Part shown: positions 1-64,000 of the stretch, piece after piece | How the letters are laid out: the number at the start of each line of letters is the position of its first letter | Position numbering within the stretch: the stretch's first letter is position 1 | Assembly (NCBI RefSeq): GCF_025144145.1 | Contig: NZ_CP083546.1 | Span: 3,302,501 to 3,366,500 of the forward strand | Reading direction: 5' to 3' | Length of the DNA: 64,000 bases | From: Leisingera sp. M658 | GTDB taxonomy: Bacteria > Pseudomonadota > Alphaproteobacteria > Rhodobacterales > Rhodobacteraceae | The notes under the pieces: generated by a model | The model's input: the letters and a program-made list of their open reading frames with translations, nothing else | Told to the model about the DNA's origin: nothing | Databases searched by the model: none | Position numbers and translations under genes: made by a program

Positions 1-513
1 CGAAGTGTTCTGCAGCACCTTGGGCAGGCGCGCGTCATCGGTGGTGGGGGTGGCCAGGCGGATGAAGTTCAGCCCCGCTTTTTGCGCCGGGATGCACAGC
101 TCGTCATCTTCTTCCGGCGGCAGGTCCACCACGATCAGCCCGTCTATGCCGGCCGCTTTGGCGTCTTCCAGAAAGGTATCCACACCACGGTTATAGATCG
201 GGTTGTAATAGCCCATCAGCACGATCGGCGTGGTGTCGTCGCCTTTGCGGAAATCTGCCGCCAGCTGCAACGTCTTCTCCAGCGTCATACCGCCGTCCAG
301 CGCGCGTTGGCCCGCCAGCTGGATGGTCGGCCCGTCAGCCATTGGATCGGTGAACGGCAGGCCCAGCTCAATAATGTCCACACCGGCGCCCGGCAGCCCT
401 TTGACCACTTCCAGCGAGGTGTCATAATCGGGGTCGCCCGCCATCACATAGGTGACAAAGGCTTTCTTTCCGGCGGCTTTCAGGTCGGCGAATTTGGCAT
501 CAATGCGGGTCAT
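1..513 (-). CDS. trpA: Tryptophan synthase alpha chain, 3' end cut by the window
   Basis: Reading the minus strand from an ATG at 511-513 gives 171 codons open to the window edge. The protein begins [19 protein letters not shown] and continues with the TrpA hallmarks [28 protein letters not shown] and, further on, a [14 protein letters not shown] stretch. These hold the catalytic Glu (in ELG) and Asp (in PFTDP) of the alpha subunit. It cleaves indole-3-glycerol phosphate to indole and glyceraldehyde-3-phosphate and passes indole to TrpB. About 90-100 C-terminal residues lie outside the window. trpB is on the same strand 3 kb upstream, so the two are not in one tight operon here. Confidence 0.95.
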
Positions 514-606
514 GGGCGGGCCTTTTATTCAGGTTTCCGCCATGGTGTGCCGAATGTTGCGCGGGAAATCAATCCCGGGCCGCGCGCAGGCCCGGGAATG
601 CACCGG

Positions 607-1104
607 TCAGCGGTTCAGCGGAATGTGCCAGCGCAGCGTCAGCGAATTCACGCCCGGGTTCTGGTCCGCGGTCGAGGCGTTGGATTTGTGGCTAAGCGCC
701 AGCGACACCGCCTTGCCATTGTGAAACCGCTTGCCAACCGCCAGCAGGCTGCGGATTTCAAAGGTAGAGCCCAGATCATTACCCAGCGAGCTTTCGTGAT
801 AAGCGCCGGGCATCACGCTGGTCTCAATGAACCAGTTGTTGTTCAGGTCAACCACGCCGCTGATGCCGACGCCGGCGAACACATCGCCGGTTTCCTGCAC
901 TTCCAGCACCGCGCCGAACCGGGTCGACAGCAGCCGCCCCTCGTGGAACGGCGCATGCAGATACTCCGCTGCAAACAGCGCGCTGTCTTCGGAACCCGCA
1001 CGGGAATAATTGGAATAGCCCAGCCCCAGCGTCACTTCCTGGGCGGCGGCAGGCATGGCTGCGGCAGCACAAAACGCGGCTGCCAGCATAGCTGTCTGTT
1101 TCAT
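607..1104 (-). CDS. PagL-like lipid A 3-O-deacylase / acyloxyacyl hydrolase, outer membrane
   Basis: This is a 165-residue protein with a clear signal peptide (residues 1-21, ending AAAQ). The rest looks like a small beta-barrel and ends in an aromatic/charged C-terminus. Near residues 138-156 it has SHKSN followed by NPGVNSL, matching the PagL family active-site region (His and Ser of H-x-S, then the N-x-G-x-N turn). PagL removes the 3-O-linked acyl chain from lipid A in the outer membrane. It is a single gene between trpA and ychF, divergent from ychF. The family call is good; the exact acyl specificity cannot be read from sequence. Confidence 0.8.
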   Translation of the reverse strand: MKQTAMLAAAFCAAAAMPAAAQEVTLGLGYSNYSRAGSEDSALFAAEYLHAPFHEGRLLSTRFGAVLEVQETGDVFAGVGISGVVDLNNNWFIETSVMPGAYHESSLGNDLGSTFEIRSLLAVGKRFHNGKAVSLALSHKSNASTADQNPGVNSLTLRWHIPLNR

Positions 1105-1310
1105 TTCTAGCCCCTCGCAGAATTATTTTCTTTGCACCAAGATATTTTAATTTGCTGCTTTTCCTAGTCACCTCACGAAAAAGCAATATGAGGGTTCACT
1201 GTGCGACCCCGCACAGAGAGAGATTGTGGCACATATGTCAGCCATCCTTGCCTTGCGTGCAGGCTCAATGCTGCCTAGAAGCAGCTCCCAAGTGGTATCA
1301 GGAGGCCGGT

Positions 1311-2408
1311 ATGGGCTTTAAGATGGGAATCGTCGGCCTGCCCAATGTGGGTAAATCGACGCTGTTCAATGCGCTCACCAAAACCGCCTCGGCGCAGGCG
1401 GCCAATTTTCCGTTCTGCACGATTGAGCCCAATGTGGGTGAGGTCGGCGTGCCGGACGCGCGTCTGGACAAGCTGGCGGCGATTGCCGGCTCCAAGCAGA
1501 TCATCCCGACCCGGATGACATTTGTCGACATCGCCGGCCTGGTCAAGGGCGCGTCGCAGGGCGAGGGCCTGGGCAACCAGTTCCTGGCCAACATCCGCGA
1601 AACAGATGCAATTGCCCATGTGCTGCGCTGTTTTGAAGACGGCGACGTGACCCATGTGGAGGGCCGTGTCGACCCGGTTGCTGACGCCGAAGTGATCGAG
1701 ACCGAGCTGATGCTGTCGGACCTTGAAAGCATCGAGAAACGCCGCGCCAATCTGGTGCGCAAGCTGAAGGGCAACGACAAGGAAGCATTGCAGCAAGACC
1801 GGCTGCTGGCCGCGGCCCAGGCGATGCTCGAAGACGGCAAACCCGCCCGTCTGGTCGAGGTTGACGCCGACGACGCCAAGGCCTGGAAGATGCTGCAGCT
1901 GCTGACCACAAAGCCGGTGCTCTATGTATGCAACGTTGGCGAATCGGAATCGGTTGAGGGCAACACGCATTCCGCCAAAGTGGCCGAAATGGCCGCGGCG
2001 CAGGGCAATTCCCATGTGATCATCTCGGCTCAGATCGAAGAAGAGATCAGCCAGCTGGACGCCGACGAAGCCCAGATGTTCCTCGAGGAGATGGGCCTGG
2101 CCGAGGCCGGTCTCGACCGTTTGATCCGCGCAGGTTACGAGCTGCTGCACCTGGAAACCTATTTCACCGTCGGCCCGAAAGAGGCCCGCGCCTGGACCAT
2201 CCGCAGCGGCACCGCAGCGCCGCAAGCGGCCGGCGTGATCCACGGTGATTTCGAGAAGGGTTTCATCCGCGCCGAGACCATCGCCTATGACGAATTCATC
2301 GCCTGCAATGGCGAGCAAGGCGCCAAGGAAGCCGGCAAGATGCGGGCGGAAGGCAAAAGCTACGTCGTCAAAGACGGCGATGTGCTGCACTTCCTGTTCA
2401 GCAAGTAA
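1311..2408 (+). CDS. ychF: Redox-regulated ATPase/GTPase YchF (Obg family)
   Basis: The protein has 365 residues, normal for YchF. The start at 1311 (MGFKMGIVGLPNVGKST) follows a GGAGG at 1301-1305; the frame is open further upstream but has no ribosome site. The P-loop GLPNVGKST is near residues 8-16, the DIAGLVKGAS G3 motif near 70, and NVGE replaces the canonical NKxD, which is why YchF prefers ATP. The C-terminal TGS domain ends EGKSYVVKDGDVLHFLFSK. YchF binds ribosomes and has been linked to translation and oxidative-stress control. It stands alone, followed by its own terminator. Confidence 0.96.
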   Translation: MGFKMGIVGLPNVGKSTLFNALTKTASAQAANFPFCTIEPNVGEVGVPDARLDKLAAIAGSKQIIPTRMTFVDIAGLVKGASQGEGLGNQFLANIRETDAIAHVLRCFEDGDVTHVEGRVDPVADAEVIETELMLSDLESIEKRRANLVRKLKGNDKEALQQDRLLAAAQAMLEDGKPARLVEVDADDAKAWKMLQLLTTKPVLYVCNVGESESVEGNTHSAKVAEMAAAQGNSHVIISAQIEEEISQLDADEAQMFLEEMGLAEAGLDRLIRAGYELLHLETYFTVGPKEARAWTIRSGTAAPQAAGVIHGDFEKGFIRAETIAYDEFIACNGEQGAKEAGKMRAEGKSYVVKDGDVLHFLFSK

Positions 2409-2433
2409 CCCGGGGACTGCAGCCTTGATTTTC

Positions 2434-2467
2434 AACCGCCCGCCAGCCCGTCTGGCGGGCGGTTTGC
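2434..2467 (+). terminator. Rho-independent terminator after ychF
   Basis: A 12-14 bp GC-rich stem (AACCGCCCGCCAG / CTGGCGGGCGGTT) with a 4-6 nt loop lies 26 nt after the ychF stop and is followed by a short T-rich stretch. Confidence 0.8.
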
Positions 2468-2582
2468 GTTTTACGGCCAGTTGGGGCAATCCTGTGCAAA
2501 CCAGGCATTTCAAGCCGGAACCTACGGGACCGGCGGCGCAAACGCGCTATCCTTAACCCTGAACGCGCCAAGGACGGGCCTC

Positions 2583-2960
2583 ATGGAAAAAGACGACAGC
2601 ATCAATGTTCTGGGCGGCCCGCTGGCGCCTTGCTCCACTGCGCCGGTGACCGGATTTTTCCGCGATGGGCATTGCAACACCTGCGCCGAGGATCAGGGCA
2701 GCCATACAGTTTGCGTGGTGATGACTGCGGAATTCCTGGCGTTCAGCAAATACGTCGGCAATGACCTGTCGACCCCGCGGGCCGAGTTCGGCTTTGCCGG
2801 CCTGCAGTCTGGCGACCGCTGGTGCCTGTGCGCGGCCCGATTCCTGCAGGCAGCGGATGAGGGCTGCGCCCCCAAGGTGCATCTTGAGGCCACCCATCAG
2901 CAGGCACTGGAGATTGTGCCGCTCAGCATTCTGCAAAGCTATGCCGCCGATCCGGCCTGA
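2583..2960 (+). CDS. DUF2237 family protein
   Basis: The 125-residue protein starts MEKDDSINVLGGPLAPCS; this ATG is chosen because the longer open frame upstream overlaps the ychF terminator region. It shows DUF2237 features: the GxPLxPCS N-terminus, TGFFRDGHCNTCAEDQGSHTVCVVMTAEFL (cysteines plus the D-x-G-x-H-x-VC block), and SGDRWCLCAARF. The family is widespread in proteobacteria and has no established function. The conserved cysteines suggest a metal or redox site, but this is only a guess. Confidence 0.8.
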   Translation: MEKDDSINVLGGPLAPCSTAPVTGFFRDGHCNTCAEDQGSHTVCVVMTAEFLAFSKYVGNDLSTPRAEFGFAGLQSGDRWCLCAARFLQAADEGCAPKVHLEATHQQALEIVPLSILQSYAADPA

Positions 2961-3112
2961 ACCGGTCCGGATTGCTGGATTGACCTGCCCGATTGCCCTC
3001 CCCGATTGACCGGCAGCGGGAAAAACCGTTATTGCATCGTCAAGCCAGCCCGCCGGACCCTCGCCTGCGCCAGCCTCCCTGCATTTCATCACACCGACAA
3101 GGAGGCTCCTGC

Positions 3113-3433
3113 ATGAGCTACATCGCCATGAACCGTTTCAAGATCCGCCCGGGCCGCGAAGCCGATTTTGAGACCATCTGGAAACAGCGGGAAAGCCGCC
3201 TGAAGGAGCTGAAGGGGTTCCGCGAATTCCGCCTGCTTAAAGGCCCGGAAGGCGCAGACCACCATCTCTATTCCAGCCATGTGATCTGGGACAGCCGCGA
3301 AGATTTTGAGGCCTGGACCAAATCCGAACAGTTCCGTGCTGCGCACCGCGATGCGGGCAAGCGCGAAGGCGAAAGCCCGATCCTGGGCCATCCGCAGTTC
3401 GAAGGGTTCGAGACCGTCCTGCACGAGGCCTGA
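3113..3433 (+). CDS. Antibiotic biosynthesis monooxygenase (ABM) / IsdG-HmoB-like small protein
   Basis: This 106-residue alpha+beta barrel protein begins MSYIAMNRFKIRPGREADFE, with a good ribosome site (AAGGAGG at 3100-3106). The N-terminal M-x-R-F-x-I-x-P-G-x-E pattern, the W-x-R-E-S-R-L segment and the HVIWDSREDFEAWTKSEQFRAAH block are typical of ABM-domain proteins related to heme-degrading IsdG/HmoB. Such proteins act as dimers on small aromatic or heme substrates. The substrate here is unknown. It is convergent with trpB and shares a bidirectional terminator with it. Confidence 0.8.
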   Translation: MSYIAMNRFKIRPGREADFETIWKQRESRLKELKGFREFRLLKGPEGADHHLYSSHVIWDSREDFEAWTKSEQFRAAHRDAGKREGESPILGHPQFEGFETVLHEA

Positions 3434-3442
3434 CCCGAACAG

Positions 3443-3470
3443 AAAAAGGCGCCCTGCGGGGCGCCTTTTG
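3443..3470. terminator. Bidirectional terminator between the ABM gene and trpB
   Basis: AAAAGGCGCCCTGCGGGGCGCCTTTT forms a stem of about 10 bp with A-run and T-run flanks on both sides. It is placed exactly between two convergent stop codons, so it can serve both strands. Confidence 0.85.
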
Positions 3471-3489
3471 TGTTACCGGGTTGTTGCCG

Positions 3490-4749
<1,260 letters not shown>

Positions 4750-4908
4750 GGTTCTTCCCTCTCTCGCAGCGCCCGCAATGACTATAGCGCCCCGCTGCCT
4801 TGGTAAAGAGGGGTTCAAGCAAGCAGGCACATCCGGCGAAGGCCGATGCCCTGCCGGAATGTCTGATAGCCGCCGCTTGCTGCTGGTCCTGAAAATTAAG
4901 AGGATAAG

Positions 4909-5206
4909 TTTGGCGGCGCTGCCAACAAGCGGAGGCGGGCGGGCGTATTCGCCCGCGTGCTATACGTTGTCTCTGCACGCCCCCAATGATTGAGGCCCTG
5001 TTCCTAAGTGCCGGAAGTGTCAGGTCCAGGGTGACCGCGATCAGGGGAAAGCATGGCAGAACGGGTTTAAGACGGCGTGAGGGCAGCGTGCGCCGGCTGC
5101 GCAACACCCGGAAGGCATACCAGCTAGGCGCGGTCGCGTAGTGAGTATTTTTGGAAAGATGAAGACACGGGACGATGCATCTTCATCTTTCTCCAAATAC
5201 TCAAAT
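4909..5206. repeat. Dispersed 298-bp intergenic element, copy A
   Basis: This segment between trpB and trpF aligns along its length with 52691-52989. The shared blocks are TTGGCGGCGC..GCCAA, CGGGCGTAT.CGCCCGC.TGCTA.ACG followed by TTGTCTCTGCA, GCCCTGTTCC, a GCGCAACACCC-like run, and GTGAGTATTT..GAAAGATGAAG near the right end. The right end is itself an inverted repeat (GAGTATTT...GAAAGATGAAGA against TCTTCATCTTTCTCCAAATACTC, 5143-5204). No protein is credible inside. It may be a small RNA gene, a non-autonomous mobile element or a processed leader; the function is unknown. Confidence 0.7.
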
Positions 5207-5250
5207 CCCGCCGGCTGCCGCATTTGCACCGGCTGCTGCGGCGCGGGGCT

Positions 5251-5904
5251 TCAGCCACGGGAAGCGTGCGCCGCCCTGGTGAAATCTTCGATCAGCGCGG
5301 CGTCTTTCTGCCCCGGCGCGTTTTCAACGCCGGAGGAGACATCGACCTGACGCGCACCGGTCATGCGGATCGCCTCGGCGACGTTGCCCGGGGTCAGGCC
5401 GCCGGCCAGCATCCAGGGTTTCTGCCAGTATTTGCGGCCCGCCAGCAGCCGCCAGTCAAAGGCCAGGCCATTCCCGCCCGGCAGCGCGGCCTCCTTGGGA
5501 GGCTTGGCGTCGATCAAGAGCTGATCAGCCACCTGTTCATAAAGCGCAATCTGCGGCAGGTCGGCGGCATCGGCGATGCCAACGGCCTTCATCACCGGCA
5601 GGCCGTAGCGGGCGCGCACCTCGGCCACCCGCTGCGGGCTTTCCTTGCCATGGAGCTGCAGCATATCAAGCGGCACCGCGGCTGTGATCGCATCAAGCTC
5701 TGCATCTGCGGCGTTTACTGTCAGCGCTACTTTGCACAGGCCGGCGGGGGTTTCGACGGCCAAAGCTGCGGCCAGTTCGATGCTGACGTTGCGCGGGGAC
5801 TTCGGGAAAAATACAAAACCGGCATAAGCCGCCCCTGCCCCGGCAACGGCCGCAACATCCTGCGGCGCGCTAAGCCCGCAGATCTTGACCCGGATCTCTG
5901 TCAT
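5251..5904 (-). CDS. trpF: Phosphoribosylanthranilate isomerase
   Basis: The 217-residue protein starts [20 protein letters not shown]. The KICG motif holds the catalytic Cys, and the partner Asp lies in the [16 protein letters not shown] block near the C-terminus, the phosphate-binding signature of TrpF. It isomerises N-(5-phosphoribosyl)anthranilate in tryptophan synthesis. Only 7 bp separate it from the upstream lapA-like gene, so ihfB-lapA-trpF probably form one transcript with trpB possibly following. Confidence 0.95.
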
Positions 5905-5911
5905 GGCGGTG

Positions 5912-6262
5912 TCAGCCCGCGTCTTCCAAAAGCGCCAGAACTTCGTCTTTGCCTTCGTTCTTCTGCTTTTTCAGCTTGCTCACTTCGCGGTTCAGCCTGC
6001 GCGCCTCGCGCGTCTTCTGCGCGGCTTCGCTGCGGTGCTTGTGCTCGCGCAGCCATTCCCACAGGAAGCCGATCACCAGCCCGGCGCCAACCCCGCCCAG
6101 CACCACCGCAAACAGCGGCAGCGCAATGGTGAAATTGAAACCAAAAAGCTCGCCCAACGCCGAGGGCATCAGCTTCAGTTCGACAAAAGATCGGTTTGCA
6201 AGGGCAACCGAAACCAGCACAATGGCCAGAGACCCCAGAACCGCGTAGCGAATGTAACGCAT
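5912..6262 (-). CDS. lapA: LapA/DUF1049-domain membrane protein
   Basis: The 116-residue protein has two membrane segments (about residues 4-22 and 43-67), then a charged coiled-coil tail rich in R/K/E ([20 protein letters not shown]). This is the layout of LapA (YciS), which in E. coli works with LapB and FtsH to control LpxC and lipopolysaccharide level. Its ATG overlaps the ihfB stop region by one base, so translation is probably coupled. The tail is longer than in some homologues. The symbol follows the family; function in this organism is inferred. Confidence 0.75.
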
Positions 6263-6546
6263 CAGGCTTTCCCGTTCAGGCGGTCCCTCAAGAGCTTGCC
6301 AGTCTTGAAGAACGGCACATGTTTTTCATCGACATGGACCGTTTCACCGGTGCGGGGATTGCGGCCGGTCCGCGAGTCCCGCTTTTTGACCGAAAAGGCG
6401 CCAAAGCCGCGCAGCTCAACCCGGTCGCCGCGGGACATCGCATCGGTCACTTCCTCGAACACCGTGTTCACGATCCTCTCCACATCCCGCTGATACAGGT
6501 GCGGGTTTTCGTCTGCAATCATCTGAATCAACTCAGAGCGGATCAT
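6262..6546 (-). CDS. ihfB: Integration host factor subunit beta
   Basis: This 94-residue DNA-bending protein starts [19 protein letters not shown]. It carries the HU/IHF signature [29 protein letters not shown], with the intercalating Pro in the RNPRTGE arm. It pairs with IHF-alpha. In many alphaproteobacteria ihfB lies immediately downstream of rpsA; here rpsA is 11 kb away on the same strand with accessory genes between. The ribosome site is GGAGGAAAAAG just before the ATG. Confidence 0.96.
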
Positions 6547-7167
6547 GTTCTTTTTCCTCCCAGGCTGCCGGTATGTTCTGGCTATTATTTTGAGAGTATA
6601 GGAAAAATTCTTGCGTGGGGGAACAAAATGCCGCGGGTCCGGCAGCTAAATCGGTGGGAGTTCACCGGGTTTTCCGCCTCCAGCCTGCAATTTCGGGGCG
6701 GCAAGCTGCCGCCGCAGTGCGGCATTCCCCGTTACCAGGCGCGCTGCGGCGATTTGATTCGGAGCGGCAGACAGCACCCGGATCACACAGGCCTCCGGGG
6801 CCACCCCTGCGGTGTGCCGGCCACAGCGGTGTGATATTTCCCTGCCATAGAATCTACTGAGACCGGTTGATTCCGCCGCCAAGGAAGGCCGAAGCCGAAA
6901 CCATTCACTTAACCGGCAGCGCGGGATGCGGCATACAGCCGCCGCATACGCCGCAAATGAAACTTTATTTCCACAAGGTAAAATTATTTGTTGTAAAGCG
7001 CCCTGGATCCGCCATCCTTTCCGTGAACCAGGCGTGTCAGAGGACCTGACCGGCCCGGTGCGTTTCGAACCGGCATGCTCGGCCCATTGGCGGCAGCATA
7101 GGCCGGCCTGTCAAAGCTGGTGGCAAACAACCGGCAGGACGACAAACCAACTTGGAGAAAACTGGAA
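6547..7167. other. Long intergenic region upstream of ihfB and the Amt-like gene
   Basis: These 620 bp separate two divergent genes. The part next to ihfB is AT-rich (TTATTTTGAGAGTATAGG) and probably holds its promoter. The rest is GC-rich with short inverted repeats (GGCAAGCTGCCGCC). Short open frames occur on both strands, but none has a ribosome site or a recognisable protein. I see no RNA gene. Confidence 0.5.
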
Positions 7168-8541
7168 ATGCCATTGGACGTGAGCACGATACACGCTCAG
7201 CAAGTTACGCTGAATTCACTGGTACAGAATATTCTGTACGCTTCCGGGATCGTCGGGGCCATTCTGGTCGTCGTCGGCCTGCTGCTGATTGATGCAGGCA
7301 CTGCACGGCGCAGGAATCTGTTCAACTCGACGATTGAAAAAACGCTGGGGTTCTTCCTCGGGTTTGCGACCTACTACGTCATCGGTTTTGGCCTGTGGGC
7401 CGGGCAGTATTACATCATGGAAGGCGCGACCATGATGGATTCCATCAAGGATTGGTGGCTGGGCGGCGCCCTGACCAATGCGATGGCGCATCATACGGAT
7501 CCGGGAACCTTTCCGGGGCTGAACACCTTCCAGATCTTCATCTTTTTCCTGGCGGTGTTTGCCGGCATCATCAACATCCTGCTGCATTTCGCAGTATCTG
7601 AACGGATGAAGGCCTCCGCCTATTTCATCACCTGCATTGTCGCCGCGGTGGTGTCCTCGGGCCTGAGCTGGGCAACCTGGGGGTCGGTCGGGCCGCTGAC
7701 CAATGCGGGCTTCCACGATTTCTTCGGCGTCGGGTTCGTCTATCTGTTCCCGGCCGGCATGGCGCTGGTATTCACGCCCAAGCTGGGCGCACGCCCCGGC
7801 ATGATGGCGCCGCATCCGCGGATCTCGGCCTATCTGGCGCCGAGCATCGGGTTGTGCGCTCCGGGCCTTTTGCTGATCTTTGCCGGCTTGCCGATGGTGA
7901 TCCTGTCCTGCCTGTTTTTCTTTGATCCCGAAGCGCTGGCCGTCAGCATCACCATGGCCGACACCAGCGTCGGCATCGCAATCAACAATTACGCGCTGGT
8001 CTGGGCCGGCGGTGCGGTGACTGGCCTGCTGATCGCCTATGCCACCGGTAAATACGCCTATACGCTGCTGGGCCCGCTGGCGGGCTATGTCGCGGGCGCG
8101 TCCGGCTTTGATGTCTATCTGCCCTGGCAGGCGTTCATTGTCGGGCTGGTGGCGCCGTTCATTGCCTATGCGGTCTATGAGTTCACGCTGAAGCGCGGCA
8201 TCGACGAACACAAGCTGTTCCCGCTGTTCCTGGGCTGCGGTACCTTCGGAATGATCATGCTGGGCCTGTTCAAGGCTGGCACCCCGCGCGGCGGCTACTT
8301 CGGGGTTGAGGAAGGCGCCTATGCGTTCCAGCACGGGGAAATCTCGCTGGTGATGCAGCTGGCGGGTACTGCTGTCTGCATCGGCACCGGTGTTGTCACT
8401 GCGCTGATTTTGGCCTTCATCCTGGAGCGGACCGTGGGGCTGCGTGTGTCCGAGGACGACCAGATCGACGGGCTGGACGGCAAGGTCTGGGACCTGGAGC
8501 CGGATGTCATCACCCACGCGGACAGCGTGCAGCGCGCCTGA
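7168..8541 (+). CDS. Amt-family (ammonium transporter-like) membrane protein lacking the twin histidines
   Basis: This 457-residue protein has about 11 predicted membrane helices. The start at 7168 is chosen for the GGAG 10 nt upstream. The Amt/Rh fold is suggested by the helix pattern, by ...GFHDFFGVGFVYLFPAGMAL, which matches the LDFAGGTVVH helix of AmtB, and by the C-terminus ERTVGLRVSEDDQIDGLD, a close match to the AmtB GLRVPEEQEREGLD tail. The pore histidines appear replaced: H168 by Tyr (GFVYLF) and H318 by Phe (LFPLFLGCGTFG) in my manual alignment. No glnK is adjacent. Transport of ammonium is therefore uncertain. Confidence 0.75.
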   Translation: MPLDVSTIHAQQVTLNSLVQNILYASGIVGAILVVVGLLLIDAGTARRRNLFNSTIEKTLGFFLGFATYYVIGFGLWAGQYYIMEGATMMDSIKDWWLGGALTNAMAHHTDPGTFPGLNTFQIFIFFLAVFAGIINILLHFAVSERMKASAYFITCIVAAVVSSGLSWATWGSVGPLTNAGFHDFFGVGFVYLFPAGMALVFTPKLGARPGMMAPHPRISAYLAPSIGLCAPGLLLIFAGLPMVILSCLFFFDPEALAVSITMADTSVGIAINNYALVWAGGAVTGLLIAYATGKYAYTLLGPLAGYVAGASGFDVYLPWQAFIVGLVAPFIAYAVYEFTLKRGIDEHKLFPLFLGCGTFGMIMLGLFKAGTPRGGYFGVEEGAYAFQHGEISLVMQLAGTAVCIGTGVVTALILAFILERTVGLRVSEDDQIDGLDGKVWDLEPDVITHADSVQRA

Positions 8542-8654
8542 TCGCACCGGGATCGGGAGAGAGGCCCTGGCGGAAGCCGGGGCCTCTTTCGTTCGCGCCC
8601 CTGATACGGCGGGAATCGGCTATAGTCACTCTCATCAATAGAGAGGAGACCGCC

Positions 8655-8852
8655 ATGCTGTACCCGCTTGCCTCGCTTGAGGCCGACAAACTGGACGCGA
8701 TCAAGAGCCTGGAAAAGGACATCGGCAGCCCTGTGGTGGCGCTGGCGGGTGTCGAGGCAAACACCGCCGCCCTGCCCGAAGACCAGCTGAAGAAACTGCA
8801 GGAGCTGGAAGCGGAACTGGGCGTTGTGCTGGTGGCCGTCCGGCCGAACTAG
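8655..8852 (+). CDS. Small conserved-looking hypothetical protein
   Basis: The 65-residue soluble protein starts MLYPLASLEADKLDAIKSLE. A strong ribosome site (GAGAGGAGA at 8641-8649) precedes it. The predicted structure is two amphipathic helices around a short strand (SPVVALAG ... VVLVAVRP). No family is recognised. The codon pattern (G/C at third positions) matches neighbouring real genes, which supports expression. It stands alone 113 bp after the Amt-like gene. Confidence 0.65.
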   Translation: MLYPLASLEADKLDAIKSLEKDIGSPVVALAGVEANTAALPEDQLKKLQELEAELGVVLVAVRPN

Positions 8853-9269
8853 CGGGCGCAGCGGACAGGCGCGGCACTGGCCCGGACGCGGCTGAAACGC
8901 TGGCCGCTGCTGTGGCTGTTAAGGTCCGCTATGCGGCACATTTTCGGACGTTTGCCCGTGCGGCTATTGCTTGCGCAGAAAATGCTCGCGGGCGCGGCAT
9001 GGCTCCCGGCGCTACGCAGCGTGTGTCGCCAGAGCGGATGAAGTGGATGGCTCCTGCTCCACCGGCGTCGGAACCCCAACCAGCATTGGAATGCGCCTGG
9101 CATGTCCGCTGGCTACAGCCGCATCCTCCGTCGTCAACGCATTTTCCCCATAGACAGCCCCAAGAGCCCAGCGGCTTCCACCTTGGGGGGTTTTTCAACG
9201 CGGGCCAGTGTCGCGCCAAGCCGCACCCTCATGCCGCGGGCCGCGTCAGAAAACTTCATCAGAGCCGGT
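8853..9269. other. Low-information region, possibly decayed coding DNA
   Basis: The 417 bp hold no intact gene. On the minus strand two short stretches look protein-like in different frames (KPPKVEAAGLLGLSMGK near 9140-9190 and LTTEDAAVASGHARRIP near 9090-9140), as if a gene had been frameshifted. I could not identify a family. The region borders the IS66 remnant. Confidence 0.35.
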
Positions 9270-9813
9270 CTTGACCGGGGCAATGGCGGTGCCCCCCCCC
9301 AGGCCCATGGTGATGTTCCGCTACGCACCTGGCTGGGGCGCCGGGCATGCTCTCCGCTTCTTCAAGGTCCATCGCAAGCAAATCGTGCAATGCAACGGCT
9401 ATGAAACCTATGAGAAGCTCACCAAGGCCGAGCGGACCGTGAGCCCATGGGTGCTCGTCCATTGCTGGACGCATAGGCGCCGACGCTTCGTGAAGCGGCT
9501 CGAAAAGGACAGCTTGCCGATCGCTGAAGAAACTCTGCGCCAGATCGCCGAGCTCAATACCGTCGAGAAATCCGTGCGCGGCCTGCCCGCCGAAGCCCGG
9601 CTTGCTGCCCGGCACGAACTCTCTACGCCGGTCATCGCGGCCTTCTGGCCCTAGCTCGAGGCGCGGCTGTCACGCATTCCGCGTTCGTCCGAACTTGCCA
9701 AGGACAGCTGCCTTTCCGGCACGCTGCGCGCGTTGCTCGACGGCCATCCCAGAAGCCGCATCGACGACCTCATGCCCAGAAACTTCCCGCCCGTGTCAAG
9801 CTGCGCCGCGTAA
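9270..9813 (+). pseudogene. Broken IS66-family transposase (TnpC) fragment
   Basis: The plus-strand frame reads FKVHRKQIVQCNGYETYEKL, then WVLVHCWTHRRRRFVK, PIAEETLRQIAEL and RGLPAEARLAARHELS. These match the IS66 TnpC block around D-A-Y-x-G-Y, HCWAHARRKF and GLSPEERLAARQ. A TAG at 9652-9654 interrupts it. In the same frame the sequence resumes with EARLSRIPRSSELAK and jumps to LLDGHPRSRIDDLMP, the extreme C-terminus, so the DDE-domain end with its catalytic Glu is deleted. No tnpA/tnpB or terminal inverted repeats are seen. It lies next to the exbD remnant. Confidence 0.8.
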
Positions 9814-9928
9814 GGGAGCGCCAGTGCGCTTGTTTCAGGTCATGAAACGGGGCGAGAATTCGAATGCATAATTCCCAGGGGCATCTGAGGTTCGATTCGG
9901 GAGAGTACAGCCGCACCCCACCGTCGCT

Positions 9929-10114
9929 TCAACCGGGCTTCACGTGCAGAATTCCCGGTGTTGCGCTGTCTCCGTTCTCCGGCCTGGGCGGCGCAATCGA
10001 AAGAGGTGCCCGCGGAGCGATCTGCAAGGTCAGCAAGAAGAAGATCAGCAGCAGGAACACCACGTTAATCATCGGCGCGAGGCTAAGGCACTTTTTTCGA
10101 GCGCGGCGGTCCAA
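9929..10114 (-). pseudogene. exbD: ExbD N-terminal remnant
   Basis: The minus strand encodes RRARKKCLSLAPMINVVFLL followed by LIFFLLTLQIAPRAPLSIAPP, matching the ExbD N-terminus: a basic lead, PMINVVFLLLIFF (one membrane helix with the family's D replaced by N) and a Pro-rich periplasmic start. It ends after about 60 residues, whereas ExbD is about 130-140 residues, so the periplasmic domain is gone. There is no proper start codon; the frame runs out of the exbB remnant. This suggests an exbB-exbD deletion fusion. Confidence 0.7.
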
Positions 10115-10466
10115 AGGCCAGCCTCATTCTGCGGCGTGCCGCAATGCTGGGCGGGCAGTTCCGCCTTGGCGGTGTGGGTGGTTTCCTTCTTTGCCCTCTC
10201 CGCATTGAATTCGGGCTTCAGCACGGCACGCACCGCAGACAGCGTTACCCGGTCCAGCGGTGTACGTCCTGCGGTGGCTAGGCGCTGCGTGCCCCTCGCC
10301 CCTTGAACAAGCTATGCTTCGGTCCGCGATTTGCGCCAGGCGCCCGCCTGCACAAGCCTGGTTACACACCAGAGAAACAGCGCGAGGGTCAGCACCGACA
10401 GCCCTGCAATCACCCACAGGGCGGGGCCGCCGCGGCCATGAAATCGATCAAAGGGGCAAGGAACAT
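10115..10466 (-). pseudogene. exbB: ExbB remnant with frameshift and nonsense codon
   Basis: An AAGGAGG precedes an ATG at 10466 (MFLAPLIDFMAA), but this frame stops after 18 codons. One frame over, GPALWVIAGLSVLTLALFLW continues the first ExbB membrane helix and then hits TAG after RKSRTEA. The same frame reopens as RTPLDRVTLSAVRAVLKPEF and NAERAKKETTHTAKAEL, typical of the cytoplasmic ExbB domain. The two C-terminal helices are missing. With the exbD remnant this implies loss of the energising complex that would have served the B12 receptor encoded upstream in the same operon. Confidence 0.7.
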
Positions 10467-10477
10467 CGCAGCCTCCT

Positions 10478-11479
10478 TCAGTGGCCCGGGTTTTCCGGTT
10501 CTGTTTGCTCTGCACCGCGGTCAAAGCGCTCGGTGTAGGACGCTGTCAGGCGGCTGGGGCCGTGCAGCAGCCGCCATTGCCGGATGCCATTGCGCCAGCC
10601 TGCCCGGCCTTCGCGGGTGTCCGGCTCTTCCGCCGACCCGGCAGGGGTTTCTGTATTAAGCAGCTCCCAGACCGCCTGCTTGCCCTGGCAGTATGCTTCG
10701 GCGCCCCAAGCGCTCAGCAGGTCTTGGAATGCGTCGAAGGCCGCACGGTTGAACACCTTGTCCTCGCCCAGGAGGCCTATCACCGGGTTCTCAGGATGGA
10801 CGCCGCAGCAGGGCACCCAGCCTTCGGGGATGGGCGTGTTGGCGGAATGGGTGCGCTCGGCGCGCAGCAATTTGGGCAGCACATGGGTATGCGGGCCTTC
10901 GGGGGACTTGCCGCCGGTGTCGGGACCGCCGATCATCTGGTAAACCTCTACCCGGCCGAGGCGGGTCAGCAGCACCCTGTGGGGGTGATGTTTCAGGATT
11001 GCGCCCATCACCGGGTTGCCATGTTCAAACAGCGAGCGGCCGGCGTTTTTGTTCAGCACGTCCAGCAATTCCGGATCGGCGGTGCGGATGCAGAAATCCG
11101 CCTGGTACTGGCCCAGGCCCATGTCGAACAACTGGGCGCGGCGGTCTTCGCCGCGCAGGGCGCCTTCGTCAGGGCCAAGCGCGGTCAGAACATCGCGCTG
11201 GTTCATCGCGGCCTCGGCCTGCGGCAGGCACAGCGACACGGCTTGCGTCCAGCGGTGCGGCTTGGGGCTGAGCGTTTCATAGGCAACCGGGCGCACGCCC
11301 TCCAATGTGTCGATGCGCACGCCGCCGCGGGAGGTTACCTGCATCAGCCCGGCATGTTCCTGCGGGGCCGGGTCGCCATAGACATGGTGGAACTCGGCAA
11401 TGGCGCCAAAAGACCCCATGTTCCAGCCGCAATCTTCTTGCATCAGCGCGTCTTTCAGCACCTGTTGAAGCTCAGGCAT
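10478..11479 (-). CDS. Conserved hypothetical protein of the B12 operon
   Basis: This 333-residue soluble protein has no signal peptide. I do not recognise a characterised family. Visible features are MQEDCGWNMGSFGAIAEFHH near residue 13, GPHTHVLPKLL near 196, the cysteine pair in WVPCCGVHPENPV near 220, and a basic C-terminal 50 residues. Its ATG overlaps the cbiZ stop by 8 bp, and an AAGGAGG plus ATG for the dead exbB overlaps its own stop, so it belongs to the riboswitch-controlled B12 operon. A role in cobinamide/cobalamin salvage or repression is inference from position only. Confidence 0.7.
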   Translation of the reverse strand: MPELQQVLKDALMQEDCGWNMGSFGAIAEFHHVYGDPAPQEHAGLMQVTSRGGVRIDTLEGVRPVAYETLSPKPHRWTQAVSLCLPQAEAAMNQRDVLTALGPDEGALRGEDRRAQLFDMGLGQYQADFCIRTADPELLDVLNKNAGRSLFEHGNPVMGAILKHHPHRVLLTRLGRVEVYQMIGGPDTGGKSPEGPHTHVLPKLLRAERTHSANTPIPEGWVPCCGVHPENPVIGLLGEDKVFNRAAFDAFQDLLSAWGAEAYCQGKQAVWELLNTETPAGSAEEPDTREGRAGWRNGIRQWRLLHGPSRLTASYTERFDRGAEQTEPENPGH

Positions 11480-12131
11480 GTGCTGCCCTCCTGTTGGTTG
11501 ATTTCCATTCCAGGGCGCCCAGATGGACAGCCTGGTAAACGGCTTTGCCTATGGCTTCGCCGGTAGCGGTATGCAGTCCGGCATAAGGAGTTGCACCAGC
11601 CGGTGCCGCCACCGCGACACAGTCGGTTCCGGTACCGGTCGCAATGCCGCCTGGCAGGGCGATGCCCGCCTCCATCACGGCCGCTGTGCGGGCCTGGACC
11701 GCGATACTCATCGCTTCGATCAGCCCGGCCTGGGTCAGCCCTTCGGAGAGGCGCAGTGCGACATTGATGGTTCCCCAGTTGCGGCTGGCGTAGTCCATCC
11801 GGCTCCCAACCCGCTCGGCGTTGGACAGGCCGACGGTGGCTACCGCATGGGCGGTGATGCCTTCTACATTGGCCGTTGCCTCGCAATAGCGGCGCACATC
11901 GCGAGAGGTGAGGAAGGCCACGGCATCCTCGCAGTCCCTCTGCGCCAGTTCACCTGCGAACCATTCGGTGACATCCAAATCCGGTGGCAGGTCGCTGTTG
12001 CGGACCTCGCGCCACAGGATACGGCGGGCAGCGGCAAGGCCGGGGCGGTTCACTGCCCAGCTCAGCACCTGCATTTCGGCACCGAGGTCAAATTCGATCC
12101 AGGGGCGTTCCAAGGTGACCCTGCCCATCAC
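11472..12131 (-). CDS. cbiZ: Adenosylcobinamide amidohydrolase
   Basis: The 219-residue protein starts MMGRVTLERPWIEFDLGAEM. It shows the CbiZ pattern: WAVNRPGL near residue 26, DAVAFLTSRDVRRY, TVGLSNAERVG, TINVALRLSEGLTQAGLIEA, and a C-terminal ATGTGTDCVAVAAP block. CbiZ removes the aminopropanol arm from adenosylcobinamide so the corrin can be rebuilt, and is used by Rhodobacter relatives to salvage pseudocobalamin and cobinamide. Its start overlaps the btuD stop by 4 bp (ATGA). Its presence makes the ABC system a corrinoid importer rather than a siderophore importer. Confidence 0.9.
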   Translation of the reverse strand: MMGRVTLERPWIEFDLGAEMQVLSWAVNRPGLAAARRILWREVRNSDLPPDLDVTEWFAGELAQRDCEDAVAFLTSRDVRRYCEATANVEGITAHAVATVGLSNAERVGSRMDYASRNWGTINVALRLSEGLTQAGLIEAMSIAVQARTAAVMEAGIALPGGIATGTGTDCVAVAAPAGATPYAGLHTATGEAIGKAVYQAVHLGALEWKSTNRRAAHA

Positions 12132-12883
12132 AGCACCTCCAGCGGCTGGAACACCGGCCCTTGCGCCGTGGTCTCATGCCAGACCGAGATGCCAAAGGCG
12201 CGGGCCATCAACGCCGGTGTCAGCACCTCAGCGGGCGCACCATCAGCCAGTATTCCGCCTTCGGCCAGCAGGATCAGCCGGGTGCAGTGGCGTGCGGCAA
12301 GCCCAAGGTCATGCAATGATACCAGCGCGGCGCGGCCTTCGGCCGCGAGGCTGGCAAAAACCTCCATGGTGGAAATCTGATGCGCCGGGTCCAGCCCGGC
12401 GGCGGGCTCGTCAGCCATCAACAGCGGCGTGTCCTGCGCCAGCGCGCGGGCAATCAGTGCGCGGGCCTGCTCGCCGCCTGACAGGCGGGAGGCTGCGCGC
12501 TGCCGGAACGGATCCAGTCCCATGCGCTCAATCGACTGGTCGACCAGCGCCTGATCGCCGGGCGGCAGCCGCAGCCCCTGAGGCAGATGCGGCAGGCGGC
12601 CAAGCGCCACCAGCCGCTCCACCGGGATCGGCCAGGCAATCTCGCGCGATTGCGGCATCCAGGCCACCGCGCGGGCGCGCTCCGACGCTTTCATCGCCGC
12701 CAGCGAGCTGTGCCCCTGCGCCGGGATCAGCCCCAAGGCGGCGCGCATCAGGCTGCTTTTGCCGGCGCCATTCGGCCCCAGCAGGCCAACGAATTCACCT
12801 GCTTGGATTTCAAACGACACATCACGCAGCACCGGGCGGTTCCGCAAGGTGACAGAGAGGTTCCGAACCGAAAGCACGCTCAT
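12128..12883 (-). CDS. btuD: Cobalamin ABC transporter ATP-binding protein
   Basis: The 251-residue ATPase has Walker A GLLGPNGAGKSS near residues 33-44, Q-loop WMPQSREIAWP, signature RLSGGEQARALIARAL, Walker B LLMADEPAAGLD and switch SLHDLGLAARHC. This is the FecE/BtuD/HmuV subgroup. It overlaps both neighbours by 4 bp (btuC upstream, cbiZ downstream), showing tight translational coupling. Corrinoid specificity is assigned from the operon's cobalamin riboswitch and cbiZ. Confidence 0.9.
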   Translation of the reverse strand: MSVLSVRNLSVTLRNRPVLRDVSFEIQAGEFVGLLGPNGAGKSSLMRAALGLIPAQGHSSLAAMKASERARAVAWMPQSREIAWPIPVERLVALGRLPHLPQGLRLPPGDQALVDQSIERMGLDPFRQRAASRLSGGEQARALIARALAQDTPLLMADEPAAGLDPAHQISTMEVFASLAAEGRAALVSLHDLGLAARHCTRLILLAEGGILADGAPAEVLTPALMARAFGISVWHETTAQGPVFQPLEVL

Positions 12884-13863
12884 GCCAGCCCCTTCCGCGT
12901 CTTATAGATCAGATGCAGGAAAAGCGGCGCGCCAACCAGGGCAGTGACCACTCCTAGCTTGAGGTCGCGCGACGGCAGGATGATCCGCACCGTGATATCT
13001 GCCAATTGCAACATAATGGCGCCGCCAAGTGCCGAGGCCCACAACAGCCGCGACGGCTGGCCGCCAACCAGCGGGCGCAGGATATGCGGCACCACCAGAC
13101 CGATGAAACCGATGGCCCCGGCCACCGCGGTTGCACCGCCGACGATGCTGGCGGTTCCAATGACCAACAGCAGCCGCAGCCGGTTCAGGTTCATTCCCAT
13201 CGTCTGCGCCGCATCCTCGCCCAGGGTCAGCGCATCCAGCCCCCGCGACAGCGTCATCAGGATCGCGGCTCCCGTCAGTGCAAAGGGCAGCACCAGCCAG
13301 ACATGCAGCATTGAGCGGTCCGCCAGCGAGCCCATCATCCAGAACACGATCTCATTGGCGGCAAAGGGGTTGGGCGACAGGTTCAGCACCAGCGAGGTGA
13401 GCGCCGCTGCCATCGCTGAGATCGCGATCCCCGCCAGGATCAGCGTCAGCGAGCCGCCCTGCGGTCCGGCCAGCGCCATCACCAGAAACACACCCGCCAA
13501 AGCTCCCGACAGAGCGGCCAGCGGCAGGCCCAGGGTGAGACTGGCCGCCAGCCCGGTGTTGATCGCCAGCACCGCCCCCAGCGCCGCCGAGGAGGACACA
13601 CCGATCAACCCCGGCTCAGCCAGCGGGTTGCGCAGGTAGCCCTGCATCGCGGCACCCGCCAGCCCCAGCCCGCCGCCGATGATCACCGCAAGCAGCGCCC
13701 GCGGCAGCCGGATTTCGCGCATCACCAGCGTCAGCGGACCATAGCTGTTGTCAAAAAGGGCCGCCAGGCTTTCGCCGATGCCCACATCCGCAGGCCCCAC
13801 GGTCAGCGACAGCAGGAACAACGCCAAAACGGCCGTGGTAAGCATTAGCATCAGACGGGTCAT
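12880..13863 (-). CDS. btuC: Cobalamin ABC transporter permease (FecCD family)
   Basis: The 327-residue protein has about 9-10 membrane segments. FecCD landmarks are PRALLAVIIGGGLGLAGAAM, NPLAEPGLIGVSSSAALGAV, the GDA-like LGEDAAQTMGMNL coupling loop and IGFIGLVVPHILRPLVG. It forms the channel dimer that accepts the corrinoid from BtuF. Starts and stops overlap neighbours by 4 bp on both sides. The N-terminus MTRLMLMLTTAVLALF begins directly in the first helix. Confidence 0.9.
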   Translation of the reverse strand: MTRLMLMLTTAVLALFLLSLTVGPADVGIGESLAALFDNSYGPLTLVMREIRLPRALLAVIIGGGLGLAGAAMQGYLRNPLAEPGLIGVSSSAALGAVLAINTGLAASLTLGLPLAALSGALAGVFLVMALAGPQGGSLTLILAGIAISAMAAALTSLVLNLSPNPFAANEIVFWMMGSLADRSMLHVWLVLPFALTGAAILMTLSRGLDALTLGEDAAQTMGMNLNRLRLLLVIGTASIVGGATAVAGAIGFIGLVVPHILRPLVGGQPSRLLWASALGGAIMLQLADITVRIILPSRDLKLGVVTALVGAPLFLHLIYKTRKGLA

Positions 13864-14696
13864 TCCCGGCCCTCCTTTTCAAGAAACGTGCGGCGTTCCT
13901 CGGCCAGCGCCGCCACCGCGCGCAGAACATGCGGAGTGCCGCAGACCCAATCCGCATCGCGGATCTGCCCGGCACCGCTGCGGCCCGCCAGGCGGCGCAC
14001 TGCCGGATGCAGCAGAACTTCCTCGCTGCGCGAGCCGCGCGGATAGGGAGAGGTTCCGATCAGCAGGTCCGGTTCCGCCATTGCCAGCACCTCCAGCGGC
14101 ATATGACCGGAGCGGCCATAGCCCAGCTCATCCGCGATATTGCGCAGCCCCGCCGCGCGCAGGATCTTGCCCGCAAGGGTCTTGCTGCCGGAAGTGAAAC
14201 CGTTAGCGGCATAAAGCGCGGCGCGCGGCGCCTCCGGCCCGGTGTACTCGAACGTTTCCAACTGCTGGTCATAGTCTGCCAGCAGTGCGCGGGCCGCGTC
14301 TTCACGGCCCAGAACCTCCCCCATCTGCAGGATGCGCGCGCGCACATCCTGCAGCGAGCTGGCGGGCTCGAACACCACCACCGGCACGCCAAGACGGCGC
14401 AGCATATCCGTGGTGGCCGGTGTCGAATAGGCGCCGGCAATCACCAGGTCGGGCCGCAGCAAATAAATCTCCTCTGCCAGCCCGTGGTTGGCGGGATAGG
14501 CCATGGCCGCGTCAGCCATAGCCGAGGCGCGTGTGTCCCGCGCGATGTAGGAGACCGAGGCCAGCTGGCCAGGTGCCGCAAGCAGCATCGCCAGCTGGTC
14601 AGTGCAAAGGTTCATCGACACCACGCGCGACGGCCCGGCAAAAGCACCGGTGGCGGCCCACAAAAGGACCAGGACTATGCCGGACAGCCTGCGCAT
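13860..14696 (-). CDS. btuF: Periplasmic cobalamin-binding protein
   Basis: The 278-residue protein has a signal peptide (MRRLSGIVLVLLWAATGAFA) and the BtuF/FhuD fold signatures: RVVSMNLCTDQLAMLLA, RPDLVIAGAYSTPATTDML and a long linking helix followed by LAMAEPDLLIGTSPYPRGSR. It would bind corrinoid in the periplasm and dock on BtuC. It starts 4 bp after the btuB stop and overlaps btuC by 4 bp. A lone Cys after SMNL is normal for several family members. Confidence 0.87.
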   Translation of the reverse strand: MRRLSGIVLVLLWAATGAFAGPSRVVSMNLCTDQLAMLLAAPGQLASVSYIARDTRASAMADAAMAYPANHGLAEEIYLLRPDLVIAGAYSTPATTDMLRRLGVPVVVFEPASSLQDVRARILQMGEVLGREDAARALLADYDQQLETFEYTGPEAPRAALYAANGFTSGSKTLAGKILRAAGLRNIADELGYGRSGHMPLEVLAMAEPDLLIGTSPYPRGSRSEEVLLHPAVRRLAGRSGAGQIRDADWVCGTPHVLRAVAALAEERRTFLEKEGRE

Positions 14697-14699
14697 GGG

Positions 14700-16583
14700 T
14701 CAGAACGAGGCCCTTACGCCGATATAGGCAGCGCGGCCGCGCTTGGCATAGCCCCAGACGTCCGCGTAGTCCTCATCGAACAGGTTGGTGACACGCCCGT
14801 TCAGCACCACGTTATCTGTCAGCTCATACTGAGCAGCCACATCAACGGTGGTGTAATCCGGCAGCTCAGCTGTGGCAAAGGAGCCAAAGAACTGGCTGTC
14901 CCAATTGCCTGCCACATGCCGGATGTCTGCGGTGACAGAGCCACGGCCATTGAAAGTATCCAGTGTGGCACTCAGCAGAAGCTCGTGCTCCGGACGGCGG
15001 ATCTCGACCGAGCCATTAGGGTTGGTGGCGTCCAGATAGGTGTAGGACAGGCGCAGATCGAGATATTCGGTGGCTTTCAGGCTTGCTGCCAGCTCAACAC
15101 CTTTGCGATCACTGTCCCCGGCTTGGTTGCGGTAGGAGAACGTGGTTGCGTTCACCATGTAGCTCTCGATCTCTCCCGTCAGGGTTTCGTCAAAATAGGT
15201 CACATCGACCAGCCCGCGCCCCTGCAGGAACGGTACCTCGACCCCGAAATCGAAGCTGTGGTTTTCTTCGGGCTGCAAGCTCTGATTGCCAAGGTAGGTG
15301 GTGGCGCCGAATGTGCTGTTGGCAAACAGCTCAAAGTAAGACGGGTTCACGATCCCTGTCCCGGCAGAGCTGTGCAGCCGCACGCCGCTGCCTGCGAAGG
15401 TATAAGAGGCACTGGCCGTCCAGCTGGTTGCGTCTTCGAATACGCTGTTGTTGTCGTGGCGCACCCCAAGCTGCAGATCCAGACCATTGGCAAAGCTGCC
15501 GCGGTATTCCAGGGCAATCGAATTGGTTTCGCGCGCAAAGGCCGGGTTGGAACTGCTGGAGTCCTCTTCCCATTCCAGCATCGCGTTCAGAAGGTGGTCT
15601 GCCTGATCCGCCGGCTGCCCGTCCAGGCCGAAGCTCAGCAGATATTTTGCTGCTTCAGTCTTGGTCTCGGTCGGGGTGCCGCCATTGAAGGAGCGGTCAA
15701 AGTCTGTGCGTTCCAGCGACAACCGATGCTTCAGACGGCCGCCCAAGGTGTCCAGTTCAGCATAGACTTGGGTCAGTTGCTCATCGCGGTCACTGAATTG
15801 CGTGGGATCATCCACGACATAGCTAGCCGCATCCGTTGCAGTGAAAGAGGTGCTGTCGCTGTCATAGCGCTCATCCGAGGTGCGGACGTTGAAGCCGAGC
15901 TTCAGCCGGTCGGTGACGAGGTAATCGCCTTTCAGCTGCAGTGTATTGCGGCGGATGCCGTCCTCTTCGCCGCCATCGCCGGAGGCATCGTAGCCGTCGT
16001 CATTGTCATGGGCGAGGCTGAAGGAAAGGCCGCCGCGCTCGGTCCGTGACGAGATCCGCGCCGACGCCCGGTAGCCGTCCGAACCCGCCTCGGCGCTGCC
16101 GCCATATTCGGTGCCGATGCCGCCGGTCTTGGTGATGATGTTGATCACACCGGCCGAGGCATTGGAGCCGTAGAACACCGATTGCGGGCCGCGCAGGACC
16201 TCGATCCGCTCGATATTGGCTGTGTCCAGGCCGGACAGGATGTACTCGCTGTCACCGCCCGAGGCTTCGACACCGTCGATCAGGATCAGCGTGTGATTGG
16301 CTTCGGCGCCGCGGATGCGAACCTGGGTAAAGCTGTCGCCGGAGCCGTTTATCATCAGGCCGGGAACGGAACGCAGCGCGTCCTGCACGGTGCTGATGCC
16401 GCGGTCTTTGATTTCTTCGCTGGTCAGAACTGAGACGGAGCGGCCGTATTTCCGGGCCTCAACCGGTGTGAAGCCGCCGGAGATGATAATCTCCGCCAGG
16501 TCGGTGACCTCTGGATCCTGGGCGGTTGCGATTGCGGGGGTGACGGCCAGGGCCGCGGCCAGGGTCAAGCTTGCCTTGCGCAT
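14700..16583 (-). CDS. btuB: TonB-dependent vitamin B12 receptor
   Basis: The 627-residue protein uses the ATG at 16583, which follows GGGAGGAATGGAAT; an earlier in-frame TTG/ATG lacks a ribosome site. A signal peptide (residues 1-21) is followed by a TonB-box-like DLAEIIISGG. The plug domain is residues 35-150, with GISTVQDALRSVPGLMI, VRIRGAEANHTLILIDGVEA and IEVLRGPQSVFYGSNASAGV. A 22-strand barrel ends in the terminal Phe (YIGVRASF). The cobalamin riboswitch directly upstream points to B12 as ligand. No tonB is present, and the exbBD remnants downstream are dead, so energy must come from another TonB complex. Confidence 0.92.
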   Translation of the reverse strand: MRKASLTLAAALAVTPAIATAQDPEVTDLAEIIISGGFTPVEARKYGRSVSVLTSEEIKDRGISTVQDALRSVPGLMINGSGDSFTQVRIRGAEANHTLILIDGVEASGGDSEYILSGLDTANIERIEVLRGPQSVFYGSNASAGVINIITKTGGIGTEYGGSAEAGSDGYRASARISSRTERGGLSFSLAHDNDDGYDASGDGGEEDGIRRNTLQLKGDYLVTDRLKLGFNVRTSDERYDSDSTSFTATDAASYVVDDPTQFSDRDEQLTQVYAELDTLGGRLKHRLSLERTDFDRSFNGGTPTETKTEAAKYLLSFGLDGQPADQADHLLNAMLEWEEDSSSSNPAFARETNSIALEYRGSFANGLDLQLGVRHDNNSVFEDATSWTASASYTFAGSGVRLHSSAGTGIVNPSYFELFANSTFGATTYLGNQSLQPEENHSFDFGVEVPFLQGRGLVDVTYFDETLTGEIESYMVNATTFSYRNQAGDSDRKGVELAASLKATEYLDLRLSYTYLDATNPNGSVEIRRPEHELLLSATLDTFNGRGSVTADIRHVAGNWDSQFFGSFATAELPDYTTVDVAAQYELTDNVVLNGRVTNLFDEDYADVWGYAKRGRAAYIGVRASF

Positions 16584-16749
16584 ATTCCATTCCTCCCGGC
16601 CCGCGCAACAATCGCAGGCCAAGTGACTGCCCAAGCGGGCAGTGTATTCGGGTCGGGTCTTTGGAAGGCTTTGCCTCCGCAGACGGTGAAAACTGCCACC
16701 ACTACGGAAATCCGTTATCTACGGCGCGCCCCGCACCGGGATAGGGTGA

Positions 16750-16935
16750 TCATCCTGGCAGGTCTCCTGACTCGCGGGTCGAAGCTTTGCCGCGCCTTCC
16801 CGCCCCTTGGGGCAGTGGCATTTCGCAGCATTGCTCTCCGCTCACAGTTGCGGGGGCAGTCACGGATTCAGCGCCTGTTGGCTACACTTCACCGTGTTCC
16901 CTTTTACCCGGGTGGTCTCCCAGCCGGACCAGAAT
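16750..16935 (-). promoter_or_regulatory. Cobalamin riboswitch controlling the btu operon
   Basis: On the minus strand, in order, are GGGTAAAAGGGAACACGGTG, CTGCCCCCGCAACTGTGAGC (the B12-box neighbourhood), CACTGCCCCAAGGGGCGGGAAGGCG, and GCGAGTCAGGAGACCTGCC. These are the conserved elements of the AdoCbl riboswitch in the right order and spacing. It lies about 170 bp upstream of the btuB start. Binding of cobalamin would be expected to repress the operon. Confidence 0.93.
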
Positions 16936-17488
16936 GTCCGGGACTTAGGCAAACTGGAATTGTTCTGTCAAGCGGAAGCAAACTCAACCGAGGTTTCTAT
17001 GGATTGACTTCAGGATGGAATGATAAAAACAAATGTTTGAATTTAGGGGCTTACGTCCGGAAAATCTCCGTGAAGAAATTTGGTTTTGAGCACTGGGGAT
17101 GCGGCTTTAGTTCAAAAAAAGGAGTATGCCGAACCGCGGCCGATACTGCTGTTCAATCTCAAGCGGGACTTAGGAAGCGAGATCTTGCATTGCAGGCAAG
17201 CCCGTCATTGCTCCTTTCCAATGCCCGTGGAAAACTGGAAGGTCCACATTCTGCAAGTAGTGTCAAAAGTGTTTCCTTTTGCCCTGTCTGTTTGCAGCCG
17301 CGGTGAATGAAAGGCGTCTCCGCACTTCGGGCATTGCCCACCAAAACATCGCTGAACCATGCCTAACCCTCGGCACTTCCTTTTACCGTGCAGCGGGCGG
17401 TTTCCGGCAGTGCAGCGGGCCGACGCGCTGCACGCGTGCCGCGAGAATTCGGCACTTCTGCAATGGGCTCGAACCAACCCTCCCACCC
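16936..17488. other. Intergenic region between the riboswitch and the rpsA terminator
   Basis: These 550 bp are less GC-rich than the flanks (AT-rich around 16965-17120) and probably contain the promoter for the riboswitch leader. A minus-strand frame contains CFGGQCPKCGDAFHSPR near 17300, a zinc-ribbon-like string, but it has no start or ribosome site and I do not call a gene. Confidence 0.4.
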
Positions 17489-17527
17489 AAAAAAAAAGCC
17501 CCGCAGACACCTGCGGGGCTTTCGTTT
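17489..17527 (-). terminator. Rho-independent terminator of rpsA
   Basis: On the minus strand AAAGCCCCGCAGGTGTCTGCGGGGCTTTTTTTTT follows the rpsA stop by about 25 nt: a strong 9-10 bp stem and a run of nine T. Confidence 0.92.
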
Positions 17528-17551
17528 TCAGCAGCCGTGAGGCCGGGGAGA

Positions 17552-19234
17552 TTACTCGTCGCCCGACTTCAGTGCGGCGCCCAGGATGTCGCCCAGCGAT
17601 GCGCCGGAGTCCGAGGAGCCATACTGTTCCACAGCTTCTTTCTCTTCTGCAATCTCGCGTGCCTTGATCGACAGGCCCAGACGGCGGGTCTTGGAGTCGA
17701 CGTTGGTGACGCGGACGTCGACCTTGTCGCCAACCGAGAAGCGCTCGGGGCGCTGGTCGGCACGGTCGCGCGCCAGGTCGGAGCGGCGGATGAAGGACTT
17801 CATGCCTTCGTATTCCACCTCAACGCCGCCGTCTTCGATCGCGGTCACGTTCACGGTCACGATCGAGCCGCGCTTCACGCCGCCAACCGCTTCTGCAAAC
17901 TTGTCGCCGCCCAGAGCTTTGATCGACAGCGAGATACGCTCTTTGTCGACGTCCACTTCGGAAACAACGGCCGAAACCATGTCGCCTTTGCGGTAGTTCT
18001 GGATCGCTTCTTCACCGCGCTCGTCCCAGGACAGGTCGGAGAGGTGAACCATGCCGTCGATGTCGCCGTCGAGACCAATGAACAGACCGAATTCGGTGAT
18101 GTTCTTGACTTCGCCTTCGACCTCGGTGCCTTCCGGGTTGGCTTCGGAGAAGACTTCCCACGGGTTGCGCATGGTCTGCTTGAGGCCCAGGGACACGCGG
18201 CGCTTGGCACCGTCGATTTCCAGAACCATGACGTCGACTTCCTGGGAAGTGGAGACGATTTTGCCCGGGTGGACGTTCTTCTTGGTCCAGGACATCTCGG
18301 AGACGTGCACCAGACCTTCGACGCCCGGCTCCAGCTCAACAAATGCACCGTAATCGGTGATGTTGGTGACACGGCCCTTGTGGACCGAGGACAGCGGGTA
18401 CTTGGCGCCAACCAGATCCCACGGATCTTCCTGCAGCTGCTTCATGCCGAGGGAGATACGGTGAGTCTCTTTGTTGATCTTGATGACCTGAACCTTGACG
18501 GTTTCGCCGATCGACAGGATCTCGGAGGGGTGGTTCACACGGCGCCATGCCATGTCGGTGACGTGCAGCAGGCCGTCAACGCCGCCCAGGTCAACAAACG
18601 CACCGTATTCGGTGATGTTCTTGACCACACCGTCGACTGCTTGGCCTTCGGTCAGGTTGCCGATGACTTCGGCACGCTGTTCGGCACGCGATTCTTCCAG
18701 GATGGCGCGGCGCGAGACAACGATGTTGCCGCGGCGGCGGTCCATTTTCAGGATCTGGAACGGCTGCTTCAGACCCATCAGCGGGCCGGCGTCGCGCACG
18801 GGGCGCACGTCGACCTGCGAACCGGGCAGGAACGCAACAGCGCCGCCCAGGTCGACAGTGAAGCCGCCCTTGACGCGGCCGAAGATCGCGCCTTCGACGC
18901 GCTGATCGTCTGCGTATGCTTTTTCCAGGCGGTCCCAGGCTTCTTCACGGCGGGCCATCTCACGCGAGATAACGGCTTCGCCGCGGGCGTTTTCAGCCGA
19001 GCGCAGGAAGACTTCCACTTCGTCGCCGACAGCGATTTCAGCAGCTTCACCGGGATTTGCGAATTCTTTCAGATCAACGCGGCCTTCCATTTTGTAGCCG
19101 ACGTCGATGATGGCCTGACCGGCTTCGATTGCCAGTACTTTGCCTTTGACAACCGAACCCTCGTCCGGAGTGTCCATTTCGAAGCTTTCATTCAGGAGGG
19201 CTTCGAAATCCTCCATTGATACGTTTTGAGCCAT
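17552..19234 (-). CDS. rpsA: 30S ribosomal protein S1
   Basis: The 560-residue protein has six S1 RNA-binding domains. Each shows the G-x-V-x-x-I-x-x-x-G-x-F/A-V-x-L pattern, for example VVKNITEYGAFVDLGGVDGL and GRVTNITDYGAFVELEPGVE. The length is normal for alphaproteobacterial S1. It brings mRNA to the 30S subunit. The start MAQNVSMEDFEALLNESFEM follows GGAAATCTGAGACCTC. The usual downstream neighbour ihfB is displaced 11 kb away; cmk is not adjacent on the other side either, where a nitroreductase lies. Confidence 0.97.
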   Translation of the reverse strand: MAQNVSMEDFEALLNESFEMDTPDEGSVVKGKVLAIEAGQAIIDVGYKMEGRVDLKEFANPGEAAEIAVGDEVEVFLRSAENARGEAVISREMARREEAWDRLEKAYADDQRVEGAIFGRVKGGFTVDLGGAVAFLPGSQVDVRPVRDAGPLMGLKQPFQILKMDRRRGNIVVSRRAILEESRAEQRAEVIGNLTEGQAVDGVVKNITEYGAFVDLGGVDGLLHVTDMAWRRVNHPSEILSIGETVKVQVIKINKETHRISLGMKQLQEDPWDLVGAKYPLSSVHKGRVTNITDYGAFVELEPGVEGLVHVSEMSWTKKNVHPGKIVSTSQEVDVMVLEIDGAKRRVSLGLKQTMRNPWEVFSEANPEGTEVEGEVKNITEFGLFIGLDGDIDGMVHLSDLSWDERGEEAIQNYRKGDMVSAVVSEVDVDKERISLSIKALGGDKFAEAVGGVKRGSIVTVNVTAIEDGGVEVEYEGMKSFIRRSDLARDRADQRPERFSVGDKVDVRVTNVDSKTRRLGLSIKAREIAEEKEAVEQYGSSDSGASLGDILGAALKSGDE

Positions 19235-19510
19235 GAGGTCTCAGATTTCCTTTTCATACGGTTTTTCTGGCCATGCGGTTGTCTCCGCCGGTCTTGGTTC
19301 AGCCGCACAGGACGTGGCCCGGATCACATCTGATCAAACAAACACAAAGGGCCGAGGTGTGCCTCAGCCCTGCTCAGATGTGTCATCCGGACGTTGACCG
19401 CCCTTGTACCGACAGCGCGCGTATAGGCGGATTCCCGGTTGCGTGCAAGGGGAAGCTGATCAGAGCTGCGGCAGGCGGCCAGGATTGCCGCTTGCCGCAA
19501 TGTTCACGCC

Positions 19511-20152
19511 TCAGGCGATCTCGGTCACGATGGTGTCGCGGGATTTGCGGACCTTTTTCATCGGCAAGAGCCAGTCGCCCTGTTCTTCCCGGGTGCCGAG
19601 CGGCAACAGCAGGACCGAGCGCAGGCCACGGTCCTTGAGACCCAGGATTTCATCGATTTTTTCCGGCGTGAAACCTTCCATCGGGGTGCTGTCGACCTCC
19701 AGTTCGGCGGCGGCGGCAAGGGCGAAGCCCAGCGCGATATAGGCCTGGCGGGCAGCGTGGTCGTGGTTGGTGCGCTCTTCACGCGGCAGATAGGTCGCCT
19801 TGAGGTTATCATAGTACTGGTTCAGCATCGGAATCTCGCCGCGCTCTTCGGTCATCTGGCGGGTGACCGCGTCGATGCGGTCTTCCGAGTAGTTGTCCCA
19901 GGCGGCAAAAACCAAAAGATGCGAACCGTCGGTGATCTGGGCCTGATCCCAGGCATGCGGGCGGATCTGCGCGCGGATTTCAGGGTTGGTGATGACAAAC
20001 ACCTCAAACGGCTGGGTGCCGGAGGAGGTCGGCGCCATGCGGATCGCCTCGATAATCTGCTCGACTTTTTCCTGCGGCACCGGTTTTGCCGGGTCCATCT
20101 TCTTGGTTGCGTAGCGCCAGTTCAGTTTCTCGATCAGGGTGCTTTTGCTCAT
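19511..20152 (-). CDS. NAD(P)H-dependent nitroreductase (FMN, NfsB/YodC type)
   Basis: The 213-residue protein starts MSKSTLIEKLNWRYATKKMD after AGGACC at a suitable distance. Nitroreductase marks are the N-terminal L-x-W-R-Y-A-T-K-K-x-D (FMN phosphate contact), IRMAPTSSGTQPFEVFVI, and the C-terminal GLRSVLLLPLGTREEQGDWL. It is likely a flavin oxidoreductase acting on quinones, nitro compounds or other electrophiles. A HxlR regulator gene is divergent from it, 124 bp away, and presumably controls it. Confidence 0.87.
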   Translation of the reverse strand: MSKSTLIEKLNWRYATKKMDPAKPVPQEKVEQIIEAIRMAPTSSGTQPFEVFVITNPEIRAQIRPHAWDQAQITDGSHLLVFAAWDNYSEDRIDAVTRQMTEERGEIPMLNQYYDNLKATYLPREERTNHDHAARQAYIALGFALAAAAELEVDSTPMEGFTPEKIDEILGLKDRGLRSVLLLPLGTREEQGDWLLPMKKVRKSRDTIVTEIA

Positions 20153-20276
20153 GTCTTGGGTCCTTTCTCGGCAGGCTGCCAGGGGTGGTATATATTTGTG
20201 ACTGGCTATATAAGGGGTACCGGAAGGGGCGCAAGAAGGCACAGGTTTGAGCCCCGGTAACACGGAAGGAACCGCC

Positions 20277-20657
20277 ATGGCAGACGCCGCCAAATGCCCG
20301 GACTGCAGCCGCATAAACGAGGTGCTGTCGCGGGTCGGGGACCGCTGGAGCGTGCTGGTGGTGATCTCGCTGGCGCAATACGGGGTGCTGCGGTTCAACG
20401 AGCTGAAGCGGAACCTGGGGATTTCCCAGCGAATGCTGAGCCTGACCCTGCGCAGCCTGGAACGCGACGGGCTGGTCAGCCGCACCTATTACCCGACAAT
20501 CCCGCCCAAGGTGGAATACGCGCTGACGCCGCTGGGAGAGTCGTTCCGCGAGCCATTGCGCGCGCTGGGGCTTTGGGCACTGGAGCATTTGCCGGTGATC
20601 GATGCCGCACGGGCCGAGTTCGATGCGGCTGCGGAGGCGGAAAAGAAATCCGCCTGA
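20277..20657 (+). CDS. HxlR-family transcriptional regulator
   Basis: The 126-residue winged-helix protein uses the ATG at 20277, which follows GGAAGGA; the frame continues upstream without a site. The HxlR pattern is CPDCSRINEVLSRVGDRWSV, LRFNELKRNLGISQRMLSLT and LRSLERDGLVSRTYYPTIPP with KVEYALTPLGESF. Two N-terminal cysteines (C-x-x-C) may sense electrophiles or metal. It is divergent from the nitroreductase. The shared region carries an AT-rich GTATATATTTGTGACTGGCTATATAAG around 20187-20214 that could hold overlapping promoters and operator. Confidence 0.88.
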   Translation: MADAAKCPDCSRINEVLSRVGDRWSVLVVISLAQYGVLRFNELKRNLGISQRMLSLTLRSLERDGLVSRTYYPTIPPKVEYALTPLGESFREPLRALGLWALEHLPVIDAARAEFDAAAEAEKKSA

Positions 20658-20706
20658 TGGCACTGAATGGCAGGGTGCCCGGACCAGTGCCAACCGCGAA
20701 GGTTTG

Positions 20707-20976
20707 CTATTTGCGGATGTTCCAGACCCCGGCATCGCGCCGCATTAGGGACTGTTCCGCGGCGTTCAGCCGGGTCGCGGCGGCATCGGGATCCTTGCTG
20801 CCGCCCGCATTGTTCCAGATCTTCAGGGCCGATGCCGGACTCCAAGGCAGGCAGGCAGAGGCCAGCCAGCGCCGCAGCCCGGGCGGCAGTGCGTCATAGG
20901 CCTGCATCGGGTCCCCTGCCCGGCGCCGGCGCTTCAAGCGGGAGTTCAGGTTCCGGCCCGCCTTGCCATCAGCCAT
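20707..20976 (-). CDS. DUF6525-type small protein
   Basis: The 89-residue basic protein starts [20 protein letters not shown]. It contains [24 protein letters not shown] near residue 25 and [14 protein letters not shown] at the end. The pattern YDxLPxxLRxWLxxAxLPWSP is common in Rhodobacteraceae proteins annotated as DUF6525, often next to a COG0523 GTPase as here. Its ATG overlaps the GTPase stop by 8 bp, so the two are co-translated. No function is known. Confidence 0.72.
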
Positions 20977-22171
20977 TGCGGCGCCAGCCCGGGAAGGGAT
21001 CGTCCAACGCGTTCCAGGCGGGATCAAAGCCGCCCGGTGCCTCCGGCATCAGACAGCCGTCCAGGCGGGCGGTGATCGCGTCTTTATCCAGCCCCGCCCC
21101 GATAAACACCAGCTCCTGGCGGCGGTCACCCCAGGTTTCATCCCAGTTCTGCAGGAACTCGCGCCGGGCCTCGGGGTGGGCGGGCCAACGTTCTGTTGGC
21201 ACTGCAGCCCACCACAGGCCCAGCGGGCGGACCAAGGAGATTGCCCCGGCCAGCGAAAACTCCGCAGCCCATTCAGGGCGGGTTGCCAGCCAGAAATGCC
21301 CCTTGGCCCGGATCACGCCGGGCAGATCGCCGTTCAGCGCCGCATGGATCTGGGCGGGATCAAAGGGTCGCCGGGCGCGGTAGACAAAGGAGGAAATGCC
21401 GTATTCCTCTGTCTCCGGCACGTGGTGTTCAAACCCGTAAAGCTCCTTGGCCCAGAGAGGGTGCTCATGGGCGCGGTCGAAATCGAAACGGCCGGTGTTA
21501 AAGATCCTGTTGCCGTCCACCTTGGAATGATCCGCGTGGATAACTTCGGCATCCGGGTTCAGCGCCTTGATGACGGCCATGGCTGCGGCTGTCTGATCCG
21601 GCCCTGCGTCCGACACTTTGTTCAGGATGATAACATTGGCGAACTCGATCTGGTCGGTCAGCAGGTTGACCAATGTGCGGTCATCTTCCTCGCCCAGGCT
21701 TTCGCCGCGGTCGCTGAGGAAATCGTGGCTGCTGAAGTCCTGCAATAGGTTGACCGCATCGACCACCGTCACCATCGTATCCAGCCGGGCAACATCCGAC
21801 AGGCTGGCGCCTTCGGCATCCCGGAAATCGAACGTTGCGGCCACCGGCAAGGGTTCGGCAATTCCGGTGCTTTCGATCAACAGATAGTCAAAGCGCCCCT
21901 CCCCCGCGAGGCGGCGCACTTCTTGCAGCAGGTCATCGCGCAGGGTGCAGCAGAGGCAACCGTTGGTCATCTCAACCAGTTTTTCGTCCTGCCGCGACAG
22001 TTCGGACTCGCCGCGCACCAGGTCTGCGTCGATGTTCACTTCGCTCATGTCATTGACGATCACCGCAACCTTGCGGCCCGCGCGATTGTTTAGGACGTGG
22101 TTCAAGAGCGTGGTCTTGCCCGCCCCAAGAAAGCCGGACAGGACCGTAACCGGCAGCCTCTTATCTGTCAT
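20969..22171 (-). CDS. COG0523 (CobW/ZigA-type) GTPase, probable zinc metallochaperone
   Basis: The 400-residue protein has P-loop [16 protein letters not shown] near residue 12, the metal-binding [14 protein letters not shown] (C-x-C-C) near 70, [12 protein letters not shown], and the C-terminal CobW domain ([15 protein letters not shown] ... [12 protein letters not shown]). The C-x-C-C GTPases deliver Zn, Co or other metals. A TGTTAT-ATC-ATAACA palindrome 15 bp upstream of the start looks like a Zur operator, which favours the zinc-responsive ZigA/ZagA subgroup over CobW proper. The small DUF6525-type gene follows in an overlapping operon. Confidence 0.88.
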
Positions 22172-22185
22172 GCGGAATCTCCATA

Positions 22186-22200
22186 TGTTATATCATAACA
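22186..22200 (-). promoter_or_regulatory. Zur-like operator
   Basis: TGTTATATCATAACA is a perfect 6-3-6 palindrome directly upstream of the COG0523 gene. It matches the general GTTAT-N3-ATAAC core of proteobacterial Zur sites. The position next to the start codon fits repression. Confidence 0.65.
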
Positions 22201-22598
22201 AAATTACGAACTGGGTAGCAGCCTGTATCGCAACCCGCAACCCTGGAACCAGCAGACGGGCTATGGCCTATGGGTGCATTCTGCTTTCCGGATAACGCAA
22301 AACGGCATTCAGCTGCTGTGTTTCGCTTGCAGTCTGGACCGGCAGTCAAGAGCGGGGGCACTATGAGCCAGCAACTGAATTTCCTTGCCATCATCTCCGG
22401 CGAGCACCGCAAGGATGCGATGGGTTGTGCTGGCCATCCGATTGTGAAAACCCGAACCCGGATGCGCTGGCCGCACGGCTTATGCGTTCAACCACACGCC
22501 GACGCCCGGCGAGCATGACCAGAAGCGCGAAGGATCGCCGCTGTAGTTCTTGCTGACGATCCGGCCTTTCCCTAGGCTTGTGAACGGGAGGGTCTGCA
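22201..22598. other. Intergenic region without a supported gene
   Basis: The 400 bp between the divergent COG0523 gene and the membrane protein contain short frames on both strands, none with a ribosome site or family match. The promoters of both genes must lie here. Confidence 0.4.
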
Positions 22599-22991
22599 AT
22601 GACACTGAACGAAGCGATCGCAAGCCAGCCGCTCTGGGTGCAAATCTGGGTCAACATTCTGTTCCTGGGTGCTTTTGTCCTGCCGCTGGCGCTGCTGATC
22701 TGGAAGCCCAGCCGGGTGGCCGGGCTGGCCACCGTGGTGGCCAGTGTATTGGCGGGGGCTGGAGTTTACTGGTTATACGGGCAGCTTGGATATGTACGCC
22801 TCTTGGGACTGCCGCATGTGGTCCTGTGGACACCTCTGCTGATCTGGCTGTGGCGGCTGCGGGCACAGCCTGGAATGCCCGTTTGGCCGCGGCGGATCAT
22901 CCTGGCTGTCTGCACAGTGATCGCAATTTCGCTGGTCTTTGATTATGTGGATGCGGCGCGGTATCTGCTGGGAGAGCGGCAGCCGTATTGA
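22599..22991 (+). CDS. Small integral membrane protein, unknown function
   Basis: The 130-residue protein starts MTLNEAIASQPLWVQIWVNI after GGAGGGTC. Four hydrophobic helices are predicted at about residues 13-34, 41-61, 68-86 and 98-120. No catalytic motif is visible. The pattern of short inner and outer loops resembles other uncharacterised four-helix Rhodobacteraceae proteins. It stands alone and is followed by two adjacent hairpins. Confidence 0.68.
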   Translation: MTLNEAIASQPLWVQIWVNILFLGAFVLPLALLIWKPSRVAGLATVVASVLAGAGVYWLYGQLGYVRLLGLPHVVLWTPLLIWLWRLRAQPGMPVWPRRIILAVCTVIAISLVFDYVDAARYLLGERQPY

Positions 22992-23005
22992 CCGCTGCCG
23001 CGCAC

Positions 23006-23052
23006 AAAAGTTTTGAAAAACTTTTGGCAATTTTCTTACCTAAGAAAATTGC
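23006..23052. terminator. Two adjacent perfect palindromes, likely terminators
   Basis: AAAAGTTTT-GA-AAAACTTTT (23006-23025) is followed 1 bp later by GCAATTTTCTTA-CC-TAAGAAAATTGC (23027-23052). Both are perfect inverted repeats, unusually AT-rich for this genome, and lie just after the membrane protein's stop. Confidence 0.6.
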
Positions 23053-23055
23053 GCC

Positions 23056-23270
23056 GCCCGCATAGAGGTCGATATCCTGCTCGCCGTCCGGTTCGCCGGC
23101 GCGGGACATTGGTCCGAGATATGCAGATACACTTTTTCAACCCAGGGCACGGCCTGCAGGTCCTCAAAAAAACCTGCGTTTGTCTTTTCCGAACATGAGC
23201 AGCGGAATTCAAAGTATTTTCCCAAGGCCTGCAGGCGATGCGCCATGGCCCATAAAATAAGAATTGGCGG
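23056..23270 (-). pseudogene. C-terminal fragment of a VanB-like ferredoxin/flavin reductase
   Basis: The minus-strand frame MAHRLQALGKYFEFRCSCSE then AGFFEDLQAVPWVEKVYLHISDQ resembles the NAD-binding domain of phthalate dioxygenase reductase/VanB proteins, where M-A-x-x-L-x-x-x-G-x-x-F-x-x-H-Y-C-x-R-S is followed by F-x-x-x-L and V-x-x-H. The [2Fe-2S] domain and the FMN-binding part are absent. Upstream sequence continues in another frame with unrelated-looking protein. It is best read as a decayed fragment. Confidence 0.45.
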
Positions 23271-24155
23271 CATCCTTGGCCAGCGCGAAGTGGTTGATGG
23301 GCTTGGAGTTGAGCACCACCCAGCCTTCCTCGAAGATCCGGCGCATGAGCTTGGAGCCACCGCTGCCAATGGCTTCGCACAGCACCGCGATCAAAAGCGG
23401 TTGCGGCACACCACCGTCCATCACCGAATGCACCCGCGCGGTGTAGCCGAGATTGCGAACGTAATTGCCGTATTGGCGGCCTCTTGCGGGCCATTACCGA
23501 GACAGCCGAACAGAGAGCGGGCGAACGGGCCGGCGCATTCTGGCACCCGGGCGGCGTTCGCCTCGTTGATATAGGTGGCGGGATCCGCCACGCGTTTCAG
23601 GGTCTCGAACGGGTGCGCGCCATCCATGAAGCGGCGCCTGGCGCAGGGGTCGCGGGTGGCGGCGCTTTTGGCGTGAGCGCCAAGGCCCAGCCGGTGTTTG
23701 CGGCCCGGCGTCTGACCCATTGTCTGGCCCGGCGCCCGCAAGCAGGCCCGCTGTTCCTGCGCGTCCGCCCGTGCCCTTCCCGGCGGCTTCGGGGCGGCGG
23801 AAAGACGTCCGGGACAGCGGCCGCAGCCTGTCCAGATCCGCAAGTGCTGCCAGGAGCGTCAGGGTGTCCATCGGATAGGCGCCCAGATGCACAGGCCGGT
23901 TGCAGTAGGAAAACAGTTCGCCCAGGAATTGCCGCTGATGTGTTGCAGCTTGGCGACGATGCACGGCCCGGCCAGCAGCAGTTTGGCGGCAGTCAGACGC
24001 AGCGCTGCCAGTTCCTGCGCGGTCAGCTCGGTCTCGAAATGGGCGGCGTTTTCCTGCGCAACCGGCAAGACCGCCTGCCCCGGCGAGGCCATGCTCATCC
24101 GGTAGCCCAGGGAGTTGCGGACCTGGGAGCGCCGGTCCGTCACGTTAATTGACAT
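23240..24155 (-). pseudogene. Decayed gene of unrecognised family with several frameshifts
   Basis: Coding-like minus-strand segments switch frame repeatedly: an ATG at 24155 opens MSINVTDRRSQVRNSLGYRM to about residue 85; then NRPVHLGAYPMDTLTLLAAL; then RRRFMDGAHPFETLKRVADP and NEANAARVPECAGPFARSLF; then MDGGVPQPLLIAVLCEAIGS and WVVLNSKPINHFALAKDAAN. Joined, they would give about 300 residues. Each piece has good third-position GC, so this was a real gene. I do not recognise the family. Sequencing error is possible, but at least three independent shifts make decay more likely. Confidence 0.5.
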
Positions 24156-24285
24156 TGCCACCTATATTGCCGGAAAAGGCCAGCTGTATTTCTGCGCGTG
24201 TGCCTGCGGGCCTTGTTCGGCCGGGCAACAGATCCGGCCGCACCGGCTGTTAAGCCGGTTATCACGCTTTCCTGCCCGGACATTA

Positions 24286-24300
24286 TGTGTATATATATTG
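24286..24300. promoter_or_regulatory. AT-rich alternating site upstream of the HutC-like gene, candidate operator
   Basis: TGTGTATATATATTG lies 35 bp before the start codon of the GntR/HutC-type regulator. HutC-type repressors bind TGTATATACA-like palindromes, so autoregulation is plausible. It could equally be only a -10 region. Confidence 0.3.
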
Positions 24301-24334
24301 TCATTAAAATTTTTTAATCGAATTGGGAATCCGA

Positions 24335-25039
24335 ATGCCAGCCCCCCGCGAAAACATGAGTTACAGGGATATCAAGCAGGTCGTTCTGGACCGGATCCAA
24401 AACAAGATCTGGGCGCCGGACAGTCTGCTGCCCAGCGAAACGGACCTGGCTGTTGAATTCTCAAGCACGCGCACCACTGTGAACCGGGCGCTGCGGGAGC
24501 TGGCCGAAGAAGGCTATCTGGAACGCAAACGGAAGGCCGGGACGCGGGTTTTGAATTCACCGGTCCGCAAAGCCCAGTTTTCCATCCCCCTGGTGCGGGA
24601 TGAAATCGCTGAAACCGGCGCCGCCTACCGGTATTCCCTGGTGGAAAGCCGTATCATGCCTGCCCCGGCATGGCTGTCAGCCCGGCTTGATATCCCTCAA
24701 AAGCAGGAGGTTCTGCATATCAGATGCATGCATTATGCCGGCAATGCGCCGTTCCAGTATGAAGTGCGCTGGGTTGTGACAGACAGCATCCCCGACGTTC
24801 TGGAGGCGGATTTCACCCAATCCGGTCCGAATGACTGGCTGGTGCAAAAAGTACCCTTCACAAATCTTGAGCTGAGCTTCATGGCGACCAAGGCCGATCA
24901 GACAGTGTCCGAGTTTCTGGACGCCCCATTGGGGGATCCGTTGTTCACTGCGGAAAGGATTACTTGGCTGCGCACCAAGCCTGTAACGCTGGCAAAGCTG
25001 TTTTTTGCTCCCGGATATAAAATGACGACTCATCTGTAA
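24335..25039 (+). CDS. GntR-family regulator of the HutC/UTRA subgroup
   Basis: The 234-residue protein has an N-terminal winged helix (ILPSETDLAVEF-like stretch LLPSETDLAVEFSSTRTTVN, then LRELAEEGYLERKRKAGTRV). The UTRA ligand domain ends EFLDAPLGDPLFTAERITWL, TLAKLFFAPGYKM. The last segment is typical of HutC, the urocanate-responsive repressor of histidine use, but no hut genes are here. It lies upstream of, and on the same strand as, the hydroxyquinol operon and may respond to an aromatic or acid inducer instead. ATG at 24335 is chosen; a second ATG at 24356 is possible. Confidence 0.83.
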   Translation: MPAPRENMSYRDIKQVVLDRIQNKIWAPDSLLPSETDLAVEFSSTRTTVNRALRELAEEGYLERKRKAGTRVLNSPVRKAQFSIPLVRDEIAETGAAYRYSLVESRIMPAPAWLSARLDIPQKQEVLHIRCMHYAGNAPFQYEVRWVVTDSIPDVLEADFTQSGPNDWLVQKVPFTNLELSFMATKADQTVSEFLDAPLGDPLFTAERITWLRTKPVTLAKLFFAPGYKMTTHL

Positions 25040-25121
25040 GGTTTGCGCCGGCATGTCTGGCGGCCTGCGGTGCTGGCGCCAGGTTCGGAATTGGAAATGC
25101 CCAGCGCCTGCAACCTGCATC

Positions 25122-26072
25122 TTAAGGCCGCCAGACAGCATCCTGGCCCACACGGGTGATACTGGCGGACAGGGTCTTGAACTCGCTCCGGATATAGCCC
25201 GCGAACCGCTTGACGGAGGGCCGCATTGGCTGGGTTTCATAGCGCAAAATGCCCAAGTGCCGGTCCGGATCGCCAATGCGGACCGGCAAGGCGCTGATTG
25301 ATTTCTGACGCCGCATCATGAACACCACGGAAAACGGCAGCACCGTCAGAGCGTCGGACCCCGTAAGGATACTGACCACCGCGCTGAGGGAGCCGCCGGA
25401 GAAACTGACCTTGAAATCCTTCACTCCGATCCCTTCAAGCACCGCGCGCAGGTCGTGGTATAGCGGGCTGTCCGCCGGTGGCGCAATCCAGGAATACTGC
25501 GCAATTTCCGGCAGCTTCACTGCCCCGCGCCGGACCAGCGGATGCCCTGCCCGGCAGGCGATGACGTTGCGCCCGGGCAGGATCTGGTCAAAGGAAAACC
25601 CCTCAGGAGTTGACGCCTGCCGCATTGGCAGAATGGCCAGGTCAAGGGTTCCCTCCTTCAGCTTCGGCATCAGATCTCCAGGGTAGCCATAACTCTGGTC
25701 GATGCGCACGTCCGGGTAGCCCATCTGAAACTCGGCGATCATCGGCGAGATCACCCCGTCGAGGAACACCGGCGTGCCGGCAACCCGCACTGCGCCGCTT
25801 TTGCCGCGCTGGAACTGTTCCAGAACAGCACCGCTGCGGCGCACTGCCAGAAAGACCTTCCTGCCCTCCTCTGCCAGGGCGAGGCCCAATTCGGTCGGCT
25901 GCAGCGGGCGCCTGCCCGGCTCAAACAAGGGGGCGCCGACGCGCTCCTCCAGCATCGCAAGCGATCGCGACAGGCTTGGTTGCGACTTGCCAAGCAGCTC
26001 TGCCCCTTCGGTCAACCCGCCGCGATCAACGATGGCAAACAGCATTTCAAGGTGACGGGGATCCAGCTTCAT
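25122..26072 (-). CDS. LysR-family regulator, probable controller of the hydroxyquinol operon
   Basis: The 316-residue protein has an N-terminal helix-turn-helix (HLEMLFAIVDRGGLTEGAEL, LGKSQPSLSRSLAMLEERVG) and a two-lobed effector domain starting GKSGAVRVAGTPVFLDGVIS. It is divergent from the maleylacetate reductase gene with 91 bp between the starts, the classic layout of a LysR activator and its target. A direct repeat AAGTTCGA lies in that gap. Effector unknown; an aromatic intermediate is likely by position. Confidence 0.88.
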   Translation of the reverse strand: MKLDPRHLEMLFAIVDRGGLTEGAELLGKSQPSLSRSLAMLEERVGAPLFEPGRRPLQPTELGLALAEEGRKVFLAVRRSGAVLEQFQRGKSGAVRVAGTPVFLDGVISPMIAEFQMGYPDVRIDQSYGYPGDLMPKLKEGTLDLAILPMRQASTPEGFSFDQILPGRNVIACRAGHPLVRRGAVKLPEIAQYSWIAPPADSPLYHDLRAVLEGIGVKDFKVSFSGGSLSAVVSILTGSDALTVLPFSVVFMMRRQKSISALPVRIGDPDRHLGILRYETQPMRPSVKRFAGYIRSEFKTLSASITRVGQDAVWRP

Positions 26073-26097
26073 ACCCAAAGGTTATATTAATGCCTCC

Positions 26098-26115
26098 AAG
26101 TTCGATCAAGTTCGA
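26098..26115. promoter_or_regulatory. Direct repeat in the LysR/operon intergenic region, candidate LysR site
   Basis: AAGTTCGA-TC-AAGTTCGA gives two 8-bp copies 10 bp apart, one DNA turn, between the divergent starts at 26072 and 26164. This spacing suits a LysR dimer pair. It is followed by an AT-rich stretch (AAAAATTTTCC). Confidence 0.45.
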
Positions 26116-26163
26116 AAAATTTTCCATCATATTGGTGTCACACCCGGTTTGGAGGCACCCGGC

Positions 26164-27225
26164 ATGTTCGACACTGCAAAATACGGATCAGATCAGACCG
26201 TCATCTTTGAGGCGGGGCTGCACCGCACCCTGGACCGTCATGTTTCTGCGCTGGGTGCCAACCGCGTTCTGGTGCTGACCACACCGCATCAATCGGATCT
26301 CGGGCTGGAGCTGGCGGCGCAGCTGGGCGCCAAGACGGCAGGTGTGTTCTGCCGCGCCGCAATGCATACGCCGGTCGAGGTGACCGAGGAAGCCCTGGCC
26401 CATCTGCAGGATGTCGGCGCGGACACTGTGCTGGCGGCCGGCGGCGGTTCGACCATCGGGCTTGGCAAGGCGCTGGCCCTGCGCAGCGGCGTCACCCAGA
26501 TTGCCCTGCCCACGACCTATGCCGGCAGCGAATGCACGCCGATCCTCGGCCAGACTGAAAACGGGGTGAAAACCACGGTGAATGACAGCAATCTGCGCCC
26601 GGCCACCGTGCTTTATGACCCGGAACTGGTGGCAACCCTTCCGGTACCGATGACCGTGACAAGCACGCTCAATGCCATGGCCCATGCCGTCGAGGCGCTC
26701 TATGCGCAGGACCGCAATCCACAGTCGACTGAACTGGCGCTGACTGGGCTGCGTATCTTTGCCGACGCCCTGCCGCGGGTGCTGGAGGATCCGGCCGGGC
26801 TGCAAGCGCGCCTTGCCACGCAGCAGGCTGCCTGGGCCTGCGGCACGGTACTGGGCCAGGTGGGCATGGCGCTGCATCACAAGCTTTGCCACACACTTGG
26901 CGGCAGCTTCGGTCTGCCGCACGCCGAAACCCATGCCATCGTGCTGCCCCACGCCGCCGCCTATAACGCTGCTGCCGTGCCCGGCCTGCTGGCCCCCGTT
27001 GGCGAAATCTTTGGAAATGCCGATCCGGCGGCCGCTCTTTGGCAATTCGCCAAGGATCACGGCGCCCCGATGGCGCTGCGCGATCTGGGGCTGGCGGAGG
27101 CGGATCTGGACCGCGCTGCCGCTCTTGCAGTGCAGAACCCCTATTGGAACCCAAAAGAAATCACCCGGTCCGGCATTCGGGACCTGCTGGCGCGCGCCTG
27201 GGGAGGAGACGCGCCGGGTAACTGA
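26164..27225 (+). CDS. Maleylacetate reductase
   Basis: The 353-residue protein belongs to the iron-type alcohol dehydrogenases, maleylacetate reductase branch. The Rossmann-side GGGSTIGLGKALAL lies near residue 95, followed by PTTYAGSECTPILGQTENGVK (MAR-type substrate loop). Metal-site histidines are in MAHAVEALYA, LHHKLCHTLGGSFGLPHAETHAIVLPH. It reduces maleylacetate to 3-oxoadipate with NAD(P)H. It is the first gene of the operon; ATG 26164 is used rather than the upstream TTG. The last step of ring cleavage feeds this enzyme (dioxygenase gene seven places downstream). Confidence 0.9.
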   Translation: MFDTAKYGSDQTVIFEAGLHRTLDRHVSALGANRVLVLTTPHQSDLGLELAAQLGAKTAGVFCRAAMHTPVEVTEEALAHLQDVGADTVLAAGGGSTIGLGKALALRSGVTQIALPTTYAGSECTPILGQTENGVKTTVNDSNLRPATVLYDPELVATLPVPMTVTSTLNAMAHAVEALYAQDRNPQSTELALTGLRIFADALPRVLEDPAGLQARLATQQAAWACGTVLGQVGMALHHKLCHTLGGSFGLPHAETHAIVLPHAAAYNAAAVPGLLAPVGEIFGNADPAAALWQFAKDHGAPMALRDLGLAEADLDRAAALAVQNPYWNPKEITRSGIRDLLARAWGGDAPGN

Positions 27226-27255
27226 ACCATGAGCTGTCATCAGGGAGGAGACCCC

Positions 27256-28527
27256 ATGATCAACCGCCGAACATTGCTGAAAACAGGCACCGCTGCCGGG
27301 CTGCTGAGCACAAGCGGACTCGCCGCGCCCGCCTTGGCACGGGGCGCAAAAATCAAGCTGGGCTACATCAGTCCGCAATCCGGCCCGCTCGCGGCCTTTT
27401 CCGAGGCGGACCGGTTCATCCTGGACGGCTTTGCTGCAACCGACGCGGGCCGGAATTTTGAGGTCATCGTCAAAGACAGCCAATCGAACCCGAACCGTGC
27501 GGCGGATGTGGCGCGCGAGCTGATCGTGAATGACGGCATCGACCTGATGCTTGTCGCCTCTACGCCGGAAACAACCAACCCGGTTGCCACAACCTGCGAG
27601 GCTGAGGAAATCCCCTGCATCTCCACCGTTGCCCCCTGGCAGCCGTGGTTCGCCGGGCAGCAGGGCAATTCCGGCGATCCGGGGTCGTGGGAGCGGTTTC
27701 ACTATGCCTATCACTTCTTCTGGGGGCTGGAGGACATCATCGCGGTCTTCAATGCCATGTGGAGCCAGCTGGACACCAACAAATCCGTCGGCGCGCTGTA
27801 CCCCAATGATGGCGATGGCAATGCCTGGGGCGACCCGGTGCTGGGCTTCCCGCCGGCACTGGAGCAAAGCGGCTACAGGCTGACCGACCCTGGGCGCTAC
27901 CAGAACCTGACGGATGATTTCTCTGCCCAGATCAACGCCTTCAAACAGGCCGAAGCGGAGATCGTGACAGGCGTGCCGGTCCCGCCTGATTTCACCACAT
28001 TCTGGACCCAGGCCAAACAGCAGGGCTTTGCGCCCAAGGCTGCCACCATCGGCAAGGCGGTTCTGTTTCCGCAGGCTGTCGAATCCCTGGGGGATGCAGG
28101 CCACAACCTCAGCTCTGAAGTCTGGTGGTCCCCGAACCATCCGTTCAGCTCCTCACTGACGGGCCAGTCCGCAGCCGGTCTGGCCCACGGCTTCACCGCC
28201 GCAACCGGGCGGCAGTGGACCCAGCCCATCGGCTTTGTCCATGCGCTGTTCGAGATGGCCGCTGATGTGATGGCCCGCGTGGATGATGCCGGTGATGCGG
28301 ATACCGTGTCCGAAGCAATCGCCGCCACCGAGCTTGCCTCCATCGTCGGGCGCATCGCCTTTGACGGCGCAGGCCTGCCGCCTTTTGCACAGGCAAACGT
28401 GGCCAAGACACCGCTGGTGGGCGGTCAATGGCGGCTGACGGAAAGCGGCGGCTATGACCTTGTGATCGTTGACAGTTCCACCGCACCCGAGGTGCCGGCG
28501 GGCGGTGTGATGGAACCCATTTCATGA
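27256..28527 (+). CDS. Branched-chain-amino-acid-type ABC substrate-binding protein (aromatic uptake inferred)
   Basis: The 423-residue protein has a Tat-like signal (MINRRTLLKTGTAAGLLSTS, cleavage about ALA-RG) and the type I periplasmic-binding fold: IKLGYISPQSGPLAAFSEAD, VARELIVNDGIDLMLVASTP, then VPVPPDFTTFWTQAKQQGF. A GGGAGGAG precedes the ATG. Liv-type binding proteins of this sort often carry aromatic acids in Rhodobacteraceae and Rhodopseudomonas. It sits with matching LivGFHM genes. The ligand is likely a phenolic compound that enters the hydroxyquinol route, but this is inferred from context. Confidence 0.85.
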   Translation: MINRRTLLKTGTAAGLLSTSGLAAPALARGAKIKLGYISPQSGPLAAFSEADRFILDGFAATDAGRNFEVIVKDSQSNPNRAADVARELIVNDGIDLMLVASTPETTNPVATTCEAEEIPCISTVAPWQPWFAGQQGNSGDPGSWERFHYAYHFFWGLEDIIAVFNAMWSQLDTNKSVGALYPNDGDGNAWGDPVLGFPPALEQSGYRLTDPGRYQNLTDDFSAQINAFKQAEAEIVTGVPVPPDFTTFWTQAKQQGFAPKAATIGKAVLFPQAVESLGDAGHNLSSEVWWSPNHPFSSSLTGQSAAGLAHGFTAATGRQWTQPIGFVHALFEMAADVMARVDDAGDADTVSEAIAATELASIVGRIAFDGAGLPPFAQANVAKTPLVGGQWRLTESGGYDLVIVDSSTAPEVPAGGVMEPIS

Positions 28528-28585
28528 TGCTGAAAGGAACCCGGTTTTGCCCCATCGCTGCGATGGGATGGCCGGAGCCGCTGAC

Positions 28586-29305
28586 ATGACCCTTCTCTCA
28601 TTGCAGAACGTATCGAAAAGCTTTGGCCAGCTGAAAGTGGCTGATGACGTCACCTTGAAGGTTCCGGCCGGCCAGGCACTTGGCATCATCGGACCAAATG
28701 GCGCGGGGAAATCAACGCTTTTCAACCTCATCACCGGCAATCTGCGCAGCGACGCAGGATCCATCCGCTTTGACGGGCGCGACGTGACGGCGGCCCCCGC
28801 CATGCAGCGCTGTTTCGCGGGTGTCGGCCGCTCCTTCCAGGTGCCGCAGCCCTTCGGCAACATGACCGTGTTCGAGAACCTGATGGTGGCCGCCACCCAT
28901 GGCCGCAAGGCCTCCGAACGGGATGTGCAGGCCGATTGCGCCCGCATTCTAAGCCAATGCGGGCTGTTGCAGGCGGCCAACCAACCGGCGGGCGGGCTTG
29001 CGCTACTGCAGCGCAAGCGGCTGGAAATGGCGCGTGCGCTGGCAACGGACCCCAAGCTGCTTTTGCTGGACGAAATCGCCGGCGGGTTGACCGAGGGCGA
29101 ATGCCTGTCCCTCATCGATACCATCCGCAGCATCCATGCCCGCGGCGTTACCATTATCTGGATCGAACATGTTCTGCATGCGCTCACCTCGGTGGTTGAG
29201 CGACTCCTGGTGCTGAATTTCGGCAAGGTGATCGGCCTTGGCACGCCCGATGACATCATGAACCGGGCCGAGGTCCGCGACATCTATCTGGGAGCCGGTG
29301 TCTGA
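28586..29305 (+). CDS. ABC transporter ATPase, LivG type
   Basis: The 239-residue protein has Walker A IIGPNGAGKSTLFNLITGNL near residue 36, Q-loop GVGRSFQVPQPFGNMTVFEN, Walker B LLLDEIAGGLTEGE and switch IWIEHV. The signature segment reads GGLALLQRKRLEMARALA, so the usual LSYG/LPYGDQ is degenerate, although the LivG-type R-x-L-E-x-A-R-A-L is intact. The start at 28586 (MTLLSLQNVSKSFGQ) is preferred; ATG 28568 is an alternative. It pairs with the LivF-type ATPase that follows. Confidence 0.87.
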   Translation: MTLLSLQNVSKSFGQLKVADDVTLKVPAGQALGIIGPNGAGKSTLFNLITGNLRSDAGSIRFDGRDVTAAPAMQRCFAGVGRSFQVPQPFGNMTVFENLMVAATHGRKASERDVQADCARILSQCGLLQAANQPAGGLALLQRKRLEMARALATDPKLLLLDEIAGGLTEGECLSLIDTIRSIHARGVTIIWIEHVLHALTSVVERLLVLNFGKVIGLGTPDDIMNRAEVRDIYLGAGV

Positions 29306-30012
29306 TGCCCATTTTGAAAACACGCGGCCTTACCGCCCGTTACGGTGACTTTCAGGCGCTGTTCGGCGTCGACTTGCGGCTGGACGAAGGGGAAACCCTT
29401 GCCATCATCGGCGCCAATGGCGCGGGAAAAACAACCCTGATGCGGGCGCTGGCAGGTGTACTGCCATCGGCCCCCGGCATGGTGCATCTGGCGGGCCGGC
29501 CCGTAGGGGGCCTGAGTGCGGATCAGATCATGCCGCTGGGCCTTGCGATGGTGCCGGAGGGGCGCAAACTGTTCCCGTCTCTCTCGGTCGAGGAGAACCT
29601 TCTGATCGGCACCTACGGGCGCAAGGTCCGAGGGTACTGGAGCCTGGAAGCGATCTACGACTTGTTCCCGATCCTTGCAGAACGGCGGCACCATCCGGGC
29701 ACTGCGCTTTCGGGCGGGCAGCAGCAGATGGTGGCCATCGGCCGCGCGCTGATGTCGAACCCCAAGGTCCTGTTGTGTGATGAAATCAGCCTTGGCCTGG
29801 CGCCTGTAGTGATCCGGGACATCTATGCCGCCGTGCCGAAAATCCAGGCCAGCGGCGCCAGCCTGATCGTGGTGGAACAGGATATCGGCCAGGCGATGAA
29901 AGCCGCCGACCGGGTCTGCTGCATGATGGAGGGCCGCATCACCCTTGAAGGGCGTCCCGAAGATCTGCGCCGCGAGGATATTCACGCAGCCTATTTCGGA
30001 GCCGCCGCATGA
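29305..30012 (+). CDS. ABC transporter ATPase, LivF type
   Basis: The 235-residue protein shows Walker A IIGANGAGKTTLMRALAGVL, Q-loop MVPEGRKLFPSLSVEENLLI, signature LSGGQQQMVAIGRALMSNPK, Walker B VLLCDEISLGLAP and switch VVEQD. These are standard LivF motifs with intact catalytic residues. The ATG overlaps the previous stop (TGATG), so it is translationally coupled. Confidence 0.9.
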   Translation: MPILKTRGLTARYGDFQALFGVDLRLDEGETLAIIGANGAGKTTLMRALAGVLPSAPGMVHLAGRPVGGLSADQIMPLGLAMVPEGRKLFPSLSVEENLLIGTYGRKVRGYWSLEAIYDLFPILAERRHHPGTALSGGQQQMVAIGRALMSNPKVLLCDEISLGLAPVVIRDIYAAVPKIQASGASLIVVEQDIGQAMKAADRVCCMMEGRITLEGRPEDLRREDIHAAYFGAAA

Positions 30013-30872
30013 TCTGGATCGACACGATACTGCAGGGCATCCTGCTTGGCGGGCTTTACGCGCTGTTTGCCGCCGGTCTCAGCCTCGTTTTCGGGATTAT
30101 GCGGCTGGTGAATCTGGCCCATGGCGACCTGATTGTATGCGCGGCCTACCTGATCCTTGTCCTGGTAACGCTTCTGGGATTGCCGCCGTTTGCGGCGGCG
30201 CTGCTGGCCGCGCCGGTGATGTTCGCTGCCGGCTGGCTGCTGCAATTGCACCTGCTGAACCGCACGCTGGGGACGGATATCCTGCCGCCGCTGCTGGTGA
30301 CGTTCGGCCTGTCGATCGCGCTGCAGAATGCCCTGCTTGAGGGTTTCAGCGCTGACAGCCAGCGCCTGCCGGCCGGTGCGATCGCCACCGCCTCAATCAA
30401 GCTGGGCGATCTCAGCCTCGGGCTGCTGCCGCTTCTGACCTTTGCCTCCGCCGTCCTTGTGATCCTGGGGCTGAACCAGCTGTTTTACCGCACCGGGCTG
30501 GGCCGTGCCTTCCGTGCCACCTCGGATGATGCGGTCACGGCGAGCCTGATGGGCATCCGCCCCGGGCGCATTTTTGCCACGGCTACGGCAATTGCCATGC
30601 TGGTGGTGACGCTGGCCGCGCTCTACCTTGGGATGCGGGCGAATTTTGATCCGGCAATCGGGCCTGCCCGTCTGATTTATGCCTTTGAGGCTGTGATCAT
30701 CGGCGGCCTTGGCAGCCTGTGGGGCACGCTGGCGGGCGGTATCATCATCGGCGTCGCACAGACGCTGGGCGCCGCTGTGAACCCCGAATGGCAAATTCTG
30801 GCCGGGCACCTGGCCTTCCTGCTCGTGCTGCTGGTGAAGCCGCGCGGACTGTTTCCAAGGGCGGTGGACTGA
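30009..30872 (+). CDS. ABC transporter permease, LivH type
   Basis: The 287-residue protein has about eight membrane helices. LivH landmarks are GILLGGLYALFAAGLSLVFG, IMRLVNLAHGDLIV, the coupling loop LGRAFRATSDDAVTASLMGI, and the C-terminal VIIGGLGSLWGTLAGGIIIG. It overlaps LivF by 4 bp and LivM by 1 bp. Confidence 0.9.
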   Translation: MIWIDTILQGILLGGLYALFAAGLSLVFGIMRLVNLAHGDLIVCAAYLILVLVTLLGLPPFAAALLAAPVMFAAGWLLQLHLLNRTLGTDILPPLLVTFGLSIALQNALLEGFSADSQRLPAGAIATASIKLGDLSLGLLPLLTFASAVLVILGLNQLFYRTGLGRAFRATSDDAVTASLMGIRPGRIFATATAIAMLVVTLAALYLGMRANFDPAIGPARLIYAFEAVIIGGLGSLWGTLAGGIIIGVAQTLGAAVNPEWQILAGHLAFLLVLLVKPRGLFPRAVD

Positions 30873-31972
30873 TGGCTGATCTTACACATTCTCCGGTACA
30901 ATCTGCGGCACTTGCTGCGGCGGCACCGTTCCGCGTGACGACCCGCACAAAGGCGTCCAATCTGTTCGGCCTGCTGGCCTGCGGCGCGGTCCTTCTGTTG
31001 GCGGTTTTGCCCTTCTTTGCCGGGCGCGGGCTGATCCAGGATCTGTTTTTCATCCTGACCATGCTGGTGCTGGCACAGCTTTGGAACCTGCTTGCAGGCT
31101 ACGGCGGTCTGGTCAGCATCGGCCAGCAGGCCTTTGTCGGCGCCGGCGCCTATGCGATGTTCGGCGGCGTCATTATCGCAGGCATCGATCCGATTGCTGC
31201 AATCCTGCTGGGCGGGCTGGCGGCGGCGGTCCTTGCAGTGCCGATGGGTTATTTCGCCTTCCGCCTTGCCGGCGCCTATTTCGCCATTGGTACCTGGGTC
31301 ATGGCCGAAGTCGCGCGGCTGCTCCTTGCGCAGGTTAAAACACTTGGCGGCGGCACCGGCACCTCCCTGCCCCGCACCGCCACCCGCGGGATGTGGGCGA
31401 CCGACTGGATCAAATCCGCACTGGATGTCAAAACCGCCGCCGCGCGCGATATCCTGACCTATTGGCTGGCACTGCTGCTGGCGGTAGTGGTGATCGCAGC
31501 GATCTACGCGCTTTTGCGCTCGCGGCGCGGGCTGGCATTGTCGGCTGTGCGCGACAACCCGGAAGCCGCGAAATCCGTCGGCGTCGATGCTGGCCGGATC
31601 AAATGGCTGGTGTTCCTGGCGGCCAGCCTTGGCACCGGGCTGGCTGGGGCGCTTATCTATGTGCAGAAAACCCGCATCAGCCCCGATGCCGCCTTCAGCG
31701 TCACCGATTGGACGGCTTACGTGATTTTCATCGTAGTGATCGGCGGCATCGGCACCATCGAGGGCCCGATCCTGGGTGTTCTCATCTTCTTCGCATTGCA
31801 ATCGCTGCTGGCCGACTTTGGCAGCTGGTATCTGTTCACGCTTGGTCTTATCGGAATCGCGGTCATGCTCCTGGCGCCGCGCGGCCTATGGGGAGTTTTC
31901 TCCGACCGGACCGGCATTCAGCTTTTTCCCGTTCAGCGGCGTCTGAACGGCGGCACACTCAAGGAGGATTAA
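30872..31972 (+). CDS. ABC transporter permease, LivM type
   Basis: The 366-residue protein starts MADLTHSPVQSAALAAAAPF at the TGATG overlap; the open frame upstream is a shadow of LivH. LivM motifs are LWNLLAGYGGLVSIGQQAFV, the EAA-like RRGLALSAVRDNPEAAKSVG, and VIGGIGTIEGPILGVLIFF. It has about ten helices. With LivH it forms the importer channel. A GGAGG lies between its stop and the hydroxylase gene. Confidence 0.9.
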   Translation: MADLTHSPVQSAALAAAAPFRVTTRTKASNLFGLLACGAVLLLAVLPFFAGRGLIQDLFFILTMLVLAQLWNLLAGYGGLVSIGQQAFVGAGAYAMFGGVIIAGIDPIAAILLGGLAAAVLAVPMGYFAFRLAGAYFAIGTWVMAEVARLLLAQVKTLGGGTGTSLPRTATRGMWATDWIKSALDVKTAAARDILTYWLALLLAVVVIAAIYALLRSRRGLALSAVRDNPEAAKSVGVDAGRIKWLVFLAASLGTGLAGALIYVQKTRISPDAAFSVTDWTAYVIFIVVIGGIGTIEGPILGVLIFFALQSLLADFGSWYLFTLGLIGIAVMLLAPRGLWGVFSDRTGIQLFPVQRRLNGGTLKED

Positions 31973-31974
31973 TC

Positions 31975-33759
31975 ATGGCTGAGATCGAAACCGACGTGCT
32001 TATCATCGGCACCGGGCCTGCGGGCTCTGCAACGGCGGCGCTTCTGTCAAGTTACGGCATCGCGAATATGGCGATCAACCGCTACGGCTGGCTGGCCAGC
32101 ACCCCCCGCGCCCATATCACCAACCAGCGCACGATGGAGGTGCTGCGCGATCTGGGGCAGGATGTCGAAGCGGAGGCCTATATGCATGCGGCCCACCAGG
32201 ACCTGATGGGCGAGAATGTCTTTTGCGAAAGCCTTGCGGGGGAAGAAATCGGCCGTATGAAAAGCTGGGGCAACCATCCCCTGTCAAAGGCCGAGCATCT
32301 GCTGTCCAGCCCGACAATGATGAACGACCTGCCGCAAACCTTCATGGAGCCGATCCTGTTCTCCACCGCCTGCAAACGCGGCACCCAGGCCCGGATGAGC
32401 ACCGAATACCTGAGCCACACGCAGGACGCGGAGGGCGTGACCACCACCTGCCGCGACCGCCTGTCGGGCCGCGAATTCACGGTCCGGTCAAAATACCTTG
32501 TCGGTGCTGATGGCGGCAACTCGCTGGTGGCGCAGAACGAAAACCTTGCGATCGAAGGCAAGATGGGCGTCGGCGGGTCGATGAACATCCTGTTCCGCGC
32601 GGACCTGTCGAAATACGTCGCTCACCGGCCCAGCGTGCTGTACTGGGTCATGCAGCCCGGCGCCGACGTCGGCGGCATCGGCATGGGGCTGGTGCGCATG
32701 GTGCGGCCCTGGAACGAATGGCTGATCGTCTGGGGCTATGACATCAACGAACCCGCACCGGTTGTGGACGAGGCGATGGCAACACAGGTCGCGCGGCAGC
32801 TGGTCGGCGACCCCGAGCTGGAAATCGAGCTGATCTCGGCCAATACATGGACCGTGAACAACGCCTATGCCCCCCGGATGCACAATGGCCGCGTCTTTAT
32901 CATGGGCGATGCGGCACACCGGCACCCGCCCTCGAACGGGCTTGGCTCCAATACCTCGATCCAGGACAGCTTCAACCTCGCTTGGAAACTGGCCGCGGTG
33001 CTGAATGGCCAGGCTGCCCCCGGACTGCTGGACAGCTACACCGCCGAGCGCGCACCGGTTGCCAAGCAGATCGTGACCCGCGCCAACCAGTCGATCAGCG
33101 ATTTCGGCCCGATCTTTGAAACCCTCGGCATGACCGGCGGCACCAGCCTTGAGGAGATCCGCTCCAGTGTGGCTGCCCGCTGTGAAACCACGCCAGAGGC
33201 GGAAAAACAGCGCGCCGCAATCCGCGAGGCGATTGCCTTCAAGAAGTACGAGTTCGACGCCCATGGGGTGGAAATGAACCAGCGCTACAAATCCGATGCG
33301 GTGGTCACCGACGGGCAGATGGAACCGGCATTCGAACTGGACGCGGAACTGCACTACCAGCCCACCACCTGGCCGGGCGCGCGGCTGCCGCATGTCTGGG
33401 TGTTCGACCCTGAAACCGGAGAAAAGCTTTCGACCCTGGATCTGTGCGGCAAGGGTGCCTTTACCCTGCTGACCGGCATCGGCGGCGAGGCCTGGGAAGA
33501 GGCGGCAGAGGCCGTGGGGGCAGAGTTCGGCCTGCCGCTGACGGTGCGTCTGATCGGGCCGCGGCGCAAATTTGCAGACCATACCGGCGATTGGGCGCGG
33601 GCTTCGGAAATTGCTGATTCCGGCTGTATCCTGGTCCGTCCCGACCACCACGTCTGCTGGCGCGCCGAGGAAATGGCCTCGGATCCCAAGGGCGAACTGC
33701 TCCGGGTGCTTTCCCATATTTTCAGCCGCGGCGCGGCGGCCTCCATGGCAGCGGAGTAA
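31975..33759 (+). CDS. FAD-dependent phenolic hydroxylase (PheA/TfdB type)
   Basis: The 594-residue class A flavoprotein monooxygenase has an N-terminal dinucleotide fold (VLIIGTGPAGSATAALLSSY), the DG motif YLVGADGGNSLVA near residue 180, the GD motif VFIMGDAAHRHPPSNGLGSN near 310, and a C-terminal thioredoxin-like domain (LDLCGKGAFTLLTGIGG). It is closest in layout to 2,4-dichlorophenol 6-monooxygenase and phenol hydroxylase. Its neighbour is a hydroxyquinol dioxygenase, so it likely adds the third hydroxyl to a dihydroxybenzene such as resorcinol, giving hydroxyquinol. The substrate is inferred. AAGGAGG precedes ATG 31975. Confidence 0.87.
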   Translation: MAEIETDVLIIGTGPAGSATAALLSSYGIANMAINRYGWLASTPRAHITNQRTMEVLRDLGQDVEAEAYMHAAHQDLMGENVFCESLAGEEIGRMKSWGNHPLSKAEHLLSSPTMMNDLPQTFMEPILFSTACKRGTQARMSTEYLSHTQDAEGVTTTCRDRLSGREFTVRSKYLVGADGGNSLVAQNENLAIEGKMGVGGSMNILFRADLSKYVAHRPSVLYWVMQPGADVGGIGMGLVRMVRPWNEWLIVWGYDINEPAPVVDEAMATQVARQLVGDPELEIELISANTWTVNNAYAPRMHNGRVFIMGDAAHRHPPSNGLGSNTSIQDSFNLAWKLAAVLNGQAAPGLLDSYTAERAPVAKQIVTRANQSISDFGPIFETLGMTGGTSLEEIRSSVAARCETTPEAEKQRAAIREAIAFKKYEFDAHGVEMNQRYKSDAVVTDGQMEPAFELDAELHYQPTTWPGARLPHVWVFDPETGEKLSTLDLCGKGAFTLLTGIGGEAWEEAAEAVGAEFGLPLTVRLIGPRRKFADHTGDWARASEIADSGCILVRPDHHVCWRAEEMASDPKGELLRVLSHIFSRGAAASMAAE

Positions 33760-33763
33760 CGAT

Positions 33764-34645
33764 ATGTTTGATGAACACGAAAATGGTTACTTCACAGAAG
33801 ATACCAGCGCCGAGGTTGTTGCCGCCCGCAATGCCAAGGCCGAAAACGAGCGGCTGCGCGACTGCGTCAATATCCTGGTGAAACACATCCACGCCGCGAT
33901 TAAGGAAATGGAGCCCAGCCAGGAAGAGTGGTTCAGGACCATCATGTTCCTGACGGAAACCGGCCATACCTGCGATGACTGGCGGCAGGAGTTCATCCTG
34001 CTGTCGGACATCATGGGCGTTTCCATGCTGGTGGACGCGATCAACAACCGCAAACCCACCGGCGCCTCCGAAAGCACGGTGCTTGGCCCCTTCCACGTGG
34101 CCGAGGCACCGGAGCTGCCGATGGGTTCCAATATCTGCCTTGATGGCAAGGGCGAGCCAATGCTGGTCAGGGGCCGGATCCTCGACACCGATGGCAACCC
34201 GGTCGCGGGCGCCAAGATCGACGTCTGGCAGGCCAATGACGAGGGGTTTTACGATGTGCAGCAAAAGGGCATCCAGCCCGATTTCAACCTGCGCGGCGTG
34301 TTTCGTACAGCTGCCGATGGCAGCTACAGCTTTCGCGCCGTAAAGCCGAAATTCTACCCGATCCCGGATGATGGCCCGGTGGGCAAGCTGCTGCGCGACC
34401 TTGGCCGCCACCCGTACCGGCCCGCGCATTTCCACTACATCCTTGAGGCTGATGGGTTTGAAAGCCTGACCACCCACATCTTCGACCCGGATGACCCCTA
34501 CATCAACTCCGACGCGGTCTTTGGCGTGAAGGAAAGCCTGATGGCCAAATTCGACCTGATCGAGGATCCGGCAGCGCTGCAGGAGGCCGGATTCGATGAG
34601 GCCTTCTATCTGGTGGAGCACGACTTTGTTCTGGCAAAGGGCTGA
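33764..34645 (+). CDS. Hydroxyquinol 1,2-dioxygenase (intradiol)
   Basis: The 293-residue protein has the N-terminal helical dimer domain (VNILVKHIHAAIKEMEPSQE, WFRTIMFLTETGHTCDDWRQ) and the intradiol signature LVRGRILDTDGNPVAGAKID followed by VWQANDEGFYD. The iron ligands are the Tyr in GFYD, the Tyr in KFYPIP, and the two His in RPAHFHYI. GASESTVLGPFHVAEAPE with the length fits the hydroxyquinol rather than catechol subgroup. It cleaves hydroxyquinol to maleylacetate, the substrate of the reductase encoded first in the operon. It begins 4 bp after the hydroxylase stop. Confidence 0.92.
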   Translation: MFDEHENGYFTEDTSAEVVAARNAKAENERLRDCVNILVKHIHAAIKEMEPSQEEWFRTIMFLTETGHTCDDWRQEFILLSDIMGVSMLVDAINNRKPTGASESTVLGPFHVAEAPELPMGSNICLDGKGEPMLVRGRILDTDGNPVAGAKIDVWQANDEGFYDVQQKGIQPDFNLRGVFRTAADGSYSFRAVKPKFYPIPDDGPVGKLLRDLGRHPYRPAHFHYILEADGFESLTTHIFDPDDPYINSDAVFGVKESLMAKFDLIEDPAALQEAGFDEAFYLVEHDFVLAKG

Positions 34646-34649
34646 CGGC

Positions 34650-35474
34650 ATGAGCAAACCCTGCATCATCTGCGTCGCGATCACCGGCTCCCTGCCGCGC
34701 AAGGCGCACAACCCGGCAGTGCCGGTCACGGTCGAAGAACAGATCGAGAGCACCCATGCCGCGTTTGAGGCCGGGGCCAGCATCTGCCACGCCCATGTGC
34801 GCAACGAGGACGAGACCCCCTCATCGGATCCGGAGAAGTTCGCGCGTCTCAAGGAAGGGCTGGAAAAGCACTGCCCCGGAATGGTGATCCAGTTCTCCAC
34901 CGGCGGACGCTCGGGCGCGGGCAAGGCCCGGGGCGGCATGCTGCATCTTCGGCCGGACATGGCATCGCTTTCGGTGGGATCGAACAACTTCCCCGCCCGC
35001 GTCTACCAGAATCCGCCGGATCTGGTGGACTGGCTGGCGGCAGAGATGATCACCCACGGTGTGAAACCCGAGATCGAGGCCTTTGACCTCAGCCACATTC
35101 ACCAGGCTGGACGGATGCAGGCGGACGGGCGTTTGAAGGGGCCATTGTACATTCAGTTCGTGATGGGGGTGAAAAACGCCATGCCCGCCGACCGCGACGT
35201 CTTTGACTACTACGTGAAGACCGTAAACCGCCTGTTGCCCGATGCAGAATGGTGCGCTGCGGGGATCGGCCGGGACCAGCTGACCCTGAACGAATGGTGC
35301 GTCGCCAATGGCGGCCACGCGCGGACAGGACTGGAGGACAACATCCGGCTCGGCAAAGACCGGCTCGCTTCGTCCAACGCCGAACTGGTGGCAAGGGTGA
35401 CGGAGATCTGCCACCGGCACGGCCGCCCGGTCGCCACGCCGGCCCAGGCGCGGAAGATTCTCGGCTTGGCCTGA
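34650..35474 (+). CDS. Beta-keto acid cleavage enzyme (BKACE, DUF849)
   Basis: The 274-residue TIM-barrel protein shows the BKACE metal and catalytic residues: the zinc His pair in ICHAHVRNEDETPS, FSTGGRSGAG, and the C-terminal GGHARTGLEDNIRL with the Arg, Glu and Asp of the R-x-G-x-E-D motif. The family converts a beta-keto acid and acetyl-CoA to an acyl-CoA and acetoacetate. It starts 4 bp after the dioxygenase stop, so it is part of the operon. Maleylacetate reductase makes 3-oxoadipate, itself a beta-keto acid, so the likely reaction here gives succinyl-CoA and acetoacetate; this is inference. Confidence 0.85.
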   Translation: MSKPCIICVAITGSLPRKAHNPAVPVTVEEQIESTHAAFEAGASICHAHVRNEDETPSSDPEKFARLKEGLEKHCPGMVIQFSTGGRSGAGKARGGMLHLRPDMASLSVGSNNFPARVYQNPPDLVDWLAAEMITHGVKPEIEAFDLSHIHQAGRMQADGRLKGPLYIQFVMGVKNAMPADRDVFDYYVKTVNRLLPDAEWCAAGIGRDQLTLNEWCVANGGHARTGLEDNIRLGKDRLASSNAELVARVTEICHRHGRPVATPAQARKILGLA

Positions 35475-35604
35475 CACTGGAATTCGGCCTGGACTTGCGG
35501 CGGGTCAATTTTGGAGCAGCAACATCAACTGAGCAGACCGGAGCGCGGAAATGCAGGTCCCTGGCATGCCACCCGGGGCACTTCAGGGCTGGGCCCGGGG
35601 GCCG

Positions 35605-38484
35605 TCAGGCGGCGTGCATGTGTTGCAGGTTGCGCCGCTTAAGCGCCTGGCGGGCCAAGTCGCCGTAAGCCCTGCGGACCAGTCCGCGCCCGTGCTCGCC
35701 AACCAATCCATGAACGGCAGCCAGTTCAGGGAAGAGACCGAACAGTTCCCGCCGGTCTGCAGCGCACAACCCGCGGATGGCTTCGGGACCGGGCCAGAAT
35801 GTCTCAGTTGCGATACCTTCTGCGAAAATCACCTCATGCCGCTCGGTCATGAGGTGCACATAGGTGACCGGATTGGCAGCCCCCGCCTGTTGTGTACAGT
35901 TTTCGTCAACTGCTGCCAGCAGTTTCGCCGAGAGAAAACTTTCGCCAAGCTGCGTGTCTTGTCCAAATGCTTTGGGGCCGGCTAACAGACGGTGCTGGGG
36001 AGACAGCAGCATCGGCCGCTCCGGGGACAGCAAACCGCCCGGGCGAAGGCAATACGGCCTCAGATGCGGGTGCTGCGCCAGCTCTGCCGGGCTCAGCGTG
36101 CGTTTGCCGACCCAGATAACGGGCTGAAACCCATTGTCGGCGGTTTGCAGCATATCGCCCACCCGGATCCGGCCCGCAGGCACCGCGCCGCGTCTGGTGG
36201 CAAGAAGAACATCCGGCGTGAAACAGGGGATGCCTGCAGAAATGAGCTGTGCAGTGGTTGTGATCTGTGACGGGGCCACCCCCTGCAGAACAAGCTTTTC
36301 ACCCCCTGGAAACGTGAGCAGCGCATTGCCGGATCCATCGTCGGTCACCGAGATATCGCTGGTGCGGACGGCCCCGTCGGGTCCGGTGCCGCCGGTCAGA
36401 TCGGAAACATCAAGCTGGTCATTGAAGAAACCGTCGCTGTCATCATCGGCGATGCTGAAGTCGCTGACAGTGTCAATGCCGCCCGCCCCGGTCAGGATCA
36501 GCTCATCATAGCCGGCCCCGGTGGTAATGGAATCGTCACCTGCGCCAAGCGTGACCGTGTCATCGCCCGCGCCTGCGTCAATCGACACCCCGGCGCTGTC
36601 CGCCGAAGCATCCACCACATCACCCTGATCCGTCAGCTTAAGCGCCTCAATCTCGGAAAAGGTGATCGTGTCGGAGCCATCGGTGATCGTACCGGCCTCA
36701 TCGCCGGTGTAGGTGACCGTGACCCCGGTGGTGACTGCCGAGACGTCGACCGTATCGTAGTCATTTCCCGCCTCGCCGCCGGTCAGGGTGTCATTGCCGA
36801 ACCCGTCGGACATCCGGAACGTATCAGCATCAGCCTCGCCGTGCATTTGATCGTCGCCGCTGCCGCCGACCAGCAGATCATCGTCATTGCCGCCGTACAT
36901 AGTATCGGCGCCGTCGCCCCCTTCGAGGGTGTCATTGCCATCGGTTGCGACAATGCTGTCATCACCGGCGCCGCCTACCAGGCTGTCATCACCGGCAGAG
37001 TTCCGCAGCGTGTCATTGCCCGCGCCGCCGATCAGCGTGTCATTGCCAAGACCGGTGGTCAGGCTGTCGTCGCCATCGCCGCCTTCGATGTAGTCGTCGC
37101 CATCGCCACCGGCAATTGTGTCACCGCCGATACCCCCGATCAGGGTATCGTTGCCAAGGCCGCCGTCCATGACATCATCGCCGCCGCCGCCCTCCAGGCT
37201 GTCGTGGCCTGACTCGCCGTACATCAGATCGTTATCGTTGCCGCCAACCAGCAGGTCGTCATCGTTGCCGCCGTACATGGTGTCGGCGCCATCACCCCCG
37301 ATCAGCGTGTCGTTGCCGTCGGTTGCCACGATGCTGTCGTTGCCCACGCCACCGACCAGGCTGTCATCACCGGCGGAGTTCATCAGCGTGTCGTCGCCTT
37401 CGCCGCCGATCAGCGTGTCATTGCCAAGACCGGTGGTCAGGCTGTCGTTGCCTGCACCGCCTTCGATGTAATCGTCGCCTTCGCCGCCAGAGAGCGTGTC
37501 GCCTCCGGCCCCGCCGATCAGGGTATCCGCACCGGTGCCGCCATCCAGAACGTCGTCGCCATCGCCGCCATCCAGGCTGTCATCGCCAGCCTCGCCGAAC
37601 AGGGAGTCATCCCCCCCCTGGCCATAAACCACGTCACTTCCATCACCGGCCAGAACGGTATCGGCCCCTTGCTCGATGCCGGTGGTGACCGGGTCGTCGA
37701 TGGTACTGCCCGAAAGGGTAAATCCCGCCCAGCCCTCGCGTGTTTGCAGCGTGAATTCAATCGACGATTTATCTTCGAAACCAGCAGAAAACCAGGCGTC
37801 CTGATCGGTGTAATCATTGTAATCGGACCCGGTGGCGGTCACAATACTGCCATCAACCGCAGTTCCAAGCGACGAGTCCGAGGACACCCCGAATGAAGTG
37901 AAGCTGTTGCCGTCGATTATGACAGCCTCGGCATCGCCATAGCCGCTGTTGTCATCCACGTCATTGAAGGTCGCCGTGGAATTCAAGTATACCGGCTCAT
38001 TGGTATCCGGATCAAAGAACTCAAGCCGGAAGGTCGCCTGGTCACCCGGATCGTCACCGCCCAGCAGGATTTCCGCGCCGGCTGTGTAGCCGAATTGCAC
38101 CGACATGTCCGGGTTGGATTTCTCCACCAGCACCAGCCTGCCCCAGACTTTGGTTCCGTCCTCCAAAGTGGCAACGTCGCTGAAAACGGCATTATTGCCT
38201 GCAGATCCTAACGAGCCGTCGTGGGAAATGCTCTGGATGTTGTTGATATCCAGCACCAGCGGCGTGGCGTCCAGCCCCTGCTCGAACCCATCGCCCATGT
38301 CGCCATAAACGGTATCGTTGCCCTCGCCCGCGTCAATCAGGTCGCTGCCTTCTTCACCCGCAACGGTATCCTCGCCTGCACCGGCGTCGATCGTGTCGTC
38401 GCCGGTGGTTCCATCCATTTTGTCGCTGGCATCCGTGCCGGTTTTGGAAGCTACAAGGTCATGGACCCAATCTGGTATCGGCAT
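35605..38484 (-). CDS. RTX-repeat protein with C-terminal Hint domain, probably secreted
   Basis: The 959-residue acidic protein contains three parts. Residues 1-75 hold calcium-binding repeats (GDDTIDAGAGEDTV). Residues 80-255 form a beta-rich domain without repeats. Residues 270-560 hold dense GGxGxDxLxGG nonapeptides typical of type I-secreted RTX proteins. The C-terminal 200 residues carry a Hint (hedgehog/intein-like) domain starting CFTPDVLLATRRGAVPAGRI, with LSPQHRLLAG and VTYVHLMTERHEVIFAEGI blocks. Roseobacters have many such proteins, of unknown role. The Cys at the Hint start and the histidines of blocks B and F are present, so self-processing is possible. No type I secretion genes are adjacent. 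Confidence 0.9.
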   Translation of the reverse strand: MPIPDWVHDLVASKTGTDASDKMDGTTGDDTIDAGAGEDTVAGEEGSDLIDAGEGNDTVYGDMGDGFEQGLDATPLVLDINNIQSISHDGSLGSAGNNAVFSDVATLEDGTKVWGRLVLVEKSNPDMSVQFGYTAGAEILLGGDDPGDQATFRLEFFDPDTNEPVYLNSTATFNDVDDNSGYGDAEAVIIDGNSFTSFGVSSDSSLGTAVDGSIVTATGSDYNDYTDQDAWFSAGFEDKSSIEFTLQTREGWAGFTLSGSTIDDPVTTGIEQGADTVLAGDGSDVVYGQGGDDSLFGEAGDDSLDGGDGDDVLDGGTGADTLIGGAGGDTLSGGEGDDYIEGGAGNDSLTTGLGNDTLIGGEGDDTLMNSAGDDSLVGGVGNDSIVATDGNDTLIGGDGADTMYGGNDDDLLVGGNDNDLMYGESGHDSLEGGGGDDVMDGGLGNDTLIGGIGGDTIAGGDGDDYIEGGDGDDSLTTGLGNDTLIGGAGNDTLRNSAGDDSLVGGAGDDSIVATDGNDTLEGGDGADTMYGGNDDDLLVGGSGDDQMHGEADADTFRMSDGFGNDTLTGGEAGNDYDTVDVSAVTTGVTVTYTGDEAGTITDGSDTITFSEIEALKLTDQGDVVDASADSAGVSIDAGAGDDTVTLGAGDDSITTGAGYDELILTGAGGIDTVSDFSIADDDSDGFFNDQLDVSDLTGGTGPDGAVRTSDISVTDDGSGNALLTFPGGEKLVLQGVAPSQITTTAQLISAGIPCFTPDVLLATRRGAVPAGRIRVGDMLQTADNGFQPVIWVGKRTLSPAELAQHPHLRPYCLRPGGLLSPERPMLLSPQHRLLAGPKAFGQDTQLGESFLSAKLLAAVDENCTQQAGAANPVTYVHLMTERHEVIFAEGIATETFWPGPEAIRGLCAADRRELFGLFPELAAVHGLVGEHGRGLVRRAYGDLARQALKRRNLQHMHAA
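36799..37554 (-). repeat. Tandem 378-bp (126-residue) duplication within the RTX gene
   Basis: Two units in register, 37177-37554 (DVLDGGTGADTLIGG...) and 36799-37176 (DVMDGGLGNDTLIGG...), share almost the same residue order, including the irregular strings SLTTGLGNDTLIGG, NSAGDDSLVGG, DSIVATDGNDTL and GADTMYGGNDDDLLVGG. Such irregular strings would not repeat by chance in RTX arrays, so this is a segmental duplication rather than generic repetition. Confidence 0.88.
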
Positions 38485-39325
38485 AGTATTTTTTCGCTTT
38501 CGAATTCACTGCACAGGAAGCACAGTCGAAATTCTCCGGATCCCAGCTGCCTGACGATGCTTGTCGCATGTATCACAAAGAGCTTTACGCCAGAGCTGGA
38601 AAGAAACCGTAAACTCGTGGAAGACGGCGCGCGTGGCCTGCCTCCAGGGAAGCTGGTTCTGCGTTGCGGGCGATCCCAGCTCGGCAAATGGGCACATTGG
38701 AACAAGGCAGAGCCGGGCTTCCGGCGGCCAAGAAAGCCAATGGGCCACCAATAGATCAATGCCCATAGTCACTGATGCAAGTGCTTTCAGCTGGGTCGTG
38801 CGGCGCGATACCGGCGCTGTGTTCCTGCGTGCAGGTTCCAATTTCCCCGTGCTAGGTAAATCACGCGATTCCGCAGCCGGTGTGATGCACGGTGACGGTG
38901 ATTTTTGCTCCCGAAGCAGATGCTGCGCCACAACACCGGCGCCGGCCTGAGGCAGGCTTCAACCACCAGCAGAAACTCCCGGCTGGTCATCAGCGCGCTG
39001 CCATCTTCTGCTTGCCTGCTGACATAAGCCCAGCCGGGCAATCACCCGCAACGGCTTGAATTTGCCCGGTGAAGAAGAAGGAGGTGATGGGCTCGATCGG
39101 GGCCCGCGTGACCCAGGATATCATGCCGCCGTCGCACGCGTGTATCGCTTCGATCATCTGCGGGAACAGGCAGGCGGCGAAAGCAGTGCAAATCTTGGGG
39201 ATGTATCCCGCATTTCCCGCCTGTCCGGCCTGTCCGGCCTGGTTCCAATAGGTGATCCATTACCGTGGGAAACCGAAGACAATCTGTCCGTCGGCAGAGT
39301 TTTTGGACCCAAAGGCGGCTTAAAA
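38485..39325. other. Intergenic region between the RTX gene and the transposase remnant
   Basis: These 840 bp have lower GC than the neighbours and no open frame with a ribosome site. The first 60 bp probably hold the RTX gene promoter. Minus-strand scraps such as LMTSREFLLVVEACLRP near 38970 could be decayed coding DNA but match no family I know. Confidence 0.4.
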
Positions 39326-39770
39326 TCAGAGAGTGTTCAGCTCATCTGGCTGGCTTGATGATGCGGCGTGTTTGCGGTGATGCAATCGTCGCGCATCGAA
39401 TGTCTTTCGTTTGATCCTTTCTCGCTGTTGTAGAATGGCTTTGTCACGTCCGAAGTAAACCCCGGTTGGTGTGCCGTTGTTCAGGCTCTCGTGATATCTC
39501 TGGTGATAGTTGCGATCCACGAAGGCTTCTATCTGGGTTTTGAGATCGCCGGGCAGGAAGTGGTTTTTCAGCAGGATAAGGTTCTTCAGGGTCTGGTGCC
39601 GGCGCTCAATCTTGCCCTGTGTCTGGGAATGTTGCATGCCCTTGTCTTCCAGCCATTCAGCCAGATTTCCTGAGGCGTAACTGGACCCATTGTCACTCAA
39701 CAGCCGCGATTTGTGAACGACGTGAACCTGATCCCAGGCCCGCGCGGCGTCCACCTTGGGAAGGTTATCC
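39326..39770 (-). pseudogene. IS3/IS150-type transposase C-terminal remnant
   Basis: The minus strand reads VHKSRLLSDNGSSYASGNLA, EWLEDKGMQHSQTQGKIERR, HQTLKNLILLKNHFLPGDLK and FVDRNYHQRYHESLNNGTPT, the end of the integrase core of an IS3-family OrfB (second Asp in SDNG, Glu in GKIER). Compared with intact relatives, the residues normally between GMxH and the QTQGKIERWH block (about RGAPYHP) are missing. The N-terminal half is absent, and no inverted repeats or orfA are seen. It is a dead fragment. Confidence 0.8.
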
Positions 39771-39915
39771 AACACCGGCCAAGGTCGCCCCGGGCCCCGC
39801 CCTAATACCACGGCCTGCATCGAAAAACCTTCACCAATGCTGATAGTGCTGCATGCCAATGCGAAGATCCGCTATAGTGATCAGCACTTCTGCTGACCGG
39901 AGAGAGGAGCATGTT

Positions 39916-40722
39916 TTGCGACGCAACGAGCTGACGGAACGATTCCGCGCCCTTCACGTCCCGGGCAAGCCGGTGGTGATGCCAAACCCTTGGGATATCG
40001 GATCAGCAAAGGTAATGGCGCAGCTGGGTGCGCAGGCGCTGGCGACGACCTCTTCAGGGTATGGCTTCACGCTGGGTCTGGCTGATGGCGGCCAGATCAC
40101 GCGCGACATCGCCCTGCAGCACGCTGCCAGTATCTGCGCAGCGGTCGACGTGCCAGTGAACGGCGATTTCGAAAACGGCTTCGGAGACAATCCCGAGACT
40201 GTCGCCGAGACTGTGAGGCTGGCAGCAGAGGCCGGGCTGTCGGGGGTTTCGGTGGAGGACACGGCTGTCCCCGGAACAAATTCCTATCCGTTTGATCTGG
40301 CGCTGGCCCGGATAGAGGCGGCCGTCGATGCAGCCCGGTCTGCGGGGATCGTGCTCACTGCCCGCGCGGATGGCTGGCTTATGAATAATTATGAACAAGC
40401 AGAGGCGCTGCGCCGTTGCCAGGCGTTCGCCCAAGCAGGTGCAGATGTGATATACGCCCCGCTGGCCGATGCCGGAACCACCCGCGCGCTTGCCGCAACT
40501 GGCACACCTGTCAATCTGCTGGCCGCGGGTGCGATGCGCGATCTCACAACAGATGAAATCGGCGCATTGGGTGCCGCCCGGATTTCCATCGGCGGGGGGC
40601 TGGCCCGTGTCACCCAGCAGGTGATCCTGGATGGCACCCGCGCAATGCTGGAACGGGGCGACTTCACGATACTGAAAGGGGCCGCAAGCACGGCAGAAGT
40701 TGAGGCGATGCTGGCAAGGTGA
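39916..40722 (+). CDS. Isocitrate lyase/PEP mutase superfamily protein
   Basis: The 268-residue TIM barrel has MPNPWDIGSAKVMAQLGAQA, the metal-binding VPVNGDFENGFGDNPETVAE, SVEDTAVPG and LTARADGWLMNN. These fit the small carboxyphosphonoenolpyruvate mutase/oxaloacetate decarboxylase-like branch; KKCGH of true isocitrate lyase is absent. The reaction is unknown, probably C-C or P-C lyase chemistry on a keto acid. The in-frame start appears to be TTG 39916 with GAGGAG 6 bp before; an ATG at 39911 is one base out of frame and ends after 7 codons, so a single-base change at the start is possible. Confidence 0.82.
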   Translation: MRRNELTERFRALHVPGKPVVMPNPWDIGSAKVMAQLGAQALATTSSGYGFTLGLADGGQITRDIALQHAASICAAVDVPVNGDFENGFGDNPETVAETVRLAAEAGLSGVSVEDTAVPGTNSYPFDLALARIEAAVDAARSAGIVLTARADGWLMNNYEQAEALRRCQAFAQAGADVIYAPLADAGTTRALAATGTPVNLLAAGAMRDLTTDEIGALGAARISIGGGLARVTQQVILDGTRAMLERGDFTILKGAASTAEVEAMLAR

Positions 40723-40895
40723 GCCGCTAACCTGCCCAGCCAGCCTTTGCGTCCAGGATCCTTTCCAGCACAGCCGGACAGGCGCTGGCTGGCGGTCATC
40801 CGGGCACTTCAACCCTTGATCCGGTGGCCGCCCCCGCGCAAGACAGTCATTTGCTGCAGCTGGACGCAGTGCGGAACAGTGGACCTCAATCACTA

Positions 40896-40925
40896 AAAAA
40901 GGCCGCTCCAACCGGAGCGGCCTTT
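40896..40925 (-). terminator. Rho-independent terminator after rplT
   Basis: On the minus strand AAAGGCCGCTCCGGTTGGAGCGGCCTTTTTTAG follows the rplT stop by about 25 nt: a 10-11 bp stem and six T. Confidence 0.9.
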
Positions 40926-40950
40926 CCTGAATTTGGAACTCTCCGGCGCC

Positions 40951-41316
40951 TTAGGCTGCCAGCGCGTCCTGTGCCTGGCGCACGATGGCACCAAAAGCTT
41001 CGGGTTCGTGCACGGCCAGGTCGGCCAGAACCTTACGGTCCACTTCGATGCCGGCCAGGGTCAGGCCGTTGATGAAGCGGGAATAGGTCAGCGCTTCGTC
41101 GTGCGAACGGACAGCAGCGTTGATCCGCTGGATCCACAGCGCGCGGAAGTTGCGCTTGCGGTTCTTGCGGTCGCGGGTTGCATACTGGTTCGCCTTGTCG
41201 ACAGCCTGACGGGCGACTTTGAAGGTATTCTTGCGGCGGCCGTAATAACCTTTGGCTGCCTTGATGACCTTCTTGTGACGGGCGTGAGTGACGGTACCAC
41301 CTTTAACGCGGGACAT
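40951..41316 (-). CDS. rplT: 50S ribosomal protein L20
   Basis: The 121-residue basic protein starts [20 protein letters not shown] and has the L20 signature [34 protein letters not shown] and [10 protein letters not shown]. It binds 23S rRNA early in assembly. It lies 14 bp after rpmI on the same strand, the usual order. infC is not adjacent. Confidence 0.97.
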
Positions 41317-41330
41317 ATCTCAATCTCCTC

Positions 41331-41531
41331 TTAGCGGTCGTAGGGCATGAAGCCCTTGACGATCTTAGCGTCGGGTGCCGACAGGGTTGTGGTGCCGCGG
41401 GCATCGCGGATGAACTTGCGGGTCCGTTTGATCATGCCGTGGCGTTTGCCGGCCTGACCTGCCATGACCTTGCCGGTCGCAGTCACCTTAAAGCGCTTTT
41501 TGGCGCTCGACTTTGTCTTCATCTTGGGCAT
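41331..41531 (-). CDS. rpmI: 50S ribosomal protein L35
   Basis: The 66-residue protein starts [20 protein letters not shown] and ends [11 protein letters not shown]. The [11 protein letters not shown] start and the [17 protein letters not shown] core are L35 signatures. The ATG follows GGAGACGGAA. It is co-transcribed with rplT. Confidence 0.97.
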
Positions 41532-41649
41532 TTCCGTCTCCTTCAATGCGGGTTCGCTAGACGCGCGACTCGGCATGCCTAAGAAAGGCCGGCCACGCGG
41601 AACAGAGCTGCCCAATACGCAATGCCTGCCCGATGGGCAAGCCGATTCT

Positions 41650-41871
41650 CTACAGAAGGCGTCCCAGAACCCGGAAAAACGCATCCGGGATCTCGTCGAT
41701 GCGGTAGCCGCCGGGTTTCATTATCACCGCATAGGCGATCAGACCGATGGCAATCAGAATGGTCGCCACGGAGGCCCGCGGCGGCCGCTGTTCGCTGAAG
41801 GCCGACAGAATCGACGGCACCGAAAACCCGGCAATCACCAAACCCGCTATCAGCGGCAAATCGGTCCCCAT
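41650..41871 (-). CDS. Small two-helix membrane protein
   Basis: The 73-residue protein starts [20 protein letters not shown], with helices at about 7-25 and 34-53, and ends [16 protein letters not shown]. It matches a frequent Roseobacter family near rpmI/pyk whose role is unknown. It lies between rpmI and pyk on the same strand. Its own ribosome site is weak. Confidence 0.7.
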
Positions 41872-41969
41872 AAACCACGTCCCCCATCACGGCCTGACAC
41901 AAGGAAATGGTAGGCGAGGGGACGGTGTTTTCAAATTTCGCTGCCGGCCTGCAGACAAGCAGCTCCCCG

Positions 41970-43415
41970 TTATTCCGGATCTGTGCTGTAAATCAATCGC
42001 TCATCACAGGGGGCAATGCGCAGGATATTGGTGGTGCCCGGCACGTTGAAGGGCACGCCGGCAGTGACCACGATCTGATCGGTATCCCCGGCATAGCCGC
42101 CGGAGCGCGCCGCCCGCGCCGCACTCACCACCGCGCCCTTGAAACGGTCCAGTTCCGGCGTCATCACGCATTTGCAGCCCCAGCTGAGGCACAGCCGCCG
42201 CGCGGTGGCGCTGACCGGGGTCATGGCAATGATCGGCACACCGGGGCGCTCTCGGGCGGTCAGCAGTGCTGTGGTGCCCGACTGGGTAAAACAGCAGATC
42301 GCCTTGATCTCGGTCTTTTCCGCAATCTCGCGCGCGGCCGCCACAATACCATCGGCCACGGTGGTGCCCTTGGCCGAGCGCGAGGCGGCGATGATCTGGG
42401 TATAGGTGGGGTCTGCCTCGACCTCGACCGCGACCTTGTCCATGGTCTGCACCGCCTCGATCGGATACTGGCCTGCCGCGCTTTCGGCGCTCAGCATGAT
42501 CGCGTCGGTGCCCTCGTAAATCGCCGTGGCGACATCCGAGACTTCGGCCCGGGTCGGCATCGGGCTTTCGATCATGCTTTCCAGCATCTGGGTCGCCACG
42601 ATCACCGGCTTGGCCGCCGCGCGGCATTTGCGCACCAGCCGTTTCTGAATCGGCGGCACCGCCGCCACCGGCAGCTCAACACCCAGATCGCCGCGCGCCA
42701 CCATGATCCCGTCCGAGGCATCCAGGATGGCCTCGAAATCCTCCACCGCCTGCGGTTTTTCAATTTTTGACAGCACCGCGGCGCGGCCATCGGCCAGCCC
42801 GCGGGCCTCGAACACGTCTTTGGCCCGCTGCACAAACGACAGCGCCAGCCAATCGACACCCAAGGCGCAGACAAATTCCAGATCCGCGCGGTCCTTCTCC
42901 GACAGCGCCGCCAGCGGCAGCACCACGTCGGGCACGTTCACCCCCTTGCGGTTCGAAATGGTGCCACCGATTTCCACTGTGCAATTGGCAAAATCCGCTC
43001 CGCAGTCATCCACTGCCAGACGGATCTTGCCGTCATTGACCAAGAGATGCGCACCGGGTTCCAGCGCCTGAAAAATCTCCGGATGCGGCAGGCAAACGCG
43101 GGTTGTGTCGCCCTCGGCCTCATCCAGATCAAGACGGAAGCTGGCGCCTTCCACCAGATCCTCGGCGCCATTGGCAAACACACCCACCCGAAGTTTCGGC
43201 CCTTGCAGATCGGCCAGGATCGCAATCGGGCTGTCCAGGTCCTGCTCCACCTGGCGGATGATCCTGTGCTTTTCGGCAATCTCCGGATGGCTGCCATGCG
43301 ACATGTTCAGCCGGAACACATCGGCGCCGGCCTCATGCAGGGCGCGGATCGTTTCATAGGTCTCCGAAGCCGGCCCCAGGGTGGCGACAATCTTCACATT
43401 GCGCGAACGTTTCAT
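41970..43415 (-). CDS. pyk: Pyruvate kinase
   Basis: The 481-residue protein starts MKRSRNVKIVATLGPASETY. It has the ADP/PEP site blocks RLNMSHG, the K-bearing VLSKIEKPQAVEDFEAILD, GIMVARGDLGVELP, TQMLESMIESPMPTRAEVSD and AIMLSAESAAGQYP. The C-terminal domain includes FTQSGTTALLTARERPGVPI. It makes pyruvate and ATP at the end of glycolysis. It is divergent from the N-formylglutamate amidohydrolase gene. Confidence 0.97.
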   Translation of the reverse strand: MKRSRNVKIVATLGPASETYETIRALHEAGADVFRLNMSHGSHPEIAEKHRIIRQVEQDLDSPIAILADLQGPKLRVGVFANGAEDLVEGASFRLDLDEAEGDTTRVCLPHPEIFQALEPGAHLLVNDGKIRLAVDDCGADFANCTVEIGGTISNRKGVNVPDVVLPLAALSEKDRADLEFVCALGVDWLALSFVQRAKDVFEARGLADGRAAVLSKIEKPQAVEDFEAILDASDGIMVARGDLGVELPVAAVPPIQKRLVRKCRAAAKPVIVATQMLESMIESPMPTRAEVSDVATAIYEGTDAIMLSAESAAGQYPIEAVQTMDKVAVEVEADPTYTQIIAASRSAKGTTVADGIVAAAREIAEKTEIKAICCFTQSGTTALLTARERPGVPIIAMTPVSATARRLCLSWGCKCVMTPELDRFKGAVVSAARAARSGGYAGDTDQIVVTAGVPFNVPGTTNILRIAPCDERLIYSTDPE

Positions 43416-43535
43416 AGGGGTCTTCTCCTTCGGACCTGACTTATGTTACCGCAAACAGCGTTCAGGGTGCTTATCCCCCAATTCCCATTCTGCCGCAACT
43501 CCCGTAAACAGCTTGCGGCAAAACATATCAGGCTC

Positions 43536-44273
43536 ATGACATACACACCCTATTTTGTTCACGGCGCAGACCGTCCCGCCCGCTGGCTGATCACCTGCGA
43601 CCACGCAACCAACCATGTGCCGGAGTTCGCCGGCGGCGGCGATCTGGGCCTGCCGCGTGCGGATATGGAACGCCACATCGCCTATGACATCGGCGCCTAT
43701 GAGGTGGCCAAGCTGCTGGGCGGGATGCTGGACGCGCCGGTGGTGGCCTCGAACTTCTCGCGGCTGGTGATCGACCCCAACCGCGGCGAGGATGACCCGA
43801 CCCTTCTGATGAAGCTTTACGACGGCACCATAATCCCCGCCAACCGCCACGCGGGCGCGGCAGAACTGCAGGAGCGGCTGGAGGCCTGCTACCGCCCTTA
43901 CCACCGCGCCCTGGCCCGGCTGGCCGAACGCCCCGGCACCGTGGTTGTCTCGGTCCACAGTTTCACCCGCCAGCTGCGCGGGCGCGAACCGCGCCCCTGG
44001 GAGATCGGCATCCTGTTCCCCGAAGGCGAACGGTTCTCGCCCTTTGTGATCGAGGAACTAAAGGCCGGGGACGGCCTGTGTGTCGGCATCAACGAGCCCT
44101 ACACCGGCCATCTGCCCGGCGACGCGATTGAGACCCACGCCACGCATGCAGGCCGCCCCAATACGCTGATCGAACTCAGAAACGACCTGATTGCCGAGCA
44201 CGATGGCCAGTGCAAGTGGGCGGAACGCCTGGCAAAGGTTCTGCCGCAAGCCCTCGAAAACTCAGGCCTCTGA
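43536..44273 (+). CDS. N-formylglutamate amidohydrolase
   Basis: The 245-residue protein starts MTYTPYFVHGADRPARWLIT. The family marks are LITCDHATNHVP (metal His), DIGAYEVAKLLGGMLDAPVV, NFSRLVIDPNR, and SVHSFTRQLRG. C-terminal GRPNTLIELRNDLI closes the fold. It hydrolyses N-formylglutamate or related N-formyl amino acids in histidine use. No other hut gene is in the window except the distant HutC-like regulator, so a different N-formyl substrate is possible. Confidence 0.87.
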   Translation: MTYTPYFVHGADRPARWLITCDHATNHVPEFAGGGDLGLPRADMERHIAYDIGAYEVAKLLGGMLDAPVVASNFSRLVIDPNRGEDDPTLLMKLYDGTIIPANRHAGAAELQERLEACYRPYHRALARLAERPGTVVVSVHSFTRQLRGREPRPWEIGILFPEGERFSPFVIEELKAGDGLCVGINEPYTGHLPGDAIETHATHAGRPNTLIELRNDLIAEHDGQCKWAERLAKVLPQALENSGL

Positions 44274-44366
44274 TCTGCGGCACGCTACCGCATGATCTTG
44301 CAGCAGTGCCCGGCGCTCCCCACGTCAGGACTGGAAACGCGGTACAGCAACGGGAAAGGAGCCATC

Positions 44367-44606
44367 ATGGCCCAGGAAACCCTCTCCGCCTTCTTCGGCT
44401 GGCTGACCATCTTGCACATCGGCCTGTTCACCCTGTCCGCCATCCTCTTGATGCTGCTGCAGGACTGGGTGGCGCGCCTGCACGCCCGGATGTTCGGTCT
44501 GGCGCCGGCCGATGTCAGCCTCACCGTCTACCGCTGGCTTGGCACCTACAAGATTGTGATCCTGGCCACCGCGCTTGGGCCGTGGCTGGCGCTGCAGCTT
44601 GCCTGA
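44367..44606 (+). CDS. DUF6868-type small membrane protein
   Basis: The 79-residue protein starts MAQETLSAFFGWLTILHIGL after GGAAAGGAGCC. Two helices are at about residues 8-33 and 58-77, joined by a loop HARMFGLAPADVSLTVYRWLGTYK. This pattern (FFGW...LHxG, RMFGL, YRWLGTYKI) is the DUF6868 family; function unknown. Its relation to the flanking genes is not clear. Confidence 0.75.
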   Translation: MAQETLSAFFGWLTILHIGLFTLSAILLMLLQDWVARLHARMFGLAPADVSLTVYRWLGTYKIVILATALGPWLALQLA

Positions 44607-44688
44607 TCCCGCCCGCCCGCACCCATTGCCCGCCCCCGTCCCGGCTGCTAGGCCTGCGGCGACGCAAGACAACTCCGGAGCCACCGCC

Positions 44689-45003
44689 ATGGACAAGCAA
44701 ACCGAAATCGAAATCCAGGCCGCCGCCTTCCGCCGGCTGCAAAAGCACCTGATGGAAGACCGCACCGATGTACAGAACATCGATCTGATGAACATGGCCG
44801 GCTTTTGCCGCAACTGCCTGGCACGCTGGTATCAGGAAGCCGCCAATGAGCGCGGCATCGACATGGACAAGACCGAAGCGCGCGAGGCCTATTACGGTAT
44901 GACCATGGCCGAGTGGAAAGCAAACCACCAGACCGAGGCCAGCGCCGAAAAGCAGGCGGATTTCGAAGTCGCGTTCAAGGAAAACGTGACAGACCGGCAA
45001 TAG
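44689..45003 (+). CDS. DUF1244 family protein
   Basis: The 104-residue soluble protein starts MDKQTEIEIQAAAFRRLQKH. The core RTDVQNIDLMNMAGFCRNCL then ARWYQEAANERGIDM is the DUF1244 signature, with the C-x-x-C in FCRNCLARW and the EAREAYYGMTMAEWK helix. The family is common in alpha- and gammaproteobacteria and its function is unknown. A GGAG lies 12 bp before the ATG. Confidence 0.85.
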   Translation: MDKQTEIEIQAAAFRRLQKHLMEDRTDVQNIDLMNMAGFCRNCLARWYQEAANERGIDMDKTEAREAYYGMTMAEWKANHQTEASAEKQADFEVAFKENVTDRQ

Positions 45004-45008
45004 GCTGG

Positions 45009-45261
45009 TCAGCAGGCATCTTCAGGCGACCGCGGGCGGGGGTACGGTTTCTGCGGCCAAGGAACGGCTGTGAATATCGCTGCCACGCCGAGAACCGTTG
45101 CCACGCCCGGACCTTCTGCCAGGATCAAATTCGCCAGTGTGAACCCCGCTGCGGCCCCGCCAGAAGATGATGACCCAGGCCGCCGCGGTGACGGAGCGGG
45201 TGAAAATCCCTGCCAAGCTGAAGATCGCGGCAAAGACCGCAATCAGGGCTATTCCCGCCAT
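45009..45261 (-). pseudogene. DMT/EamA-type permease fragment with frameshift
   Basis: The ATG at 45261 opens MAGIALIAVFAAIFSLAGIF TRSV with a first helix. The following part continues in the other frame as AAAGFTLANLILAEGPGVAT then AAIFTAVPWP. Together they resemble the start of drug/metabolite transporter proteins (IFTRSV..AWVIIFWRG) but cover only about 80 of some 290 residues. A single frameshift near 45165 joins them. It is best treated as a decayed remnant. Confidence 0.45.
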
Positions 45262-45490
45262 ACGCTAAGAGACATTGAATGATACCAAGGCCCGGCCCTC
45301 CGGCTCCGGGGCCTGCCTGCCACTGCGCTGCCGACAGCTGCGCAGTGGCTTTTCACGCTGGCGCGCTGCGTAAACACACCGGTGCCGTTTCATCCCGGCA
45401 GCCAATCCCGCCCGCAAGGCGGGAAAAGTCTTGCGTGGCTTGCACCATGGGTAAATACACGTGGCACAGAGCAGTATTGGAAGACTGAGA

Positions 45491-45685
45491 ATGAAGACTT
45501 TGATACCAGCGTTGGCCCTTGCAGGCGCTCTTTTGTCCCCTGCGGCCCCGTTCGCCAGCACGCTGGAGCCGGCAGGTTTCGTTCGGCAAGACATTGTAAT
45601 GCATGGCGGAGGCTGCCGGAAAAGCTCTCCTCCGGGCCAGTGCTGCCATATGGAAACGGCAACCGGCACAGTCCATTGCCATTGA
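45491..45685 (+). CDS. Small secreted Cys/His-rich protein
   Basis: The 64-residue protein has a signal peptide (MKTLIPALALAGALLSPAAP, cleavage near FAS). The mature part of about 40 residues ends HGGGCRKSSPPGQCCHMETA then GTVHCH, with four Cys and four His in 27 residues. This suggests metal binding or disulphides in the periplasm. The same CRKSSPPGQCCH string is, to my recollection, conserved in other Rhodobacteraceae hypothetical proteins. A terminator follows directly. Confidence 0.68.
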   Translation: MKTLIPALALAGALLSPAAPFASTLEPAGFVRQDIVMHGGGCRKSSPPGQCCHMETATGTVHCH

Positions 45686-45686
45686 A

Positions 45687-45722
45687 AAACAAAGAGGCCG
45701 CCGGTCAGAGGCGGCCTTGTCA
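45687..45722 (+). terminator. Terminator after the Cys/His-rich gene
   Basis: GAGGCCGCCGGTCAGAGGCGGCCTTGTC forms a stem AGGCCGCC/GGCGGCCT with a short loop, starting 10 bp after the stop; the T-tail is weak. Confidence 0.65.
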
Positions 45723-45806
45723 TTTCTGTTGCGGGGCCGTGCCGGGACTAGTCCCTTGAGTGATCCGGCACCGCAGGGTGCTGCATGCAGGACAGGGCGG
45801 TGATGC

Positions 45807-46043
45807 TTAGCCGCGGAACCGGCCAAGCAACCGCGCTGCAAGCGAACTTGTGACTGAAGGCTCAGAAGCCCGCGCTTTGCCCGCGAACCAGCCGCGCTTG
45901 GCAGCCGACTGCGCAATCTCCGGGTCAATGGCCTCTTCTGCCGTCAGAACTCTGCGCACGGCCGCCAGGATTTCTGCTTCGCTGCCCTCGGCTGACGGGC
46001 ATTCCACAACGGCTGCGAACTCCGGCTGAAAGGTCTGATCCAT
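45807..46043 (-). CDS. Hypothetical protein
   Basis: The 78-residue protein starts MDQTFQPEFAAVVECPSAEG after AGGGAGTTGCCCA. It is a mainly helical, mixed-charge protein (EAEILAAVRRVLTAEEAIDP, EIAQSAAKRGWFAGKA). No signal peptide or known domain. GC pattern is coding-like. It is convergent with the small Cys/His-rich gene. I cannot suggest a role. Confidence 0.55.
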   Translation of the reverse strand: MDQTFQPEFAAVVECPSAEGSEAEILAAVRRVLTAEEAIDPEIAQSAAKRGWFAGKARASEPSVTSSLAARLLGRFRG

Positions 46044-46283
46044 TGGGCAACTCCCTAACGTGAAACTCTGGCATCCCCCCGGTTATGCGGGCAGTGCTTT
46101 CTATGTCTCCACCCTATCCTAAATCGTCCGGAACTGGCCCATTTTGTATAAAATTAGTTAAAATCCCGCCGCAATCAGTCCCGGGCAAGGACATTCACCC
46201 GGCGCGCGTGTGATTGTTGACTCCCGGGCACCAATGGCAGCCAATTCTCACCCCGCTAAAACCATGTAAAAGCCTCGTCATCC

Positions 46284-46322
46284 GCAAAAAAATGCAGAAA
46301 GGCCGCCCCATTGGGACGGCCT
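46284..46322 (-). terminator. Terminator of the dat operon
   Basis: On the minus strand GGCCGTCCCAATGGGGCGGCC (9-bp stem with one mismatch) is followed by TTTCTGCATTTTTTT, about 40 bp after the dat stop. Confidence 0.75.
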
Positions 46323-46358
46323 TCATCACTCCGGCATCAGCAATCCAGGCCGCGTGTC

Positions 46359-47219
46359 TCAGACTGCTTTTTTGCGGCTTTCTTCCAAATAGATCTCGCG
46401 CAGGCGCTTGGCGATCGGGCCGGGGGTGCCATCACCCAGCACCGCACCGTCGATCTCTACCACTGGCATCACAAAGGCGCTGGCAGAGGTGGTGAAGGCT
46501 TCATCCGCCTCTTTCGCCTCATCAATGGTGAACAGGCGCTCTTCGATCTCCATCTGCGATTCCGCTGCAAGGCGCAGCACCGCAGCGCGGGTGATGCCGT
46601 GCAGGATGTCATTGGACAGCGGCCGGGTCACGATCTTGCCGTTTTTCACATAATAGGCGTTGTTCGACGTGCCCTCGGTCACATAGCCGTCCTCAATCAG
46701 CCAGGCATCGTCGCAGCCCGCCTTCTTGGCCATCATTTTGCCCATCGACGGATACAGCAGCTGCACAGTCTTGATGTCGCGGCGGCCCCAGCGGATGTCC
46801 TCGATCGAAATGATCTTGGCGCCTTTCTGCGCGGCCGGGCTGTCAGCCAGGCCCGGCTTATTCTGGGTGAACAGCACGAGGCTCGGCGGAGTGTCAGCAG
46901 AGGGGAACACAAAGTCCCGGTCGCCGTCGGAGCCGCGGGAGACCTGCAGGTACACCAGGCCTTCCTCAATGCCGTTCAGCTCCACCAGCTTGCGGTGGAT
47001 TTCCAGCAGCTCGTCCTTGGTGCAGGGCGAGGCCATGTCCAGCTCTTTCAGCGAGCGGTCCAGGCGCACGGCGTGGCCGTCAAAATCGATCAGCTTGCCG
47101 TCCAGAACCGAGGTCACTTCATAAACCGCATCGGCAAACAGAAAGCCGCGGTCAAAGATTGAAACCTTGGCTTCCCCCTCAGGCAGGTATTCGCCATTCA
47201 CATAAACGGTACGGGTCAT
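46359..47219 (-). CDS. dat: D-amino-acid transaminase
   Basis: The 286-residue class IV PLP aminotransferase starts MTRTVYVNGEYLPEGEAKVS. It has DRGFLFADAVYEV, the PLP Lys in LLYPSMGKMMAKKAGCDDAW, and the TEGTSNNAYYV cofactor-phosphate loop. The LQVSRGSDGDRDF segment suits D-amino acid rather than branched-chain aminotransferases. It interconverts D-Glu/D-Ala with their keto acids. It is 10 bp downstream of dgcA and so in the same operon, which supports a D-glutamate role. Confidence 0.88.
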   Translation of the reverse strand: MTRTVYVNGEYLPEGEAKVSIFDRGFLFADAVYEVTSVLDGKLIDFDGHAVRLDRSLKELDMASPCTKDELLEIHRKLVELNGIEEGLVYLQVSRGSDGDRDFVFPSADTPPSLVLFTQNKPGLADSPAAQKGAKIISIEDIRWGRRDIKTVQLLYPSMGKMMAKKAGCDDAWLIEDGYVTEGTSNNAYYVKNGKIVTRPLSNDILHGITRAAVLRLAAESQMEIEERLFTIDEAKEADEAFTTSASAFVMPVVEIDGAVLGDGTPGPIAKRLREIYLEESRKKAV

Positions 47220-47229
47220 GGTATTCTCC

Positions 47230-48195
47230 TCAGCCCCAGAGTGCAGCCACAGGCGGGTGCACGCCTTCGGCATCAAATGTCAAAGGTTCCTCGCGGTCTT
47301 CGGCCAGCAAGAGCGGCCCGTCAAGATCCGTAACCGCCGCACCCTGCGCCACAAGCGTCGCGGGCGCCATCGCCAATGAGGATCCGACCATGCAGCCGAC
47401 CATCACCTGATATCCTTCGGCCAGCGCCTGATCACGCAGCTTCAGCGCTTCGGTCAAGCCGCCGGTCTTGTCCAGCTTGATATTGACCACATCGTATTTG
47501 CCCTTGAGCTTCGGCAGGCTCTCGCGGTCATGGCAGCTCTCATCGGCGCAAACAGGCACCGGGCGCTCCAAGCCAATGAGGGCCGCGTCCTCACCCGCAG
47601 GCAGCGGCTGCTCTACCAGTTCCACGCCCAGCCGCACCAGATGCGGCGCCAGTTCGGCGTAAACTTCGGCTGACCAGCCCTCATTGGCATCAATGATGAT
47701 CTTGGCATCCGGCGCACCGGCGCGCACCGCTTCCAGACGCGGCATGTCATCGGGCGTGCCCAGCTTGATCTTCAACAGAGGGCGGAAGGCATTTTCGGCG
47801 GCCTGCTTCTGCATCTTCTCCGGCGTGTCAAGCGACAGCGTGTAGGCGGTGATCTCCGGCCCAGGCGCAGGCAGGCCTGCCAGTTCCCAGACGCGCTTAC
47901 CTGCCTGTTTCGCCTCCAGGTCCCACAGCGCGCAATCGACCGCATTGCGGGCGGCACCGGCGGGCAGAAGCGATTGCAGTTCTGCGCGGGTGAAATCAGC
48001 AGGCAGCCCTTCAATCTCACCCGTCACACTGTCCAGAGTTTCATTGTAACGGGCATAAGGCACGCATTCACCCCAGCCGGTGACACCGTCCTTCTCCACC
48101 CGCACGGTCAGCACTTTGGCTTCGGTGCGCGAGCCGCGCGAGATGGTGAAAACCTGCGCCAGCTTAAAGACGTCCGGTGTAACAGTGATGTTCAT
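47230..48195 (-). CDS. dgcA: Enolase-superfamily epimerase, N-acetyl-D-Glu racemase DgcA type
   Basis: The 321-residue protein has the muconate-lactonizing subgroup layout. The catalytic KIKLG (second Lys of K-x-K) lies near residue 146, metal ligands are in IIIDANEGWS, ELVEQPLP and CADESCHD, and the other catalytic Lys is in VNIKLDKTGGLTEAL. It would once have been called an L-Ala-D/L-Glu (dipeptide) epimerase. Beside a DgcN homologue it fits DgcA, which racemises N-acetyl-D-glutamate in D-glutamate breakdown. The start at 48195 is taken; the frame upstream is not supported. Confidence 0.85.
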   Translation of the reverse strand: MNITVTPDVFKLAQVFTISRGSRTEAKVLTVRVEKDGVTGWGECVPYARYNETLDSVTGEIEGLPADFTRAELQSLLPAGAARNAVDCALWDLEAKQAGKRVWELAGLPAPGPEITAYTLSLDTPEKMQKQAAENAFRPLLKIKLGTPDDMPRLEAVRAGAPDAKIIIDANEGWSAEVYAELAPHLVRLGVELVEQPLPAGEDAALIGLERPVPVCADESCHDRESLPKLKGKYDVVNIKLDKTGGLTEALKLRDQALAEGYQVMVGCMVGSSLAMAPATLVAQGAAVTDLDGPLLLAEDREEPLTFDAEGVHPPVAALWG

Positions 48196-48282
48196 GAAAC
48201 TGCCCTTTCCTGCGGCCCGGCGCGCTGCAGCGGCGGGCCTTGGCGCGATGCCCGGCGTTCCTGGCACCTGCCTTTTCATCTT

Positions 48283-48338
48283 TCAAAAAATACTCCCGCC
48301 GGAGGCACCTGCCCAGTCGGCAAGCACCTCCGGCGGGG
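48283..48338 (-). terminator. Hairpin with GAGTATTTTTTGAAAGATGAA tail between dgcN and dgcA
   Basis: On the minus strand CCCGCCGGAGG...CCTCCGGCGGG (11-bp perfect outer stem, further pairing inside) is followed by AGTATTTTTTG. It looks like a rho-independent terminator or attenuator within the dgcN-dgcA gap. The tail motif is shared with the two 298-bp elements. Confidence 0.7.
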
Positions 48339-48346
48339 CTGTTAGA

Positions 48347-49348
48347 TCAGACCGCAGCCAGCGCGTCCACCAGGCGGCCTGCACCGTGGCGGTACGGGTC
48401 GACGGCGGGCAGGCCCATCCGCTCTTCAACTTCGGCCAGATACTTGACCGCTTCATCCTCGGACAGGTGCTGGGTGTTCACCGAGATGCCGACAACCTTG
48501 CAGGCCGGGTTGGCGCGCTGTGCCAGCGGCAGGGCCACGGCTTTCAGCTCTTCCAGGCTCGGCACGTCATAATCAGGCAGGCCGCGCATGTGGGTGCGGG
48601 TCGGCTCGTGGCACAGGATCAGCGCATCCGGCTGGCCGCCGTGCACCAGCGCCATGGTGACGCCTGAGTAAGACACGTGAAACAGCGAGCCCTGGCCTTC
48701 GATCAGATCCCAATGGTCGTCGTCATTGTCCGGGGTCAGATATTCGATTGAACCCGCCATAAAATCGGCAATCACAGCGTCCAGCGGCACGCCGTGACCG
48801 GTTATCAGGATGCCGGTCTGGCCGGTGGCGCGGAAAGTCGACTTCATGCCGCGCTCCTGCATGTCCGCGTCCATTGCCAGGGCGGTGTACATCTTGCCGA
48901 CCGAACAGTCGGTGCCGACTGCCAGGCAGCGCTTGCCCTTGCGCTTGACACCATTGGCAATCGGATAGCCGACAGTGGGAACACGCACGTCGTGCAGGGT
49001 GCCGCCATGGGTCTGGGCCGCGGCCACCAGGTCGCCCTCGTCGCGCAGCAAATTGTGCAGGCCCGATGCGATGTCATAGCCCATTTCCAGCGCCGCGATC
49101 AGCACTTCTTTCCATGCCGGAGAGATCACGCCGCCGCGGTTGGCCACGCCGATGACCAGCGTCTTGGCGCCGGCTTCCTTGGCTTCCGCCAGGGACATCT
49201 CAGTCAGGCCCAGGTCGGCGCCGCAGCCCGGCAGGCGGATCTGGCCGACGGCGTGATCCGGACGCCAGTCGCGGATACCGATGGCAACCTTGGCGGCCAG
49301 CATGTCAGGCGCGTCGCCCAGGAACAGCAGATAAGGGGTCTCGATCAT
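48347..49348 (-). CDS. dgcN: DUF1611 protein, D-glutamate N-acetyltransferase DgcN type
   Basis: The 333-residue protein has a DUF1611 two-domain form. The N-terminal domain has DWRPDHAVGQIRLPGCGADL and VIGVANRGGVISPAW. The C-terminal P-loop-like domain has CLAVGTDCSVGKMYTALAMD, RATGQTGILITGHGVPLDAV and DLIEGQGSLFHVSYSG. DgcN acetylates D-Glu before DgcA racemises it. The ATG at 49348 is preferred for spacing from GAAGG; ATG 49357 is the alternative. The gene lies upstream of dgcA with an intervening hairpin, and an MFS transporter gene precedes it. Confidence 0.85.
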   Translation of the reverse strand: MIETPYLLFLGDAPDMLAAKVAIGIRDWRPDHAVGQIRLPGCGADLGLTEMSLAEAKEAGAKTLVIGVANRGGVISPAWKEVLIAALEMGYDIASGLHNLLRDEGDLVAAAQTHGGTLHDVRVPTVGYPIANGVKRKGKRCLAVGTDCSVGKMYTALAMDADMQERGMKSTFRATGQTGILITGHGVPLDAVIADFMAGSIEYLTPDNDDDHWDLIEGQGSLFHVSYSGVTMALVHGGQPDALILCHEPTRTHMRGLPDYDVPSLEELKAVALPLAQRANPACKVVGISVNTQHLSEDEAVKYLAEVEERMGLPAVDPYRHGAGRLVDALAAV

Positions 49349-49462
49349 CGCGCTCATCCTTCGAGTTAAATTGGTCGCGCTAAAATCGGGCTAATTTCGC
49401 GCAAAGTCCTCTCGAAATCGCGCAGGAACGCCCTCCCTGCACGATTTTCTTCGAGAAATATA

Positions 49463-50734
49463 CTAAGCAGTAGAAGATTCTTCGCAAGCACGACTGCTTA
49501 CAGACGTTTCCTCCTCCTCTGCCCATGATTCCGCCTGCAGCACCCCCGGCTGCGCCACGCCGATCACACCCATAGCCTGGAATTCGCCGGTGTCCTCGGG
49601 TGCCTCGGAGGTCGCGCGCCGCGCAATGGCAATCAGCACCACGGTCACGCCGACCCCGATCAACAGGTATTGCAGCCCCCGCCCGTCCGCGACGCTGATC
49701 ATGTTCGGCCCGATCAGAATGCCGAAGAACTGCCCCAGCTGCAGCAGGAACGCCATGGTGCCGCTGGCCGGCACCACCTGCCCCGGCTGCAGCTGGTCAT
49801 TGGCGTGGGCCGCCAGGATCGAATAGATCGGCAGCGTGGTTGCTGCGATGACCGAAAACCCGACCACAATACGCGACGGCGCCGTGTCTACCGCCATCCA
49901 CAACGCAACCAGCGCCGAGATCCCCGACAGCGCAATCACCACATAACGCCGGTCGGTACGGTCCGACAGCCAGCCGACCGGGTATTGCACCAGCGCCGAG
50001 GCGATCAGCGCAATCACCAGCGCGCCCGAGGCCTGCGCCTCGCTGAAACCGTTCTGCAGTGCATAAAGCGGCAGGCTGATGTACCAGGCCACCACCCCCG
50101 CCCCCATGATAACGATGCCCAGAACTGTCATCGGCGACACTTTGTACAGCCGCGTGACCGGCATCCGGTCCGGCGCCGAGTAATCCGGCGCCCGGATATT
50201 GGACAGCAAAAGCGGCACAATAGCCACCGACAACAGGATCGAGGTGACACCGATCAGCAGGTTGCCGCTGGGATCCGGCAGGCCGACCATCGCGGTGCCC
50301 AGCGCCGGCCCCGCCGTCTGGATGATGAAATAGACCGACAGCACCTGCGCCCGGATCCGGTTTTCTGACTTGGCATTTAGCCAGCTTTCGGTGATCACGT
50401 AGAGGCCCGGAAAACAAAAGCCCGCCAGCAGGCGCATCGCTGCCCAGCTGACCGGGTCCGAGGTCAGCAGATGGGCAATCGCCGCCACTGAGACCATCGA
50501 CGCCAGCGCCGAAAACACCCGGATATGGCCGACTTTCTCGATCAGCCTCGGAGTCAGCATTGTTCCCGCCAGCGCCCCCAGCGGATAACAGGCCTGCATG
50601 ACGGAAATCTCAAGATCCGTGAACCCCAGCGTCGAGCCGCGGATCGTCAGCAGCGTGACCAGCAGCCCGTTGCCGACCATCAGCAGCAGCATGCCCAGAA
50701 ACAGGGCCCAGTTGTCGATCAATGCGCGTTTCAT
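49463..50734 (-). CDS. MFS transporter (YcaD-like)
   Basis: The 423-residue protein has 12 helices. It starts MKRALIDNWALFLGMLLLMV after AAAAGGAGTTTC. MFS marks are TDLEISVMQACYPLGALAGT, RLLAGFCFPGLYVITESWLN (motif like YcaD), and GWLSDRTDRRYVVIALSG (motif A of the second half). The C-terminal 40 residues are acidic and cytoplasmic. It lies 114 bp upstream of dgcN on the same strand, so it might import D-Glu or peptides, but substrate cannot be read. Confidence 0.85.
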   Translation of the reverse strand: MKRALIDNWALFLGMLLLMVGNGLLVTLLTIRGSTLGFTDLEISVMQACYPLGALAGTMLTPRLIEKVGHIRVFSALASMVSVAAIAHLLTSDPVSWAAMRLLAGFCFPGLYVITESWLNAKSENRIRAQVLSVYFIIQTAGPALGTAMVGLPDPSGNLLIGVTSILLSVAIVPLLLSNIRAPDYSAPDRMPVTRLYKVSPMTVLGIVIMGAGVVAWYISLPLYALQNGFSEAQASGALVIALIASALVQYPVGWLSDRTDRRYVVIALSGISALVALWMAVDTAPSRIVVGFSVIAATTLPIYSILAAHANDQLQPGQVVPASGTMAFLLQLGQFFGILIGPNMISVADGRGLQYLLIGVGVTVVLIAIARRATSEAPEDTGEFQAMGVIGVAQPGVLQAESWAEEEETSVSSRACEESSTA

Positions 50735-50954
50735 GAAACTCCTTTTCCGCACGGATCTGCGCCCGTGTCATTTCTTGCGCAATGCAGCATGCCAACGGCA
50801 GTTTCGCGCGGGTTTGCGACGCAAAAGGCGCAAACGGGATTGCCGCAACGCGGCGTTTCGTGCCGCAAGTGCAAAATCCGCTTGCAAGAAGGTGCGCAAC
50901 TTAATAACCAGAACAGCGAAAATTCTGCAATTTCCTTACTCAGGGGGTTTCCGC

Positions 50955-51914
50955 ATGTCCTTCCGCATCCAGCCCGCCGCTCCGGCGCGTCCCAACCGCT
51001 GCCAGCTGTTCGGCCCCGGCTCCAAAGTCAAACTGTTCGAGAAGATGGCCGCTTCGGCGGCTGACGTGATCAACCTCGATCTTGAGGATTCGGTCGCCCC
51101 CTCCGACAAGGATCAGGCCCGCGCCAATGTGATCGAGGCGATCAATGGCGTCGACTGGGGCAGCAAGTATCTGTCGGTGCGGATCAACGGGCTCGACACC
51201 CCCTATTGGTACCGCGATGTGGTGGACATCCTGGAACAGGCTGGTGACCGGCTGGATCAGATCATGATCCCCAAGGTGGGCTGCGCCGAGGACGTCTATG
51301 CGGTGGACGCGCTGGTCACCGCGGTTGAGCGCGCCAAAGGCCGGTCCAAACCGGTTTCCTTCGAGGTGATCATCGAGTCGGCGGCAGGCATTGCCCATGC
51401 CGAGGATATCGCCAAATCCTCGCCCCGGCTGCAGGCGATGAGCCTGGGTGCTGCGGATTTTGCCGCCTCGATGGGGATGCAGACCACCGGTATCGGCGGA
51501 ACGCAGGAAAACTACTATATGATCCGCGACGGCCAGAAGCACTGGTCTGATCCGTGGCACTGGGCGCAGGCTGCAATTGTCGCCGCCTGCCGCACCCATG
51601 GCATCCTGCCGGTTGACGGGCCGTTCGGCGATTTCTCGGACGAGGATGGCTATATCGCCCAGGCGAAACGGTCCGCGACCCTGGGCATGGTTGGCAAATG
51701 GGCGATCCACCCCAGCCAAATCGCGCTGGCCAATCAGGTTTTCACCCCGTCCGAAGAAGCTGTGACGGAAGCCCGCGAGATCCTGGCAGCGATGGAAGAG
51801 GCCAAGGCGTCGGGCGCCGGCGCGACCGTATATAAGGGCCGCCTTGTCGATATCGCCTCGATCAAGCAGGCTGAGGTGATTGTCGCCCAGGCCGAGCTGA
51901 TTGCGAACAGCTGA
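50955..51914 (+). CDS. mcl1: L-malyl-CoA/beta-methylmalyl-CoA lyase
   Basis: The 319-residue CitE-like TIM barrel starts MSFRIQPAAPARPNRCQLFG. It has DVINLDLEDSVAPSDK (Mg Asp/Glu), IMIPKVG, SFEVIIESAAGIAHAEDIAK and GMVGKWAIHPSQIALANQVF. Mcl1 in Rhodobacteraceae cleaves malyl-CoA and beta-methylmalyl-CoA to glyoxylate plus acetyl- or propionyl-CoA in the ethylmalonyl-CoA pathway and in propionyl-CoA/C1 use. It is single-copy in this neighbourhood and divergent from the MFS gene. Confidence 0.93.
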   Translation: MSFRIQPAAPARPNRCQLFGPGSKVKLFEKMAASAADVINLDLEDSVAPSDKDQARANVIEAINGVDWGSKYLSVRINGLDTPYWYRDVVDILEQAGDRLDQIMIPKVGCAEDVYAVDALVTAVERAKGRSKPVSFEVIIESAAGIAHAEDIAKSSPRLQAMSLGAADFAASMGMQTTGIGGTQENYYMIRDGQKHWSDPWHWAQAAIVAACRTHGILPVDGPFGDFSDEDGYIAQAKRSATLGMVGKWAIHPSQIALANQVFTPSEEAVTEAREILAAMEEAKASGAGATVYKGRLVDIASIKQAEVIVAQAELIANS

Positions 51915-51940
51915 CGCCGGTTCGCATAGACAGAGTGCAG

Positions 51941-51967
51941 AGGCGTCCCGATGGGGCGCCTTTTCCG
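51941..51967 (+). terminator. Terminator after mcl1
   Basis: AGGCGTCCCGATGGGGCGCCTTTTCC forms a 7-8 bp stem with one mismatch and a short T-run, 26 bp after mcl1 and before the next gene's ribosome site. Confidence 0.75.
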
Positions 51968-51980
51968 TATGGAGAGTTTG

Positions 51981-52583
51981 ATGACGGTTTTGACTTTGCT
52001 GCATACGGCAGAGGTGCATGCGAGGACGTTCCGGGCGTTGGCACCCGAAGCGGATCTGAACCAGCAAGTGCGCAGCGATTGGCTGGCACGGGCGCGGGAT
52101 GGCATTGGCGCGGATCTGAAGGCAGAGATTGCTGCGGCAATCAGCGCGGCTGACGGCCCGGTGCTGTGCACCTGCACCACCCTTGGCCCGGCAGCAGAGG
52201 AGGCAGGCGCCATCCGCATCGACTGGCCGATGATGCAGGAAGCGGCGCGGATCGGCGGGCCGGTGCTGATGGCCTATTGCCTGGACAGCACTGTGGCCCC
52301 ATCAGAAGCGCTGCTGCGGCGGGCCTTTGGCGGCTGTGATCCGCAACTGGTCCCGGTGTTTCTAGGGCAGCACTGGCCGTTGTTTGAAACGGGCGCCGGC
52401 GCGGGTTTTTCTGCTGCCATAGCAGAAAGCATTGCAATGGCGCTGAAGGATGGCGCCTTTGGCTGCGTTGTGCTGGCGCAGGCCTCGATGGCCGGGGCGG
52501 CAGCAGTGCTGCGGGCGCAGACCCAGGTGCCGGTGCTGGCCTCGCCGGAGATTGCCATGCGGGTTTTGCTGGCACAGCGCTAA
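51981..52583 (+). CDS. Asp/Glu/hydantoin racemase-like protein
   Basis: The 200-residue protein starts MTVLTLLHTAEVHARTFRAL after GGAGAG. It resembles a shortened Asp/Glu racemase fold: GPVLCTCTTLGPAAEEAG holds one cysteine pair where the catalytic Cys is expected, but the second half GCVVLAQASMAGAAAVL has no Cys in the equivalent place. Racemase activity is therefore doubtful. Relation to the D-Glu module 3 kb away is possible but not shown. Function unknown. Confidence 0.65.
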   Translation: MTVLTLLHTAEVHARTFRALAPEADLNQQVRSDWLARARDGIGADLKAEIAAAISAADGPVLCTCTTLGPAAEEAGAIRIDWPMMQEAARIGGPVLMAYCLDSTVAPSEALLRRAFGGCDPQLVPVFLGQHWPLFETGAGAGFSAAIAESIAMALKDGAFGCVVLAQASMAGAAAVLRAQTQVPVLASPEIAMRVLLAQR

Positions 52584-52690
52584 AGCAGTTGCCCCCGGCC
52601 ACGAGTTTTGCCCGGCCAGCCCCCAGGCCCCGCCGGTTATTCATCTGTTCTGGATCATGTTTCCAGTGCCGTATCAGCGTGGCTGTTAAG

Positions 52691-52989
52691 GATTGGCGGC
52701 GCAGCCAATAAGGCAGAGGCGGACGGGCGTATCCGCCCGCATGCTAAACGTTGTCTCTGCATGACCCCGCTGCCAGGCGGGAGCCCTGTTCCATATCTGC
52801 CGGAGAGCCAAGCCCCGGCGGGCGATTGCAATCGAGGGAAAGACTGCCATGAAATGCCCAAAACCGTGCAAACGGGGCGTGCGCAGGTCACGCAACACCC
52901 CTGGCCGCTGTCTTTGCGGCAGGCGCTTCGCAGTGAGTATTTAGGAGAAAGATGAAGAGGCTCTTTGTTTCACCTTTTTACAAATACTC
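52691..52989. repeat. Dispersed 299-bp intergenic element, copy B
   Basis: This is the second copy of the element at 4909-5206, in the same orientation relative to the plus strand and almost equal in length. The best conserved part is the first 75 bp (TTGGCGGCGC.GCCAA to TTGTCTCTGCA) and the last 60 bp (GTGAGTATTTAGGAGAAAGATGAAGAG ... CAAATACTC). The middle is more diverged. It fills the space between a plus-strand gene and the convergent Lrp gene. No gene is seen within. Confidence 0.7.
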
Positions 52990-53011
52990 AAAATCCAATG
53001 CCGGCAAGGGA

Positions 53012-53464
53012 TCACGCCCGCAAGTCTTTGGGCGAGCCCATAACCACATAGGTGGTGATTGCTGTGACATAAGGAGACGTGCCCAGGATATCAGTATGGA
53101 ATTTCTTGTAGCTGGGCAGATCGGCGCATTCGACGCGCAGGAGGTACTCAATGGTGCCGGTGATGTTGTGGCATTCAACCACTTCGGGCGCGGCCTGCAT
53201 GGCATGTTCAAAAGCCTCCTGCGCGTCCTTGGTGTGCTCACCCAAGCCGACGCCGATATAGGTGGCAAAGCCTATCCCCAGCTTTTGCCGGTCCAGCACG
53301 GCGCGGTAACCGGTAATGACGCCGGCGCGCTCCAGCTCCTGCACCCGGCGAAGGCAGGCCGAGGGCGAAAGGCCCGCACGCTCAGCCAGTTCCAGATTGC
53401 TGATCCGGCCGTCCCGGGTGAGTTCCTGCAATATTCGCTGGTTTATCTTATCATTCTTCGCCAT
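53012..53464 (-). CDS. Lrp/AsnC-family regulator
   Basis: The 150-residue protein starts MAKNDKINQRILQELTRDGR. It has an N-terminal helix-turn-helix (ISNLELAERAGLSPSACLRR, VQELERAGVITGYRAVLD) and a RAM effector domain (VVECHNITGTIEYLLRVECA). It is divergent from the LysE exporter with 73 bp between the starts, the usual regulator/exporter pair where Lrp senses an amino acid and turns on its export. Confidence 0.9.
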   Translation of the reverse strand: MAKNDKINQRILQELTRDGRISNLELAERAGLSPSACLRRVQELERAGVITGYRAVLDRQKLGIGFATYIGVGLGEHTKDAQEAFEHAMQAAPEVVECHNITGTIEYLLRVECADLPSYKKFHTDILGTSPYVTAITTYVVMGSPKDLRA

Positions 53465-53537
53465 TGATTGTGAAATTACGCAGCAAACGCTGCAAAACGC
53501 AATTTCATTTGGCAATCACTGCGCAATCTTCTTGCCC

Positions 53538-54134
53538 ATGACCTATGAACTTCTCTTTGCACTGGCCGGTTTTGTCTTTGGCACGGTCTTCACGCCCGGC
53601 CCGAACAACCTGATGCTGATGGCCTCGGGGGCCAATTTCGGCTTTCACCGGACGATTCCGCATTTGCTGGGAGTGGCGGTCGGCTTTCCGCTGATGATCC
53701 TGCCGGTCGGGCTGGGGGTGATGCATCTGTTTGATGCCTTCCCGGTACTGACCCCGGTGATGACGGTGATGTCAGTGGCCTATATGCTGTGGCTGGCCTG
53801 GAAGATCGCCAATGCCGCGCCGCCGCGGGAGGGGGCAGCCGAAGGCAGGCCTTTGAGTTTTGTGCAGGCCTGCGCCTTTCAATGGGTCAATCCCAAGGCC
53901 TGGGCGATGGCGCTGGGGGCAATCACGCTTTATGCGGCCAGCCGCGACCTGAGTGCCATTCTGTGGGTCTCCGGAACCTATCTGCTGATCGGCTGTTTTT
54001 CGGCCTCGACTTGGACAATGCTGGGCCAGCAGCTGCGGCGGCTGCTGACCCGGCCCGCGCAGCTGCGGGCGTTCAACTGGACCATGGCCGCGCTGCTGCT
54101 GGCGTCTCTGGCGGCAATCCTGCTGCAGGCGTAG
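53538..54134 (+). CDS. LysE-family amino acid exporter
   Basis: The 198-residue protein has six helices. It starts MTYELLFALAGFVFGTVFTP. Family marks are FTPGPNNLMLMASGANFGFH near residue 18, HLLGVAVGFPLMILPVGLG and the mid-protein FQWVNPKAWAMALGAITLY. It likely exports an amino acid or related compound under control of the divergent Lrp regulator. The 3' end is only 2 bp from the convergent AraC gene. Confidence 0.9.
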   Translation: MTYELLFALAGFVFGTVFTPGPNNLMLMASGANFGFHRTIPHLLGVAVGFPLMILPVGLGVMHLFDAFPVLTPVMTVMSVAYMLWLAWKIANAAPPREGAAEGRPLSFVQACAFQWVNPKAWAMALGAITLYAASRDLSAILWVSGTYLLIGCFSASTWTMLGQQLRRLLTRPAQLRAFNWTMAALLLASLAAILLQA

Positions 54135-54136
54135 GG

Positions 54137-54970
54137 CTACTTCAGCGGCAGGCAGATTTCGGTCAGCAGATCCTCAGGCGCGGTGTCGCGCGGATTGTTG
54201 AGGTAGATCTCATAGCAGGGCTGATCGGCCGGCTCTTCACCCGATTGCGGCAGCCAATTGCCGAACAGGCTGTGATAGGCGGCATGCAGGCCCGAATACG
54301 GCCCCTTGTAGGTCAGCACCGCAGTTTTGCCGCCGGGGAGGCTGACCTCCTCCATCCCTTCGGGCAGTGCTCCGCCGGTAAGCTCCGCCCCGGCAAAGCT
54401 GCGCAGATCGGCTTCGGGCACCGCGTCCGGGCTGTCGAAATAGACCCCGGTGACGGCGCCCAGCTGCGGCCAAAGCCCGCGGCTTTCGCAGATCGCGCCG
54501 AAAGCCTCAAAGCTTTTGCCGATTTCCATATAGTCGCCTTTGTGCGGCAAGCCGGCCAGGCGGCGGGCAGGGTCGGTGCGGGTGATCACGTCATACATCG
54601 GGTAACTTCCTGTTCTGAGAGTTGGGTTCGGCAGCCGGAATTGACCCGCCCGGCGGAAGGCCGCCGGGCTGCTGCCGTAGGAGACAGAGAACGCGCGGGA
54701 GAAGCTGTTCTGATTGGGGTAGCCGGCGCGGGCCGCAACCTGCGCGATCGGCATGTCCCCCTGCACCAGCCAGCCCGCGGCGCGGTGCAGCCGGATGCGG
54801 CGCACCGCATGGGCGCAGGTTTCGCCCGTCAGAGCGCGGAACACGCGATGCCAGTGAAACCGCGACATCGCCGCCACATCGGCTAGCCTGTCCAGCGACA
54901 GATCGCCATCGGTGTTGCCGTGGATATAGGCCAGAACCCGCAGGATCCGGTCTTCGTAACTGGCGGCCAT
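54137..54970 (-). CDS. AraC-family regulator with GyrI-like effector domain
   Basis: The 277-residue protein uses the ATG at 54970 (MAASYEDRILRVLAYIHGNT); the longer open frame overlaps accA's promoter region and lacks support. Two helix-turn-helices are in residues 15-105 (DGDLSLDRLADVAAMSRFHW, then AQVAARAGYPNQNSFSRAFS). Residues 120-277 are a GyrI/BmrR-like small-molecule domain (YDVITRTDPARRLAGLPHKG ... YEIYLNNPRDTAPEDLLTEI). Members answer to hydrophobic drugs or cations. Targets are unknown. Confidence 0.87.
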   Translation of the reverse strand: MAASYEDRILRVLAYIHGNTDGDLSLDRLADVAAMSRFHWHRVFRALTGETCAHAVRRIRLHRAAGWLVQGDMPIAQVAARAGYPNQNSFSRAFSVSYGSSPAAFRRAGQFRLPNPTLRTGSYPMYDVITRTDPARRLAGLPHKGDYMEIGKSFEAFGAICESRGLWPQLGAVTGVYFDSPDAVPEADLRSFAGAELTGGALPEGMEEVSLPGGKTAVLTYKGPYSGLHAAYHSLFGNWLPQSGEEPADQPCYEIYLNNPRDTAPEDLLTEICLPLK

Positions 54971-55095
54971 AAGCGGTGCCTCCCTTGCGCTCTCTGCTCT
55001 TCCCTCAAGCCATGGCAGCAGATCACAAATCTTGCTGAGTTGCATCTTGGCGCTGCTAAGGCCATATAACGGCAAACCCGCTGAGCAGAGGCGAC

Positions 55096-56058
55096 ATGAC
55101 CCAGTATCTGGAATTCGAAAAACCGCTGGCCGAAATCGAAGGCAAGGCGGAGGAACTGCGGGCGCTGGCGCGCGCGAATGAGGAAATGGACGTGGCGGAT
55201 GAGGCCAAGGCGCTGGACGCCAAGGCCGCACAGCTGCTGAAAGACCTCTACAAGGAGCTGACGCCCTGGCGCAAATGCCAGGTGGCACGGCACCCCGACC
55301 GCCCCCATTGCCAGGATTACATCAAGGCGCTGTTCACCGAATACACGCCGCTGGCCGGCGACCGGAATTTTGCCGACGATCTGGCCGTGATGGGCGGTCT
55401 TGCCCGGTTCAACGACCAGCCGGTGGTGGTGATCGGCCATGAGAAAGGCAGCGACACCAAATCGCGGATTGAGCGCAACTTTGGCATGGCCCGCCCCGAG
55501 GGATACCGCAAGGCGATCCGCCTGATGGAGATGGCCGGCCGCTTCAAGCTGCCGGTGATCACTTTGGTCGACACGGCCGGCGCCTATCCCGGCAAAGGCG
55601 CCGAGGAACGCGGCCAATCGGAAGCAATTGCGCGTTCGACCGAGATGTGCCTGAAGATCGGCGTGCCGCTGATCTCGGTCATCATCGGTGAAGGCGGCTC
55701 CGGCGGTGCGGTGGCCTTAGCCTCGGCCAACCGTGTGGCGATGCTGGAGCATTCGGTTTACTCGGTGATCAGCCCTGAAGGCTGCGCCTCGATCCTGTGG
55801 AAGGATGCCGAGAAGATGCGCGAAGCGGCAGAAGCGCTGCGTTTGACTGCACAGGACCTGCAGAAGCTGGGTGTCAATGACCGGATCATCCCGGAACCGC
55901 TGGGCGGCGCGCATCGTGATGCCAAGGCGGCAATGGCCTCGGTCAGCGGCGCGATCCAGGAAATGCTGGACGAGCTGAAGGGTAAAACCGCAGACGAGCT
56001 GATCAAGGACAGGCGCCAGAAGTTCCTGGACATCGGCTCCAAAGGGCTGGCGACCTAA
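55096..56058 (+). CDS. accA: Acetyl-CoA carboxylase carboxyltransferase subunit alpha
   Basis: The 320-residue protein starts [20 protein letters not shown]. It has the AccA core: [80 protein letters not shown], and [20 protein letters not shown]. It transfers carboxyl from biotin to acetyl-CoA with AccD to start fatty acid synthesis. The 3' end overlaps the convergent HxlR gene by 4 bp. Confidence 0.97.
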
Positions 56059-56468
56059 GGCAGCTTACCTGCGCGGATCCGGGTGATAACGCCGTCCCGG
56101 TCCGCCTGCACTTTGTCACTGAAGCCGGTCATCGCATGGCCGGCTTTGTTGTATCTGGCGCTCCACAGAGCGATATCTGCCAGTACCGGCGCCAGATCCC
56201 GGCCCTTTGGCGTGAGTGTGTAAATGTAGCTGCGGCCGTTCTGCGGATCCTTGCTTTTGCTCAGGATCCCCGCCTCTTCCAGCTGCTTCATCCGCTGCGC
56301 CAGGATGTTGGTTGAGATCCCCTCCCCGCCGTTCAGCAGCTCGCCATAGGTGCGCGCGCCCTTCACCGCCATGTCGCGGATCACCAGAAGGCTCCAGCGG
56401 TCGCCGAAGATATCAAGGGCATAGGCCACCGGGCAGCCGGACCCGTATTTGCTGTGCTTATCAGTCAT
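56055..56468 (-). CDS. HxlR-family regulator
   Basis: The 137-residue winged-helix protein starts [20 protein letters not shown]. HxlR pattern: [40 protein letters not shown], and [20 protein letters not shown] with [10 protein letters not shown]. The single N-terminal Cys near residue 12 is the conserved sensor position. It is divergent from the Tat-exported YdhR-like gene with 92 bp between them. Two copies of CTTGCAAARCGCAAG in that gap are strong candidates for its operator. Confidence 0.9.
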
Positions 56469-56489
56469 GAACTCTTGGTAGTTTTTATA

Positions 56490-56504
56490 CTTGCAAAACG
56501 CAAG
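56490..56504. promoter_or_regulatory. HxlR operator candidate 1
   Basis: CTTGCAAAACGCAAG is an inverted repeat (CTTGC-N5-GCAAG) that recurs with one change 37 bp downstream, between two divergent genes. Confidence 0.7.
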
Positions 56505-56526
56505 CCATCATGCGAACCCTTGTTAA

Positions 56527-56541
56527 CTTGCAAAGCGCAAG
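56527..56541. promoter_or_regulatory. HxlR operator candidate 2
   Basis: CTTGCAAAGCGCAAG differs by one central base from the site at 56490-56504. Centre-to-centre spacing is 37 bp. It lies 20 bp before the YdhR-like ATG, suitable for repression. Confidence 0.7.
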
Positions 56542-56560
56542 CTATTAGACCGGAACCAAC

Positions 56561-57325
56561 ATGACCCACAATCAAAACAACGCGGCCTTCCGCGACCGAT
56601 CCCGGCTGTCCCGCCGCCAGCTGCTTGCAGCCTCAGCCGGGGCGGTGCTGCTGCCTTCACTTGCCAAAACACAGGAAACTGCCATGTCCCCGAAAGCCTT
56701 TGTCTATACCGAAGTCGCCATCTCGGTCCCGTTCGACCAGGTGCCGCTGCAGAAAATCAACGCCTCGATCCGGCAGCAGCCAGGGTTTCTGAACAAGACC
56801 TGGCTGTCCGGCCATGGCAATAACTCCATTGGCGGCTTTTATGCCTTTGACAGCATTGAAAACGCCCGCAGCTTTGTGACTGGCTATTTCCCGAGCGAGC
56901 CGCGCAGTTTTGGCGTCGCCCACAACACGCGGGTGTTTGACGCCGAGGCCACCGCCACGGCCAGCCGCGATATGGGTGCGGCGCATTACAACAGCGGGGC
57001 TGCGGCTCCAGGGGCGTTTGTGTACACCGAACTGCAACTGTCGGTGCCGTTTGAAGAAGCCCCCTGGCAAGCGCGCAACGCGGCGCTGAAAATGCTGCCA
57101 GGTCTGCAGAACAAGGTTTGGCTGAGCGGGCTGCAGACCCGGACTCTGGGCGGGTTCGACGCCTTTGACACGCTGGACACTGCATTGGACTTTGCGCTGA
57201 ACCTGTTCCCGGAAACTGCGGCAGAACTGGGCTGCGCCTTTTACACGCGGGTCTTTGATGCCTCAATCACCGAGGCGGCCAGCCGGGCAATGAACTCACC
57301 CTACTACACCGGCAGCGGGGCCTGA
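56561..57325 (+). CDS. Tat-exported protein with two YdhR-like (ABM-fold) repeats
   Basis: The 254-residue protein has a Tat signal (SRLSRRQLLAASAGAVLLPS) and then two homologous halves of about 100 residues. Half one has FVYTEVAISVPFDQVPLQKI, FLNKTWLSGHGNNSIGGFYA and VAHNTRVFDAEATATASRDM. Half two has FVYTELQLSVPFEEAPWQAR, LQNKVWLSGLQTRTLGGFDA and CAFYTRVFDASITEAASRAM. Each resembles YdhR, a ferredoxin-like monooxygenase fold that normally dimerises. The fused pair would act as a monomer in the periplasm. HxlR operators precede it. Confidence 0.8.
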   Translation: MTHNQNNAAFRDRSRLSRRQLLAASAGAVLLPSLAKTQETAMSPKAFVYTEVAISVPFDQVPLQKINASIRQQPGFLNKTWLSGHGNNSIGGFYAFDSIENARSFVTGYFPSEPRSFGVAHNTRVFDAEATATASRDMGAAHYNSGAAAPGAFVYTELQLSVPFEEAPWQARNAALKMLPGLQNKVWLSGLQTRTLGGFDAFDTLDTALDFALNLFPETAAELGCAFYTRVFDASITEAASRAMNSPYYTGSGA

Positions 57326-57362
57326 TCAGGCGCACCGGATCAAAAGGGCGCAGGCGGCGGAA

Positions 57363-57502
57363 CCCCTCCCGCGCCCGCGCACCGCCGGCTGACGCCGCCG
57401 CCGCTGGCGGCCTTGGGCCCGGCCCGGTGCCATGGCACCGGGCCGGGCCCAACTGCAAGGGTCTGCCTGACAGGCAGGCCTGCGCAGGCGGGAGCCGCCC
57501 GC
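57363..57502. repeat. ~140-bp intergenic repeat with 36-bp perfect palindrome, copy 1
   Basis: It begins CCCTCCCGCGCCCGCGC and ends CAGGCGGGAG. The palindrome is 57415-57450, centred on CCATGG (left half GGGCCCGGCCCGGTGCCA, right half its exact complement). It lies between convergent genes. A second copy at 59269-59407 keeps the layout while several palindrome bases differ on both arms. Confidence 0.82.
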
Positions 57503-57531
57503 CGGGAGCCATCTGCGCAGGTCAGCGCTGT

Positions 57532-58008
57532 TCAAATCCGCAGATCGCTCACCGGCAAATGACTGGACGACTTCAGCTCCCTCAAGGACAGGCTGGACTT
57601 AATCCCCGACACCCCCGGCAGCCGACGCAGCACGGCTTCAACGAAGCGGCTGTAATCATCCAGGTCGCGCGCCACCACCTGCAGCAGAAAATCTGCGCCC
57701 CCGGTGGTATTGTGGCAGGCCAGCACATTCGGGCTGGCCTCGATGGCGCGTTGGAAGTCTGCTGTCGTGGCCGCGTCATGCTCAGTGCAGCTAAGCTGGA
57801 CAAAGGCCATCACTCCGAACCCTAGCGCCCGGCGGTTCAGGACCGCCTGATACCCCTCGATCACGCCGGTCTCGCTCAGCCGTTTCAGCCGCCGCCAGCA
57901 GGGCGTTTCACTGAGCGACAGCCGTTCCGCCAGCTTGGCATTGGACAGCCTGCCATCGCGCTGAAGACAATCCAGGATACGGGCATCTATCTCGTCAATC
58001 TGTTCCAC
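57532..58008 (-). CDS. Lrp/AsnC-family regulator
   Basis: The 158-residue protein starts MEQIDEIDARILDCLQRDGR. It has the helix-turn-helix LSNAKLAERLSLSETPCWRR and a RAM domain with VLACHNTTGGADFLLQVVAR. It is divergent from a zinc alcohol dehydrogenase, 145 bp apart, and probably regulates it. The two Lrp proteins of this window are clearly different members. Confidence 0.9.
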   Translation of the reverse strand: MEQIDEIDARILDCLQRDGRLSNAKLAERLSLSETPCWRRLKRLSETGVIEGYQAVLNRRALGFGVMAFVQLSCTEHDAATTADFQRAIEASPNVLACHNTTGGADFLLQVVARDLDDYSRFVEAVLRRLPGVSGIKSSLSLRELKSSSHLPVSDLRI

Positions 58009-58153
58009 AGCGAAAGACTCCTGCTCAATAGTGGCATTTCCAGAAAGACTACGCCGGACTTTTCCAAAACTGTAGAGGCATCAGAAATGCCCTCCCCGGC
58101 AGCTGCCTGCTAAAAAGCCTTATCTCTTGCAAACGTCAAAGGAACCTGTCCCG

Positions 58154-59194
58154 ATGAAAGCTGTGCTCTATGAACGCTTTGGTGAAGCACCTGAAGTGGT
58201 TTCACTGCCGGATCCGTCTCCGGCGCCCCACGGCGTGGTGATCAAGGTTGAGGCAACCGGCGTGTGCCGCAGCGACTGGCACGGCTGGATGGGGCATGAT
58301 GCGGATATCACCCTGCCGCATGTGCCGGGCCACGAGCTGGCGGGCACGGTTGCCGCGGTTGGCAAAGATGTCAGCAAATGGCGGCGCGGCGACCGGGTCA
58401 CGGTGCCGTTCGTTGGCGGCTGCGGCAGCTGCCCGGAGTGCCACGCCGGCCACCAGCAGGTCTGCCACAGCCAGTTCCAGCCCGGCTTTACCCATTGGGG
58501 ATCTTTTGCCGAATATGTATCCATACATCATGCGGATTTGAACCTGGTAGCGCTGCCGGCAACCATGGGGTTTGCCACTGCCGCCAGCCTTGGCTGCCGC
58601 TTTGCCACATCCTTCCGCGCGGTGGCGGATCAAGGCCGGGTTTCAGGCGGGCAATGGGTGGCGGTGCATGGCTGCGGCGGCGTTGGGCTGTCCGCGGTGA
58701 TGATCGCCACCGCACTTGGCGCCAATGTGATCGCTGTCGATATATCCGGGGAGAAGCTGGCGCTGGCCCGCAGCCTGGGCGCGGTTGCCGGGGTCGATGC
58801 CAGCACCGTCGCAGATGCGGCGGAGGCGGTGCGGGAGATCTCCCGCGGCGGAGCGCATGTGTCGCTGGACGCTCTGGGGCACCCGGACACCTGCTTCAAT
58901 TCGGTCAATTGCCTGCGCAAGCGCGGCAAGCATGTGCAGGTGGGGCTGATGCTGGCGGATCACAGCACGCCGCAAGTTCCGATGGCGCGGGTGATCGCGG
59001 ATGAACTGGAGATCCTTGGCAGCCACGGCATGCAGGCCCATCGCTATGGTGCAATGCTGGACATGGTGCAATCCGGCAAGCTGGCACCCGGCCGGCTGGT
59101 CGGCCAGGAAATCAGCTTGGAGCAATCGGTGGCTTCACTGATGGAAATGGACCGGTTCCAATCCGTAGGCGCCACCGTAATCACCCGGTTCTGA
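58154..59194 (+). CDS. Zinc-dependent alcohol dehydrogenase (MDR family)
   Basis: The 346-residue protein starts [20 protein letters not shown]. Catalytic zinc ligands are in [14 protein letters not shown] and [13 protein letters not shown]. The structural zinc site is [20 protein letters not shown] (Cys x4). The NAD-binding fold is [20 protein letters not shown]. Substrate is not evident; the family covers primary and secondary alcohols and formaldehyde-type adducts. A Lrp regulator is divergent. Confidence 0.88.
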
Positions 59195-59268
59195 GGCGGC
59201 TGGGCGAGGTTTGCACAGTCTCAATGCACAGAAGACATTCAGAACTTGGCAACTTCGGTTCACGAAGA

Positions 59269-59407
59269 CCCTCCCGCGCCCGCGCGGCACCGGCTTTGCC
59301 AGTGCCGCTGGCAGCCTTGGGCGCGGCCCGGCGCCATGGCGCCGGGCCGCGCCCAACTGTGAGGGCAATTTCCAAATTGACCCGAACAGGCGGGAGTGCC
59401 TCCGCCC
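59269..59407. repeat. ~140-bp intergenic repeat with 36-bp perfect palindrome, copy 2
   Basis: It begins CCCTCCCGCGCCCGCGC as in copy 1. The palindrome is 59317-59352 (left half GGGCGCGGCCCGGCGCCA, right half exact complement), also centred on CCATGG. Arms differ from copy 1 at matched positions on both sides, so pairing is kept. It again lies between convergent genes (ADH and GntR). Confidence 0.82.
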
Positions 59408-59438
59408 CCGTACATGCCAGCAGGATTGGGAGACAGAG

Positions 59439-60092
59439 CTACCCGGCCAGGAGCCGCAGACCCTGGGTCACGTCAGAGCGCACTGCCAAACGCAAGCCCG
59501 GTTCATCCCCGGCCTTCAGTGCCGCAATGATCAGGCGGTGGTTTTGCGGCGGATCGGTGCGGCGCAACCGGCCGTAAAGCGCCCGCATGGTGGGGCCAAG
59601 CTGCAGCCAGACAGTCTCGGCCATTGCCAGCATGGCCGGCGCCTGGGCGCGCAGATACAGGGTGCGGTGGAACTCCAGATTGGTCCGGATATAGCCGACC
59701 GCGTCACGCTTGGTGACCATCTCGGCCACCGTTCCGTTGATCATCTGCAGCCGGTCGATCAGGGCCATATGCGCGCGCGGCAAGGCACGGCTGGACAGCT
59801 CCACCTCCAGCAGCGCACGCAGGGCCGCCAGCTCCTCAATCCGTTCATTTGTCAGTTCCGGCGTTGACACCCGCCCCGAAGAAGACAGGAACAACGCGCC
59901 CTCGGCGGCCAGCCGCCGAACAGCCTCGCGCGCAGGCGTCATTGAGACGCCGAACTCGCGGCCGATACCGCGCAGCGTCAGCGCGGCACCGGGGGTGATT
60001 TCACCATGCATGATACGGGTGCGCAAAGCGCGGTAGACGCGATCGTGGGCCGGGGCGGCAGCGTCCTGGGGAGAGCGGGCAGTCAGGTTCAT
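59439..60092 (-). CDS. GntR-family regulator, FadR subgroup (FCD domain)
   Basis: The 217-residue protein starts MNLTARSPQDAAAPAHDRVY. The winged helix is RALRTRIMHGEITPGAALTL with REFGVSMTPAREAVRRLAAE. The FCD domain has ELAALRALLEVELSSRALPR, the metal-site IRTNLEFHRTLYLRAQ and HRLIIAALKAGDEPG. Two GTGATCAC palindromes lie just upstream and may be its own operators. Its target is not evident from neighbours. Confidence 0.88.
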   Translation of the reverse strand: MNLTARSPQDAAAPAHDRVYRALRTRIMHGEITPGAALTLRGIGREFGVSMTPAREAVRRLAAEGALFLSSSGRVSTPELTNERIEELAALRALLEVELSSRALPRAHMALIDRLQMINGTVAEMVTKRDAVGYIRTNLEFHRTLYLRAQAPAMLAMAETVWLQLGPTMRALYGRLRRTDPPQNHRLIIAALKAGDEPGLRLAVRSDVTQGLRLLAG

Positions 60093-60100
60093 CCCCTCAA

Positions 60101-60152
60101 GTGATCACAAATTGCGCCGCGGTCAAGCGGACAGATCCGCGCGTGTGATCAC
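60101..60152. promoter_or_regulatory. Pair of GTGATCACA palindromes upstream of the GntR gene
   Basis: GTGATCACA at 60101-60109 and TGTGATCAC at 60144-60152 form two 8-bp palindromes in inverted orientation, centre spacing 43 bp (about four turns), directly upstream of the GntR start. Confidence 0.5.
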
Positions 60153-60202
60153 GGCCAGCGGAAACAGGCGCGGATCACGGCCCCCAGGTCCGGGGCAGCA
60201 CG

Positions 60203-62041
60203 TCAGGGGCGGCCAGGCAGCCCTGCCAGGCTGAACCCGGTGCGCAGCCGTTGCAGCGCACTGCCGGGCCCGGCCCCGGCACCATAGGGAAAGGCGCCCG
60301 CTGCCTGATCCAGTGTCAGCCCTGCGGCCTGCAGCTGCGCGCAGGCGCTGCCAGCCTCTTCAAAGCGGCCAAGCGTGGCCAATCCCGCGCAGCGCACCGC
60401 CTGGGCCAGCTGCGCCTGGGAGTCCAGCGCCAGCGCCGCACTGGCAGTGTCAACGGCAGCCTCCTCTTGCCCCGCATCAAACAGCATCGACGCGCGCAGG
60501 CTGTGATAAAGCGCAGACGGCACCGGGTTGAGCCGCAAAGCAGTGGCATAGGCAGCCTCGGCGGCGGCACCCTGCCCCTCCACCTGCAAGAGCCAGGCCC
60601 GCAGCAGATGGCCATCTGCATCGTTCGGAAAAGAGCGCTCCAACGCCTGCGCATGGGTCAAGGCGGTGTCCGGCGCGCCGCTGAACTGCGCTGCAAGAGC
60701 GCGGATACGCAGAGTGCCCGGTGTTTCGGGCAGCCCCTCGAGCAGCCGCGCAGCCGATGCCGCGCGCTGCGGCAGGCCGGCCAGCGGGCCGGTCAGAATA
60801 TCCAGGTCAAGCTCTGCCTGCAGCACAAGTGCCTCTGCCAGCCCAGGGGCGAGTTGCAAGGTCTGATGCACGGCTTGCCTGGCCTCTTGCTGGCGTCCAG
60901 CCGCCAATTCGCTGCGTGCCGCTAGCAGCTGTATCAGCGCCTGATCCGAAACCGGCGCCCCCGCAACCCTGACCACTGGCAGACTGAAGGCGCCGAGAAT
61001 ATCTGCCGCCACCGCAGGTGCCAGGCCGGACAGGCTGGATTGCGGGCGGGGCGGCAGGGCTGCCTGTCCGGACGGGCTGCGGATATCCAGCCGGATCCCC
61101 TGTAACGGAGCAGCAGGCAAGTGGCCGCTGACCAGGAACTCTGTTCCCAGCAGTTTCGCAGCCTGGTCCGGCGGCAGTCCGGCCGCCGCCCGGCTGCTGG
61201 CCGGGGCCACCACTGCCAGGCCGGGAACCGCGGCAAGCGCGCGGATCACCTCGCCGGTGAGCGCCTGCGCCAGTTCAGGAGATGCCGAGGCCGCCGTAAA
61301 GGGCATCACCGCAACCAGCGGCCGCGTCTGCTCCGCCCCGCTGGCCGCCTGCCCCGCCCCTTGCAGACCCGGCATGCCCGCGGCCCACCAGCCGCCGCCC
61401 GCCGCAGCCAGGACCGTAAACGCAGCCAGTGCCAGCCACACAGGCCGCCCTGCCCGCCAGCGCGGTGGCGAAGCTGCCTGGACCGCTTCCTTTGGTGCCG
61501 CCACCGGGTGCAGACTGGGCAGCGAGGTCAGCTCGTCGCCGAGCACATAGACCTGCACTGGCTCGGGAATGTTCTTGACCTCATGCAGGCCCAGGTCCTC
61601 GAACGCATAAGGAATACGGCCCCGCACCTGGCCATATGCTTCAGCCGACAGGGCCACCCCGCCAAGCGGTGCCAAAGCCTCCAGCCGGGCGGCGATATTG
61701 ACATCGTCGCCATAGATATCGCCCTGGGCAATCAGCACTTCACCCAGAGTGATACCGATCCGAAGCTGCAAATGCCGGTTGCGGGCGGCGGCGGCCTGGA
61801 TCCCGGCTGCCGCCTCTACTGCCGAGATCACGCTGGGAAAGACCGCCAGCACCCCGTCGCCCATCAGCTTGATGATCCGGCCCTCATGGCTGCGGATCGC
61901 CGGGGCAATCAGGCTTTGCTGCTGCGCCAGAACCTGGTTCAGCGTTCCGGCCTCATCTTCGGCCATCAAGCGGCTGAAGCCGGAGACATCCAGCACAAAA
62001 ATGGCGGCAAGGCGTCGTTGCGGTTTGTCTGACACGGGCAA
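60203..62041 (-). CDS. Class III adenylate/guanylate cyclase with C-terminal TPR-like region
   Basis: The 612-residue protein has an N-terminal cyclase domain (AAIFVLDVSGFSRLMAEDEA with the first metal Asp; IKLMGDGVLAVFPSV with the second; GITLGEVLIAQGDIYGDDVN; AARLEALAPLGGVAL). A membrane helix is at about residues 203-223 (PVWLALAAFTVLAAAGGGWW). A TolB-like and TPR part follows (EAAYATALRLNPVPSALYHS). It is of the common rhizobial/Roseobacter type that makes cAMP. No ATG start fits; TTG 62041 or GTG 62035 is likely. Confidence 0.85.
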   Translation of the reverse strand: MPVSDKPQRRLAAIFVLDVSGFSRLMAEDEAGTLNQVLAQQQSLIAPAIRSHEGRIIKLMGDGVLAVFPSVISAVEAAAGIQAAAARNRHLQLRIGITLGEVLIAQGDIYGDDVNIAARLEALAPLGGVALSAEAYGQVRGRIPYAFEDLGLHEVKNIPEPVQVYVLGDELTSLPSLHPVAAPKEAVQAASPPRWRAGRPVWLALAAFTVLAAAGGGWWAAGMPGLQGAGQAASGAEQTRPLVAVMPFTAASASPELAQALTGEVIRALAAVPGLAVVAPASSRAAAGLPPDQAAKLLGTEFLVSGHLPAAPLQGIRLDIRSPSGQAALPPRPQSSLSGLAPAVAADILGAFSLPVVRVAGAPVSDQALIQLLAARSELAAGRQQEARQAVHQTLQLAPGLAEALVLQAELDLDILTGPLAGLPQRAASAARLLEGLPETPGTLRIRALAAQFSGAPDTALTHAQALERSFPNDADGHLLRAWLLQVEGQGAAAEAAYATALRLNPVPSALYHSLRASMLFDAGQEEAAVDTASAALALDSQAQLAQAVRCAGLATLGRFEEAGSACAQLQAAGLTLDQAAGAFPYGAGAGPGSALQRLRTGFSLAGLPGRP

Positions 62042-62120
62042 GCCTCAAGAACCGGGGAAACTGGAAACAGGTACCTGCCAAGAGGTTAGCCCGCGCATCC
62101 GCAGGGTCAAAGCCTTGCCG

Positions 62121-62807
62121 CTATTCGCCGAACCGGTACCGGTGCAGGCCGGCGCCGTTTTCCCGCAGCCAGCCGCGCGGCGGCTCGTATTGGCCATAGA
62201 GGCGTTCCACCACTGCCCAGAAGGCAGACGAATGGTTCATCTCCTGCAAATGCGCCACCTCGTGGGCGGCGACATAACGCAGCACTGCGGGCGGCGCCAG
62301 GATCAGCCGCCAGGAATACATCAGCCCGCCATCGGCGGTGCAAGACCCCCAGCGCGACCGGGTATCGCGCAAGGTCAGGCGGCTGTAGCCCTTGCCCAGC
62401 CGGGCGGCATAGAAATCCGACGCCTCGGCCAGCCGGTTGCGCGCCAGCTCCTTCAGGTAACGCTGCAAGACCCGCCCCGGACTGTCCCCCGGCACCGCAA
62501 TACGGCCCGCATCCAGCTGGATGCGCCGCCCTGGCGCGCGCTCAACCACCCGGTTCTGGCCATCAACCGGCAACACCGCGCCAAACCCCGCTTCCACCGC
62601 CTCGGGATGCTTTTCCAGATGCGACCGGATCCAATCCGCCTTTTCCTCGGCAAAGGCCAGTGCGGCCCGTTCCGGCAGGCTTTTGGGCAGCGTCAGTGTC
62701 ACCCGCCCGTCCAGCGAGGAAATCCGCAGGCTGATCCGCCGCGCCCGCGCCGACCGCCGCAGCGTCAGCGGCACCGGCGGGTTTCCGGGCAGGTGGTGTT
62801 CGGCCAT
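62121..62807 (-). CDS. YgjP/WLM-type zinc metallopeptidase-like protein
   Basis: The 228-residue protein starts MAEHHLPGNPPVPLTLRRSA; this ATG is preferred over the longer frame. It has the YgjP-like (DUF45) domain: RSRWGSCTADGGLMYSWRLI, and the zinc site YVAAHEVAHLQEMNHSSAFW (HExxH plus third ligand). Such proteins are predicted peptidases of unknown substrate. It is divergent from the TIGR02300 gene. Confidence 0.87.
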   Translation of the reverse strand: MAEHHLPGNPPVPLTLRRSARARRISLRISSLDGRVTLTLPKSLPERAALAFAEEKADWIRSHLEKHPEAVEAGFGAVLPVDGQNRVVERAPGRRIQLDAGRIAVPGDSPGRVLQRYLKELARNRLAEASDFYAARLGKGYSRLTLRDTRSRWGSCTADGGLMYSWRLILAPPAVLRYVAAHEVAHLQEMNHSSAFWAVVERLYGQYEPPRGWLRENGAGLHRYRFGE

Positions 62808-62906
62808 AGGCGCCCCTTTCCAGGCTTTGGCTTTGACAGTCCCCCCCTCATATGGCAAGGCACCTGAATCGTCGATACGACTCACCAGTTAATCAAGGGG
62901 ATCCAC

Positions 62907-63233
62907 ATGCCCAAGGAAGAATGGGGTGTAAAGCGCATCTGCCCCACCACTGGCAAGCGCTTTTATGACCTGAACAAGAACCCGATCGTCAGCCCCTACA
63001 CGGGCGAGGCCGTCGCGCTGGACACGGGCAAAACCCGGATGATCGAGGCTGATGCCGAAGATGCGGCAACCCTGAAGGCCAAAGAGAACCTCGAAGGCGA
63101 TAGCCCGGTTCTGGAAGATGATGATGACGTCGATGTTGATCTGGGCGATGATGTCCTGGACGATGACGATGACGAGGACAACGTTCCGCTGGACGAGATT
63201 GCCGACATGTCGACCCCCGAGGACGATTCCTAA
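62907..63233 (+). CDS. TIGR02300 family acidic protein
   Basis: The 108-residue protein starts MPKEEWGVKRICPTTGKRFY, with the FYDLNKNPIVSPYTGE signature that defines the family, followed by a very acidic tail (EDDDDVDVDLGDDVLDDDDD). It is restricted to alphaproteobacteria and commonly lies directly before a tRNA-Ala gene, as here. Function is unknown; the acidic tail could bind basic partners or metal. Confidence 0.92.
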   Translation: MPKEEWGVKRICPTTGKRFYDLNKNPIVSPYTGEAVALDTGKTRMIEADAEDAATLKAKENLEGDSPVLEDDDDVDVDLGDDVLDDDDDEDNVPLDEIADMSTPEDDS

Positions 63234-63418
63234 GGCATTTCCAGCTGCCCGGGGAAGCGCCTCGCCTTCCCTGGGCAGCCCTCCGGCAGCGCCGGAAAAA
63301 AGTTTGGAACCCGGCGCATTTTACGCTTGCAGCCTGCGCCGCCGTCCCTTAAATGACGCTCACACCGCAAGACGGACCGCACCGGAGACGGAACGGACAC
63401 TGGAAAGCGGACAGGTTT

Positions 63419-63494
63419 GGGGCCTTAGCTCAGCTGGGAGAGCGCCTGCATGGCATGCAGGAGGTCAGGAGTTCGATCCTCCTAGGCTCCACCA
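63419..63494 (+). tRNA. tRNA-Ala (anticodon GGC)
   Basis: A full cloverleaf is visible: acceptor GGGGCCT/AGGCTCC with one G-T pair, D-arm TAGCTCAGCTGGGAGAGC, anticodon stem CCTGC/GCAGG with loop ATGGCAT, TPsiC arm AGGAGTTCGATCCTCCT, and an encoded CCA at 63492-63494. Confidence 0.97.
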
Positions 63495-64000
63495 AATCTT
63501 CATTGAAAAGCACTAGATAGTTCTGCCTTTCTCGTCAGAGAAGTTGCCTCTCCCCCGAGGATCCGTGTCGATAGCGGTATTTCTGTGTACTGTGACCGAG
63601 GGTCCGCAACGCGGACTAAGTGAAAATTCGCTGCAAGCTGCTTCAAAGGCGGCAAACTGCGCGTTTTGTCTGCGGCGACCCGCTGGAAGGGCGGTTTCCG
63701 GACCTTCACTGCACCTTTTGGCGGCAGTCGATAGGCCGGTTAAGCCGGTATTCAGAACAGTCAGCTGCGGAGCGCCCCGGAATTCTTATGCCTGGATTTG
63801 ACCATGACGCAGCGGCCGTTGGTTTTACAGGTTTCAAGCAATACGCTCTTTTGCAAATTTCGCCAGACGGTAATCAGCCAGTGGCCTGCACCGCAAACCG
63901 CCTCGCTGGAGCAAAATGTTGCTTCCGTGCTATTGCTGGTGATTGTATTGGACTGCCAAACCCTTGCTTTGAAAGGCCCCGATGCATGGACAAGTTCAGC
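63495..64000. other. Region after the tRNA up to the window edge
   Basis: The first ~250 bp hold no supported gene; a minus-strand frame (LVRVADPRSQYTEI near 63600) looks like a recurring non-genic Rhodobacteraceae sequence beside tRNA genes. From ATG 63788 a plus-strand frame (MPGFDHDAAAVGFTGFKQYA) is open for 71 codons to the edge, and another from ATG 63804 is also open; neither can be identified. Confidence 0.35.

Follow-up and report, generated by a model that had tools for sequence, protein, structure and literature searches.

We propose that an operon of Leisingera sp. M658 imports an aromatic compound, converts it through hydroxyquinol and maleylacetate to 3-oxoadipate, and finishes with a BKACE that would take over from PcaIJ and PcaF and release succinyl-CoA and acetoacetate, the latter then passing through ScoAB and a thiolase. 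We give this reading a probability of about 0.8. Judged from sequence, the hydroxyquinol operon very probably has a single final enzyme instead of the usual two. The evidence in hand consists of gene content, subgroup membership, catalytic residues, the occurrence of one BKACE subgroup in both pca and hydroxyquinol operons, a negative association with PcaJ-type transferases, and scoA and scoB genes beside the same BKACE subgroup in relatives.

The operon and its gene products

The operon lies in a stretch of 64,000 nucleotides (the window). It was confirmed as first described, with nine plus-strand genes between positions 26164 and 35474, all open and in the predicted order, spaced by +30, +58, -1, -4, -1, +2, +4, and +4 bp. 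The first gene (26164..27225) encodes a maleylacetate reductase (MAR) of the iron-ADH family, with 3hl0, 3jzd, and 3w5s as best solved relatives; in sequence comparison it lies nearest to the solved maleylacetate reductases 3hl0 and 3w5s. Five Liv-type ABC transporter genes follow, encoding a periplasmic substrate-binding protein (27256..28527; PF13458, 113.6 bits), a LivG-like ATPase (28586..29305; best model LivG, under its cut-off), a LivF-like ATPase (29305..30012; best models UrtE and LivF, under their cut-offs), and LivH-like and LivM-like permeases (30009..30872 and 30872..31972; models under cut-offs). The seventh product is a single-component FAD aromatic hydroxylase (31975..33759; PF01494 and PF21274), nearest by sequence comparison to 2-hydroxybiphenyl 3-monooxygenase (4cy6, the best solved match) and 2,4-dichlorophenol 6-monooxygenase; it is presumed to make hydroxyquinol, its HbpA/TfdB type being one whose sequence cannot decide the substrate.

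The eighth gene (33764..34645) encodes an intradiol dioxygenase assigned as hydroxyquinol 1,2-dioxygenase. By sequence comparison it is nearest to solved (chloro)hydroxyquinol-type dioxygenases, the best five chains being 8r2x, 3n9t (PnpC), 8r2v, which carries the name intradiol dioxygenase only, 8r2w, and 1tmx. Together, this dioxygenase and the MAR would mark a hydroxyquinol degradation operon. The last gene (34650..35474) encodes a 274-aa BKACE (P0001; PF05853) that scores 492 bits against NF053568, “3-oxoadipate:acetyl-CoA acetyltransferase,” for which the curated cut-off is 350. The next model, NF052387 (aminohexanoate), gives 259 bits, under its cut-off of 382, and the protein falls in the 3-oxoadipate subgroup, as the original prediction required, rather than in the aminohexanoate one. 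Because P0001 passes NF053568, the reaction proposed for it was already catalogued. As first noted, pcaIJ and pcaF are absent from the operon.

Upstream, on the minus strand, a divergent gene (25122..26078) encodes a LysR-type regulator whose best NCBIfam model is PcaQ (TIGR02424), at 105.6 bits far under the cut-off of 303.8. Between this gene and that for MAR there is no T-N11-A dyad with 4/6 matched positions, and our scan returned promoter-like matches at chance level and terminator-like matches below chance. Conservation argues for a single unit. Among 80 loci with close hydroxyquinol dioxygenases, some of them incomplete, the MAR, the five Liv genes, the hydroxylase, and the dioxygenase stand together on one strand in 60, and at least the MAR, hydroxylase, and dioxygenase in 71.

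Distribution of the BKACE and of PcaJ-type transferases

A BKACE of the same subgroup, sought beside the dioxygenase in other genomes, stands directly behind it in 26 of the 80 loci, its match starting 3 to 33 bp past the point where the dioxygenase match stops (two of them, L068 and L084, being contig-end fragments, and L041 holding a stop). Only one of these in-operon BKACEs, that of L063 (Cohaesibacteraceae), is outside genomes named as Rhodobacterales. The other 54 loci have the operon with no BKACE inside. CoA-transferase or thiolase genes occur nearby instead of the BKACE in 3/80 loci, none in the operon's last position, and pcaIJF occupies the exact place of the BKACE in no locus seen. 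In L024, pcaIJF lies on the opposite strand. In L096, pcaI-pcaJ-pcaF forms a unit of its own, 0.9 kb further along and past a divergent regulator-like gene; we considered an exchange of this unit for the BKACE in the same slot and rejected it, since a minus-strand gene (IclR-like by eye) separates the unit from the dioxygenase and makes it a neighboring one. In a phylum-wide sample of 398 genomes, 37 had a dioxygenase match, 8 of them in the family of the window. The BKACE lies directly behind the dioxygenase in four of the 37 (G000, G009, G018, and G021) and is present in 9 of the other 33 (4 of the same family and 5 of others); none of the 5 BKACE-holding genomes outside the family has it closer than 20 kb to a listed dioxygenase match.

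Counted anywhere in the genome, a BKACE over the NF053568 cut-off is present in 49 of the 80. PcaJ-type transferases were found in 6/49 genomes with it versus 16/31 without it (Fisher p = 0.0002, kinship ignored), and in the Rhodobacterales-named genomes in 6/47 versus 3/5 (p = 0.03), a comparison that rests on 5 genomes without a BKACE. For the in-operon BKACE alone, the Rhodobacterales-named genomes gave 2/25 versus 7/27, which is not significant (p = 0.14). These searches found neither protein in 15/80 genomes. The original prediction had named as refuting evidence relatives that keep the operon, lack the BKACE, and hold PcaIJ in trans. Such genomes occur, with no BKACE over the cut-off anywhere and a PcaJ-type transferase present (e.g., L030, L037, and L059), and we read them as a sign of exchangeability, not refutation.

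A related possibility is that Leisingera sp. M658 itself processes 3-oxoadipate in trans, through a PcaF/PaaJ thiolase and ScoAB in the role of PcaIJ, leaving the BKACE an auxiliary or overflow role. The genome has a ScoA/ScoB pair and a single thiolase that, at 686 bits, exceeds the PcaF cut-off of 597, and the two closest relatives, L022 and L023, with dioxygenases 88 and 83% identical to this one, have operons with no BKACE inside. Each of those genomes, however, has a BKACE outside the operon, in a pcaHG locus. The search for pcaIJ and pcaF elsewhere in the genome, proposed as a check, had a divided outcome, yielding the thiolase and no PcaIJ-type transferase. The PcaJ/ScoB family is represented by one complete CoA-transferase B subunit, of the SCOT type (a second match, at 36 bits, is far under the cut-off); this ScoB has its best match in B. 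subtilis ScoB and is about 51% identical to PcaJ of L096, to which the PcaJ-type proteins of the surveyed genomes are 71 to 80% identical. These identities make ScoAB a less likely PcaIJ. The thiolase gene adjoins paaD (TIGR02159, 183 bits; cut-off 108), so that its product is probably PaaJ. The conventional route through ScoAB keeps some probability because a PcaF/PaaJ thiolase exists in the genome, and we judge it unlikely.

One BKACE subgroup in two branches

The genome encodes a second BKACE of the subgroup (C1:3178085-3178903; NF053568, 500 bits), behind pcaC-pcaH-pcaG; its three other BKACEs, at 161, 160, and 84 bits, are far under the cut-off. Across the order, a BKACE that exceeds the NF053568 cut-off occurs in 208 of 292 sampled genomes. 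Among 60 such loci, 30 have pcaHG (34 counting four with pobA, pcaD, or pcaB beside the gene), 9 are in a hydroxyquinol operon, 4 lie beside another intradiol dioxygenase, and 13 are elsewhere, with no aromatic context recognized. On the tree, BKACEs from pca and hydroxyquinol operons do not split into two clades, nor do the hydroxyquinol BKACEs form one; the label changes 10 times, more clustered than shuffled labels (mean of 26.1 changes), and well-supported branches force only 2 changes. Behind the BKACE of this subgroup, scoA occurs in L111, L124, L159, and L175, and behind a pcaHG-BKACE in L171; scoB is also present in L111, L159, and L175. The ScoA and ScoB proteins of these relatives are 79 to 92% identical to the pair in this genome.

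The mixture of contexts bears on whether the BKACE acts on 3-oxoadipate or on maleylacetate or a substituted 3-oxoadipate derived from an unusual substrate. With a TfdB/HbpA-type hydroxylase and a MAR alongside, related keto acids would be at hand. The same subgroup nevertheless works in pca operons, whose pathway has no maleylacetate, the pca and hydroxyquinol sets are not two distinct clades, and the MAR is in the operon. The keto acid common to the protocatechuate and hydroxyquinol branches is 3-oxoadipate, which argues against maleylacetate, and we consider this alternative improbable.

The active site of the subgroup

Six residues, His47, His49, and Glu229 together with Arg225, Asp230, and Glu143, the latter three of which we take to be catalytic, are invariant in 101/101 compared BKACE sequences. 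The first three were assigned as zinc ligands after a passage of PMC12871164, and P0001 keeps them along with Arg225 and Asp230; a catalytic Tyr is said in PMC12871164 to occur in all BKACEs. P0001 instead has Phe145, which is found in 101/101 subgroup sequences and in 3no5 and aligns with Tyr145 of CcaKce (numbering by our own count). Because Phe145 occurs throughout a subgroup covered here by the equivalog, we did not take the Tyr as defining; the substitution still weakens the claim that the subgroup shares the catalytic mechanism of canonical BKACEs. It is very improbable that the subgroup acetylates and then decarboxylates, as BsfD does, to give 4,6-dioxoheptanoate, CO2, and CoA: the universal Phe145 counts for this, a Tyr-to-Phe change in BsfD being linked with loss of the cleavage reaction in part of PMC12871164, but NCBI names the subgroup 3-oxoadipate:acetyl-CoA acetyltransferase and the scoAB linkage fits acetoacetate as the product.

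Solved structures among relatives of the subgroup are 3fa5, 3chv, and 3no5, and the short name of NF053568 presumably points to a Cupriavidus necator protein, by our reading of the mnemonic. BKACE group numbers are not used here because sections of PMC4922564 (beta-ketoadipate under G3, “negatively charged” under G4) and PMC8963497 (G4) disagree.

The proposed pathway and its relation to known systems

In the preferred reading, ending in BKACE cleavage of 3-oxoadipate, the Liv-type transporter would import an aromatic compound that the hydroxylase turns into hydroxyquinol; the dioxygenase would open the ring to maleylacetate and MAR would reduce this to 3-oxoadipate. The BKACE is predicted to convert 3-oxoadipate and acetyl-CoA to succinyl-CoA and acetoacetate, instead of PcaIJ and PcaF. 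Outside the operon, the SCOT-type ScoAB would most likely activate acetoacetate, being able to use the succinyl-CoA just formed, and a thiolase would split the product into two acetyl-CoA. ATP-dependent activation also has some standing: no single match to acetoacetyl-CoA synthetase (TIGR01217) passed the cut-off in the genome, and four fragments, found at either end of contig C2, resemble parts of a single acetoacetyl-CoA synthetase-like gene that the contig ends interrupt. With ScoAB and thiolase following the BKACE, the overall reaction comes out the same as with PcaIJ plus PcaF. The original interpretation of the operon is accordingly supported in part. The operon is self-contained down to acetoacetate and not beyond, where activation and cleavage are still needed, and the suggested saving of a CoA-transferase and a thiolase is not supported, since it is lost if acetoacetate is oxidized.

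Other hydroxyquinol pathways end in PcaIJ and PcaF. This type, represented in our survey by L096 with pcaIJF next door, has the same hydroxylase, dioxygenase, and MAR and differs in using a CoA-transferase and a thiolase where a BKACE stands here. NF053568 describes the same enzyme function, and only the operon context differs. In Methylobacterium, according to portions of PMC8963497 and PMC12379598, pca operons contain kce (DUF849) and no pcaIJF; a 3-oxoadipate BKACE is predicted there, as here, to replace pcaIJ and pcaF, and a cloned pca cluster with kce enables M. extorquens to grow on protocatechuate, growth being shown for the whole cluster and the role of kce being predicted. That system belongs to the protocatechuate branch (pcaHGBL), whereas ours is in the hydroxyquinol/maleylacetate branch. 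The CORE cycle, as outlined in part of PMC11961710, shares a BKACE step followed by transfer of CoA to acetoacetate from the acyl-CoA product and by a thiolase step, but is a synthetic design in which the keto acid is malonate semialdehyde. Already known, then, are the enzyme function, as an NCBIfam equivalog, and a BKACE-ended protocatechuate route (PMC8963497 and PMC12379598, as far as their excerpts go). What is new is comparative evidence suggesting that a 3-oxoadipate BKACE finishes the hydroxyquinol branch; among the matches listed in the open-licence PMC literature, we found no paper joining BKACE with hydroxyquinol.

More broadly, and at odds only slightly better than even, the lower 3-oxoadipate pathway of the Rhodobacterales may be largely replaced by BKACE, SCOT, and thiolase, a set common to the protocatechuate and hydroxyquinol branches and to one more intradiol branch, so that aromatic carbon would enter metabolism by way of acetoacetate, a ketone body. 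The same proposal holds that the BKACE gene reached the ends of hydroxyquinol operons more than once and that Phe145, Arg87, Lys175, and Arg233 mark a subgroup binding the second carboxylate. The analysis supplies named testable genes (the BKACE and scoAB) and candidate specificity residues. An annotation that looked only for pcaIJ and pcaF would score such pathways as incomplete. With the subgroup in 208/292 genomes, much of the aromatic carbon in the order may pass through acetoacetate.

Organization of the operon and its BKACE

Nine plus-strand genes, all open reading frames, occupy positions 26164-35474 of the window with spacings of +30, +58, -1, -4, -1, +2, +4, and +4 bp, in agreement with the nine-gene operon of the original prediction. 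Their closest solved relatives identify the first as encoding a maleylacetate reductase (MAR), and others as encoding a hydroxyquinol 1,2-dioxygenase and a single-component FAD hydroxylase of the HbpA/TfdB type. Upstream, a LysR gene diverges from the operon; its best NCBIfam model is PcaQ, at a score far under the cutoff. The GntR-family gene adjoining it (24323-25039; HutC model, 254 bits against a cutoff of 220) is probably part of a neighboring gene set. Directly behind the operon, on the minus strand (35605-38484), lies a gene for a 959-amino-acid protein that by eye has many RTX-like glycine/aspartate-rich repeats and a Hint-like end.

The last operon gene (34650-35474, plus strand) encodes P0001, a BKACE of 274 amino acids that scores 492 bits against the NCBIfam equivalog “3-oxoadipate:acetyl-CoA acetyltransferase” (NF053568; cutoff, 350), and the 3-oxoadipate reaction foreseen by the original prediction is therefore already catalogued for this subgroup. 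Grouping with the aminohexanoate clade had been named as a point against that reaction; P0001 remains below the cutoff of the corresponding model (NF052387; 259 versus 382 bits). The three solved structures nearest to P0001 are 3fa5, 3chv, and 3no5, none of which has a function name. Five BKACE genes are present in the genome, and besides P0001 only the product of C1:3178085-3178903, the final gene of a pcaC-pcaH-pcaG-BKACE operon with pcaQ divergent upstream, passes NF053568; the remaining three score 161, 160, and 84 bits. A paralogue on contig C2 (166038-166904) has as neighbors fragments of an acetoacetyl-CoA synthetase-like gene that is divided between the two contig ends; here too a BKACE adjoins an acetoacetate-using enzyme.

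Among 101 distinct BKACEs, His47, His49, Glu143, Arg225, Glu229, and Asp230 are invariant, as are Arg87, Asn176, Tyr188, and Arg233; Lys175 is present in 100. The last five residues are found in 3no5 and are absent from CcaKce and from three paralogues in this genome, one of which (L005) aligns poorly around them. Phe145 of the subgroup (our own numbering) aligns with Tyr145 of CcaKce and Tyr173 of PdKce; Phe occupies this position throughout the 101 sequences, and also in two same-genome paralogues of another subgroup. PMC12871164 places this Tyr in all BKACEs and relates the divergent chemistry of BsfD to the loss of this residue. The P0001 subgroup is at odds with that statement, and its Phe145 bears on the mechanism proposed there for BsfD.

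Genomic contexts in relatives

The 80 closest of 376 hydroxyquinol dioxygenases (72 to 88% identity) defined the loci compared. At least MAR, hydroxylase, and dioxygenase genes occur together at 71 of them, and at 60 these are joined by five Liv genes. The recurrence of this BKACE subgroup beside hydroxyquinol dioxygenases, sought in other genomes, was borne out at 26/80 loci, where the BKACE match starts 3 to 33 bp past the end of the dioxygenase match (L068 and L084 being fragments at contig ends and L041 having an internal stop). These comprise 25 of 52 Rhodobacterales-named rows and 1 of 23 Hyphomicrobiales-named rows, the latter from Cohaesibacteraceae. Other finishing genes appear near the dioxygenase at three loci: a same-strand pcaI-pcaJ-pcaF unit lying 0.9 kb downstream, beyond a minus-strand regulator-like gene (L096); a pcaIJ pair on the opposite strand (L024); and a PcaF-type thiolase with a ScoA-type subunit upstream (L094). 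No adjacent BKACE, CoA-transferase, or thiolase gene was found at the other 51/80, several of which are incomplete. Many relatives (L029, L030, L037, L044, L059, and others) have a second intradiol dioxygenase (41 to 52% identical) about 8 to 10 kb upstream of the hydroxyquinol dioxygenase; none was seen in the window.

Across the order, 208 of 292 genomes have an NF053568 match over the cutoff. We examined 60 BKACE loci from the high-scoring end of these matches (the first 63, minus the window's genome and three with internal stops, plus one lower match from the window's genus). Simple matching gave 30 with pcaHG, 13 with a dioxygenase, and 17 others; four of the 17 adjoin pobA, pcaD, or pcaB (the last as best model, under its cutoff), and four of the 13 have an approximately 40% identical divergent intradiol dioxygenase, not the hydroxyquinol one. 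After inspection there were 34 pca, 9 hydroxyquinol (three repeating loci from the dioxygenase survey), 4 further intradiol, and 13 other loci. Twenty further loci, from genomes whose hydroxyquinol operon lacks BKACE, comprised 8 pca, 1 further intradiol, and 11 other. Behind the BKACE, scoA was found at 5 of these 80 BKACE loci (L111, L124, L159, L171, and L175), with scoB also at L111, L159, and L175; the contig ends there in L124 and L171. At L111, L124, L133, L159, and L175, an approximately 40% identical intradiol dioxygenase is oriented divergently to a short gene, a gene that looks hydrolase-like by eye (NCBIfam gave no match at 1e-30), and BKACE, a third ring-cleavage context for this enzyme; scoA follows in four of the five, and scoB too in L111, L159, and L175.

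The 101 BKACEs placed on a tree carried the labels pca (43), hydroxyquinol (30), further intradiol (5), and other (23). P0001 sits among 11 hydroxyquinol rows, at a support of 92 that is not starred. Support is low overall, with 15/98 branches starred, and of the 10 changes of the hydroxyquinol label, 2 are forced by well-supported branches; pca and hydroxyquinol labels alone require 7. Shuffled labels average 26.1 changes, with 0/500 shuffles as low as 10, and recruitment to hydroxyquinol operons is therefore occasional, not free. The keto acid common to both branches is 3-oxoadipate, which is the main argument for it as the BKACE substrate.

BKACE and PcaJ across genomes

Searched whole, 49 of the 80 genomes with dioxygenase loci (32/40 plus 17/40) have an NF053568 BKACE over the cutoff, in 23 only outside the hydroxyquinol operon, and 22 have a PcaJ-type transferase (at least 71% identical to PcaJ of L096, a count leaving out 55 to 56% identical proteins in G703, without BKACE, and G740, with it). 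PcaJ occurs in 6/49 genomes with BKACE versus 16/31 without (Fisher P = 0.0002, ignoring kinship). Within Rhodobacterales-named genomes (n = 52) the figures are 6/47 versus 3/5 (P = 0.03), and within Hyphomicrobiales-named genomes (n = 23) 0/1 versus 13/22 (P = 0.43). Scored by in-operon BKACE alone, they are 2/26 versus 20/54 (P = 0.007, kinship likewise ignored), or 2/25 versus 7/27 among the Rhodobacterales (P = 0.14). Neither an NF053568 BKACE nor a PcaJ-type transferase was found in 15/80 genomes that have the hydroxyquinol operon, including those of L090, L095, and L098 (Mesorhizobium) and L058, L089, and L093 (Hoeflea).

In the search of the window's genome for pcaIJ and pcaF elsewhere, one of ten thiolase matches exceeds the PcaF cutoff, and because paaD is nearby it is probably PaaJ. 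The sole B subunit over the PcaJ/ScoB family cutoff belongs to a pair closest to SCOT-type enzymes (top match, Bacillus subtilis ScoB), not to the PcaJ type. The other thiolase matches include enzymes that could split acetoacetyl-CoA.

Pathway implications

In the classical route, PcaIJ and PcaF convert 3-oxoadipate and CoA to succinate and acetyl-CoA, with succinyl-CoA regenerated. BKACE converts 3-oxoadipate and acetyl-CoA to succinyl-CoA and acetoacetate, from which SCOT forms acetoacetyl-CoA and succinate, and a thiolase then yields two acetyl-CoA. The net reaction of BKACE, SCOT, and thiolase is that of PcaIJ and PcaF. PMC11961710 describes a designed cycle with the same logic, whose BKACE is inhibited by acetoacetate (50% inhibitory concentration, 1.45 mM), a reason for keeping SCOT close. 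Methylobacterium pca clusters lacking pcaIJF are reported in PMC8963497, which notes a DUF849 gene in nearly all of them and puts forward the BKACE route as a possibility, and PMC12379598 reports growth on protocatechuate after transfer of a pca cluster with kce to Methylobacterium extorquens. Those clusters serve the pca branch, whereas the operon described here is predicted to serve the hydroxyquinol branch; a direct search of open-license literature found no paper pairing BKACE with hydroxyquinol.

The reaction predicted for P0001 on 3-oxoadipate is very likely right. Both the enzyme subgroup and the pca branch already have this reaction on record; what is new is the hydroxyquinol branch. 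The change brought by the BKACE route is that pathway-specific enzymes give way to general ketone-body enzymes.
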